A stretch of 64,000 bases of DNA, taken from the NCBI GenBank assembly GCA_008933995.1, contig WARS01000015.1:13021957-13085956 (forward strand), in the 5' to 3' direction. How positions within the stretch are numbered: position 1 is the first letter of the stretch; each line of letters begins with the position of its first letter. The stretch is from Datnioides undecimradiatus. Lineage: Eukaryota > Chordata > Actinopteri > Lobotiformes > Datnioididae. Position numbers and translations under genes: made by a program. Under the pieces are notes generated by a model. The model was not told the origin of the DNA, ran no database searches, and saw nothing but the letters and a program-made list of their open reading frames with translations. Shown here piece after piece: positions 1 through 64,000 of the stretch.

Positions 1-2176
1 TGAGCTGTTTGAACATTGGAGAACACTTTTAAAAAAGCAGGTGATTAATGCTATCATTTGTTCACTGTAAAGTTGATACTGTAATTATAATTGTATGACA
101 AAAACTAAATTAGTTTTATGAAGTACTGCCTGGTTAACTTCAAAGATACAAAGAAGAGAAAGACACATGCTTGTGTTTTCTGTGTTCAGACTGATGTTTT
201 ATTCCCATAGTTATTTTGTGCATCTCCGCTTAAGTGTTTAGTCTGTGATTTCTATGATGTCCTCATTTTGTCATTTCCCCTCTCATCAAACCTTTACTGT
301 GCGCCTGTAGCCATAAATGACAATAATGGGATAATGTTTAAAACATAATGCGTGATATATAAATCAATGCTAATTCGGCCTATCACCACCTGATAACGCT
401 CTCTGTATTTCTCTGCATATAGAGTTTGTTCATCTTGTGTCTTCTTGTGACATTCATGATGGAGCACGGTCTGAATTTCAACCAGCAGAGCTGAAGGGAG
501 GAACAACTGTAGTTGTGTAGTAACTGGCTACAGAAACGAGGAGCATGGTGGAGCCTATGTTTATTACCTATACTGCCAGATGAAAAAAACCAAAGTCTCG
601 TGCTGAGCTTTAACGCTCTGTAACACTCACAAGAACAGTTATCAGACCAAATATTGTCTGCTATACAAGAATGCTGAAGCTAGTTTGCAAGTTTGCTAAT
701 GTTATCTGTAACAGCTCTTGCATACTCGTTACTGGGCCGTGCTGCATTTAGGGACAGCAGACACAGTCCCACAGCACTGTGATGTCACATTGTAAGGCTG
801 CAGCAAGGGGGCATTTTATTGATTCTGAATTAAAATCCTAAAAAAATGTAGGTTTAGTTGTTTCTTCACTCTATAGTTACATTGTCACACTTTAAATCTG
901 CGTGCACCATTTTTTCACAACTTGGGTCAATTACTTATGCAAACCACATTGTAATTTGTTTAGACCCATGTTTGTGGCTGCCAGGCTGCAAATATGAGTC
1001 CAAATACTGACTTACCTTTAGGTCTGTTTTTTTTGGTCTCTACTCTACCACTCTAGTTCCTGCCTTTGGCAAAATTACCCACTATTGCATGGGAGGCTTT
1101 TAGAGTAAACCATAACAGCAAAGTTGTGGGCTAGACAACTCAACAATGACCTAAAGCCTCCTATAAAGCTCTGAAAAGCCAAGCAGAGGTGCAGATTGGA
1201 TGATAATTCCCTACTAGAGATTACTTTCCAGTTTTCATGTGATCATTTTGCACACTGTTACAAAAATATCCATTACAGCTGCTTAAACTTCACTTCATGA
1301 CAGCTCGTTTGTTTGTGAAGTCACTCCATAAATAAGGTTTTTATTATCATTATTATCAAAGGACTCTCCACCATCCCTCCCTCGATGCTGGTGTTTTTCC
1401 CCTCTGTCCCCTCAACTTATAATTCATTGCAGAACATTTCATGAGAGTTTCCCACTGGGGTTTGTGCAGTGACATCATTGCAAACATGCAACATGCTCTG
1501 AGCCGGCTGGAGTCAATAGTCATCACCGTACTGTGTCATCATGGGGAAAGCATCTCCCATAATATGGGGGCTGTGGGGCCCCCTAATTGCTTTATGTAAT
1601 AATATGCTGCAGTGATGCGCTCTTCTGGGAGCCATGAATGTAAATGCCCCCCCTCCTCATCATCTCCTTTCTTCATTAAAACATAACGTCAGCACCATGC
1701 CAACAAAGGGCCAATTCACAGAGGCTGGGAGCCCAGTTGGTACACATAGTGCTGCACTGAAGGACTGATCAAACACATTCAGATGTTCCCTTTGGGTATT
1801 ATTAGTAACCCGTGATCTTGCATTTATTTCATATTTATTTATTTGTCTGGGAAAGTCAATTGAGGATACACTCTTCACAGTGACTCTTCACGGTGACAGG
1901 CCGAAAGGGAGGGAGTGGGATGGGGTTGCACAACAATAATTTGGCTATCATTGCAGTTAGATGATAATGAAGTATAGAAAACTGTAAAAGAGAAAGGAAG
2001 CAGGAGATAAACTGGACAGACACGTGAGGGTTCAGACAATGTAAGCTGCACAACTGAAACGTGTACAGAACAAGGGCACCATTAAAACAAATATTACATT
2101 TTAATCAGTGGCAAACATACACATGATATTGGAAAACAAGGCTACTATATTACAATTAAATTTATTAAGTTGGGTT

Positions 2177-2443
2177 GAGGGCTGAAACTAGCTAGTATTT
2201 TTTGTTATTAATTAATTTGATCATTTCCTCTGTTATTCCAACTGTTTGGTCTGGTTTAGAAATGATCAAAAATCAAGAGAAATGACCATCACAGTCTTCT
2301 AAAACTCTTTCAAACAGCCCCACAATAAACAAAAAGTATGGTGATTGCCACAGGCATTTAATCAGTTATCAAAATCATTTCTAGTTTACTTTTTTGGATT
2401 ATTTTATTATTAATAGATTATTTGACCATTTGTTTTAGCTCTA
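2177..2443. mobile_element. Degraded non-autonomous repeat, AGGGCTG...AGCTCT type
   Basis: It begins gagggctgaaacta and ends gttttagctcta, which are imperfect inverted copies of each other. Between them lie phrases typical of an abundant percomorph repeat, as I recall it: attaattaatttgatc, gtttggtctg, aaatgaccatcacag, ttatcaaaat and ttaatagatt. At about 267 bp and with no coding capacity, it is best read as a decayed MITE-like DNA transposon. The family name is not known to me. Confidence 0.6.
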
Positions 2444-3021
2444 GCAGAGTGGGACAGAGTGACATGACAGAGTCAGAGGAGCAGAAGAAGACAGTATTTC
2501 ACTGAAAGGGAAGGGATTAGAGGACAACAGAGGAGCTGTGCAGCATTTTAATATCACATGAAACATCATAAATTTGCCAGTGAATCCTATTTCTATGAGT
2601 TCAACTGAAAAGCAGAACAACCCACAGACATCCAGAGTCTACTGGGAGAGATGTCACATTAATGAACAGAGTCGTTCTCATCCTCAGCACTCTCTCAGCC
2701 CAAACAAGCGGACAGCTGATTCTTCTCAGTGTGGCCTGAGTTTAGACACTGATGTAGAGACAGACTGAAGCGCCACGAGAGGATCTCCAGCTGCTGTTGA
2801 ATTTAAAAAAAAAAAAAAAAAACTATACATGGAGCAGGGAGCGAATGAGAAAGTAAGACACATTTTTCACATGATAATTTGTCTTTTTGATCCCTTTAAA
2901 GGAGACAAATGGTCACCAAAAACAAACACTAAATGAAATAATGAAATAAAACAAAATTCAAGTAAGGAAAATATAAAAATTAGGTTCCAAACATCACACA
3001 TAGGTTAAAAACTTTCAGTTA

Positions 3022-3036
3022 CCAGCAGAGGGCAGG
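3022..3036 (+). promoter_or_regulatory. CTCF-like motif, forward
   Basis: The sequence CCAGCAGAGGGCAGG fits the CTCF consensus CCASYAGRKGGCRS at every core position. It lies about 2.5 kb upstream of the start codon. Confidence 0.45.
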
Positions 3037-4375
3037 CTTGTAATAAAAGAGCAGAGAGGACCTTCTGTGAGTAATTGGATCAGTGTAACTTGTTGCCCTA
3101 ATGCATTTTGTGGTCCATTAGTGGGATGATAACGTAAATCTAATTTAATTTCATCATTAAGACTGCAGGCATTGTGCCTTTAAAGTCACATTATTTATGT
3201 ATTAATTCATGATGTATCCGTATTTCGTGTGTGAGTGAGAGGAACACAACGTGTCACTAGGCAGATAGCTATGGGACATGTGGAGCGGATCAGGATTCAT
3301 AAAACAGATTGACGTCCACTGTGATCTGTAAATTATTGTCATGCTGGAGGCGCTGAAGAACTTCTTAAGTTTCGGCTTTGAATTGTCCACCCCTCCTCCT
3401 CCTCCTTTTCTTTTGAGTCCGAACACATGTTGACCATCACGCTTTCTTCCAGAGGCGGCTGCATTCTTGACCTAAAACGTCCTCACAGTTGGTTTTCATA
3501 ATCACACTGCCACACAGCTGACAGCAAGATGAGACCTTGTTTTCGGGGCTTTTTGGACATCTATCACTGTGCGGACCTCAACCGTCATTTGAGAGCTTAA
3601 AGTGTTTTCTCTGCAAGAGGCCAGCTCGATATAATTACTGGAAACAGGCCTTTCCAAAGAGGCATTATTAGATTTCAATGCATTATTGCAACATTAAAAA
3701 AAAAAAAAAAAGGTCACTTTGGGATTCAACTTGGAGATTGTATTCAACACTGAACTGCCACCTTCATGTCTTGTAACCTATATTAAAGACAGAACAGTGC
3801 ACATACTGTATCATCATCAGTTGCATGGTACTGTGGGCTCCTTTTATGAATTGTTCAGATGCACAAAGATTCAAATCGTGTTCTTTTGTAGGACTGATGA
3901 GATAGTGTGTGTTTATCTCTTCTGTCAGTGTCTTTTTAAAACACAGTGTGCTTATGTGCAGACACATAATGAGCAGTCTGACACATTGAAAGAAAAGGCG
4001 CCAGGCAGAAGATCTTCTCCAGGAACTGGTCAGCTTGGAAGTTTCACAATGGAGTCTTTATTCTGAGCAGAGAATGATTGAGAAACAATTGTCTCCTTCT
4101 GCAGTACATAATAGCAGCAGTTTGTTTGAAAAAGAGTAGAAATGCAAGATATTCCTGCATATGTTAAAGAACAGATAATAAAGCTGATGTTTATCGATGA
4201 GTGCATGATAAATCATGAACTTCTGATTATAACTCTCCTATCCAAACACTAAGTTGACTTTTGGCAGATAGAAAATAATGTCAAATTGCATTTAAACACT
4301 TAGAGGTTTGTAAAATGCCTGAAATGATCTATGATTAGCTTGTCAGGTCTGTCTTGATGACGGCAACTACTTTGA

Positions 4376-4385
4376 AGATCAAAGG
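4376..4385 (+). promoter_or_regulatory. TCF/LEF-type motif, distal
   Basis: The same ten bases, AGATCAAAGG, appear on the same strand 828 bp upstream of the copy at 5204. A second CAAAGG follows at once (caaaggcaaagg), giving a partial overlapping motif. Confidence 0.45.
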
Positions 4386-5203
4386 CAAAGGTTAATTGGG
4401 GATCCACTTACCTAAAGTCTGGTGCACAATTATATGTGCAATGTCTTTAATTAATATGCAATACAACAACACATGATCAAATAGTGTTGGAGGAGAAACT
4501 AAGATGATCAGAAAAGGTTTCTTTAAATAGCCCAGTGAAGTGATTTTACAAACAAATGGATCATGTCAACATTACTAAAAAGAGTGTAATACTAATGTTT
4601 TGTCAAACAAGTGTGAAAACAGTATTAAGTCAATGAATAAAATTTATTTTTCCCATTGGGGAATTTTAAAATAAAGTTTCTTGTTTCTATTAGAACAACA
4701 TTAACAGAAAATGAAACTTTTATATCTTCCTCGAAATAAGAAAGATCAAACCCAAACAAACAGTTAATTACATTGTATCCTGCAGGCCTGGGTAATCAAA
4801 TCTCAATCAGATTGAAAAATTAGCCCGGTTAAATCATGAAGCGTCCTGAGGAGGGTAGTGTTTATTTTAAGGTGGTACGAAAGCCAAAAAACGTGTCAAA
4901 CTCAGGGAAAAAGATAGCGGGCAGTCCGAGATTGCAAGAGTGGCTCAAATATATGGTTTCTGTTTGATAATCAACTATATGAATCCAAACTTTTGCGGCG
5001 TAACTTCGAGGTTCTCCTAACAGTGAGCCCCCCTCCTCCTCTTTTTGCTAAGCGGCGAAGTCCGCGGTGCCTCCTTAACTGAGTGCTGGCACTTCAGAGT
5101 GGGGAGTGCAAAGGAGAGGGTCAGAAAGATTGGTGGGTGGGGATATAACCCTTTTGGGAGAGAGAGAAAAAAAAACTAAAAAAAAAAAAAATCACGTGTT
5201 TGG

Positions 5204-5213
5204 AGATCAAAGG
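5204..5213 (+). promoter_or_regulatory. TCF/LEF-type motif, promoter-proximal
   Basis: The sequence is AGATCAAAGG, the textbook TCF/LEF recognition sequence, 287 bp before the start codon. ZNRF3 is a known Wnt/beta-catenin feedback target, which makes a functional site plausible. Occupancy is not shown by sequence alone. Confidence 0.55.
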
Positions 5214-5226
5214 AGATCCGCTTTGT

Positions 5227-5301
5227 AGAGGGGGAGGAGGAGGGGGGTGAGAAAGAAAGGGAGAGAGACGGAGGGAGGGAGAAAGAGAGAGAGGGAGAGA
5301 G
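5227..5301 (+). repeat. Polypurine tract in the promoter
   Basis: About 75 nt of almost pure G and A on the + strand (runs of aggagg, gaaagaaaggg and gagagag), broken only by one T and one C. An A-rich stretch (5166-5191) lies just upstream. Such tracts can form triplex DNA, exclude nucleosomes and bind GAGA-type factors. Confidence 0.7.
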
Positions 5302-5467
5302 CGTTTGCAGGCAATGTAATTGACAAGGCTTGCAGTGGTGAAATAAACACGCTTCAGCCCAGGCTCAGCTTTTATTGCACAATTCTGACTCTTTTGACGC
5401 ATCGCCCGTAGCGCGCGGAGACCTGATTTCAATTACATTCACCCGATTAATTAATCCGTGTGAAATT

Positions 5468-5503
5468 ATGTCCCGATCGGCGCAGATCCAGCCGGCAAGA
5501 TGA
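5468..5503 (+). promoter_or_regulatory. Upstream ORF overlapping the znrf3 start codon
   Basis: ATG at 5468 opens an 11-codon frame (MSRSAQIQPAR) that ends at TGA 5501-5503. The first ATG of znrf3 is 5500-5502 and the second is 5503-5505, so stop and start share bases (ATGATG). The upstream ATG has A at -3, a fair context. If the transcript includes 5468, ribosomes must leak past this ATG or reinitiate by stepping back. No function for the peptide is implied. Confidence 0.6.
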
Positions 5504-5730
5504 TGATTTTACCAAGGAGAGGCTCAGATCGTGTGCCCGACTCGGTGGTCCTGGCGATCTTCGTGGTTGCCGCTTCTCTTGGTACCGTTTTCGCCAAGGA
5601 TACTGCCTTTGTGGAAGTGGTCCTGTTCGAGTCCAGTCCCAATGGAGATTATACTACTTACACGACTGGCTTGCAAGGACGGTTCTCCAAAGCAGGAGCC
5701 ACTATCAGCGCGGAGGGGGAGATCGTTCAA
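5500..5730 (+). CDS. znrf3: znrf3 coding exon 1: signal peptide and start of ectodomain
   Basis: Encodes residues 1-77. Residues 1-32 form a signal peptide: basic MMILPRRGSDR, then the hydrophobic stretch VVLAIFVVAASLGTVFA, with likely cleavage after A32 (V at -3, A at -1). The mature N terminus KDTAFVEVVLFESSPNGDY is near-identical to mammalian ZNRF3 and begins the protease-associated-like ectodomain. The start is fixed by an in-frame TGA at 5461-5463 with no ATG between it and 5500. A second in-frame ATG follows at 5503. The base at -3 is A. The exon ends CAA followed by gtacgt, a usable donor although A rather than G is the last exon base. Unspliced, the frame would stop after 11 more residues. 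Length is 231 nt, phase 0 at its end. Confidence 0.96.
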
Positions 5731-5885
5731 GTACGTGTAAAGTGTCTTTTTCATACCGGGAATTGACAAGCGGCAGTGCCGAGCAACAGTACCGGGACAC
5801 CGGGTGTTGTTTTACCGAGCTGCCCTTATTAAAACTTTTTTCCACCGGTGGTTTGAGGGGGGTTGACAAGAGTTGTAGCTGTATG

Positions 5886-5962
5886 GTGTGTGTGTGTATG
5901 TGTGTGTGTGTGTGTATGCATGCATGCCTGTGTATGTATGTGTGTGCGTGCGTGTGTGTGTG
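5886..5962 (+). repeat. Interrupted (TG)n tract at the start of intron 1
   Basis: About 77 nt of alternating TG with CATG and CG interruptions (tgcatgcatg, tgcgtgcgtg), beginning 155 nt after the exon 1 donor. This alternating purine-pyrimidine run is prone to Z-DNA. Confidence 0.85.
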
Positions 5963-8605
5963 CAGGCAGTGTGAGGATGGTACTAAGCTTGCAAGCATAT
6001 GCGGTTACAAGATGGCTCCTATCTTGTGGAATTCATTCACAGGGAAAACATGCTCTTGCAGGTTATTTTGTTGATGTCTGGAGCTCACTTGAGCGCTCGT
6101 TACACGTAATTGCCCCCCACCCCGAAACACAAGGCGTTTGGGAACTTTTTTTGGACGATAAAGTTCTGTAACCCTCCTAAAAAAAAGTTTGTCAACTTTT
6201 AGCGAGCAGGTTTTACGCATTTCACAAGAGCAACAGGGCTACGAGGCTAGTATTTGTGTTTAGTTTGGGCCATTTATCCGTTTCAGTGTGGACTTATTTG
6301 GCTAAGTGTGTACTTTCATTTTTATTTTTTTTTTAAGTTTCTTCGAATAGTGCGGTACGTTTGTTTTTACTGACCGTACCAGCGTGTAAACTAACCCACA
6401 CGTCCCGCCGCCTGTAGCCTTGTTACTCTGTAGCCGTCATCAACGCTACCTGTTTGAAGTTGCATGTGTGTTTTTTGGATTGAAATGCACATAAAGGAGC
6501 ATTAAATAATCGCAGAGGAAGCCTCCATGTTCCACATTTTATTTCCTGGCCCCACTAAATGATAAGTGCACTTGGCTGGAGCCGGTTATGCTTGGATCCG
6601 ACTTTGATCGAGTAGAAGTCAATGAAATATGAAGCTTTTCTCCAGAGCCAAGTGTTTATTTGAAGTTTTATAATTCTTGCTTAATCTGCTTGGCTGCTGT
6701 TTGTAAGGCAGCTAAGAGTTCGAGGTCCAGTCATGTGCCAAAGCTTTAATGTTGCATGCTTTATTTCCGACCCCCAACATGTCCTGTGTTATTGGTGTTT
6801 GAGATGCAGGGAACATCATCTCTCTCAGCTTATTGTGGGTGATTGGAGGCTGCTTAAGTGTAAAGCAGTTCATGTGTGGACTGTATCTAGTGTTTTCAGT
6901 CTATTTGGAGATATCTATAAAATCAAAACTAGGTATAATGCACTTCAAGTTAATTTGGAGGAAGTCTGAGGTTGAGGTTTGGGCAAACAAGTGAATTGGA
7001 TCCCACTTTACCATTGAGGGTTTTTTCTGATGTTTAGTTGAATATTAGATCAGAAGCAGATTAAACCTAACTGCACAAACAATGGCTCACAAGCACACAT
7101 GATGGTCAAGTCTTCTGTTTTCATTTGTTGTGTTAACAGCCAGTAGCTGCTGAAGTGTGACCTCAGACTGAAGAAACTATTGAGCTCCATGAGATCATTG
7201 GTCTGTGGTGGGAGGCCAGGTTACAATGCAGCCTGTGGGGAGAGACAGAGAGAGAGAGAGTTGCGAGGGGGGTTAAATACTGCAAATACACATTTGAGTT
7301 TAATCAGGTTCACCATGTTGCATCGAGTGTGTACTGGCAGGCTACAGCATAAGAAACCTCAGTTGTGTCAGAGAACTTTGCTCCACTTCATGAGCCAGAC
7401 TGTTTAAGACAGTGATTCATAGCCTCACACTGAATGAACACATCTAGTAACCCCCCACCTCCCCAGTCACTGGCCACTCTGCAGCATGTCTGTGCCAACA
7501 ACTCAACTGCATCTTTTCAGTGCACGTTTACATTTTTGTTTTCCTCAAAAAAAAAATGCAGACTCCTAACTTTGAAAGAAAGATGATATGTGGGGATCAA
7601 AGTAGGGGATGCTCAGCACAAAAATGGCCCCTGTTTATACACAGTGATGGCCATTTGGCGCCACTCAGTAACCACACAGAAATGCCGGACCTCAGCTTTA
7701 CATTGCTAACCACATCTATTTAGGTTTGCTTTCTTTGCTAACATAGCTTCTGACCACTTAGAGGCAGCTTATATTTTGTCAGGCTATAATGAGGGGCAGT
7801 TTGTCCAGCACGGCGCACTGTCTTGAATTTCTTACAGCATATATTCTACCAAAGGCTTATGAAAGTTGAAACTGACAATGAATGACAACCATACAACCTG
7901 GAGAGTATAATTTTAAACTGGTATCAAATTCCCCACTTGCAAATTCTATACTTGTGAAATAACATTGCAGCAACGTGTTGGGAAATTGCTGTGGTGTTGT
8001 AACGGATATAGTCTTACACTGGAATTGGGTTGAACACAAATATTTAGGTTGTGCATTCAGTTGTCCGCGGTGACCTCTGCAACTGTTGCGCTTTTTTGCT
8101 TTCAAGGTTTGAGCCTTCTTGTTTTTAGGGGGTAGAGCATTTGATTTGGTCAGCCTGAGGTTTATGGGGCCTTCTAGTCCTCTCTTGTGCTGTTTGAACA
8201 GAGCCCTTAGGGGTTTGTATTACCCTGTGTGTACAGTAATGGTTGGACCTCAGCAGGTATGGGTTCAAATTCAGGAGAAAAGGGGGGACTTGGCAACCTT
8301 CCTGAGCAAAGACCAGACCACGATCTCCGTTCATACGCTCCCAACTTGCCTTTCCTAATTCCCTAAAGCTAACACTGGCTCGGCTCTGCCTGAAGAGTGC
8401 GAAAAGTGGCAAGCGCTGCTGGGGCCAAAAATAATAAATTAAGTTAATTTGCTCCTTACTCTGCTCTAAGGGGGGGGAAGCATGACGATGCAGATCTGGC
8501 CAAACCCCAGGCTTCCCAAGCCAGGTCCCCGGTTGCTACAATTCAACTCTGTAATAGTAAAGTAATCAGTGTCTCCTTAAATCATGCTGTCAGGACATGA
8601 GATTG

Positions 8606-8630
8606 CGTGTGTGTGTGTGTGTGTGTGTGT
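8606..8630 (+). repeat. (GT)n microsatellite
   Basis: About 12 GT units, uninterrupted, in intron 1. Confidence 0.9.
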
Positions 8631-11193
8631 ATCAACAGGCCTTTTCCTAAGATGGCTTTGAGTGTGTGTTTACAGCAGTGGCTCTTAATCTGATTCTTGG
8701 CCACACTATTGCTGCAGGTATCCATCCTGGCAGGCAGTTAATCGTATTTACCTCTTGTCCCAGTTTTAAATACTTCCTGATTAGACTGCTACAATGAAAA
8801 TGGCCCGGTAAAATGAAAAACCAGCAGTGCTTTGGAGCCCGAGGAATTGACTGACTGCAGAATACTGGGTTTTCAGCCCTTTCAATGCTTCGGCTTTGCC
8901 TTTGACATTACTATGCCTTTGCATATACTAGCAATAGTTTTGACCTGAGTTAAGGCTGTTAAGCAGGGCAATGACAGTACAACCAAACTGTCCCCTGATT
9001 GAGTCACACAGGTGACACCTAGATTTGCAGGGGTTGATAACGACAGCTGATACTGAAAGCAGTCTGTTTTGAGATGCAAACTAATTTCTGGAATGGCTTT
9101 CATATGCAGGACGCTGCGCCAGACGTGCTAGGTGTAGCCTTGTTTGTCACATTCACATCATTGTTGACAGCACACACACAGATCTCCTGATTAGTTTGAT
9201 GCGAAGGGAAACACCATCTGCTGCTCATCATTCACCATTGTCTCGCTGACGCCAAATCGTCTTTCCTGTAGCGAGATGAGCTGCGATGCACTGCATGAGC
9301 GCACATCTGCGTCTGATTTCCAGCGAGCCCGTGCTGTCAGCATGTGAGTGAGGAGCTGAGGCAGGGACGTGGCAGGGGCACCGAGAGGACCAGATGGAGC
9401 TCATAGTGTCGTCGGCCAGAACCAGAGGGAATAATGTGGCTTTTGCCTACTTCCTCTCAGAAGGGACATGGGGACAGGGACATCTACTGATTCCAGCATC
9501 AGCAAGAAGAGGCAAAAGTTTCCCAACACCCATGAGCTGTGTCACCTTTGAACTTCATCTCCATGTGCATAAAGTGCCAGTAACTATAGCCAGTAGACTC
9601 CATGATGTGGTTCTTTGAAAGTGGCAGTTTTTTTCTGACTGGATGTGCAGGGGGAAAGTGGTGGTTTTGAACTAAGACAACGATGAGCTTAAATACTGGA
9701 GCTCCTACCTTAGAGTTGGCAAGAGTTGTGTCGCGCTGCATTTAGACTATAATGAGAGCTTTAGTGGTTTAAGGCATCCAGCGTGCTTTCTCACCACAGG
9801 CTGGAAACCCCAAGAGGCCATAATGGGCTGGTCCCAGACGGGAGGTGCCAGGGACCGGGCCACTCCCAGCGCCAAAGCAACAGTAGCAGTACACAAACGC
9901 TGGTTTAAAAGGTTAAAAGTGCTGCTCCCTACTTTTTTCCATTTATTGGCTTGGCGGTCGCAGCTGTATTTTAAGTGCTATCGTCTCTTAACCGCCACCA
10001 TGTTTCACTTTCATGTCCCAGCCAAAGTAATTTGAGGCTGCGTTTCTCCCCTTTTCGGAATAGAACAGACTAAACTGTTTTTCTCTTTCTCTTGCTTAAC
10101 ACCCCCCTCCCACACACACTCACACATGCACACACACACTCACCCCCCACCAACAGTCTGCTCTTTTTGATGCAGCCAAAAATTTTCATGCATCCCATAT
10201 TGCACATGAATCACTTCAAGTGCGGGCTCCACCAATCCCTTACCTACCATGGACTAATCAATTGCTGCTGAGGTGACTTGGTGATTGGGGTGCAGGATTC
10301 CCACCAGGAGCTGCAACCTCTCAGTCCCTGGACCTTTCTTGCATATCTTTCCCATTCTTGCATATCATTCGGCTCTCATTTCCTGTATTTTTACTGTCAG
10401 CTCACTAATAAATTCAACAAATGCCACCTAGATTCATGTAAACAGAAAGCCTCTAAATAGTCAACAATATTGTATTTTTTTGTATACCCAGACTTTAAGG
10501 TAACATGGTGTTGAATTCATTGTCAAAGGGCAAAAGCTGCAGCTACACCTGGCATTTTACTAAACTTGATCTGATGATTACAACTTTATGTGAATTAGCA
10601 AATATCCCTTTTAATTTGTTGGCAAGCTCACATTAGATACATGAAATCCTGAAAAGCAAAACATTTGTAAATTTGCTTTAGCACTGAACTGAAAGCACTG
10701 AGTGCCCACAGCAATGATTCAGGTGCATCGATCTCACAACTTGTTGGAGTGGTGCTCCAGACCTTTTATTTGGCCACACTATCTGTTAGACCAGCTGCCC
10801 CTGTATTCCTCTCCGGTGCCTGGCTCATTTACTCCTTCTTTTCCTGTGTTTTTCTCTCTGAGCTTCTTATTCCCACTCACTGCACAACGCCTGGATGCAT
10901 GTTGGTACTGGTGGCCCAACTGGTACTGTGTTAGTTTCCAGTGGGCTGAGTTGCTGAGCCAATCTTTGATGTTCCGCTCCAAGTGAGATTAGCAGTCAGC
11001 ACTGGTGCTTGCTACTGCTTCCTCTCCCGTGTCCAGGCCTCTCCCAGGGGAACCCTATTCCCCCGTGTCGCTCTTTCCTGATCTGCTATTGATTATGTGT
11101 TCAAGTTCATTTATAAGAACGCCTCGTGTTTGTCCTCTGCTTTACACTCCAACAATGAGGAAATGTTAATTCAGCTTTGCCTCCGGGCTGTGA

Positions 11194-11208
11194 TTTTTTT
11201 TTTTTTTT
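11194..11208 (+). repeat. Poly-T run (15)
   Basis: An uninterrupted T run in intron 1. Confidence 0.85.
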
Positions 11209-14041
11209 CTGTGATGAGTGGAGGGACCATAGGAGAATGTCACACTTTGACAGGTGAAAAAGTGATTTTTCACACAGCCTGTCTTCACTTGGGTTATTTT
11301 TGAAACACATTTTAGTGAGTCATAGACAAAAAGGGTAAGAGTGAGAATTTTTTTTTTGGCTTTCTGTCAATCTACTGGTATGTCTCTCTGCATTTGATAA
11401 AACGCCAGTGAAAGGTCCAGTCCATCCCCTCAGCCCATATTTTTATCCACTGACACAGAGGGCCTGCAAAACAAAGGCAAAGGGGTCGAGGGTTATGAAA
11501 TGACAATGCTCACAGTGGCTCATCCAGGCAGACGCATGCTTTGTTGTCAGCCAGGAATGTGCTGACTAACTGTGGAAGGCCACAACGCCAGCCTCCCCTT
11601 TTGTTGTAGTTTTTTGCCGATAGACTAGGAAGGTAGCTGTGCAAAGAGTCCATTTTACTCTTAGCACCGCACTCAGTCTGCCTCCTCAATATACTCAGAT
11701 CCTTGTGCCCTCAGTCCTCTTAGTGCTGCCATTTGTTTTCATGAAGGAGAGGTCTTATCAAAGACCTGTCTCGCTCACAGAGTCACAAGTTCAAGAAGAC
11801 AGAGCTCAAAGTTCTTTCTTTTGTGTACATCACTACTTAAGTATCAGCTGATGTGCCAGAAAAACATGTCACCTTTTTATTTCACCTCTTGTGATTTCGA
11901 TTCACACTAATATGTTTTTTGTTCATTGTTCAAGGAAGCCATTAAAGTTTTGTGCACCTCGTCACCCCTGGCCTAATGCATCATATTAATGTAAGGCTTC
12001 TCCTGACACGCCCTTCTGTCAGAAATGGTGCCATTTTTCATTTACCCCCCTTTTTGTGTCCTTTAATGGATTCCAACACAACCGTGGCAAAGGTCATTTC
12101 TAGGAGTGCCAGATGGGGACAAATCAGTTTCAGGTGGAAGCGTTGACCCCCGTCACGGTCATCTTTGCCCGACCCTCTCTTTCTGCACTTTTGTGCGTGT
12201 GGGTGTTATTCCAGTAATGAGGAGGATCCAGGCTGTAACACAATGGGGCCAGAGGTATGATGGATTGGGCTTTCTCGGTCAGATATGAACAACTTGGGTT
12301 ATCTCTGCATTATTCTTCTTTTCTTTTGTCTGGTGGAGTGCTGCATGTCTTCCAACTCTACAGTGAAGATATATCAGTGCATCTTCCCACCTCCTCCTGT
12401 TCCTGTTGCTAAAGATGTGCCCTAGATTTATGAAATGAAAAATTGGCTTTCTTTTTATGTCGTCCCTGTATCCTGGGTATACTGAAGATACTGGGGACAC
12501 GGGTTTTTCTATTCTCTATTTGCAGTCTTTTTTTTGGCAAAAGACTTACTCTCTCAATGTTGAATATTTATTTTTGAAGTATACCTCATTTTGTGCTGTG
12601 TAGTTGTTCCCAAATCTAGGAAGCTACTGCCTCTATAGTTGTGAAAGTTACACCTTGGCCACTGCCTTCTGATTCGACTCTTAAGATTACTCCCCAAAGG
12701 TCAGGTGTAACTTTTTCTTTCATGGTTCTACAAATACAGTACCTTCTCTAACAGGCCATGCCAATAAAAGCTCTGTAGTACAGCCTTGGGCTTTGATAAA
12801 TCCCCCACAATTCCTCCTGTCCTTCCCATTGACCCCCTTCAGCAGCTCAGGCCATGCTGCGTCCCTCTCCAGCCCCTGGACCCTGATCAGGGAGGGGCCT
12901 GCAGGGCTGGGTGAATAGCTGCTGGGAGTCGTGCTGCGGGTGTAAACCACATGAATGTGCCGCCTGAGCAGATAGGATCAGGCGAGGCGGGGAGGCCTGG
13001 GAGGCCGCGACGCTCGGCGCAGCTCCACGCGCTAACATCAAAGGCGGCGTTGAAGGGGGGGTGGTGGAAGGGGAGGAGGGAAGAAGAGAGAGAGCGCGAG
13101 GGATGGGCCAAACTCTTCAAAGGCCTCTCTGAGTAATGCCGGCCCTGATATGCAGCTCTGCAAAACTGAATGATGATGTAATTGAAGGCCTTCGAGCTAA
13201 ATCCGCTCCCATACAAATAAAGGTGGAGGTGTTCCCTTGCACAAGCACGGTGCGAAAAATACTTGGAGTGTTAGGCTGAAGCCAAAGAGCTTAGAGCACC
13301 TCGCAGGTGACTGTGCCAGGCCACTTCCTGGTGCTACACTGCTGTTGGGGAAAAAAGTTTTATTTCAGTTTTTGATGGAGGACCTGGAACAGGAGACGCT
13401 TTTTTAAAAATCTGATCTCAGCAGATAGGCTAATCCACTGGGCGTTGCTAAACTACACAACAGGTGGAACAGAGTTGACTCTGTTCTTTGTAAACTTTAC
13501 ACAGTGCCTGTGTATATGAGGCAAGGAGTGTGTGCATATGCTTCTCTTGTAGCATGCGTTAAACCATGCATGACCACAGATTCTTTAAAAATGCCCCCAT
13601 GATCATCAGGCTGATAACTCATTGACAGCTCCCATGACAGTTTAGAGGCACATGCTGCGGGAAAGTATCTCCCTCTTTGCGCGCAGCAGTAATTCACTGT
13701 TGTTGATTCGGTTTGCCAAAGGTTATTTGCATGCCTCCGACTGAAGTTCTCTTCTCCTCACCCATGTTTTGTGATTGTATGTCCCTTTGATGTTAAATTA
13801 GCAGTAAAACAGCTGCACTTTTATTTATTTGGAGTTCATGCAGAGGTCAGCCTTTTAACTCCTGCATCCTGGGTCAGAGTCGGAACTCAGGATTGCCGCA
13901 CAAAGCCTTTGTTGGTGGTTGTAAAGAAGAGGACTCCTTGTTTCAAGCATGCAGAGTGTAGCAATTCATGACTATCACAGGACTCTGCAGCTAATTGCTG
14001 TACTTACATGGATGGAGACAAAACACAATTCATGCCAAAGC

Positions 14042-14200
14042 TAGGGCTGCAAATAACATTTCTTTATCATTTTATCACTCAGATTTTTCTGTTATTATAA
14101 ATTATGATGGAACAATAAAGTAATTAATAGCAACATAAGTAATTGTGAACTAACTTTGTCAACGAATAAATTGATGATCTAATAGTTTCAGAACTGTGCA
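14042..14200. mobile_element. Short remnant of AGGGCTG...AGCTCT-type repeat
   Basis: It opens tagggctgcaaataac and closes gtcaacgaataaattgat, then aatagtttcagaact. The closing part is an imperfect inverted match to the opening and parallels the ends of the element at 2177-2443. The interior is shortened and AT-rich. AT-rich sequence to about 14275 may belong to it or to a neighbouring fragment. Confidence 0.5.
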
Positions 14201-15215
14201 GTGCTCTACAGACTATGCTGCTGGCAATTAATTTTAATTGCTTAAATTTATAATTAATTCAGGTAGTTGATTGAAATCAGGCAGTAAAACCAATTTCGTT
14301 TGCTGCTCTGGTTTTTATTCCAGCCTGATTTGCTACGTGTATTCCAGGTGTTAAAACTCTCAGTTACACGATTATACCAGTGCAGCCTGTTCATTTTGCA
14401 GAGCGCAGGGAACAGAATAAATCTTAAAAATAAAGCCAGCAGTTTTGTGTAACAGCAGGTATGCAGGTTCATTGTGAGCCGGTGCCCTCATTGCCTCTAT
14501 TTTGGTGTCAGTTTGCAGGTGCGCAAATGCATGTTATACAATAGGAAACTGTACTGTAATTATTGGATTAAGTCTGTCTACGGGTAAATGACTGCCACAG
14601 ATTGGGATTGGATGTCCATAAACTTCCAGAGGCCTCAACAAAAGAACACACTTTTATGCCACATTTTCAGTAAATCTCTCAGATAGAAAGGCACAGGCAC
14701 AGTGGAGATGTCTTGAGAATATCTTGAAAGACTGTTGAGGTGAAAGGATATGACATTTTCTGTCATGCAAATTGTACTCCTGCAGTCCTGCTACCCCACC
14801 CTCCACCACCTTCCAGAACCCCTTCGGCTCAGTGTGAACCTGAGTGCGTATGAAAAGGTCAGGACGATTACTCCTGGCCAGCTGTGTCCATTGCAGTCCC
14901 CTTGCAATCCATCTGCTTACCTTTCATTGCCCCTGCATGTTGCTGTCAGGGAAAAAAAGCATTCAGCATACTTTATTTTTCCAAATTTAAATTACAGGTC
15001 TCTATTATGAAGGGAAATGGGAAGGAAGATCAATTTGATTTTGTATTGTGGGATAGAGCACACCATTATTTGTGTCACTGCACTTTCTCAATCTCACCCT
15101 TCTCTATTTATCCAGATTTGTCCCTCTGTCATGTGTCACTGTAAAAGCAGCACTTTTCATTTTTAGCAATTTTAAAAGAGGCTCTGAACAGATCTTGGCT
15201 ATTCTTTGCTTGACA

Positions 15216-15240
15216 GTGTGTGTGTGTGTGTGTGTGTGTT
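15216..15240 (+). repeat. (GT)n microsatellite
   Basis: About 12 GT units in intron 1. Confidence 0.9.
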
Positions 15241-16913
15241 TTGTCCAAACACAGTTGGCTCGCTAATGATAACTTGTCCTCTTGACATGTCAAGGAATCT
15301 AGTTTCTCAGAGTGCTGTTTTGAGAGAAAGGACAGATCGAGTGGGAGAAGATGGGAATGACAGAAAAAAACGGGCCAATGCAGCCCTTTGCTATTCCATC
15401 TGCATCCCACAGGCATGTGACAAAGTCAAATTGTCACCCCCGGGGTGACATGCATCCCGCAGGCATTTTGAAGTAAACACATCCTCGGGATGTGGGCCTG
15501 AGATTTGGACAGTGGCCTCACAAGTTGGTTTGAAGCATCATTCTCTGTCATATGAAGGACGCGGGAGCATCTGAACTTCGTATATAGTAGATGTATTAAT
15601 GCAGTGGATAGAGCTAAAATGTACTCTTTGCTATAGGAATAGTTTAACCAGAAATGCACTTGTTTGTCTTCTTGTGGAAAGTTACAAGGTAAGATTGGTG
15701 TGAGAATGATGCCACTTTCACATTTGTCTGGTAGATATGAAGCTACAGCCAGAAGCATCCATAGCTACCAAGGCTGCATCTTGTTGAGGCACACTGTCAG
15801 GCACTTGGTAATCTCTACAAGAGGTATCTGAGATATGAGATAAACGACAATGGAGAAGGTTTTGGTCTAGAGTAGTCTGAGCAGTATTGACCAATCATGT
15901 TTGAGCTGGCTTAAAGCAACCTTTTGTTTACATGCTGTTATCACCACATGTTTCAGTTCAGGACCAGTTGTCTAGATCAATCATGAGGAAAGGTATAAAA
16001 TTTTTAAAAATCTGTATCCACTCTAATGAAAACCCATTTTCAGGAAACTGAAAACGGTTGTGCTTCCTAACAAATGAGTCAGTCCTTTTGCTCAAATGGC
16101 TTCCAGTAAAAATCTGCAAAAGATCTGCCCAGAAAGACTTTTATGTGAATTTTATAGTAATGGCTTCACACTCCACCAAGGTTTTCTATAGCAGTGCTAC
16201 CAAATGCTAACAGGTCAGGGCCAATTTTATAGTAAGTAAGGTCGACCATTTCTAAATTTTCGGGATTTGATCGTGCACCAGACCGTCCTTGTGCCCAACT
16301 TAAAGCCATTTCCTATTGGCAACCACATGTAGCATATTTGGGTCAGCTTTTCTGCAGCACTGCCTCAAGCAAAGCTCATGGACAGAGGATTTGGTAAGCT
16401 ACTGATGCATACATTCGTCATAATTATTGTTTTGCAAAAGCTGGAGTTAGAAGCGCCCAGGCAACGGCAAAGCTTCAGAATTCAAATTAGAGTGTGGGAT
16501 TGAGCTTTAAAGTTGTGGCTGTTTTCTGTTTTCGGTTATTGCATCCTAGAAAACTCTGTATTTTTGCGCTCTACCCCCTGTTGGCTGATCTTGGTTGCTC
16601 ATGTATTAAAAAGCGCATGTTGGCACGGTGCACTTGCTCTCTGACGAGTTGAGGTGGCATGGGAGAAAGGTGAGGGGAAAACCGCCGAGTATTCATTGTG
16701 TGTCCTTCAAAACAAGTCTTCAAAACGAGAGAACAAATAAAGCATTTCAGTTCACCTTAAAGCAACTTCACTTATAATTGCACCATAATGAAGCACAAAG
16801 CAGTGAATGCACGTACATTTCTTTGTCTCATCATTCCTTTCCTCCCTTTCATAAGTTCTTTCTGTTTTCTGCCCTTGTTCCCTCTCTCTGTCTTCTCTCA
16901 CTCTGTTAAGCAT

Positions 16914-16935
16914 GGGAGGGGAAGGGGGAGGGGGG
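16914..16935 (+). other. G-quadruplex motif, sense strand
   Basis: Four G runs of 3, 4, 5 and 6 are separated by loops of A, AA and A. This is a strong canonical quadruplex pattern in the pre-mRNA sense. Confidence 0.6.
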
Positions 16936-19900
16936 TATAAATGTGAGACCACACATGCTGTGTCAATGTTTGCTAGAATAATTAGAGACAATGTGGGCCA
17001 ATAACGGGAGGAGTGCAGTAACCTGAACTCACTTTGTTCTGCCCCGGCAGCAACACAAAAGCCATTCACAGATGCACAGATCCACGGGCTCAGAGCAGGA
17101 GCAACTGCACTTTTAGCCGGCGCAGTGCGCAACTCGGAGGGTCTGCAGGAAAATGGATTGGTTTCTGTGGAACCAGAACAGTACGCAGTCACTTCACAGC
17201 TTTGTGTTGGCTCAAAGCGATGCTGATGTCACTCTAAAGGCCTTTTAAGCACTGCCTGTTCATCCCTGCCACCACCCCAAAAAAACACCCCTACCCCCTT
17301 GTCACCCTCCCCAGTCCACCAACACATGGCCCTGGCTTAGAGGGCCCTCTTTAACCAGAGGATATCCGGCCACTCGGTATGCAAAGAGCCTGTGGATTCC
17401 TGACACGAGTGCTAGAGCTGGACTCAGAGGTGACTTTCAGTGTAGTCAGACAACTGTTGGATTAGCAGGACACTTTATGTTGACTCTGAGCCAATCGGAG
17501 GAAGCCTGGCCAGGAGCAGGGTGTACTTGGTTAAATGCAGGCTAACAGATTCTTTTGAGCTATATATATTAGTTTACATTTTAAGCATGCTAATGCCACT
17601 CAGCAGGACTTATACAGAGCAGAGGAAGCGTCAAAGAGGGAAGTTCTCAACAAAATGTGTAAAAAGGAAGAAGAACAAGCCTTTAGATGATGTAGAGCTG
17701 GCCGATATGTGGCTGATATATGGTCTCTAGGTATGGGAGGGACAGAAATGCAACTGTATTCTTTAAGATCCCCAAACAATGCATGCTAAGTGTTGCCTAA
17801 GCCGCAGGTGTTTCCCTGGCTGTAGCGGAGTGACCCGCTGCTGTGCTCACACCCCTGAGTGGACCAACTGGTTTGTCCCCTCCGGTGTCCATCTTGAAAG
17901 AGGACACTGCTATGGGATGCATACATCCCCTTGAGGTCGCTGGTGTCATTGTGGCACCTGTCCCCTCCACTCTCAGCCTGCGTCAACAGCTCAGATTTAT
18001 TTACATTCACTCTTGTTTTCCACGGAACTGAACAGTAAACAGCCGATTGGTTTGTCTGCAGTGGAGGTTTGTCAGATGATGGAGGTTTTTTTCTATTATT
18101 GTCCCTTTTTTTCTGGCTTTTTAAGAGGCAATGTTACAACACTATAATGCCTCCCAATATGTTTCTTTTTAACTTTAGTGGAACAATGTTTTTAAAACAA
18201 CTCATGTTGTGTTTAAGTGGACTGGTTTTCAAACTTGATTGCAGTGTGTTTTTGTTTCTGCATCCCAAATCTCAAAAAGAGCTGATTGGGTGCAGAAACA
18301 CACTGTATAGACAACCTGCCCTTTAAGTGTTTGGCCGTTGACATATATTATTGGTAAGTTTTGTTTGACAGAACCGCCTCTTCTCTCCTTTTTTTTAGCC
18401 CAGGGACACACAATGGCTTTTCGTTTTTTTTTTCTGTGCAACCCAATGTTCTCCTTTCTAATCATTTTCAGATTCTCTCGCTGCCTCCTTCTCATTCTCT
18501 CTCACTGCTTCCTCATTCGTCTCCTGCCCCTCCTCCTCCTCCACCCCTTCTATCTCCCCTTCTTGTTCCTTTCCACCGGGCTGATGTTCTATCCTGTTCT
18601 TCAGGCGGCAATGTGTTCCTCATCACAGCTTGTGTTTCCTCTTATCTACAGTTCTTTTATCAGTGGCTGCCACACATGCCTGAGGAGGGGGGAGGGGGGG
18701 CAGCTGATGCTATCAGCAGGTGGAGATTTCACCACAGAGTTCAGGGGCCCAGTGTGGCCAGAGTAGGGCCAGACCGGAAGGGTCTCACAAGGGAACGTGA
18801 AATGTGAACGCCAAACAATGTGTGCCTCACTTTCATCTAAACACCTGCCTTTTTTTTTCTAAAGCTGTGACACAAAAGTGGCACAAGAGATTTTGTGTCA
18901 GACAGTTCAGGCAGAAATGTTTCTTCTGCTTCGAGTTTGTTTTTGAGGATGTTCCAGCTTACTTAGCTCGTGATGGCCCTCGGCAATATGCATATGCAGT
19001 GTGCAGGATATTCGCTTTGAGCCACGTGCAGCACATAAGTGTTACACTGCGTGTTGCTGGTAATGTTGTGTTACATGGTTCCGATGTTGGGAGAGGAAGG
19101 CCGGTAAACCAAAGAAATGGGCTCACAAAAGCCTAAAATGATATCGCTGGTGGATATCTGGATGCTTGGGATGCCTTGGATGGCTGCTGTACACTTTTGG
19201 CTTTGTCTTTGCAGGGATGAATAGAGGCCTCTGTGGTAGCGATGACAGGCTTCTCCGGGCTGGGCCCTGGCTGGCTGGCAGACTAGGTGCTGGAGGTCGG
19301 GAGACTTCAGCTCTCTCATAGGGGCAGAAGACCGACAGGGGCTGCTGGTCGTCCTGGCTCTCCTTACAAAAGATCGTCTGTTCTCTGTCCATGACCAGCT
19401 TTTGTTATGATGACAGGCCAGGTACACTGGCTGAGGGCCAAGGACGCCAACGCCAACTACATCCCCCACCTGTGTTTGGATGTTTTGAAATGGTTAGCTG
19501 GAGAATTGGTTCATAGATATTGGATTTTCTATAATTTAGACCCATATTGCTCAATGTTGACATGAAGTAGTTTTGTTTGAGGGTTTCACACAAGCTGCAT
19601 GTTTCAAGGACATATCAACGATATTAAAGTAACAACTGTCAGACTCGTTATAAATATTTACCATTTCGTGAAATATTGGCAGTATTAACCCAGAAATCAG
19701 CACAGGCATTCAAAAATCTATCCACTGTAGGATAGTAAATGTTCAGTGATCAGTGATTTTACAGATGTGCGTTAGATGGGTGAAGTACGAGTGAGTAAAA
19801 CTTTGCAGCTCTCTCTGGGTTTTGTTTTCCATTCATCAACGAATATTAAACTTCTGTAGAACACAGATGTGCAGAAATCGACAAGTAAGAAGGTGACAAT

Positions 19901-22900
19901 GGGTGACGAGAAGCTTTAATTCCTGGCTGTTCAAAGATGGTTTGGAGCTGAGACAAAGTGCACAGATTCTGTTTTCAAGTCTAATGCTCACCTTGTGAGG
20001 TACAGGAGGGCGTTTCATACGAGAAGGAGTCTGCAAGGCTGTCACAAGAGGTTTCATCATTGCTCGTTCTGCTCTAATGCAGCACAGCACAGCTGGCCAA
20101 GACAAACGTGAGGTAAACGCAGTGCTCACTGGCCTGTGTGACTCACACTCTAACATGCTAGCAGCACGCTCTGGGGACTCTAATGGCGGAGGCTAGCTGT
20201 GCTCTTTTCATGTTTTTTGAATTATTAACGAAACAAGGAGAGGTTGTAAACGGTCCAAGGAGAAGATGGGGCTTCCACACGCGATGCCTGAAGAGTGGGA
20301 GCTCTCCCAGACCCTTCACATGCCCTCCAAGTTTATCCCAGTCGCCCCTCTTGAAGATTCACAGAGCCCCTTTGATCCGTATGCTGTCCTCCCAGCTGGG
20401 AGGCCAGGGGATGCGAGCAGCCCTTTTAGTCTCCCATTTCAAGTCACACATTCTTTCCTTAAGGACCCAGAGGTCCCGACCCGTAGTTGCAGTGGAATTT
20501 CATATGCAAAAATAGGCCAGACTTGCCAGGCTATTTGAATATGCACTCATCCTCATATAGTGTTTGGATCCTCAGAACGAGGTGTTCATCCTCAAGGTGT
20601 CATGGCGAGGCATATGTTAATTTTGGCTGAGGAGGTGGCTGAGCAGACCTTCGCCGACCCTTTGTCTTCCTCTGTCCTTTTTGATATTTTCATCATGCCA
20701 CTTATGCATTTCAGAAGCATCTGCGATGCCTGTCAAAGACACAAAGTCTGGCCTAACAAACCCCTCACTGTTCAATAAAAACATGGAGGTGGAGGCGCGG
20801 AGTAACTGCCCCTGCACACTGGGTTTTAAAAATAAATCGCATAATCACACTGCAGTATAAATCAGCTCAAAGCCACATTTTTTTAATATGATTCTCTCAG
20901 AGATGGTGAATTCTGCTACATTGCGTTGCCCGTATTTATTGTCATACGGTTTGCCAAATCTGCAAATTCCTCTGCACCCAACGGTTAACTTCCAGAGAAA
21001 GCCCTAGTTGGCATATTTGTGACATCCCGTCTGAATTACTGTAACTTTGCATAGTTTTTCCAGCTTTTTTTCGTCTCCAGAGGCAGTATTTGCCATGGCC
21101 GTCCCTTTTTCAGAAGAGGGCTTGCAACCTGAAATCCTCTTAGATGTGGAGCCAAATGACCCTGAGGTTACAGCCAGCTAAGTGGTTCCTTGTTTCTAAT
21201 AAAAAACAAATCAAATAACATGGTTCCCTAGGGGTTTATAACACTAGAGTCATGAACTCTTGTGCAGATAAATCTCTTCCAAATATCCCCATACAAAGGC
21301 ATGGATGTGGGGGGGACTTGTTGGCTTTGATTGTATAATTTATAAGCCACAACATGCCGAAGAGAGTAGAGTAAAGTAGAGGAGGGGAGGGGGAAATGCT
21401 CTGACCACTCAGCGATGGAACAGCCCTCTCGACTGTGAAATGACCTGATCTTTAGAAGTTGGCCATTACCTTTTCAAAGTGGCCTCGGTGACACTGATGG
21501 CAGGAAGTGCATGTGTGTAAAGCTGGTTTGATGTTTAACTCTTCAGGGGCGGTTTTCCCCAGGGCCTGCTTATTCCCAACCCCTCAGCCCTCAACCCCAG
21601 CAACTCTCTTTCCCTTTCTCTGTTCGGCCCCGTCAGCTCCTACCTCTGGCAGCGCGACCAGAGAGAACAGGAGGAACAATACTGCATTTGTGCACCGCTC
21701 TGCACTCAGCCTGCTGCTAAACAAATGTTCGGAGGAGGAATTCTGGTGGCTGGCCTTGCCCCTGGGCCCAGGCTGATCCCACAGTGACTTCATAAACACT
21801 CTCTGGGGCGATCAAAAGAACAAATCACCCTTTTATAGGGAGCTATATGGTAATGGAATTATTTCCACACCAATTAAAGTTTACTTTTCTCTCCTTTTAC
21901 CCTCATGTAGACTATTTATTTTGCTCCTGCACCAGAAAGGGAAATGTTCTGCTGCCCAGGGCACAAACATACATTTCTGAGGTGGTAGCAGGGTCTGAGA
22001 AATGAAGGCATGACTTTACCAGCCTGTATCTGCTGATGTCATGGTAATATTTACGGAGTGGTTAGCACATCCCCTGTCCTAAATAACTTGTTTTCATGGT
22101 GGTTGGGTTATGTCATTTTACTTTTTCTTTTTGTTTTTTTTCCAATTTTTTCAGAGGCGGCTTTGCAAAATCTTTACGAAATCCTTAAAAACCACTTAAG
22201 TGGGAGAATCTAAAGAGTATCCCCGCCCACAGTGGAATGCATGAAATGCACATACCCTATCCTCAGGCGGTAGTGTGGGTTGACGGAGATGAGATTGAGT
22301 GGCCAAGTGACACGGATCCACACCCAGACCTTTGGTCCATGTGGCCCTGAGGTGACTGGTGAAAGCATACACGCATGCAGAATAACTCTGGACATTATGC
22401 TCCTTTTGGGGGTTATAGGAGTTCAGATAATCACTGGCGGTGTGTGCAAATTTCAAAACTCTACATGGACCAGAGAAAATGTCCCCACTAGATTGTATAA
22501 TGCATATAATATTGGGGCCTCCTTTTTGGTAGAAAGTAGATTCCCCACAGGTTTTCTAGTTCAGTGGCTTTTTATCAAATCTGGATCCAGTATTGAATAT
22601 GCTTACACCAGAATCCTTTCAGATCACTCACAAGATCCATACAGGTTTAGATTTTGACATTAAGCAACAAAATTAGTGAGAAATAACATTTATTAATATT
22701 TATCGACTGTAAAACAAGGGTTAACCTTGTATTCTATCTCTTCTAATCTCTTCTTAGAGATTGGTAAAATACCCAGAATTGTTCAAATCAGCCATGTTTG
22801 AACAGGATCCAAACTGGAGTCGTCACATCTGAACTTGCAAACATGCACATCTTTTCTCTGACCCCGCCTCACCTGCTAACACCTGCCTCTGCGGGTCTTT

Positions 22901-23133
22901 CCTTCAAATCTCTTTTTCCACCGCCTCGGCTAGGCCTCAACTTGGCCCGGCACCTTTCTGCCTTTTATCTCAACTGATGGAGCCAGCCATTGAAGCAACC
23001 TCGACACCGCCCCCACCCCTCCCCAACCTTTCTCTCTGTCTCTTTACCGCGCGCCTGCACAATAGGCCTGCTCGGCAGAGTTCCAAGAGCAGTGTTTGTC
23101 CGATCACCACTGCAGCCCCACCCCCCTTTTATT

Positions 23134-23134
<1 letters not shown>

Positions 23135-23167
<33 letters not shown>
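23135..23167 (+). repeat. (GT)n microsatellite
   Basis: About 16 GT units in intron 1, next to a C-rich patch. Confidence 0.9.
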
Positions 23168-23168
<1 letters not shown>

Positions 23169-24003
23169 AGGGACAGTGAGTGAGTGAGTGTGTAGGTTTG
23201 TGTGTGCGCACTGTTTTTCAGGCAGTAGAGAAGGAGGTGTGGCCGGATCGTTATGGTACCTTAAATTGGGGTGGGGGCAACTGTGTTCGTCATCTGCATT
23301 TAAGTTGCAAATTGGGGGAAGTCATGTCAAGCATCCAAGAATCTGGAAGTAAAAACCCTCATAGACCGCACTGGATGAATTGCAGTTGAAGTGCTTCCAA
23401 GCCCTTGATGTGAGATAAAATCCAACTTAATCATCAGTACAAAAGAGCAACTGTGTTAGAAATGATCTAGGCCTTCAATTAAACAAAACACTTGTTAAAG
23501 TTCGTTACTGTCCTGCTGCATTTTGGTAAACGTCCAGCTACTGAGCTTAAAACTCTGATGGGTAAGTCACAAATGATCAGAAATTAAAGATCACTTGAGA
23601 ATTCATTCATCATTTCTCAGTTTATGGATGGATTCAACTATAGTGTGCTGTCTTGTTTTCCATCTCAGAGATGAGGTGCTCTGATTTTGCAACGCCTCCT
23701 TCACTGGCTTCCTCTCCATGGCAACAGGGGCTGAGGCACATGGTTAGTGTAGTATCTACAGTGATTTGACCTACGAACCTGATGGGGGCGGACGGACATA
23801 TACGTTTAGTCAGGTTGTAAAATCAATGTAACGTATGCCCATAACTAAAAAAGGACCCTTTGTTTATGAGTTGTGCACTACTATGGGGAAAGAAATACCT
23901 CCATGGATGAGTCCGGGAACAGGGGTTTTGGATGTGCTGAGAGATTTGAAAGTGTACTTCATCCTGTTCTTTCTTTCTCTCATTCAGCCATTCACTCTTT
24001 CCA

Positions 24004-24028
24004 AACACACACACACACAGACACACAC
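24004..24028 (+). repeat. (CA)n microsatellite
   Basis: CA units with one GA interruption (cacacagacacac). Confidence 0.85.
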
Positions 24029-24559
24029 CTTAAATCCTAAGCCTCTATACCCTGAGCCCCGCTGCTCTGCCAGGGTAGGGCCGTTTCATTCCCTTTTGTC
24101 CATGCCACTGACCTCCGAGCACACTAGGAGCGCACCTCTGCAAGGCCTGGCCTGTAGCCGGACGCTTGATGTGGACATTTTTGGAGCAGCGGGTCCCCCT
24201 CACCCAGGCAACCAGGCCCCTTTGAGCCCTTACCCCTCACTGTTTGCCCAGCCACTCTTTCCTCCTCGGCCAACTCTTCTTCTTTTCCCCCTCGATGTGG
24301 GACTCGAAGAAAGCTTGAGAGACAGCATGTTGTTTTGTGCTCACTGCTTGGTTGTGCTGCTGGTGGCCGGCTTCCTATGGTGCACCAAAGCTTCCATTCA
24401 CTTTCTCTCCCTCTCTTTCATTGACCTCCCCCAGGGAAGGAACCCCTGTTTGATCACATTAGGGGAGAAAGAGAGAGATCAGTGGTGCTTTTGACATTCC
24501 CACTAGCTTTTGACAGTCTGTGCTTCTGATCAGTTTTCCCGGTACCAGCAAGTGGCCTC

Positions 24560-24624
24560 TTTTTTTTTTTTTTTTTTTTCAATTTCTCCTTTTCTCTTTT
24601 ATGTTTTTTTTTTTTTTTTTTTTT
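24560..24624 (+). repeat. Two long poly-T runs
   Basis: T20 at 24560-24579 and T21 at 24604-24624 are separated by a 24-nt CT-rich spacer. A tandem duplication or two A-tail remnants could explain the pair. No retroposon body is recognised beside them. Confidence 0.8.
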
Positions 24625-25157
24625 AAGGCCAGCCATTGTGAAGCCTTTTCGATTAGAGTGTGTGGGTAGAGCTTAGCAGGACTGCTGCATCATTTCTTAT
24701 TTCACACTTTACTCTTGATTCTGCTCTGCCTCCTTTTCAGAAAAAGGCTCGTGTTGACCACTTTTATTAAAATTGTCGACTCCCGCGATCATATATGTAG
24801 AAAAACGTGTGCTCCCGGGTGAAAGAGAGCCGCAGCATGTGGATAAGCCTTGACAGCCTCTTTGTGGTGATCAAAGCTGAAGCTGATATTTCAGCCATTC
24901 AGAAAGCAGAGATGCGCAGTTGGTGAGAACTGTAGAAGTTTCTTCAAAAGCTGAATCACAGCATGGGCGTTGAGAAATTACTCACTTTGATATTGTACTT
25001 TTCTTATCGCTCCTCTGAATCATTCTGGTATCGCGGATACCCCTTTTGATCTGCAAGGTTTTAGCATATTTGAGAAAGCTGACGTGGTTTTGGGTATGAC
25101 CACTTTACATTCATTGGAGGCAGTGCTTACAAAGAGGGAGAATTCGCTAAAGGCTTA

Positions 25158-25178
25158 AAGAAGAAGAAGAAGAAGAAG
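25158..25178 (+). repeat. (AAG)7 microsatellite
   Basis: Seven exact AAG units in intron 1. Confidence 0.9.
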
Positions 25179-27669
25179 GCCTCTGGAATCTTGTTTTATT
25201 TATGCCAAAAATGCCCGGCCACTATTAACCAACCACAACCACGCTGAATGTCAATTTAGGTCATTTTCTACCCTCACAAAAGCCCCGGACTTGGACCCCA
25301 TGAAGCAGAAAAAAGCTGATGTAATGGGTTTAAGAAAATCTCCAAGGGGAGTCAAACCTCACCCACACACCCCTAGCCACCCCCTCCCCTCCTGCTCTGT
25401 CCAGAATCCCCACCCCTTATCCACCCTCCAAACTCCTCTGAAGCGGTCACTACCTTTGGTCACAACCCAAATATGGACACTTTGATCCCGAAGTGCAGCA
25501 GGTTGAAACTTTTTCAGGAAGAGTTTGAGCTTTTTAGATAACGATCTGTGACGGTAACCCAAAAAAGAGAGGAAAGGTTTATGATTCACTGATTTAGTGT
25601 TTGGTGTGGGGGAAGGGGAGCAGGAGATGAAGGCAAAGGGACGAGGGAGAAAAAGAAAGGAAGGAGGGAGGGAAGGGGGGGGGGGTGGTAAAGAAAAGAA
25701 ATCCCAGCCTTGGCACACACACACAGACTCTCTGTGCAGCGTAAAGCACAAAAGAAACCTGTAACGCCTCCAGATTCCTTCTAGTCGAGTATCAAAGACA
25801 TGCTTTGCTTTAGAACAAGAGACTAGTGGGTAAGATAGGACTGAGAGAGCCAGTGAACCCAGCACTGGCTCGGTTGGGTGCTGCGAGTTAATCTCTCAGA
25901 TAGGATTTTTCCCCCCTTCTTCTTCTCCACCTCCTCCCTCTCTTTGGGGATATCGGTATTACCGTGTAGGTCTGAATAGGGGGACTTGTCTAACCTGATC
26001 ACTGGTCAGAATAAATGCAGGGAGAGGCTCCGAAGACACACGCAGAGATGGTTGCTGCTTTCAAGTTCAGAGGACGGATAAACCTGCCCCCTGGTCCATC
26101 CTCATGCCTTTTTGCATAGCTCATGTGCTACACCTTCCTGGATTAAAATCAATAATAAAGTGAAAAGGGTCTATAAATGGAGGCATCACACAAACAGTGT
26201 CTTATCAAATGAGATACCTCACATTTTGCTGATGGTTATATCTTCTGTTGGCCATAGTTTAATTCAGTTGCAGTCAACACAAAGCTTTTAAAGAGCTGCC
26301 AAAGCCAAAGGTGACACCTTAAAGTTGATCGCATTGTCCAACTAACAGTCTAAAACTCAATCGAGAATAAAACAGTAGCATTCCCTCACATTTGAAGATG
26401 TTTGACCTTTTCGATAAAGGGCTTTATTGCTCTATTGATTTAAATAGTATATTGCCATAGTGGAGCCTGATATCGGCTGGATTTTCAAAGCTGACACCAA
26501 AATTGATATTTGTGAGTTAAAAAAACAAAACCTTTCTATCGTCGGGCTGTGCGAGCACATAATGTATATGGACTGAAAAATAAAATTAAAAAAGAGCTCC
26601 AAAAAAGGAAGCAATTGGCACTTTGGAGAGCATCACAATAGCTTTCAGTTCTACTGTTTTTGCCATCCAAGGTCTTCCCATAAGAAACCTAAGTACTAGG
26701 CTGAACGATGAATCCCCCATCTCCATCTCATCAACCCCTAATTCCACTCCAAATCCACGTTTCTCCATCCTCTTATCCCTGGAAACGGCCCTGGCTTTGT
26801 TTATTCACGTTCTCATTTCCTCTGGAATATCGTCCGCTCCTCTGAGAGCCTTGAGCTCCTGAATCGAGCTTTCCTCTTGTTTCGCCCTCCAGGTTGTTCA
26901 TGAAAGGTGATAGGGCTGCCATTCACAAAACCAAGGGAGCGAATGAAAAACAGAGGGCAGAAAAAAAGCAGACACGAGCGAGCCCCAAAATATAAGACTT
27001 GAAAGAGTTTGATTCTGCTTCTGCCAGTTTTTGCCAGTTCTCTCATCTCCCGTATATTCACCACTTATTCTCCCATGGTTTCTTTCAAGGCCTGTACACT
27101 TGAAACAAAATCATGAGGTTAATTGCTGTTGATGCTTAACCACATCCCGTGCGGTTTAACAGTGGGTCCAGTCTTCACTCCTTTCATCGAGTGCCACCCG
27201 ACCTTAACCATCTGACCCGGATGTGATGTAGGTGAGCACTTCCTCTGCTGTAGTTGGAGCCCCAGTAAGTGTTTCCTAAAGAAAACAAGTCAGAGGCGGC
27301 TGAAATCTGAAACCAATGCTAATGCTGGCTGCCTCTCCACCTTGTCCCCCTCCCTCACTCCCTCCCTAAACTTGTGTCCAGGGGGAAAGAAGAGGTAAGG
27401 AGGGAGGGGGTTGGGAAGAGCAGCTCTTACTGTACGAAAGTCACCGTTTATGCACACATTAGTTTTAAGTGTTTGAACATGTGCATATACTATAGTCCTG
27501 TTCCCCTGGCGTGGAGCTACAATCCTCAGCAAACACACTGGTCAGTGTGAGCCAATGTTCTGGTCAGCCCGGCCTAGTCTAGCCACGCCCTGATAGACAC
27601 CAGCATGCATGGCCAAAACGGGTTGTTTGTGCAGTTGTTATGTGGAAGGTCATTCACTAAGTTAAGGGT

Positions 27670-27671
<2 letters not shown>

Positions 27672-27721
<50 letters not shown>
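27672..27721 (+). repeat. Compound (GT)n(GA)n microsatellite
   Basis: About 19 GT units (27672-27710) run directly into five to six GA units. It is among the longest dinucleotide tracts in the window. Confidence 0.9.
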
Positions 27722-27723
<2 letters not shown>

Positions 27724-28826
27724 ACAATATGAACCTGACCTTTGCAGAGAGCCCCGTCTGTCTCCCCTCTGAGGAGTGGAGGGATTACACACTCTCCTCC
27801 TGCTGTAACTGTCACACACACTCGTATGCAAACACACATGCACACGTACATATCACAGTCACAGTCTGATTTCACATCAAGGCTCTGTGCTTCAATATGC
27901 CATGTCTACTGTGCATATTTGACAAGTGACTTTGGTCATGTGAAGTGTTTGCCATTCTCTTAATCTGATATCTCAAAGCATCAGGGTTTAGGTGGCGTGG
28001 CGTTTGATCATGGGCCAGCTGCTCGCCCTGGATATGTTTCATCTCTACAGGCTACCTCTGTTGCCACTCCCACATAGTGTAAATCCAAATACTGAAATTT
28101 CACATGGAGACTGGCTGCACTGAAGTCGCATTTTGTTCCAGGTCTCTGTGCTGAACAAAGTGCTTGTTCTGTATTATCACCCTCTGACTTTGAGCAGAAT
28201 CAAACTGTTTAGATATGGTCATCTCCATCCACATTATGATACTGAGCAAAGTGCTTACTGACGTTACTGTTTTGCACATTTGAAGACTTTTGTCCAATGT
28301 AAAGCAAACCAGTAAAACACTCACACTGATGCTTATGTTGTTGTTATGGCACAGATTGGCAGTGACAGTGCTGTACTAAGCTCAGTGCTGACACTGATTA
28401 ATCAATGAATCCAAACAATAATTCTGCTGATGCATGAAAACAAGCTTGAGTTGCAGCTCAAAATATTAAGTAAAGACAACTCTTTCAGCTTGATCGTAAG
28501 ATGATTTATGTTTTCTGGGTGACAAAGTGCAGAACCCTGACAAAAGCTGCTCTGGTGTCAGGCTTTTCGAAAACCCATAAGGACACTGTTCATCTTCCCA
28601 CCATCGCCCCAAACCTTGGGGTCTGGACTAGGTTGCTACCACGTTGTCCACTCCAGAGGGCAGTTGGGCTCGAGGAGAGGGAGGGGAGGCAGGGACAGTA
28701 TGAGCCACCCATGCTCTAATCCCATTCCCGCAGGCTGTGCAGCAGCAGCTTGCGCCGCATTCCACAACTCTGGGGGCTTTTGGGGTGGGGAGGGAGGGTG
28801 AGCGACATTCCTCCATGGCCGGGGCC

Positions 28827-28853
28827 ATCAAAGACGCCGCACAACATCAAAGG
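28827..28853 (+). promoter_or_regulatory. Possible composite Wnt-responsive element
   Basis: Two ATCAAAG cores (28827-28833 and 28846-28853, the second followed by GG) lie on the same strand with GACGCCGC between them. GCCG is the helper sequence read by the C-clamp of some TCF isoforms. The element lies in a GC-rich patch of intron 1. Confidence 0.35.
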
Positions 28854-28921
28854 CCACTCAGAGCCTAGGTGTTGATGACTGCAATCCTCCCCTCGGTCCA
28901 CTTTTAGCAACCTCAACCCTT

Positions 28922-28943
28922 CACACACACACACACACACACA
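28922..28943 (+). repeat. (CA)n microsatellite
   Basis: About 11 CA units in intron 1. Confidence 0.9.
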
Positions 28944-29910
28944 TACAGGCACACACAGCACAGACTGACTGCGCCAGGTATGTGCACCCTCCTGCCTCCC
29001 TCCTTCAGCAGCCGTTCTGCAGCAGTATTAATCATAGCTCATTAAGTAGTGACATTGACTTTTGTTTTAGGGTGAGGGCAGAGGAGGAGTGGGAGATGCC
29101 ACCATTATTTGGGGCAGGTGGTGGCAGTGGACAGAATCAAAACATGAAATGAATCTTTATTTATAGTTTTAATTCTGGTAAATGCTTCATTGTTTTAAGT
29201 CATTTCTCAAGGAAAAATGTTTTATGTCGCTGAAAATAGATTTAGGATCAGATAAATCCAGCATACTGAAGCCGTCATCCTGGGCTCTGGGAACTGATCT
29301 GAGGCAGTTTTAACATTTTTAACTGTTTTCTGACCATCCATTGACAAAACCAAGAAACGCTTAATAGGTAATGGACTTGTCATTGGTTTTACAAAGAAAA
29401 GCTCATAACTGTAGAAACCTGGAGCTGTCTTGTTCAAAATCTTGTAAGAAAACCTGCCGGAGAGAGAAGAACAAACACGTGTACCTGCTACTCTGCAGTC
29501 GTGTGGTGTATAGAATTGTTTATTAATGAGCACAATTTCCCTTCGCTTGTTACATTGTTAGTCATGATAATGAATTCACTGTGGCACCTTGATGCTGACA
29601 AATAATTTATGCGTGTGTTCACCTACTTTCGTAATTGTCCTCATAAGGGCTGCTGCGCCTTGTGCATGGAGACAATACATTTGTTCACTGCTGTTACTTT
29701 ATCTTTGCACGTAGATGCTGTGATCTCTTCAGGGAAGAGGAGACAGTTGTTTCCACCCCCTCCTATCCTCCCTCCTCTTCTCTTTCCAAAATGGTGGCAT
29801 CCAGCCCAATGTTGACCCCTGAACTTTGTCGGCCTATCCTTTGTTCATGTCACTCTGGGTTTTAAAGACTGAAGAACTGAAAGTGACACCAGAGAGACTT
29901 TGGAGTGTGT

Positions 29911-29914
<4 letters not shown>

Positions 29915-29938
<24 letters not shown>
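29915..29938 (+). repeat. (CA)n microsatellite with GCGCGC lead
   Basis: gtgtgtgcgcgc precedes about 12 CA units, so the whole block is alternating purine-pyrimidine. Confidence 0.9.
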
Positions 29939-29941
<3 letters not shown>

Positions 29942-30871
29942 CACATGCACACCATTGACTGTTTCGGGATGCGTTTGTAGAGAGTTAATAGAGTCACAAG
30001 CTCGGCGTCCTGCTCAGTGTTAAAGCTGTCAACCCCAGAGCCTTGTGCTACATATCAGGACATTTACATGATATTAGGTGTCCTTTGCCAGCGTCCCCTG
30101 CTCACACTGAAACCATGACACTTGTTTGCTTTGCCCGTTGCTATGAAGATGGCGCGGAGGTGATTTTCGGGGGAAGGTCAAGTAGGGGACAGCGTGTAGT
30201 TGGGGTGGGGAGACAAACGGACAGAGGCTCGCATCACAAAGCTCGCTTGCTTAGGACACGCCCTTGGCTTAAGGCAAAGTTTTCTTATTAATGTTAAGAG
30301 TAAAAGTGAGCCTCTCTCTTCAACTACCTGATGGACTCAGTCAGTTCACTGAACAGAAGTGTAGAGTGGGATTAAACCACCACGTCACATAAGCGTGACT
30401 CAAATGTCCCTTTTCCACTCGGCATTGTTTATTTTGTTTACCAGAGTGCTCCTCTACACTGCTTTACACTGCCAAAATAAAAAACGGACGCCGGACTAGC
30501 TTCGCTAATTGTTCCTTAAGTCCCAGTGGAGAAGACAAAAGGGAGGAAGTCTTCATTATTTGAGAGGAAAAGCAGAAGGATCCCTTTACGCTGATAATGT
30601 TACAGGAGGTGGAGTGTCGGCCCCACCTGTAGGGCCCTCCCAGCTGCTCCACTGTAACTGGAGCCCACTCCTTCTCTCCTCAAGGCTACCAGCCTCTCTT
30701 TGAAGTTATTTCTAGTGCTGGGAAAGAGCGGCAGAGTGACCGAGAGGGGCAAAGAGTGACTGAGAGAGAGAGTGTGTGTGTGCGCGTGGTGTATGCATTT
30801 AAGTTTGTGAGTCTATTTGTGCATGCTATACATAGAAGGCTGCAATTCAAAACTCTAGCTCCTTTCTTGTG

Positions 30872-30884
30872 CCCCCCCCCCCCC
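30872..30884 (+). repeat. Poly-C run (13)
   Basis: Thirteen C in a row in intron 1. Confidence 0.85.
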
Positions 30885-32295
30885 AACACATAGTCTGACA
30901 TTGAGGATAAGACACACTGTGATTATGAAGTAAATGAATCAACCTCACAACAAGCCCTGAAGACACGTTATTTATTACTTTGAAAACAAACCGCCCATTA
31001 CCTTGATTGGCATTTTGTCACTGCAAGTCCACATTCCTCCAAAAAGGTTTAATTCTGTAACATAGGTGGATTATTAGACATATAGTATCAGCATATATAG
31101 TGTCTGTCCAGTTATAAAATATCAACCAGGGTATAATGGGGAGGTAATGGTGCATCTTAACAGGATGCACTAATTTCAAGTTTTCCCCGAAGTCACTTTA
31201 AAACCAACATGGTTTGATCGTGAAGCGGAGAAAAGAAGTCTGACCAGACTCATCTTGTCTGGCGGACCGGTGGTAACCCTAACCTGTCTTCAGCCAAGGA
31301 CACTCACTGTAAATCCTCCCGCTGAGGTCTGAGTGTCTGTTTAAACATACACATCCCAATCTGCACCACAAGCTTAACCTCACAGAGCCTGAACCAAAAT
31401 GGCTTGCTAGACAGAGACTCCCTGTCCTTGGCTGTGACGGTTCTTTTAGGGTCATCTTTTGGATTAAGGCTCTGTGTCAAACCTTGATTTCCGTCCGCTG
31501 TCCTTCTAACAGGATACCTGCGCTCCTTGGAGTTCACACGGTGTGTCTGTGAACCAGTGGGGAAGGCATGACAATAAAATGGAGGAGATGTGGAGAGATG
31601 AAAGCTAGACAAGGCATTCCACATGAACAGAAGGCCACGAGACTTTAGGAAAATCTGACTTCTGACTGTCAATCAGTTCTGACCTGCCGTGTACTCCCTG
31701 CAAAATATGTACTTGTATAATAACATTCATCAAACATACATTTATGAATGAAAATTACAGGCTTGTTATTGTTCAGTTATGTCTTTTTGCATCATGTCAG
31801 TCTATTTGCAGCCATGATGAAACTGGGTGCAAGGTTTGAAGTGAGGTATTAATATATGAATGCAGCACATGGTGAGGTAGAAAGCTTGTAGCCTAAACAA
31901 CTAAGCATTCAGTAGTATATAAATATATATACACATACTTGTGTATATGTGTGTGCTTGTGTGAAAGTACTCACCTACTTTTACATTCGGATGCCACTTT
32001 CACCCACAGGAACTCCTATAATTCCCCCTGTTTCCCCATATGTTCAGTGGAGGTCTGTAGAGTGTGCGCTGGTAGAAAAAGGTCATATGTGTCCTTATTA
32101 CCAGAGTGCAGAAGATGGTTGGGTTGGAGGTTAAGTGCCAGCAGGTTAGTAATTGGTTATAGCGTGCTGCCATGTCTGCCCTACGGGACACAGGGGACTA
32201 AACTTGACTGCGTCATAGCCTGTTGTCAGGGAGAGTGCAGCAGGGTGGCTGGTGGAGGAGCTGGTAATAAGGTGGTGTAAACGCCTTATTACCAG

Positions 32296-32312
32296 TTTTT
32301 TTTTTTTTTTTT
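32296..32312 (+). repeat. Poly-T run (17)
   Basis: An uninterrupted T run in intron 1. Confidence 0.85.
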
Positions 32313-34261
32313 AATGTATTTGCTAGATGCAGCATCAACAACAGTTCCTGGTTCAAGTTTCAAGAAACGTTTTTGTTCCTTTTTTCAGTCATTTTGTTCC
32401 TTTTTAAATGAGGTACCCAAAGGATTGAATGGGAAAAAGAATTAGAAAGACGCCACCTTGACATCAGGGAGCTTGTCATTGATACTATAGTCATTTTAAA
32501 ATTTAACAGACTACATGATTGATGGATAAGTCATAAATTACAATAATCATTAGTTGTCTCAGGCAGTGACACAGAGCTGTTACTTTATGCTGACACTAAC
32601 ATGACAGTAATGTTATTAGCCATATCATCCAAGGGTGTGGACTAGTGTCGACTGAAACTTAACTGATTCAGATGCAAACATGCACTCGTCTGTTAAGTGT
32701 GTATGTCCACGCTGGTTACACTGAAACTGTACCGACTAGCTTTTTTTTTAGTCGACCACGTACATAAAGAGTATCGTTCACATACTATGAACTCCAGTGG
32801 TGCGCCTGTTTGCAGATGCACTGAGTCCTCTGGAGCTGTGGGTGTCTTTGTGTGTGTGCGCCTGCTCACGCTATTCCTGAACATCCGTTTGCGTTTCCAC
32901 TCCTCTGTCCTGAAGAAGCACACTCTGTGTTTTGTTGTGACTGTTGTGAGGCTCTGAAAGCCACCGCAGGTCTCAGGGGAGACTTGGTCTGTGGCCTGCG
33001 ATCAGACATACCCACCCATCCATCCCATCTTCACAGCCCTCAACATGACCGCTTGCCACCTCCGTTGGCAAGACTGGCGGGTTATTCCAGGAAGTTGACA
33101 ATAACCCCCCTCTTACTCATCCCACTCCCGAAGCCCAGTGCCGAGGAGGGGAAGTGTTGGTCGAGGTGGCGGTGGAGAGGGGCGCCGGAGGAGGTCGGAG
33201 GGGTCGGCTGAATTAAAGGCCTGGGTAGGTGGGCGGGATGCTTCTTCACTAGGGTGAATGAGTTCACGGCGAGCGGCCGGTCAGCGAGAGATGCCGCTGA
33301 GTTACCCCGTCAGTCACCCATGATGTGTTTCAGGCTGCACACTCACCAGTACACACTCCTGTGCTCAAACAGTGAGATGCGTAAACACGCACACGGCGCT
33401 GGGGAAGCAGGTGGGTGCGAGGACTGGCACTGTGCCTGGGTTTTTCTTCTTCTAGATTGTGTGTACATGTGAAAAAGGTGCCAGCTCTTCCTCCAACATT
33501 CATAAAGGAAACCTATAAACAACAGATCCGTCTGGTTAATCATTTAGCCAGCCTCACAAAGAACATCTTGTAAAAATTGTCTGTGGCTGGCAGAGGCTTC
33601 AGACAACAAGGCAGCTTTGATTGTTACGACAGAAACTCGTCGTCACTGTGACCTAAATGCCATCACAGGAAGTGTTTGAACTCACGTCTGGGTAAAATAT
33701 TAGTACTTGAGATGTCTGAAAGATTTTTCTTTTTCCCAGAGTTGGTGTTTCAAGTGCTTGCAGGGTCTATATTTGCATCCAGTAAAGATCAGTTTAGCGC
33801 AGGGATCACTCTCCTCTCCAATCCGCCTACTTGCCTTTGATGTCTTGAGCTCCTGGTGTATAACAGCGAGGATGCCTTGTTGTAATGCTCAGCACATTAA
33901 GCACCGTGTTTCAGCAAGATTTTGTCACCTTATAAGCATTCGGGGGGGGGTGGGTTTTGTTTTGGTTTTTTTTGGTTTAAGTTTACAGGACTTTCGTGGC
34001 CAGTAGTGATGAAAGCAAAAGGGGAGTATGATCTTTTTGAAATTTCTGCTTTGTCACAAAGTAAGCTCCTTTTTTTTTATAGCTGCCGGGATGTTTCATG
34101 TGCAAATACAGACATTAGCAGAAGTTTTAGAGATTTCAAAGGCGTTTAGAAGAATTTTTAAAAAGTTCAGTAAAGCTGGAAAACAAACTTGCTGACTACT
34201 GCTTTTTGCCATTTTTCATGCAGAAGTGCAAGTGAGGATAGAATTAATAAAATGCATACAT

Positions 34262-34284
34262 ACACACACACACACACACACACA
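34262..34284 (+). repeat. (CA)n microsatellite
   Basis: About 11 CA units in intron 1. Confidence 0.9.
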
Positions 34285-34359
34285 GCTGTGCATGAAAAAA
34301 ACAAGCTTTTTCATGCTTATAGTATGGTGAGGGCAGAGGAGGGTGACTGTTTTGGAGTT

Positions 34360-34385
34360 GGGGAGGGATGGGGGGGGTGATGGGG
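34360..34385 (+). other. G-quadruplex motif, sense strand
   Basis: G runs of 4, 3, 8 and 4 with loops A, AT and TGAT. More G-rich sequence follows at 34547-34568. Confidence 0.5.
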
Positions 34386-35120
34386 TTTTGTAACCAAGGC
34401 CACCAATAATTTAGAGAGAGAGGGAGGGGGGGGCAGAAGAAGTGGTTGTTGTATGATCAAAGGCTCAGTGAATTGTGTCACAGACAGATGGAGAAGAATG
34501 GCCCGGGATGGTGTGACTTGCATTTTGATTTCCTTTGAGAGCCGGTGGGGGGTTGGGGGCGGTTGGGGTTGGTAGTGATGGCAGTGGTGGGAGTTTTTAG
34601 AAGTAGGTCCCTGTTTTGATGCCATTACCAACTGTTATCAGGTCATTCTTTCATGAAGGAGACAGCCATAAAGGACTGGGTGTGACAAAGTTAAAAGAGA
34701 TTTATGGTTTCTTTTCTCTGCTCCACCAAATCTTTCTCAAAGTGTCTTATCTGTCACGTTACAATGTATTTATAAAATGTGCTGACAAAATACAAAATAA
34801 AATGCAACGTAAACACTACATGTGACACTTGTGGCAATAGAGGAAGAAAAAAGCCTGGACTGTAAATCACAACGAAACAAAACGTCACTGTCATCGTACT
34901 AAGAGGTTGGTGCCACACTAAAATGCCATGGCAGCCGTAACTTTCTCTACAGGTGGTTTTGCAGAAAGGGGTGGTGGTTGGTAGAGGGCGTGGTCAGCTT
35001 GAGTGACAGGTGGAGTTCAAATCCCTGCCAGGATTTCATTGAGAGTGTGGCCTCTGTAATGGGATATTCATGTGAAAGCCTGCCTCCCCCCAGGGGCAGG
35101 ACAGGCAGGGCAGAACAAGA

Positions 35121-35135
35121 GCCGCCCCCTTGTGG
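35121..35135 (-). promoter_or_regulatory. CTCF-like motif, reverse
   Basis: GCCGCCCCCTTGTGG on the + strand reads CCACAAGGGGGCGGC on the minus strand. It fits the CTCF consensus with one core mismatch (A at the Y position). Confidence 0.35.
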
Positions 35136-38100
35136 CACTTCAGGGGCGCCGGATGCCCTTCACCCAAAAACCCTGGGTACAGAGGAGCCGAGCTAAGTGG
35201 AGCAAACTGGGTGTTTTGCAGTGGGCTGAGCCAGGGGGATCTGGGGGCCTAGCAGGGAAAGATAGCAGTTAGAACACAAGAGGGGACAGTCTCTGTCATA
35301 TTGTGTGCGTGCGTGTGTGTGTGTGGAGGCACGTTTGCATGTGTGCTTGTTACTCCTTTTGTGCGCGCGGCCAGTAGCAGTGACCCACTTCACTAGAACT
35401 CTGACTCTCAACCACACCAGGCTCCTTCTCCTTTTGCTCCCCATCCCCACATCCATCAACGCCTACGTCAACATCTGACAAAAAAGAAAAATCCCTGTGG
35501 TGGAGATAATGGTGCAATGGCCAGCCTCTAAAATAACAACATGGTCCACAACAACAACACTGCCCCATTTGGAGTGCAAGAGCCCCCGCACAATGGCCCA
35601 GTGTTCAGGACCCAGGGGCGCAGGCGGGGCTCCCCATTGCCATCCAAGCTGTTAGACAAGCAGGAGAGAGGGGTCATAATCACACAGCAAGCAGAGCTCC
35701 ACTTCCTGGTCCTGCTTCAGATTGACTGAAGTGCAGATCGAGCCTCTGTTCAGATCCCCCTCCCACACACATGCTGCTCATCGGGTAACTCGCTCAAAAT
35801 TCAAAATGTTACCTCAGTTGACTGGGATGTGCAGTATGAATTCGCAGAATTGTTGCGCTTTTAGAATGATTGATATGTAGGAGGGACAGGTTCGGATATG
35901 CAGGTTGAATGGAAAGCTGACTAGGTTATGCTCTTTTATCTTTGTGGTTACCTTCAGTTTTGGCATCCTCCAAAAGGCTGAGCGGGAGAGCGTGCTCTGA
36001 AATTATCATACCAAATGTGTATGTCATGTATACCTGTGCTGCCTCCTTGCCCCTGCCAGCCCTAGGCTAATATCTATCTTCCAAACAGTCATCCAGAAGC
36101 TCGGTGGCTCTCTGCTCACCTATATTTACAGGCGTGGGGGGAAAAAACAGCTTTAAGAAGGAAGTACGCAGTGAGGCTATGAAATGCAGGCGGACAAGAT
36201 GACTGCATTCTGTGGGTTTGTGAAAAGGCGTTTTGAGTCAGCATAGCCTTGATTTGCGTTGACCTCATCTTTTACTCTGTCAAGGGAATCATCCGTTTTG
36301 CTTTGAAGGACAAAGGTTGTGGTTGAAAACCAGAGCTTAGTCTCTCAGGTTTCTTCATTCTCACATTTGGGTTTGTGTGTGTGGGAGGCCTGAGGAGGAG
36401 GTTTCAAGGATGAGCGTTCTTTTCTCTAAAGGTGTAATTCAGAATCAAAGAGAAAGTGGATGTACAAAGTGTGTGTGTGCATGTGTTTGGTTTTAGATGT
36501 TCTTCCAACTCGGAAACCTTTTTTATAAAATGTAAAGCTTGTGATTCCTTCAACTCTTATTCTCCGCTTTTAAAACTGATGCCAGTCTCTTGATGACAAA
36601 AAACGTTGCTACACTGTCCAGCTCCAGAACGGCACACGTTGTCCACATTCCTTCCCTATGACTCTTCAATAGTCCACCTGATTTGCATTTGACCCCCTTA
36701 CTCTGAGCTAAGTCCTCCCCAAAAATCCTTCAGGTCAGAGGCTTGACCCCTCCGCCTTGTGGCACTGAAGTGACGAGGCGCCTTGTGAATATCTCTTCAA
36801 TTGGCCTGCTGCACGACTAACCTGCTCCCAATGTGATGAAGTGGGGTTCAAAGGTCAGGGGTCACCAGAGAGAGAAGGGTATCTCAGGTCATCAACAGTG
36901 GCCCAGGGGCCAGAGTGGCCAAAGGCTCGGCGCCACGGTGCTGGCTGGTCGGGGTGCTGTGGTCATTGGGTTAATAGGATAAGTGGCCCGCAGGTCAGTT
37001 TGGCCCAGTTTTAATGCTAATGCAGGAGCTTGTCTTTGCTCTGTTGCCAGTGTGGGGAACGAATCCAGGATTGTTGGACTCCACTTGGTTACAGTTTTAT
37101 TCCAAAACTTGTTTTATCCCATTGAATGTTTGACAGCTGTAGTTGTCTCCTTTTTTCATTCGTTTGTCTGTGTGTGTGCGTTCGCACATGCTTCACGTCT
37201 TTTATTGCACTGTTCAGTTCAAGTGATGGCCTCCTCTGATTATAAGCATTATCTCTTAACTTTCCTCATGATACAGACGCCTCTTGGGAATGCATACTAG
37301 CACATACACAAGATTGCTGATTAGATAAGATGTCTCTTGATGTGAAAATGTTGAAGCCAGATTTGAGATTTGTCCAAATTGTCATTGTGTGACAGCATGT
37401 CTTACATTTAGCTACTCCGAGACCATCTTCAAGACAACTTGAGGCAAGTAACGGAAGTGATTAACACTCCGGAGATAAGTGCCTCTGTTAGTTTGCCGTT
37501 AAGGAAGCTACCACCTCTTTGCTTTTTGAGCCCAGTGAGGGAGTCAGTGTTTGTGATGTCTGCCATCCTTTTTAGCTTTAATCGTCTCTAAAGACTCCGT
37601 CTAGGCGCTCGCTCTGGAGAGCCTTTTTGGCACCGAGAACTGGGCCAATTTAGTGGCCTTAAGTGTAATGAGAGGACAACTCACTGACAGTCTGACAGGC
37701 ACTGATCAGACTGTGCATTTGGCGTCCCTGTGGAACGTCAGCATCCACTTTATTTAATTTAATAAGAGAAGATTGTGCATGTGTGCACGAACAGAATGTA
37801 AATGGCAGCAGCATTCATCATTTGCAGCAGTTAGAGTGGAGGTAGACCTAACGCACCATTCCCCAAGCAGAAATTCAGTGAAAATCTGCCTCATCAGCGG
37901 ATCCGAGAAAGCACATAAATCCTAGTTCTGCTTATCTGCTGCTGTTCTTTGAGAAATCTGGTACAGTGCTGCACTGTATGTTTAGATCCTGCACGATTTT
38001 GCCACACACAGCAAATACCTCAGAGACGTCTAATGCTCTTAAGCTCTTATGCTTCATTATGGAAAATAGGTGACAAGTGGATTATAAACTGTCGTGCTCC

Positions 38101-38345
38101 CTCAGATTAGGGTCCTAAATTGGGGCGTGGGGGCAAATCTATAAACCAGTGATGCCAGGACTTTATTTTGATACATTGTGTGGGGCAGCTTTTCATGTTT
38201 TGTTTTGGGTTTTTTTGTTTTTAACATATTATATTTTGGTTGCAACAGGAACCTGAGATGCAAAATGCTGTGTGCTTGTGCATTTAACATCAACACAATA
38301 CTTTTTGATATAAATACTCATCCGTTCCCTCTATCCTCTTTCCAG

Positions 38346-38468
38346 ATGCATCCTCTGGGACTATGTAATAATAATGACGAGGAGGACCTATATGAGTATG
38401 GCTGGGTCGGAGTGGTGAAGCTGGAGCAACCAGAGCTGGACCCCAGTTGTCTCACTGTGCTTGGAAAG
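38346..38468 (+). CDS. znrf3: znrf3 coding exon 2: ectodomain with both cysteines
   Basis: Encodes residues 78-118, beginning [20 protein letters not shown] and ending CLTVLGK. The acceptor is a good pyrimidine tract ending ttccag, and the donor is AAG then gtaaat. It carries the only two cysteines of the mature ectodomain, C84 and C112, which fits a single disulfide in the R-spondin-binding domain. The acidic [10 protein letters not shown] run is strongly conserved with mammals. Compared with the human sequence as I remember it, one residue is missing just before C112 (DPSC instead of DPKPC). The first codon of the exon is ATG, which matters for a possible short isoform. Length is 123 nt, phase 0 on both sides. 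Confidence 0.96.
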
Positions 38469-39179
38469 GTAAATGACTGGTTGTTACTCTGTCAAGTTTC
38501 TGTGTAGTGCCAGTGCGAGCTTCAAGCATTACCTGCACAGGTCATTTTCTTTGCTGCTAATACTCAGCAGTTAATCTCAGGGAAACAGACGTGCAGTCAC
38601 AGATAGAACAACGACTTTTATGTGTGCATCCACTGCATTCTGCTGCTGCTGTAGGTGAGGTGAGTCGTGCATTGCAATGAAAAACCATCTTGCCTTTTGT
38701 TATGAACACACAGCACTCAGGACAGGACTGGAGTCATTTTGACACTTTAAAAGTGATGAATTGTGCAAGTTGAGTATTAAGGCTGTGATTTTAGAGGTAG
38801 AGTACTGCTTCATTCACCGCATTTTTGAAGATTGTCTGGCTGTTTTCAGGGTAAAAACACTTATGAGCTTTCAAGACCCGCAGTTTCCAGTTTTGTTTTT
38901 TTGTAGCCGCTGTCAATTTTCACATCCTGGAACATGTAGAAAGAATATTTATATTCTATTTATATTTGCCCGGAAACACAATCTTTGTAAATCTTAAGGG
39001 TATAGATCAAAACCGACAAACAAAGCTATCAGGTGTTTTGAGTGTTTGGGCATTAGATTTTTGGCACCACAAGCGACAGCAAACTTCATTGAGTTTTGTA
39101 GACAGTCCCCCTACACTCACATTCAGGACAGTTCTTTCCTTTGCATTTAATAAAACCATTTTAAAGAATTTAACTTTGA

Positions 39180-39202
39180 TTTTTTTTTTTTTTTTTTTTT
39201 TT
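39180..39202 (+). repeat. Poly-T run (23)
   Basis: The longest homopolymer in the window, in intron 2. Its length is likely to be unreliable in an assembly. Confidence 0.85.
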
Positions 39203-42200
39203 AATATTCATCGAGACAGTTCACAGGAGGATGATTGTGTTTTATTTTGTTTCTTACTTCCCTTTGCTGGGAGAATGAGGGTGAACTGAATTCCTCCCTT
39301 GTCTCTCTCTCCAATCCCCCCAACCCCCCGACCCCATCTTCCCTCCCTCCTCCCAGACCCCTCTGGAGTCTCCGAGTGGTATTTTATCATGCTTTAATTA
39401 AGTGTTCCTCTTAATGGAATGTACCAACATTCCCCGGAGGATGAGGTTGGGAGTGGGGGGTGTGGGGGTCTGGCTATAGTCTCATTTATCCTGAGCATGC
39501 CCGGTGACAGAAAGAGAGCAGCCATTCATAATTTAAGGAGCCCTTGTGCTGTATAGACATGCTAATGCTGCACTTTCTTTGGTGATGGTTGCCGCTACCT
39601 AGCTGATGCATACTCACGCTGAGCCTGGGAAAACTGACCTAATGTTCAGCACTCCAAACTGCACTTCGACTTTAGATAAGAATATATCATTGTCACTGGT
39701 GGCTTCACTCACTCAGTAAATGGTCTTAATTGAGGTGATGTGTCCCTGTCTAAAGAACTGTTAGTTAACTGATGCGATTAGACTATAGAGGTATTGTAGA
39801 CGGGTGACGTGAAGATGCTGTCATCGGGCGATTCACATCCAGACTGTTGTGGCTACGTGGGATGTGCCTCAGCCAACTGAGCCAAGAGGACACAGAGTAC
39901 CAGAAACCCACACCTTCTGCTCACTGAGACCCGGCAGATGAGCTCGCCGTTTTTATGCATTCTAGATTTCAAGTTTTCACTGTGGTGAGGATGGCAACAA
40001 CCTTCCCCAGTGACTTCTTGGCCTCCAGCCAGCCTCCCTAACCTCCAGATCACTCTGTTTCCTCTGTTTTTATTCATCCAGGACTATAATTAGAGAAGGG
40101 AAAGCCCATTGTTGCATCTTGACAGACCCTCTCCCAGGGCCCGAACACAGCTGGGGGCTTTGCGTTGGCACCGCCGCGTTTGCCAGGCCAGACAGTGCAG
40201 TGTTTACCCCCTGCCAGTCTGCTCACTCTGCCCAGCCAGCCTGCCAGGCCACTATGCCCAGCCCCAGTCCGGATACTGTGCCCACTCTTACACACTCACC
40301 CTGCCTGGTCTGGCCTCAAGCTTGGCAGCCCCCGCCCCCCTCCCGCCCTACCCGACTGGCCCCTGACTGAACCCAAGAGCCCACTCCACTTTGCTGCCAC
40401 TTTGCCACCAACAGTGTTGGGGTCTTGTCTGGTCAATTTAGATTCCATTCAATTACAGAATCCCACTGAACTCACAAAACAGAATCGCAGGAAAAAAAAA
40501 TGCTATTGCGCCAGTCCATGTCTAAATATAAAGTGTCTGGGAACACAAGGCCCCCAGCTGTGCTTAGGAGCTGGTCAGCGTGTAGCAATGGGCATTTCAT
40601 CCAGCATTTGGGCTCGGCTAAATGCAAGGAAACAGCTTGCATTTAGTATCTAATCCTAAACGGCTGGTGCGTACGATCATCCAGGTAGTTTTTAAAAGAA
40701 AAACTTGATTGGGGAAGCTTTTCTGGATGAAAACGGGGATGAGCTCACACTGTCCCGAGAGCTAGACTTTCCAGGAAGCTTTTAAAGAAGAGTGTATTTG
40801 CTGCCCATACTCCCGCAGCTCTTTCCACGCTTCTGAACTGCTGATTTGTTAACTAGATTGATCTATCTGAGCTCCAAATGCAGACTTAAATGTTTTCTTT
40901 AGTTTCTCAGGACCTTTCTTTCTTAATGCCGTCGTTGTCAATATTATGTCCATGTGATTTTAGGTTTGTATGGAAATACTCAGTTTAGTTATTAGCCCGG
41001 ATATGAGACAGCTCTGTCGCAGAGCGATGCTCTGAAATCAGCAAATATTAGCAGTAGAGGAAGAGGAGGAAAGGAGGTCGGTCATGTTGGCCTCTGAAGT
41101 CCACGTGCAAACCTCACCAAAGTGCTGGTGTGTCATATATATGTACACAGTTTTTTCCTGCACTTCCTGTCTGGTTCCTGTGAGAGCTGCAGGACTGTTA
41201 AACCCTTGACTTCTGTGTGCCACAGCGGCGCCCTCCCTCTCCCCCAGCAGCAGGAGAACCATGTGCAAATCAGTTCCTACTGCAGCAAACTGTGTTAACA
41301 CTGACACCCTTTGAAGTGGTTTAGTTGTCCGAGTTATGGTGTCATGTAAGGACGACACTGCTAGGCCGTGTGCATGAAGACTCCAGTCGCATGCGGTGGC
41401 TTCTCTTAAGTCCGTGCTTTTCTTAAGGTGTTTGTAAATGTCAGAAATCATGCTCACGCCTTTTGTACACATGCATCTGTTCTCAAGTTGAACTGTTTAT
41501 TGCAGTCAGTAACATATTTTCAGTTGTCATTTCCTCCATGTCACCTGACTATCTCAAAGTTGGCCTCCCCGCTTCTCTACACTGTCTTTCACACACACTC
41601 ATTGCAAGTTTTGGCAGCTCCACTGGAACATGAAATCATGTCACTGGCTTTCACTGGTGGCCCAGGCTGGTCGCGGCCTTTGTCGCGATGCCAGCGAGAT
41701 ATCGTTTCTTTCAAGTGCCGCTGTGTCAGTCCAATGGCCTCATGGGGCCTTAGCATGCTGGCTTTTCCCCTTTCATCCTCCTCAGGCTCTCATGACATCA
41801 CCCCCCCCCCCCAATCTGGGCAACTGGGGGAGGAAAGGCAGAGAAGTGGGGAGGTGGTGGGACAGAGAGAGGAGTGGGAATTTGAGGACAGACCGAAGGG
41901 ATAGAGGTGGGGGGGGGGCTTCTCAAGGAGATGATGAAGGCGAATGTGCCTGGTTTAGTAAGTGGGCGGCTGGGATTTGTGTCTTGCTCGGTACAACTTT
42001 TTTTTTTTGTATGCACATAAGCAAGAAACTGCAACCCGTCTTCCCACTCAGCCCTGTAGCTTGTGTAAAGCAAGTCTCTTGGCTGGCATAGCATGTAAAA
42101 CTCCCTGGTATGTGCTTGTTGTGTGTGGCCTGGCGCTGCCCTCGACCAGCTCGTCTCTGAACCGCCATCAGTTCCACCTTAAACGCCAGCCAAAGACAAC

Positions 42201-44115
42201 ATTTCATCGCAGCGGAGCGCAACTGGCCCAAGACCAGCCGCTACAAAGCACTTAAAAATAACTAGAGCTACAAGAAAAGTATCAAGATCTTTATTGACAT
42301 ATCCTGCCAGAAATAAAGCGAGCCACTTTAAAGTTTTTGCCAGAGGCACACAACCATAAAAAGTGTATCCTGTGTGGGAAGCTGTGTCTTTGACACACAT
42401 ACAAACACAATCCTAAAAACCACAGTTGCCATGGAACAATGTGAGGGGGCAGAGGAGTGTGTCTCTCTGTCTTATTCGACCGTGGCCCTCAAGTTGGCAC
42501 CACAGGACAGCAGGCCAGAGCAAACAGCTGCTGCGTCTTAGTGCTAAGTGGCTTTTGGACTCTAACCGTGTCTGGCATCTCAGCCAGAGCTGCAGAGTGT
42601 GTATGTGTGTGTTTGTCAGAGAGGAATGACAGGGATACTGAGAGTACATGAGGGCTACAAGGACTGTGTGTGTGAAGAAGAGAGAGACCTGCATTCAAAA
42701 GAAAGAAATGGCAACAGACAGATGAGTGTGATATTGCGGGCGACTGGCTCCGAGCCTGCGGCCAGGTTAGCTGTCCTGCACACTCAGGTGTGTGCTAGGG
42801 GTCGTCCCGAGGCCACGGCAATGCCAGTAGGGTGTCAAGCCGCAGGGCTTGTTGTAAAGACGCTTCAATGCTGGACTGAACTGGCTGTGTTTTGGCGTTG
42901 TTCTCCACTTCTGTTGCAGCATGCTGGCCTTCAAGGAGAGAAAAGCTGTCTGATCAGTGGGTGTTTTTGTTGATGCGCGTATCTGCGCGCGCATTAGCTC
43001 AGCCGCTGTTTATCAGCATGGATAAGAAGAACAAGAAGGCTGGCAGATCAGCTTGTGTTTTGATGCAGACGGCTGCGTGACTCACCACGTCGCCCTCATC
43101 ACTCTCTTCTCACTCTTTTGCTTTTTCATGCTTTTTTCCCCTCTTCTCTGTGCAAAGACCTCACTGAAGCTGAGAGCCTTGATAACAGAAAGAAAGAAAA
43201 TTGCCGTAGTTTTACACTCCGCGGTCTCCAGAATGTTTTGTTAAATTGCAGCGAAGCCACAATAGTGATTGATTTACAATGGCGGCTTTTGTTCGATACA
43301 GATGAGGCTTGTTTTTTCCTCAGAGGTTTTAAAAGAAATCTTTTCATAGCAGAGCCATAAAGATGCAGGATATTGATAAGACAATTTTCCCCTGTGCCTG
43401 TGCTGAAAAATGATGGGGCTTAGTTCCTTTCAGTTGAATGTGGTGAATTGAAAGTCAATTTTGGGTTGTTTAAATCAAGGCAGCCAACATCGGCAGCTTT
43501 AGCAGAATGTTGGAGGCTAATGTCAGAGTAACTTTATAAACTTCATGGACTTTTACTTTCTCTTCCCTTCCACAAGAAAGGTGCTGCTTTGCCTTTGAAT
43601 ATTCTAATATTAAGATTACTATAATATAATGTTTTTGTCTTTTTTTAAAAACATATTTTTAGTACAATTTTACAAATATTCATTACATCAATTTCTTTAT
43701 TAGCCTTTGGAATCAGATCAAAAAGTGAAAATGAAGAAAGTTAAATGGTCAAAACAAACCTGAGCACTGAGTAATCCAGCCGCCCTTGCAGTGTGAAGGG
43801 GGTAAAAAGAAAAAAAACACAAGCTAACTCTTTAGCTTCCTCTCCACCTGCCCCTTGCCCTAAACACCCTGAACAAACACTTTCAAACACCGCAGCATGG
43901 AGGGAGGCATAGAAAGAGAAATTGAAAAAGAGAGGAGGAGTGGCAGGGAGAGAAGAAAAAGGGGGAGGGAAAAAGCTTGTGAGGCACGGAGCGCTCAGGG
44001 GCCTGCCTCTTGGGCTCTCCTTTCATGTTTGTGTACGCCTCAACTTGCTGATATTATCTTGGCCGCTCTTCCTGGCGGGGTGTCGGGAGAGGTTTCCACT
44101 GTGACCAGGCAGGGG

Positions 44116-44132
44116 AGATGTGTATAAGAGAC

Positions 44133-44134
<2 letters not shown>
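44116..44134 (+). other. Exact Tn5/Nextera mosaic-end sequence (probable artefact)
   Basis: The 19 bases AGATGTGTATAAGAGACAG are identical to the Tn5 transposase mosaic end used in tagmentation libraries. The insert side (after GACAG) is the (CT)25 tract. The upstream bases are not the usual read-1 or read-2 adapter arms, so only the mosaic end is present. A chance match of 19 bases in 64 kb on either strand is expected fewer than one in a million times. It is best read as untrimmed adapter built into the assembly. Confidence 0.93.

Positions 44135-44184
<50 letters not shown>
44135..44184 (+). repeat. (CT)25 microsatellite
   Basis: Fifty nt of perfect CT begin directly at the mosaic-end sequence. 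Length and even local continuity are doubtful because of the adjoining adapter. Confidence 0.85.
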
Positions 44185-44187
<3 letters not shown>

Positions 44188-45433
44188 CCCTCCTCTCAGG
44201 CTGAGTTGGATCCCTCACCCACCTTCCTTCTGCATCCAACCTCCCAGAAAAAAGTCCCTCTCCTAAATCACCGCTTCACCACGTTTCACGGCGCACTGAG
44301 GCGCCCAGGATCCCACTGCGCTCGTTTCCATGGTCACTGGGAAGCTCCTTGTGTCATGTGGCTCAAAGTGAGCCGTCCCTGGGCCGAATTACCCAGCTTT
44401 CAATGGGAGGCCAAATGACCATTATTAGACTTCACAGCTCAGGCCCCTATTTAAAGAGAGAAGAAAGGAGCCCCAGGGACTTAAGATGAGAGAGAGATGG
44501 AGAGAGAGGCTGAAGAAGAAAACAGAGAGCAAAGAAGAGAGGACGGGAGATGAGGGGAAAGAGAAGAAAGTTCACTTAGAGCCGCCGTGTAGTTGTTTCT
44601 TTTTTATTTTCCTCCACCCTTACATTTTTCTTAATCACGATTGGTATTTGAAAGTCAGACACCAGCCACAAGTAAAGCTCTCCTGTCTGTCAAACAGCAC
44701 CCAGAGAAGACGGGGCGGCGCTGGATCAAAAGCCACGCCGTGGAAAAAGTAAATCTTAGAAAAGATAGGACCAGACATCCACCCACGTCAACCAAAGCCC
44801 TGTCTTTTCTCTCTTCATCTCCGTCTAAGCCCGTTGCTTTGTAGGGGGAATGTGCTTGTGTGCGTGAGAATCCTCGTGTCCTGCGCCCCGCTGTGTATGT
44901 CAGGGCCTTGTTGTCTTTAAGGCTCGGGGCCCACAGCCTGGCACGGAAACTGGAAACTGAAGCCCCCTGGTCCCCACACAGCTAATCTGATGCCTCTTCC
45001 CACCACAGATGAGTCCTCTCGTGGAGGGTTAGCGGGGGTGAAAATGTCATCCTGCTCTTGTGGTTAAGACTTTCTTTTATGCTCCGCCAGGGAGGCAAGG
45101 TTGGGCCCAGCACAAGGAGATGGAGAAGAAAGGGGAGGGAGGGGAAGGCATATGAGGGTGACACTGGAGCTGCCCATGCTCTGAGACAGTGAGGTAATGG
45201 GAGGAGAGAGAGAGAAACATGGAGACAGAGAGGGGCGGAAGAATGGCAGCACACCTGGTAGAAACTAAGCTAAAACATTAGCATCGTTTATCGGAGACCG
45301 ATATAATGATGAAATTTAGGCGAGACATCTGCATGGCAGTTGTCCACGGTTAAATATTGCCTAAGATTAAGGCTTTTTTTCTTTTCTTTACATTTGAATA
45401 ATGTTCAATATCTTGAATAAGTGATTTTTTTAG

Positions 45434-45502
45434 ATAAATGTAGGAGGTAAAAGTACAATATTTCCCTCTGAAATGCAGTAAAGTTGAGGTACAGTACTTC
45501 TT
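45434..45502. mobile_element. Fragment of ACTTAAGTAAAAGTA-type teleost repeat
   Basis: The phrases agataaatgtaggaggtaaa, agtacaatatttccctctga and aatgcagtaaagttgaggta follow in the order I recall from one arm of this common percomorph repeat. It is a short fragment with no ends visible. Confidence 0.5.
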
Positions 45503-46370
45503 TGTCACCCCAGGGTGTGATCTGGTTGACCAACCTGATGACCAAAGATAGCAGAGCAATCAGAAGACAACAATAAGGTGTTATATTTGGAGTCATAGCT
45601 GTATGATGTAAACACACCTGGATATTGCACCATCTCGCTGCCACGCTTTGTTCAAGTCCTTTTTACAACCACGGACATTTCCTGCTTTGATGTTTATCTT
45701 TATTGGGACACAGCAAAAGGAAAAGGTGCGTTGCTGTGTTTGGTGATGAGATGGACTCCATTTCAGCATCTAGTGGAACAATGGTTTCCTGCCCCCTAGC
45801 CCAGTTTTGCTTTTGTGTTTGACCAGTTTAATGTCATTATTCCTCATCATTCCTAAACTGTTTTATTTCAATACTTCCAATGTTAAATCTAATTGTGAGA
45901 GAGAACCAACGATCAGAGGAAAGTCAGGGAAAATAATGCTGATATAATGCTTTTCACTGACGCTTACTTACACAGTTACTGTATCTCTGGGTCTGAAAGT
46001 GTTTGGTTTTTTAAAAGCCGTTCATTTTAATCTGTCTCTTGTCTTATGTCCGTGCCCTGTTGTATTGTGGGTAATGTTGGCTTCGTGTTTTCACCAGAAA
46101 AAGGTGATATTTCTGGTTCTGTTGCATCGATTTGGATGGTTTTTTTTAGTGTTTTAGTGTCTAGATTCCAACTTTGCGAGTTATGGATAAAGGAGTGACA
46201 GTCTAAAGACAGTTCCTCCTGCTTTTATCACTCAGCATCTTAATTTTACATCCGCTTAAATGAAGCAGAGGATGAGAGGTACAGTAAGAAAGGAGGCATA
46301 ATGGGGGGTTATAGGGCCGAGTCCTGACCTGCTCTGCTTTGTTTGCCCAGGGAAAGAAGACCGCAAGTAA

Positions 46371-46388
46371 CAGCAGCAGCAGCAGCAG
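46371..46388 (+). repeat. (CAG)6
   Basis: Six CAG units in intron 2, not in a coding frame that I can support. Confidence 0.85.
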
Positions 46389-49300
46389 GATAGAGTATTA
46401 CAAGAGAGAGAAGCAACCACAGCAACTTCTCTTTCATGCAAGCAGGGACATGGTCTCCCGAAGCAGCTTCAAGGCAGAGAGAGATTAGAGAAAAGTCGTA
46501 TGACTGCAGACGAATTAAGGGAAGGAGAGAAGTGGCCGTTCAGTGAGACGCCTCAGCTCGACTGGAATCCCTACATGTGGATTAAAGTGCGTGTTTGCGC
46601 TAAAGCATCTTGGGAGGTGGGAAGCACGAATGCTGCTAGGTTGCAGTTCCGTTTCGTAGTAATGTCGGCTTCTAAAACGCCAGTTAATTCGCGTTAAACT
46701 GTTAATCAGCATGCATGTGCACAAGAGCTGACCCAATTTGAAAGTCCTCTTAGCAGTGAATTGCAGGTGCACATTGTGGTTTGGCACCAGCTCAGGAGGT
46801 GGAACCTGCTATTTTTCGTGGTTTTGCTGTTAAAACACATTTGTTGTTAAATCACATTTTGCCAACACACTGCTCACACAGGCTCTAACAGCTTATTTCA
46901 ACACTTGAAGTCAGTTTACTCCGTTTCTTAGACACATAACTACAGCCATTGTCCGTTGTGCTCTGGGCACTGCCAAAACACCTATGACCTACACTCAGCA
47001 CTGCGCCCGACTGAAGCTGCTGCTCGGCTAACATGCTGCTTTCACTGTGTTGTGTTGGCTGTCAGCAAGCTCTTCAAAGTTGGATATGAAAGCATGTGTG
47101 CTACAGTGGGAGCGTTTCTTAATTTGGGCTTAGACTGACTCTACACTGCCAACCAAGTTAACATATTCTTCACGACATCACTGATTTGTGTCTCTGCCGA
47201 AAATATCTTACAGTGAAATATTAAAAATAATGCATATTTGTTTAACGCCCTATCACTTAAAACCCCCCCGGCCCTCTGTTCAAGTCTAAGGCTGTTAGCA
47301 GAGCGGCCTCTATCCTCAAAGGCTGAAGGAAAAACACTTAACATTGGATCTATCATGTGTCAGGAGACTTGCAGCAGGCGAGCATAAATCCTGCATCTCA
47401 CTTGTCTTTACTTGCTCCCAACTTTATCGTCTTCCCTCCCTTCACCCGGCAGCTCTCATCTCATGAAAAATATGATAATTCAGAAATTTCAATACCAGGA
47501 AAAGTTTCTTGCACCTTCAGGTGTTCCCCTGAGAGCTGATAAGTGGGGGGAAAAAAATCAAAGATCGAAATTTCAAATTACTCTGCCTATCACGAGTTAT
47601 CTCCTACCTCATGTATCAAAAATCTGTCATGCATGTATTCGAGTTTCTTAACGCGGTGCTGTCCTTTAAAACTTTCAATGTTAAGAGAAAACATCAAAGG
47701 GTTTTGACAGAGTGTGGGCTCAGTCGCCACCCATAATCAATTTACTTATTATTATTATTTTCCATGGGTTAAAATAAGAAGTACGGTTCTGACCATCCAT
47801 TTCTACCCAAGACTTCCCGTCACTTTCATCCAAACAGCTCCTGTTTAGACACCAGGAGGAGAAGAAGCACTTAAAAAGTAGTATTCTTGTCCCCTGCCGG
47901 AAAGCTTGTTTATTTTCCTGTGAATCACAAAGAGCCAGAGCCTAAAACCGGTAAGAAAACAACATGGGAGGGACAGAGAGGAAAAGTGGAGGAAATTTAA
48001 TTAGCAGTTGTCCATTCCTCCGGCTCCTGCGTTTGGTCTCGGCAGAGCAGAGCAGTGGGCAGCGGGAGGAGAGGAGACTAAAAGGGTTTCTTGATAAGCA
48101 GCGGTCAGAGTCGGTACATTGCATTTGTATCCGCTTTTATGTTTGTGTGAGTGTGTGTGTGTGTTTGCCTGATGCCACAAGACATCAAGCCGTGAGACAG
48201 GAAATGCTGCCTGTGGTGCAAAACAAGCAAGACCAACATGTATATTTAGAAAGTGAGATGTTTTTAAATGCTCAGCCTTTCACAAGCACAGTCCAGTGCA
48301 CGAGCATCATCCAACACTATTTATTATTTATCATATCTTCACAACACACATGAGAAAAACTAACATCTGTGTTTTTCACCATTGTACATGCGCTGTGAAG
48401 GGAAAAGGAGGCTGTGAAGACAAACAAAATCAACTCGGAGCTCGTTGAAAGCTCTAAAACAGTCTTGTCGGTTCGTGAAAACCACAGTGTTTCCTCCGAA
48501 ATCTCTCTTCATGGCCACATGATGACAAGCATATAGATGTTTCACAACAATTATCTCTTTGTTATGTAACTCTAATGAAGGCTTTCTGTCGAAGTGTTTT
48601 GGTTTTTGCAGCGAAAACATCTATAGTTTTGTAGTGCTGGTCATCCCCTATAAGTAGGTGATTTCTGCCCTGCATCTTTGCAAGTATGAGTCAGTTTGTC
48701 AGTCTGTCGCTCCACAAATCGCAATTCATAAGCATAGCTCGTTTCATTTATAGATATAAATTGCATTTTGTACCTGCTCCTCAATCTTTATGCTGCTTTG
48801 TATGACATTTTTTTCAACATCATAAAAAGGTTTGATGCCAAAACAAAACCGTTTTCCATATATTTTCCTACAGTCTATCTTATATAAACAGCAAAAATCC
48901 ACAGTAGTAGGAGTAGTAGAGTGTGAACATACTGCATCAAGCTAATTGGCACAAAGACAAAACCGTTATCAAGGTGACGACACCCACGCACCAGACTGAT
49001 GCTTCTAAAACAGATTGGTTTATTTTTCTTTTGTGAGGATCTACGTTCTTTGGATTGAAGTATTTAAATGCACAGTGACTGATTTATCAGAGTTTTGTGT
49101 GGTAAACATCCAAAATAATTTGATGTGTTCATGTAGAGCAGGGTTAAGACGCAGGTGGTATCAATCATGTTGTGTAAGACCATCAGACTGCAGACTACGA
49201 AATCAGTTTTCTCAACAGCGTAATCTTCACAGTAGTTTCCACCCACTGTTGGTGTTGCATCTGACATTTCTGGCCGAGATGCACCTTGGGAGCTGTAGTT

Positions 49301-49821
49301 AACCACTTCCCCCAGAACTGTCAGGTACAAAGCAATGAATCTGATATTTCCAAACACAGACGTCAATGTCGTGGACGGAATTAACAGTGTTGTTCGCAAA
49401 ACTCAATGGGACCTTCACTTTCAGAACCTGGGGCGCAGAATAGCACCTGTGCAAGTCTATACATGAACCATTTCGATCACAAAAATGTATAATCATCAGA
49501 ATATGACGATGAATACATTTGCCTATAACTGACAAGCAATTATTTCATCCAGACTGTTTCAGATTAATTGTGATAATGTTGGCTTAATAGTCTGAAGTTC
49601 ATTGCTGCGTCCGGTTGTCAAAACGTTAAAACATTAAAGCTGATATTAGCTGAGGTGTGACGCTAAACATCGCTACATGGCTATGCGTATAAATCGCCTC
49701 ATTCAAATTCACCCATGCAATGAAGAGTTGTTGAGAAAATCAAAGGACTGCTTCTCATGCCACACCACAGAAATATTTTTGTTAGCAACAGTACACTTCA
49801 AGGAACTTTCGCAATGCTACT

Positions 49822-49839
49822 AAAAAAAAAAAAAAAAAA
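49822..49839 (+). repeat. Poly-A run (18)
   Basis: An uninterrupted A run in intron 2. No retroposon body is recognised upstream. Confidence 0.85.
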
Positions 49840-50212
49840 GAAGTCAAAACTTTCACAAGGTCTCGACTTGCCTGATATTTGTCTGATAAATAAAGTCAGG
49901 GTGATGATTTGCTACAGTACAGGAAGGAGATAGAGGTGAGGATGAAGGAAAGAGAGAGAGAGAGTGACTATATGGGTGGGTCTTATGATGAGGGAGAGCA
50001 AGTGCTCCCGAGTACACCTCACTCACTCACTCTCTCGACTCTTTAATGGGGTCGGCTCCTTGCCAATTTCCACTGACAGGCCCCCTCAGTGGTGCCCCCT
50101 CACACACACACATCCACACTTTGATAGCACAATTCACTTGTATAATTCTGGTTATGCAATGGTGGGTGAATGGCCACCCCACATTGTGCGCTGAGGCAGA
50201 GACAGAAATGGA

Positions 50213-50239
50213 GGGGGTGGGGGTTGGGGTGGGGTGGGG
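50213..50239 (+). other. Five-run G-quadruplex motif, sense strand
   Basis: G runs of 5, 5, 4, 4 and 4 are separated by loops of T, TT, T and T. This is the strongest quadruplex pattern in the window, on the transcribed-RNA sense in intron 2. Confidence 0.65.
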
Positions 50240-52375
50240 TTACTGGTCAGGGAAAGATGAGGTGAAGAACAGGAAAAGAAGAATCCCAGAAGGAAAATGA
50301 AGAAATACACAGAGAGATGTAGGTGCTTTCAGCTTCAAAGAGACATTAACTTTGAGAATTTAGCTGGGTGATGATGACGATGATGATGGTGGAAACATCA
50401 TTGTGAGAAAACCTCAGGCTTCTTCACTGATGTTGCCCCAGAGAACTCTGGGGTTTTCCTCCAAAGCTGACATTTGCACCTTTTTAAAGAGGCTTTTCAC
50501 ACCACCCCATAAGAGCTCTGCGTGAAAAACATCTCCCCATAACGGAAATACTCAGGCGACCTGGAGTTATGTCTTTCTCTGTGTTCGTTTCACAACTCTG
50601 TCTCACATTTGAAGATTTAAACCAGTGCAAAGACGAGACCCTACCCATGGGAACAGTGTTTTCCTCAGGGATGGTGACACTGTGGGACGGACAGTCATTA
50701 CATAGTGTATCTTTCTGTGTGCACGTGTGGAGGTTTTAGGTGCTGGCTCGTCATGTACATCATGTACAGCACAGAGGCAGAGTCAGGGATCGGTGTACCT
50801 GGAGCGGGCCAGGTCTTTGTCTGACAGTGAGGTCATTACATCCCCCCCCACATCTCTCTCTTGCTCTCTCGCTCTTTCTGTCTTTCTCTTTCCGTCTCTC
50901 TCACTCTCTCTCTGTCCCTTGACTGCCATGCAGTTTACCCACAAGCCCCTCTGTTACAGGGGTAACATACATGGCTACTTGTGAACACCGATTGTAGAAG
51001 TAAATTTTAAAAAGTCTGAAATTGGTCAAACTTTGACATAAATGAGCTTTGATAAAACGTTGAAAACATTCTGTAATAAACCTGAACCTAAACCTGTACT
51101 GAACTGAAGACTGAACAGATCAGCAGTCTTATGGGAAGACATCCGAGAAACAATCCTGCGTTCACTTCCTGACCTGACGGCCTCCTCATCTGTGGTTTGA
51201 TATTAATGGCAGTCAGTGAGCTCACTAAGAGCTTCAAGTGAGTCTTTCCCCTGTGTGTTTACGTTAGGTAAACTGTCCGTTTATCTGAAGGCGGCAGAAT
51301 GGAGAGGAGCTCGAGGAGGCTCGCTGGTCCCCGTCCTCTGCCGGTGTGACACCCAAGTGGATTTTTATGTGCTGCGTAAACATTTTTTATGCAGCTTCTG
51401 AAAGGGTCCCTCAGACATGCTGGGACTCCTAAAAATGCTCCAGCCGGGGGCTTAATAGCATTCAAATTAATATTAAACAGGAATATGGACGAGTTCAAAA
51501 GTTTGGGAAGGTGGAGGGAGAAAATGCACAATGACTTGTTTAAAACTCCAAAGAAAACACAGCCACCAGAGAATGTTTGCACTCACTTTTACCTCTTTTT
51601 AATCTGCAATTTCAGAGTGAAACGTCCTGGCTGTGAGTCAAAACCTTTAAATATGAGTGCAGGGGGATTCATGAAAACAAGTTATTGGCAGGATTAAGCT
51701 CAGCGAGGTTACTTGAGTTCACTCTGTGCCCTTGTGAATGGTTTCTGGATAGATTTTGTAAGTCAGTGAGAACAGGAAATTCTTTAGTCTGCAGTCGTTG
51801 TCATGACAAGACACATCAGACAGCGGCTCCAGCATGGTGAAGACTGTCAAACAAGCTGATTACATGTCGCGCAGCCAGTTCGATAACGTCAGTCTGTCAC
51901 TGAGGTGTAAACATCAAACAGTAGGAGATCAGGAAGTCAGTGAGTAAAGTGCTTCACGTACGGGAGGAAAATGACTAAATGTTGTCGTACTGAACATGTC
52001 AATTTCACACAGATGACTCCATGTGCCAGTACAGTATGTACAGGAGAATAAAGGAGGACGAGGTGCTTCAGACATAGTTCTCTCCCCCGGGCTGCGCAAG
52101 CTTCCAATGAGATGACAGCCAAGTTGAAAAGTTTGATTTGATTTTAACTTCAGTTGAATGTAAATAATGTCTTGGCTCACATGGTTGCTTGGAGAGGAAG
52201 GAGAGGCCAAAAAAAAAACCCAAAAAAACGGGGCGACCACATATAAGAAAATCCATGGGAGAAAAGTATGCCTTTATCTTTTAATAAACCGTAAAGCCAG
52301 GAGGCAACATGAAATTACAGCATAATAGCAGTGGAGAGTCTTCTGAAGACTTAATTGCCTTAATTATAGCAGTGC

Positions 52376-52399
52376 AGAGAGAGAGAGAGAGAGAGAGAG
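52376..52399 (+). repeat. (GA)n microsatellite
   Basis: About 12 GA units, followed by further purine-rich sequence. Confidence 0.9.
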
Positions 52400-53354
52400 G
52401 GGCAGGGAGGGAAAGGAAAGCATGTGGAGGAGGAGCGAGGCAGAGGACAAGAAATAGGGAAGAGACGAGAAGAGACGTGACAGCAAATTGTGTGTGAGCC
52501 AGATGTTGCAGGTGTAATCCAGGTGTGTGTGTGTCTGTGTCTGTGAGCCATGTAGAGCCTGCTTACTTACACACACACACACACACGCGCGCACATATTT
52601 ACGCGCGCGTTGTTTTGTGACTGCGTGTGGCGGTGTGTTAATATGAGAACCCGCAGTCCACGTGAATGACGGAGTGAGCGCTACGCTGAGAAACACGTCT
52701 CTTTTTCCAGACGAGTGAAAACTTCTCTCCCTCAGATCTTACAAGCTGGCAGGCTTACTTAGGGATGCTAAACATAGCTTTCATTTTCCTCTGTGTCTAG
52801 ACTGGCTGCTCACTGCTTTCTGCTGCGGTTTCTTGTTCACTCGGGGAAGATAGTACCCTAATTCTCATGCCTCAGAGCCAGCGGGAAGTTTGTTTAGCCA
52901 GCAGTATTGTGAAGTACCTGTGAACCTCCCCGCGGTGCGCAGTTCAGGCTGAGAGTTTAGCTGATTTTTCAGCATGGTTGACTGATCAAGGACTCATGTC
53001 GGGGTCCAGGGATCATGTTTCAGCTTTGAGGAAAATGTTAGCTTTGAACTTTGAGGGGAGACGGTTCTTGTTCTGCCCTTTTTTGGAGTCATCCCACACT
53101 CCTGTTTGCCTCTCACTCTAACTTTTTACCAAAGATTGTACCTTCATTTGTTGCCAGAGGAATGTTCAGATCTTATTAGATGCTACTTGTCCAACCCATC
53201 ATTGCGCCCTGGAGTGACAATCGCTGTGACAACAGTTTTTCTGATTTTTGAGTGTTGCTGCGTAATCAAGCACAACAGATGGAGAGAAGTGGTCATGTTT
53301 CAGCTGTGAGGAAAATATCATATTGTTGAATTTCTTCTTCCTACTCATCTGCAA

Positions 53355-53936
53355 TGGTGGAATAGATACTAATAGATTTTTTGAAAAGTAAAACTACGCA
53401 AGTAAGAATGTAAAACGTCTCCTGCTAGTCCTACTTAAGTAAAAGTAAAGACGTACTCGCTGCTGAATGTGTATAAAGTAGCGATTCTGCAGTGAAAATT
53501 CAGTTTACTCATCATAACAAGACCGTGAGAACAGGTGTATTATAGCTTCTGTGACTGGAGGGTTTCCAAACTTTGCAGAGTTTGATAAAACTGGTTAACA
53601 TGGCACGAGCTGTGAGACCATGAATTAATAACAGAAATCCTGTGTTGTAAAGTGGGGCTGTGCGGTTTGAAAGAACAGGAGTATCCGTTTTTAAAGCCCG
53701 ATAGCTGCAAACTGAGGCGAACGTCTGCGCCAAGGTGCAGAATGGTTGGAAATCAATTGTTGCAAAAGTGTTTTTCAGTTTCAGGTCAGTGTAGAGTATT
53801 GAAAAACTCAGTATTTCTCTCTGAAGTGCTGTAGAGCAAAAGTAAAAGTTGGCGTTAAATGTAAATACTCAGACAGCCTCAAAACTGTGCAGTAAAACAT
53901 ACAGCACTTGAGTGAATGGTGTCAGTTACTTCCTAA
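53355..53936. mobile_element. Diverged ACTTAAGTAAAAGTA-type teleost repeat
   Basis: The left part has caatggtggaatagatac, cctacttaagtaaaagtaaa and gtgtataaagtagc. The right part has agtatttctctctgaagtgc, agcaaaagtaaaagttggcg, gtaaatactcagacagcctc and cacttgagtgaatggtgtca, ending gttacttcc. The order and wording parallel both arms of a very common percomorph repeat, as I recall it. The middle differs and may be a different insertion. It carries no coding sequence, and its class is not known to me. Confidence 0.55.
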
Positions 53937-54295
53937 CGTTGTTTATCCCTGTGTAAACTATTGTACCTTCTATTTGTAGTCACATTAATTGCCTAGAAGT
54001 CAAATCTCTTTGCGCTTTGATGGCTGAAAAAGGAACGTTTCAATTTTCTTATCTGTCTTTATCCATTTCTCTGAGTTGTCACCTCATCGCTGCACTCGTC
54101 CTTGACATATTGGATTTCTAAAGTGATAAAATCTGAGTGTCTCATCCTTTAATCATGACCAAAAAGATCAAAATGTCAACCTTGCATTGACTTCACCCCC
54201 GTCCGACTTAATGAACAGGTGCTCTTGAAGTTCCTGTTCAAACTCAGTGACACTGGTGTGAATGAAATCTGACGTTTCCAGTGAGTTCTTCATCC

Positions 54296-54312
54296 TTTTT
54301 TTTTTTTTTTTT
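54296..54312 (+). repeat. Poly-T run (17)
   Basis: An uninterrupted T run in intron 2. Confidence 0.85.
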
Positions 54313-54493
54313 AAATAGGAAAACGTTTGCAGCAGAGGCCTGAATGGTGTCTCGAATAGCTCGCACAATATCTCCTTACACAGGAGCTCTGCCACTTGAA
54401 ATTCTATAGCCAGCTGGAGTCAGTGAAGTAAACAGTTTGTCCTCGCTGAAGTGTTTAGTTTTCAGCAACGTGACAAAGTTGTAAGCTGAATAA

Positions 54494-54513
54494 AATATAT
54501 ATATATATATATA
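54494..54513 (+). repeat. (TA)n microsatellite
   Basis: About ten AT units in intron 2. Confidence 0.85.
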
Positions 54514-57049
54514 ACATTCGCAAAGCAAGAAGTAGTTTTCCTTCCTTCGGTGTCCGAGGTTGTAGGGTTTTTTGTTTTTTTTTACAGGGTTGGGAAGGAG
54601 ATGTGTCATGTTTTTTAAGAGAGCCAGTTTGCCTGTGGGTGCATTTTTGTTGTCGTCAGGCAAGTCCCTGCACTGCACAGCGCAGGCCTGCCTGAGTGGA
54701 GATTCTTTAGGAGGGAGATCTCTTTCTTCTCAAAGCGTCTTACCAAGAGCTATTAATTATTAACTGGGAGAGCTAACATCAAAGGAGCAGACTTGTGCTG
54801 AATTAAATGGGGGCTGGAGCCTGGCAGTGAGGAGCTGAGAGGGAAAACTGGGTGAGAGGGAAAAGCCGAGCGAGATTTCGCTTTTGAACTTTCCAAGTAC
54901 AAAAAAAGTGGAAGAAGAAAGAAAAGAGCAATGTTAGTTTATGTAAAGGAGGCAGGACGAAAGAGAGAGTTGGTAGAGCTTGTGTTTATAGCGCGTTGCT
55001 GTCTTTTAATGTTTCAGTGTTTGACAAGGCTTGCATACACTGCTGGGAAAGATCGAATCAGTTTGCAGGGTTAATTAGTCTTTAATGAGCTATGAAAGCC
55101 AGATTCATAAACATCTTATCTGTGGATTGAACCAGGGGGAAATCTAATTGAGACGTAGCTCAAACGCTTTCAGAGTCATGACGCGTTTACATTTTCCTGA
55201 AGCTGGCTTGCGCTCACAGTCGACTTCGCAGAGTGTGGCACATATGCCACCCGTCACATTAAAGGCCTTTTGTCGGTTTGCTTCTCTTTTCCTCCTGCTG
55301 TGACTTGTCCGTGCAGCGGTCGTCCCACCGAAGGTACCTGCAGTGCAGAAGACCCAGGCTGTGCTGCAGACTCTAAAAATCAAATCTAGACTATATTTAG
55401 CATCATTATCGACTGTGCTGTTGACAGTTATTGATCCTGGACAGTCCAAATACCTCTGTTCCTCCTCTTGCTTTGTAGGTAAAAGCCTGCTATAAACGAT
55501 AAAAGAAGGCTGGTATGTATATTAGATTAAAATGTTAAGTAAAGTTGAATCCAAACTAACTTCAGCTACACATGCTGCTTTAATCATTAACCTCTTTCTA
55601 AGGACTCATAGTACACACACGGAGCAGGGAAAATGTCCGAGGGAAAAGGGAATTTCGCAGTTAACAAAACTGATACGCATTACGTTGGATGCAAAAGAGT
55701 TTAGGAAATCAGCACTCATTCGTGATGAACAGCAGGAAATGACTAACAGAAGCCCAATGAGCCCAAAGCTGCAGGACGCAATTATTGTAAGTGAGGTTGT
55801 GACAGACGCGCAAACAAGAGCAAAATTAACAGAAGAACATGAGGAATGTGGACGCTTGCATACAGGGGACGAGGAGTGAATAGTTTGCTAAGTGTAAAAA
55901 AGGGTTCCAGTCACGTGCTGTGGCCTTTAGCCGACCGACACAATTGAAGAAAATACCTGAGCGCACAAATTTCGGAACGACGGAGCTCTCTGCCGCCATC
56001 AAAACACAAGATGAGGGAGTAACATTCATCTGTCCTGTACAGACTCTGCGTGAAGGAGCAGTGAAGCTGTGCTGGCAGCTAACGGACGGCCTCCGCCTCA
56101 CGGAGACTTTCTGTACATTATGTAGAAAATCAAAGCTGCACAAGTGTTTACAGCGGTGATGGGGCCAATTCAAAATCGCTTCCTCCTTCCCCTTCGGACC
56201 AAAGAGGAGAGTCTTGCTCAACATTCCACTGTTGAGTGTTGTTATCTCAGAAATCGACGTGATGTGTTGTGAAAAGTGTAATTGCGCCTCCATCCTACAC
56301 ATACCACCTCTTCTCTGTGTGTCCTCTGTAAGTGCCCGCTGACACTCTGCAGCCACTCAGCAGCAGAGTCACAGCGCTGTTCATTGTCACTTTGATCTTC
56401 AACCCCCCCCCAAACAGTTATGAAGAGCGCTGGCAAGAACCCAAGGGCACTTGATAATACCAGGATATGATCCCAGCCACTCTATTTTAGATCATGTAGT
56501 GCAGACATCAAAACGTTGTCTAAATAGGGCACCGCGAATCAAGCGGGGTGAGAGCGGGTTGTAGGAGAAAGCAGCAGCTGAGATAAAGGAGCTCTTTTTT
56601 TTTTTTTTCGACGAGTGGAAGCCAATTTGGATTCTGCGAGGAGATACGTGGGGTTCTGCAGATCCGAGCATTTCCTTTATCTTTTGCCTTTAGCAGAAGT
56701 CTTCAAAAGATCTCTGTGCTCCGACTTTTCCTGCTCTCACATGAAAGGAGCTCACATTTTTTTTAGCAGTTTGGAAAGCCATGATAACTTTATTCAACTT
56801 TTCCTGAGCGTGCGCACCAGAATTCGAGTTGCATCACGCAGAGCCGCGCGTGCATTAGTTCTTGACACAGGGATGAAACCGTTCCAGTTGCTGTCATAGT
56901 ATTAGCGCAATGTGGCGCAGATTCACAGAGAATGACATCATGAGGACTTCAGAGGGATGGAGACACAGACCACATGTGCGTCTTAGCAAATGTTATCAGT
57001 GGCTTGTTTGCTCCTTCGCTTTCCCGTTTGCTCATTCCAGCTGATCTGT

Positions 57050-57062
57050 GGGGGGGGGGGGG
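57050..57062 (+). repeat. Poly-G run (13)
   Basis: Thirteen G in a row about 160 nt before exon 3. Confidence 0.85.
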
Positions 57063-57079
57063 TTACACTCAGGTAGAGG

Positions 57080-57095
57080 ACTCCCTCTAGTGGCC
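57080..57095 (-). promoter_or_regulatory. CTCF-like motif, reverse, near exon 3
   Basis: CCCTCTAGTGG (57083-57093) reads CCACTAGAGGG on the minus strand. It fits the CTCF core up to the position where C is replaced by A. It lies about 130 nt upstream of exon 3. Confidence 0.35.
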
Positions 57096-57224
57096 TAAAT
57101 CTGAATGTGAAAACTTAATCTCAGGTGGTTCAGAGTGCAGTTGTGATCAAACATCCGTCTGACTGGCTTTATCTCTGCGCCGCTGCCGAATACATCTAAT
57201 GATTACCTTGTTCTGTGTTTGCAG

Positions 57225-57299
57225 GCAAAGAGAGCGGTGCAGCGGGGAGCCACAGCCGTCATCTTTGACGTGTCGGAGAACCCGGATGCCATCGACCAG
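57225..57299 (+). CDS. znrf3: znrf3 coding exon 3: ectodomain core
   Basis: Encodes residues 119-143, [20 protein letters not shown] followed by DAIDQ. The [12 protein letters not shown] segment is the typical helix-strand core of protease-associated-like ectodomains in this ligase family. The acceptor is tgtttgcag. The donor is CAG then gtttgt, which is weak at +3 and +4. At 75 nt it is the smallest coding exon here and is phase 0 on both sides, so skipping would delete 25 residues without a frameshift. A long CA repeat begins about 42 nt after the donor, and a GT repeat follows some 90 nt further on. Confidence 0.96.
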
Positions 57300-57339
57300 G
57301 TTTGTGCACACCTAGAGAAATTACTCGGGCATTCACACA

Positions 57340-57341
<2 letters not shown>

Positions 57342-57379
<38 letters not shown>
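57342..57379 (+). repeat. (CA)n microsatellite just after exon 3
   Basis: About 19 CA units starting 42 nt after the exon 3 donor. CA repeats in this position are binding sites for hnRNP L in other vertebrate genes. Confidence 0.9.
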
Positions 57380-57381
<2 letters not shown>

Positions 57382-57463
57382 ACTCGGTTGGTCTGTGAAA
57401 GATTCTCTACTTTTCCTCTCAGAAGAAAGCTTAGCTGTATGCCCTGCCCATTTGACTGGTGCT

Positions 57464-57469
<6 letters not shown>

Positions 57470-57494
<25 letters not shown>
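57470..57494 (+). repeat. (GT)n microsatellite in intron 3
   Basis: About 12 GT units, complementary to the (CA)n tract 90 nt upstream, so the two can pair in the pre-mRNA. Confidence 0.9.
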
Positions 57495-59784
57495 CTGTTT
57501 GTACAAACAATGATCTTTCTATCTTTAGTTCAGTTCAAAAGCATGTGGATCAGCCTTGCTCATTCAACCATTCAGGGCCTTTGAGCTCTCTAACTTGTGT
57601 TTGGAGGAGCGCACTGCACTCTTAGAGGGCTGAAAATGGATATCCAGGTTCAGCTTTCACTAGACCATGACCAAACTCTGTTGAGCTCATAATTGAACAG
57701 GTAGCACACATTACCTCATCCCCCGAGACTAGGGATCTGTCTTTGAGTGCACATTTGGGGGTGAGCAAACTAAGAACAAAGTGTGTTTCTTGTCTCACAC
57801 GCCCAGACACTCACATTCCATTTTCTTCCACCGGTTCTTGCTCCAGTGTCTTTGCTATTAAGAGGTATAATACACGTGTTGCTCGTCTGAGCGCCTTTGT
57901 CGCAAGAATTCTCCTGTGGTATTCATCCTCGCCACGCCAGGCCTGGACTTGCAGGTTTTTCTTTTTTTTTTTTTTTCACTCTCTCTCTCCCTCCCTCCTC
58001 GCCTCCTCTTCTCTGCCGCTGGGTCGTAAAGTGCGTAGCTGAGAGATAAAAGGGATTGCGCAGAGACCACATGAAAGGCATCGCTGGGCGGCTGTGTTAA
58101 ATTCCCCCGAGAGGCTTTTCCAGTCAGAGCGGCCCGATCAGCAGAGACAGGACCCACAAGGCCGAGGGGCAGGGAGGAGGAGCTTGCGGAGAATTTAAGG
58201 TCCCGGGGCTGAAATTAGGAGGAAGGCTTCATGAAGTTAATGTACTTGACCTCCTTTTTATCTCAGTTAATAGGATGTGATGCCAAATGCTGCTTGTGGC
58301 TAAAACACTTTGGATGTTTTGTTTGCTGAAAAGTTTGCGAGTCAACTTTCCTTAAAGAGCAATGCACTCAGGTTTATCACAGGACTTCTAGGTGTACTTT
58401 CTTTAATGGGTGTATTGTTTGTCAAAGACGCAGCTCGAGTCCTGGAGGAGTCGCTTCTCAAAGCGGGAGCGGCGCAACAGAATCAAGCGAGAGATCAAAA
58501 GTCTCCAAGTCTATACTTTCAAAACCAGAACCTACAGTATTTCACTGGGGAACATGACGACAGCAGAAGAAATAGAAATGCGAATATCTTCGGTATTTCC
58601 CTTGGGCTTTTCAAATTACAGATTCCAACTAGCAGACGAGAGGGGAGAAGGGAGAAGGAGAGGAGGAGTGAAGGAGCACGTCAACCGACTCCAAAGCAGG
58701 AACATACTATTCATTGACTATCTTCCCCTGCTCCCTCTGGCAAACTCTGGCCAAAGCTTCCGTGTCTTGAGCTTCTGGGTCATTTTTCCCTGTTTGGTAG
58801 AGAAGTTCATTCATGCCTTTTACATTCAGACCGTGCATTAGACTTTTCACATAATGAATGAAACTGAATGAAATTTCACGTCTGCTTGTGACCCTTCATC
58901 ACACGTTGCCCTTGTCAAACAGCTGAGAGCAGTTCAGCCTCCGAGTGATGCTCTCTGAGTCCGTGTTTGATTAACAGTCTTTAATTATTTCAACTCCCCT
59001 GTGTTTTGGACAAACATGCTCAGCCTTTGACACCCTGATGCTACACACTGGTGTTAACTGGTGTTTGCATTTGTTGTGACACAACCCGTTTCTTTTCTTT
59101 TTTATGTGACATTTGAGTATTTAAAGGTAAAATAAAGCTTAAGGAAGTGACCTTTTGTGTTTCTTTTGTCTTTTTAGTCAGGGTTATCTTATCTCAGGTT
59201 GGTACCACTGTATTAAGGGTTTTACCCCCAATATTTCAGGGTTCAGTGGTATTAATATAATATAGACATTGCCAGAGACATACAAAGTGTTTCAATATGA
59301 CAACTTTCAATATTTACTTCAGAATCTTTATGAAAATTATCACTATTATAACACTGACGCTGTCGTTACAGGTTTAAGTCATTTTATTAGTTTGATTATT
59401 GAGTTTTTCTTTTTTTCATCATGTTTTACCTCAAATCAGAATGAAACCAGCTTCATATTTGACGTAGATCCCACGGCCTGCCTTTGATTTTTAACGGGTA
59501 CTCCAGTGATTAGTTGTTGCCTTTCTGTTAAGTTGCAGACTCACAAGAGCCACATTTAAATGAGTTAAAACAAACTATCATGAGTCACATTAAGCCACGA
59601 CTCTAGTATGGTTTGAGCTTGAACATCACTGGATCCTACATTTCCCATGATGCCACAGAGGACATTGTATAACTGTTTTTACTGACTCCTAACGTCAAGA
59701 AAACCAAACCGCAGAGACAGTGAGAACACTTTTGATTTTGTCACACATTAGTTCATCGGTGATGTTCTTCTTTTCTATCTTCAG

Positions 59785-59916
59785 CTCAACCAGGTTGCGG
59801 AGGATCCTCTGAAGCGGCCGGTGGTTTACGTGAAGGGCAACGACGCTGTTAAGTTGATGAACATCGTCAACAAGCAGAAAGTGGCTCGCGCTCGCATACA
59901 ACACAGACCACCGAGG
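59785..59916 (+). CDS. znrf3: znrf3 coding exon 4: end of ectodomain
   Basis: Encodes residues 144-187, [20 protein letters not shown] then [20 protein letters not shown] and RPPR. This completes the ectodomain up to the juxtamembrane linker. The KRPVVYVKG and [16 protein letters not shown] segments match mammalian ZNRF3 closely. The acceptor is ctatcttcag and the donor is AGG then gtaaga, both strong. There is no N-glycosylation sequon in this exon or elsewhere in the ectodomain. Length is 132 nt, phase 0 on both sides. If intron 4 were retained, the frame would add 12 residues and stop at 59953-59955, before the membrane span. Confidence 0.96.
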
Positions 59917-60857
59917 GTAAGAGCTCCTGCCAAAACCCCAAACCACTCAGTGTAGATGACGCGTATGTGTGTGTGAGACTAATCCAAGGCACATGTGAAG
60001 AACATGAGGAAGAGGTGAACGTGTTTGTGAGGCTCGCGCACAAAAACAGTGCCGAGAAGTTGTCTTATTTTTTTAGATGTGAAGACAAACGAAAATTCCA
60101 GCTGTGAAATCCGACCCCCTTTCTCCCTTTCTTCTCTGCTCGCCGCTGCCCCCGAGGCCGAGGACTATTTCACAGCACTGTGGGAGATTAATATCAGCCA
60201 TTCAAAGAGCTGTTTGTTTGCTTGGAATATTTGATAAGAGACCAGCACACTTTGAGGTCAAATGACTTGACATAATGAAAGCCCGAGAGAAAGGGCTGTC
60301 CGATAAGACACATTTTTCTAGGCAGAATAAAACAATCTGCTCATTCTTGGTCACTTTTGAGCAGCTGTTTGTGGACTGAATTTCTTGGAAATCGTCGCTG
60401 TCTTTAAGTCACTCAACTCCTACCTCTCAAGAAAATATGCCAAATCTGCTTTATTTGTCTACAGTTGGTTTCCTGTTGGTTAATCTGCAGATTATTTCAT
60501 TGCTTAGTTAGTGAAATGTCACAAAGTGATGAAATAATGCTTCTTCCAGTACCCGAGAGCAAATAGCTCACATATAAACTGACACAGAAATAAGAAAATG
60601 ATTCTGAGATGGAAATGAAATGACTTGCATGACTAATCAGCTGTTTATTTACTTACTCTTTGCTACTTTATTTGCATAATTGAGAGCTGAATGAGTCACA
60701 GCATTGAGAGCTCTGGTTTGTTGACAAAGCAGTAATCAAATGTCCTCAGTTGTCTGTGGGTGGAAATAAAAAACTGTTTTCAGGCCAGATGAATCTTTTT
60801 GTAACCCCTTTAATCAGCTGCACGTGAAGATTATTTGACATATTTCTTTTTCCACAG
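59917..60857 (+). other. znrf3 intron 4 (941 bp)
   Basis: The donor is gtaaga and the acceptor is tccacag, immediately followed by a second cag. It contains an AATAAA at 60326-60331 and a probable AGGGCTG-type repeat fragment at 60462-60545. Nothing else is recognised. Confidence 0.9.
60462..60545. mobile_element. Probable fragment of AGGGCTG-type repeat
   Basis: ttggttaatctgcagattat, then ttcattgcttagttagtgaa and atgtcacaaagtgatgaaat, resembles the interior of the family seen at 2177-2443. No terminal repeats are preserved. Confidence 0.4.
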
Positions 60858-60968
60858 CAGCCCACAGAATATTTTGACATGGGCATCTTCCTAGCGTTCT
60901 TCGTGGTCGTGTCGCTGGTTTGCCTCATTCTGCTCATCAAGATCAAACTCAAGCAGAGGAGAAGCCAG
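60858..60968 (+). CDS. znrf3: znrf3 coding exon 5: transmembrane segment
   Basis: Encodes residues 188-224. QPTEYFDMG is followed by the hydrophobic stretch [18 protein letters not shown] (about residues 197-214), then the basic stop-transfer run KIKLKQRR. This gives a type I protein with the RING in the cytoplasm. The acceptor region reads ttccacagcag, so splicing could occur after the first CAG (exon from 60858, keeping Q188) or after the second (exon from 60861, dropping it). I chose the first because mammalian ZNRF3 has RPPRQPTEYF. The donor is CAG then gttagt. Length is 111 nt, phase 0 on both sides. Confidence 0.95.
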
Positions 60969-62502
60969 GTTAGTGCGAGGCACACACGCTCATTAGCACC
61001 TGAGAAGTGTGGAGGACCAGAAACTTCACTTCCCTATTGCACAAAACACACCCAAATGCACAGCGCCATGCCTCGCTTTTCCAGTCCACACGTCTTCACT
61101 TGGAGTCGCAGGCGTTGAGTCAGGCGACAGTAGCGCCACTGTTAATTGATTCCTCTCGGGTGTCGACAAAGAGCTCTCGTGGAGGCTCATGTCGGTCGCA
61201 TGAATCAGGATAAGCGTTTAATTAATGCCAATGAGAAGGGCGGCTGCTGGAGCCAAACGCAGAAATGTCACAACGGAGAGTAAAAAAACCTGTAGCGGCA
61301 TCCGTGAAGACAGGTGTAATCCTGCCAACGTGTGTGTTTGGGTGTGTCATTGCGTGTGTTTCACAGCAGCACTGTGACTTCCTTTGGCAGTTAATTAACA
61401 ACTGACACAGTGGGACGGGGGGGGGCGGGGGATTTGTCACATGTAACAAGTTTTCCTTCCCGAAATGTGAACAATTAATGAGCTTCTTATGCAGTAAATA
61501 TTGTTCATGCAGGGTTCACGTCTTCTATCCAATTAAGTGTAAAGAGCAGAAAACATTTCAGAAAACTTTTGGGTGTAGTGAAGGATTCCTCAAGGGTTTG
61601 CCCTCACTGCCACTGCAGTTAATTACAAACCCAGTTTTAAGTCCTTGTGTTTCATGTTTGTCAACCTTGTGCTGAGAATGATTTTCATGCCAAAGCTGAT
61701 TGCTCACTTGGTGACCAGGATGTCCACACGTCCTTAAAATATCTATAATTATTTAGTTGTGAGGCAACACGAAGCAGGAAACACCCTCCAGAGACCCTCG
61801 TTTAGTTAAGCCTGAGCATAAATAACTAGCTACATGTAGGCTATAAGTCACAATGTCTGTGACGCATGTGAATCATCAGGTTTAATCCCAGTAAGTAGTT
61901 CTGTATGTGTCGACTTATCACTCGCCATTTTATGGCGACACGAAGCAAATCAGAGATGAAAAGAGACCAGAGAGTTGTTAATGCACCAGTCAGACATTGC
62001 TAAGTGATGAACTGCGTCAGCGGGGAAAGTCTCAAATCATGACATCATCAACACTCAGGCACTAACATCAACAAAGAGAAACACAAAGCTTTTAAAAGTA
62101 AACACGTGCCTGCACCCACATGTAGACATTTGACGGCACGTCTGCCGAAAAACACAATCAAACAACTCAGTGATGTCGGTTTTATTATTTTATTTCATCA
62201 TTTTAGTCTACAGAGATTTAAAAGCTTTTCTATTTGTAAACATGGTCCGAATATCGTAGGCTTTGTTCTTTTTCAAATCTTTCTGTCATTTATGCATTAG
62301 CACTTTAGAATTGAAAGTGTGTGTGCAGAGTGAATTAAAAGTTTGACTTTGGAGATTATTGGACATGTCCTAGTCAGTTTTCTAAATCCTTCATTTCACT
62401 TACTTAGCTCAGGTTTGATATGTTTTTATGGTTTTCTACTGTAAATGGTAAATAAGCTCACTCTGCTTCGCTGACCCTGTCCCACCTTCCTCCACCCCAC
62501 AG
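60969..62502 (+). other. znrf3 intron 5 (1,534 bp)
   Basis: The donor is gttagt and the acceptor is caccccacag. A G-rich patch with runs of three, nine and five G lies at 61412-61431. I see no gene or repeat that I can name. Confidence 0.9.
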
Positions 62503-62670
62503 AGCTCCATGAACAGAATGGCCATCCAAGCTTTGGAAAAGATGGAGACAAGAAAGTTCAAGGCCAAAGGAAAGGGTCAGCGCGAGAGCAGCTGTGGAAC
62601 CTCTGATTCACTGAGCAGCAGCTCCACCTCGGACTGCGCCATCTGTCTGGAGAAGTACATTGATGGGGAG
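62503..62670 (+). CDS. znrf3: znrf3 coding exon 6: cytoplasmic linker and first RING cysteines
   Basis: Encodes residues 225-280. [19 protein letters not shown] is the conserved helix after the membrane span. A basic and serine-rich linker follows ([11 protein letters not shown], then [10 protein letters not shown]), and then the start of the [17 protein letters not shown]269 and C272 are the first two zinc ligands. The remaining ligands must come from exon 7, which would continue after DGE and is not in the window. The acceptor is caccccacag and the donor is GAG then gtgagg. Length is 168 nt, phase 0 on both sides. Retaining intron 6 would add 68 unrelated residues before a stop at 62875-62877, destroying the RING. 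Confidence 0.95.
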
Positions 62671-64000
62671 GTGAGGGAAGACAACAAACACGTATCTTGC
62701 TGTGCTGTATGGACTGGTATACCCGCTGTTACACTGAACACAAAGGCAGACATTTATAAGAGTTTGAAAACAACCTGCACGTGTTGGCGGTTGTTCAGAG
62801 ACACCGCTTTCTCATATCTCAACTCCGATTTCATGAGACAAAAGGAATGTTTTGAGCTTTATGCTGAATTTTATTAGACTAATGGTTATGGTTTAATCAT
62901 TTGTTTGAAAACAGTATCAGGTTAAACAGCAGCTTGTTTGTATTTTCTTACGATTTCTCTCTTCTCCTCCATTTGTTGTTGACCACGAGCATTTTCTGCA
63001 CCACAGGATTTTATTTATGTATTTATTTATTTTCAACTCTAAGCGTTTTTAATGAACATTTGTTTCAAAGCATTATTATTAAAAAAAAAAAAAACAAAAC
63101 AGGAGAAATTCACAGACAAATGCTCAGTTAGGAGTAAGAATTTACCCAATAAACATACATCAGCTTCGTTTGCTGAATGCTTTTCTTCCAGTGTGCCTTA
63201 AAGTAACATGCGTGCAACGGCGGACCATGTGGAGCCAGACCTCGTCACTCTGGCAGTGTTTGTGTGGTCATCTACCCACTGAGCTTGTTTTCTTTTCATT
63301 ACATATTCTGTAGACATGAAACATAATGCAGTAATGCAGACAATAGAATGGAAGTTCCCCTGATGTGCTCGGGGACCGCAGTCCTGCGATCTTCGCTGAC
63401 GTTCCTTCCGGCGCCTTTTAGATGTTTAGTTCAGTCTTTCAGAGCACCTGGAGAGATAACGGTACCCATAGTGCATTGGGTTGTGATTATGCTTCCTGTT
63501 TTCCCAGTGTGGCCTTCTTTTAATCCTTTTAAAAGGAGTCATTGTCGTAATATGTATCCAAATCTTGGACTTTGAGGGTTTACTGTAACAGCATTGCTCA
63601 TCCTCAACACGGACGCTGGATGGACCAGCCCCGGCGCCCACAGGGACATAGTTGGCGTATGTGTTTTTTTTGTGGTTATGTGTCTCTTCGGTAAAGAGGA
63701 GAAGAAAACACAACAAAGCACGGCGCCAGGATTGCACAGAGGAAGTGGCGATATAAAAGGCTGAATGGCATCAAAGCAGTTTTGAGCAGTGAACCAAGCA
63801 ATAAAAGCTTGGGTGGAATAGAGCCCAAAGATGAGTCACATTAAGCCATAGAGTAAAGTATTTATGGCAGTGAATGAGCTCTCACAGGAAAAGAATATTA
63901 TAATTCATATTCACAGTGCTCCTGCTTTTGTATCTCGAAATTCCTCCATGTCAATTCTCCTTCTGAATACAAAGTGTCGCATTCTTCTCATATCAATCCT
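62671..64000 (+). other. znrf3 intron 6, 5' part only
   Basis: It begins gtgagg and runs off the window. No sequence coding for the rest of the RING (a frame continuing after DGE with CxH and CPxC ligands) is present. Poly-A lies at 63081-63094, and AATAAA hexamers at 63148-63153 and 63800-63805. Confidence 0.85.

Follow-up and report, generated by a model that had tools for sequence, protein, structure and literature searches.

A probable leftover tagmentation adapter beside a CT repeat in a 64-kb genomic window

The window considered here (the whole 64-kb stretch of DNA that was analysed) contains a 19-base sequence, AGATGTGTATAAGAGACAG, whose letters are exactly those of the Tn5 mosaic end (ME) engineered for Nextera-type libraries. 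We are close to certain that this site is a tagmentation adapter left behind in the assembly, whatever the type of library that it came from. Very probably we are dealing with an adapter remnant rather than with genome, an ordinary technical artefact and not biology.

The initial annotation described the site as an exact 19/19 match to the tagmentation mosaic end that abuts a perfect (CT)25 tract. Both parts of this description hold. The match is complete on the plus strand with zero mismatches, and no second copy of the 19-mer is present in the window at up to 3 mismatches (both strands, 64 kb). The tract starts directly after the ME (Table 1). The same annotation put the expectation by chance at about 5 in 10 million, a figure that we could reproduce: with uniform bases, 4.7e-7 exact matches are expected per window. 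When the site is masked and Markov models of order 0-4 are trained on the remaining window sequence, the expectation is 5.8e-7 to 2.4e-6.

Table 1. Features at the site, in window positions
Feature	Positions	Strand	Basis
Tn5/Nextera mosaic end (ME), 19 bases, bare	44116..44134	+	exact match to the ME in the available text of PMC4248319 and PMC3046479
(CT)25 tract, insert side of adapter, true length uncertain	44135..44184	+	Tandem Repeats Finder
putative false junction, left genomic flank/adapter	44115..44116	.	ME orientation

The 19-mer and its surroundings

The natural ends of Tn5, as we take them to read, fit the window sequence less well than the engineered one does: the 19-mer agrees with the outside end at 16/19 bases and with the inside end at 15/19, against 19/19 for the ME. 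An exact mosaic end would therefore point to a reagent as its origin, and not to a transposon that resides in the genome. In the available part of PMC4248319 the ME sequence is given by the oligos Tn5MErev, Tn5ME-A and Tn5ME-B. The window copy is the same as these oligos across all 19 bases, but it lacks the upstream A or B arm of Tn5ME-A and Tn5ME-B. The 19-mer is also familiar from sequencing data. According to the accessible portion of the SKESA paper (PMC6172800), which names it a known Illumina adaptor, 219 of 5000 random read sets were trimmed, and in 199 of those 219 it was the commonest suspect k-mer.

The mosaic end is described in the available text of PMC3046479, where its reverse complement is printed, as a 19-bp hyperactive derivative that is sufficient for transposition. 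Since the ME alone suffices as a transposon end, one might think of a real Tn5-type insertion or of a Tn5-based transgene. However, there is a single end in 64 kb, and its inverted partner was not found at up to 3 mismatches. Nor was a 9-base target duplication found: for the 9-mer that adjoins the ME on its left, no further copy is present on either strand of the window. A Pfam scan of 20 of the 232 listed open reading frames (10 of the longest and 10 at 41-45.3 kb) also gave no match above cut-off. With one end only in the window, the insertion was rejected; we consider it extremely improbable. An Atrophin-1 match in the same scan was sub-threshold (14.9 bits vs a cut-off of 29.9) and was ignored.

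The CT tract is 50 bases long, with 25.0 copies at 100% perfection according to Tandem Repeats Finder and with no gap after the ME. It is the longest among the 11 perfect dinucleotide tracts of at least 20 bases in the window and lies on the GACAG side of the ME. The sequence on both sides of the site is genome-like, the adapter side is not visible, and the window has no N bases. Over 100-250 bases, GC is 0.54-0.55 in the left flank and 0.56 in the right; over 500 and 1000 bases, it is 0.43 and 0.41 on the left and 0.50 and 0.53 on the right. No 14-mers are common to the 116 bases on either side of the site and the rest of the window. These GC and 14-mer data neither mark nor exclude a break between the flanks. 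Such repeat similarity as there is around the site is mainly CT/AG-rich.

Could the 19 bases be truly genomic, either a chance sequence or a repeat-derived equivalent of the ME that happens to stand beside a CT microsatellite? Across many large genomes a chance copy somewhere is not impossible, given that the window-trained Markov models predict 0.009-0.037 exact ME copies per Gb. Nearby stretches are rich in purines, as is one piece of the ME, AGAGACAG, and both an arm and a gap are missing beside the window copy. Yet per window the same models predict the 5.8e-7 to 2.4e-6 copies given above, and here the full 19 bases are exact and adjoin a repeat, when the longest fragment of the ME elsewhere in the window has 10 bases. 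When as many as 3 mismatches were allowed, a match turned up in 2 of 100 dinucleotide shuffles. We regard a genomic origin as very improbable.

To the left of the ME, neither an i5 nor an i7 arm was found, with 4/14 and 7/15 bases matched, respectively; the 7/15 for i7 include a terminal GG that is contiguous with the ME. Such an arm is typical of a tagmentation remnant, though a remnant that has been trimmed need not show it. Fourteen oligos were compared with the window on both strands. Three of them include the ME (the complete i5 and i7 adapters and the mate-pair junction); the others are 10 further adapters or linkers and one phiX control piece. None of the 14 had a full-length match in the window, and there was no second adapter trace. 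Among the 11 oligos that lack the ME, the SMRTbell adapter shared the longest stretch of identity with the window, 14 bases at 55283; its top ungapped score, reached at other places, was 28/45. We rejected this candidate as a chance similarity in pyrimidine-rich DNA.

Placement of the 19-mer in public collections

With the 19-mer as a probe, at least 127 matches were obtained in at least 120 stretches of IMG/VR and at least 133 matches in at least 119 stretches of GTDB contigs. The 260 matches listed come from prokaryotes and viruses, with no animals among them, and are not a random sample; distances refer to the ends of the stretches as stored. Among them, 246 (125 in IMG/VR and 121 in GTDB) lie within 100 bases of a stretch end with the adapter side outward, and all of these 246 carry the insert on the GACAG side. 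The opposite orientation at a stretch end was seen in none of the 260 matches listed. For two of the 246 (L052 and L059), contig ranges indicate that the stretch end is not a contig end. Of the 260 matches listed, 216 were scored as carrying an i5 or i7 arm (114 in IMG/VR and 102 in GTDB) and the other 44 were not. Bare MEs among the 260 include 25 that start exactly at the stretch end and 7 that have 1-3 bases ahead of them. In 259 of the 260 matches listed, the ME has an arm or an N run as its neighbour or stands at a stretch end.

Because 246 of the 260 matches listed sit near ends and face inward, and 216 are armed, the 19-mer is adapter-like: among the matches listed, it occurs as an adapter does. 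An adapter-bearing origin of the window copy had been proposed from the start. It is now supported both by identity with the engineered ME and by this adapter-like placement among the 260 matches listed. Two controls were run in IMG/VR. The natural Tn5 outside end, in the form that we take it to have, gave 0 matches, and the ME written backwards gave a single match, which was interior.

Interior copies are the closest comparators for the window. There are 14 of them among the 260 matches listed (2 in IMG/VR and 12 in GTDB), and for 13 of the 14 the 40 bases upstream include an arm or N run. Seven lie at N runs in scaffolds of NRRL actinomycetes (L130, L162, L183, L199, L215, L228 and L239). 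As in the window, the ME is inside the scaffold and the insert side is intact; unlike the window, where there is no N, they have an N run on the adapter side, separated from the ME by 1-4 bases. These seven come from five NRRL assemblies (P008, P011, P065, P205 and P265 'Doro1'). The 1-4 bases ahead of the ME in them, for example TCAG, fit the original Nextera arm as it appears in the available part of PMC3046479.

Six interior matches listed bear an arm (L005, L120, L160 twice, L198 and L232), and N bases are nearby in L005 and L232. Longer adapter chains precede the arm in L120, L160 and L198, at 101-480 bases from the contig ends; these chains include P5- or P7-like and index-like sequence. 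In contig_46 of Natronococcus amylolyticus (L158), a 16-base arm, TTGCCAGCCCGCTCAG, stands before the ME near the end and is part of the older Nextera adaptor, going by the available text of PMC3046479.

The only interior match listed that has neither an arm nor an N run is L192, in the MAG contig CAJXPN010000583.1. Like the window copy, its ME lacks a full arm and lies within a contig that has no gap. In L192, however, the three upstream bases, GTC, correspond to those of the i5 arm, and no dinucleotide repeat stands beside the ME. Among the 260 matches listed, the window copy, with neither an arm nor N beside it, resembles only L192, a point against the adapter explanation.

The neighbouring repeat has no counterpart among the 260 matches listed: in none of them is the ME directly followed by a dinucleotide of any kind repeated at least five times. 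Hence a link with repeats is no general pattern in the prokaryote and virus collections. A targeted scan for the ME followed by CTCTCTCTC found one further place, L241, at a contig end with an i5 arm and five CT units.

A possible course of events at the join

In a tagmentation library molecule, the DNA ahead of AGATG is an adapter arm or, in mate-pair libraries, a second ME. By the chemistry of the library, the DNA on the GACAG side is the tagmented target (oligos in the available parts of PMC3046479 and PMC4248319). Since the GACAG end joins target DNA, the false join should lie on the left of the ME, and in the library molecule it would have been the CT tract that was attached to the ME. 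We suggest the following. A read or contig end that started with ME-(CT)n would have been trimmed incompletely, its i5 or i7 arm probably having been cut off before joining. If assembly was halted by the CT repeat, the assembler or gap filler may have taken the untrimmed end to extend the sequence or to close the gap. The ME-(CT)n end would then have been joined in silico onto the left flank, ...CCAGGCAGGGG. Some bases, or part of the repeat, may have been lost at the site. Gap closing, a trimmed paired-end read and a mate-pair remnant would all be compatible with what is seen.

The bare MEs found at stretch ends among the matches listed mean that arm-trimmed ends exist for joining. The joining of such a bare ME end to another contig would yield the pattern seen in the window, and perhaps that of L192 too.

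A more specific variant is that the window ME derives from a Nextera Mate Pair junction, one half of which would have escaped trimming and then been used in scaffolding or gap closing. This variant is nested in the adapter explanation and adds nothing to its probability. The ME in the window is bare, and mate-pair junction adapters are not known to carry i5 or i7 arms. A fish genome, that of the yellow drum, was assembled from Nextera mate-pair libraries with a gap-closing step, as stated in the available part of PMC6342179; the same text, however, has the mate-pair reads shortened to 50 bases so as to avoid the junction. A complete junction consists of two head-to-head MEs (38 bases), but in the window its second half is missing, the 19 bases to the left of the ME matching at 3/19. 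A whole junction at the site was rejected for this reason. Half a junction is a possible source of the remnant, though a doubtful one.

Use of the assembly and other window content

The 19-mer site is very probably not a real feature, and its relevance is one of quality control only. With a probable adapter remnant beside a CT repeat, the join is not to be trusted. If the junction to the left of the ME is false, the length of the CT tract is unreliable as well. Positions 44115-44184 should be masked, and the tract length is unfit for use, be it as a marker or otherwise. Trimming of ends would miss an adapter within a gap-free stretch, and the whole assembly, in which the fault may recur, therefore deserves a screen. 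Annotation may also be affected. An ATG within the ME opens a spurious frame of 28 residues, MCIRDSSLSLSL..., at 44118-44204, closed by a stop; it could pass for a peptide.

Elsewhere, no Rfam families were found in the window at gathering thresholds. The GC content of the window is 0.44 and its CpG observed/expected ratio 0.43, values that would fit a vertebrate. An ordinary compound microsatellite lies at 27672-27723, where (GT)19 passes into a GA tract.
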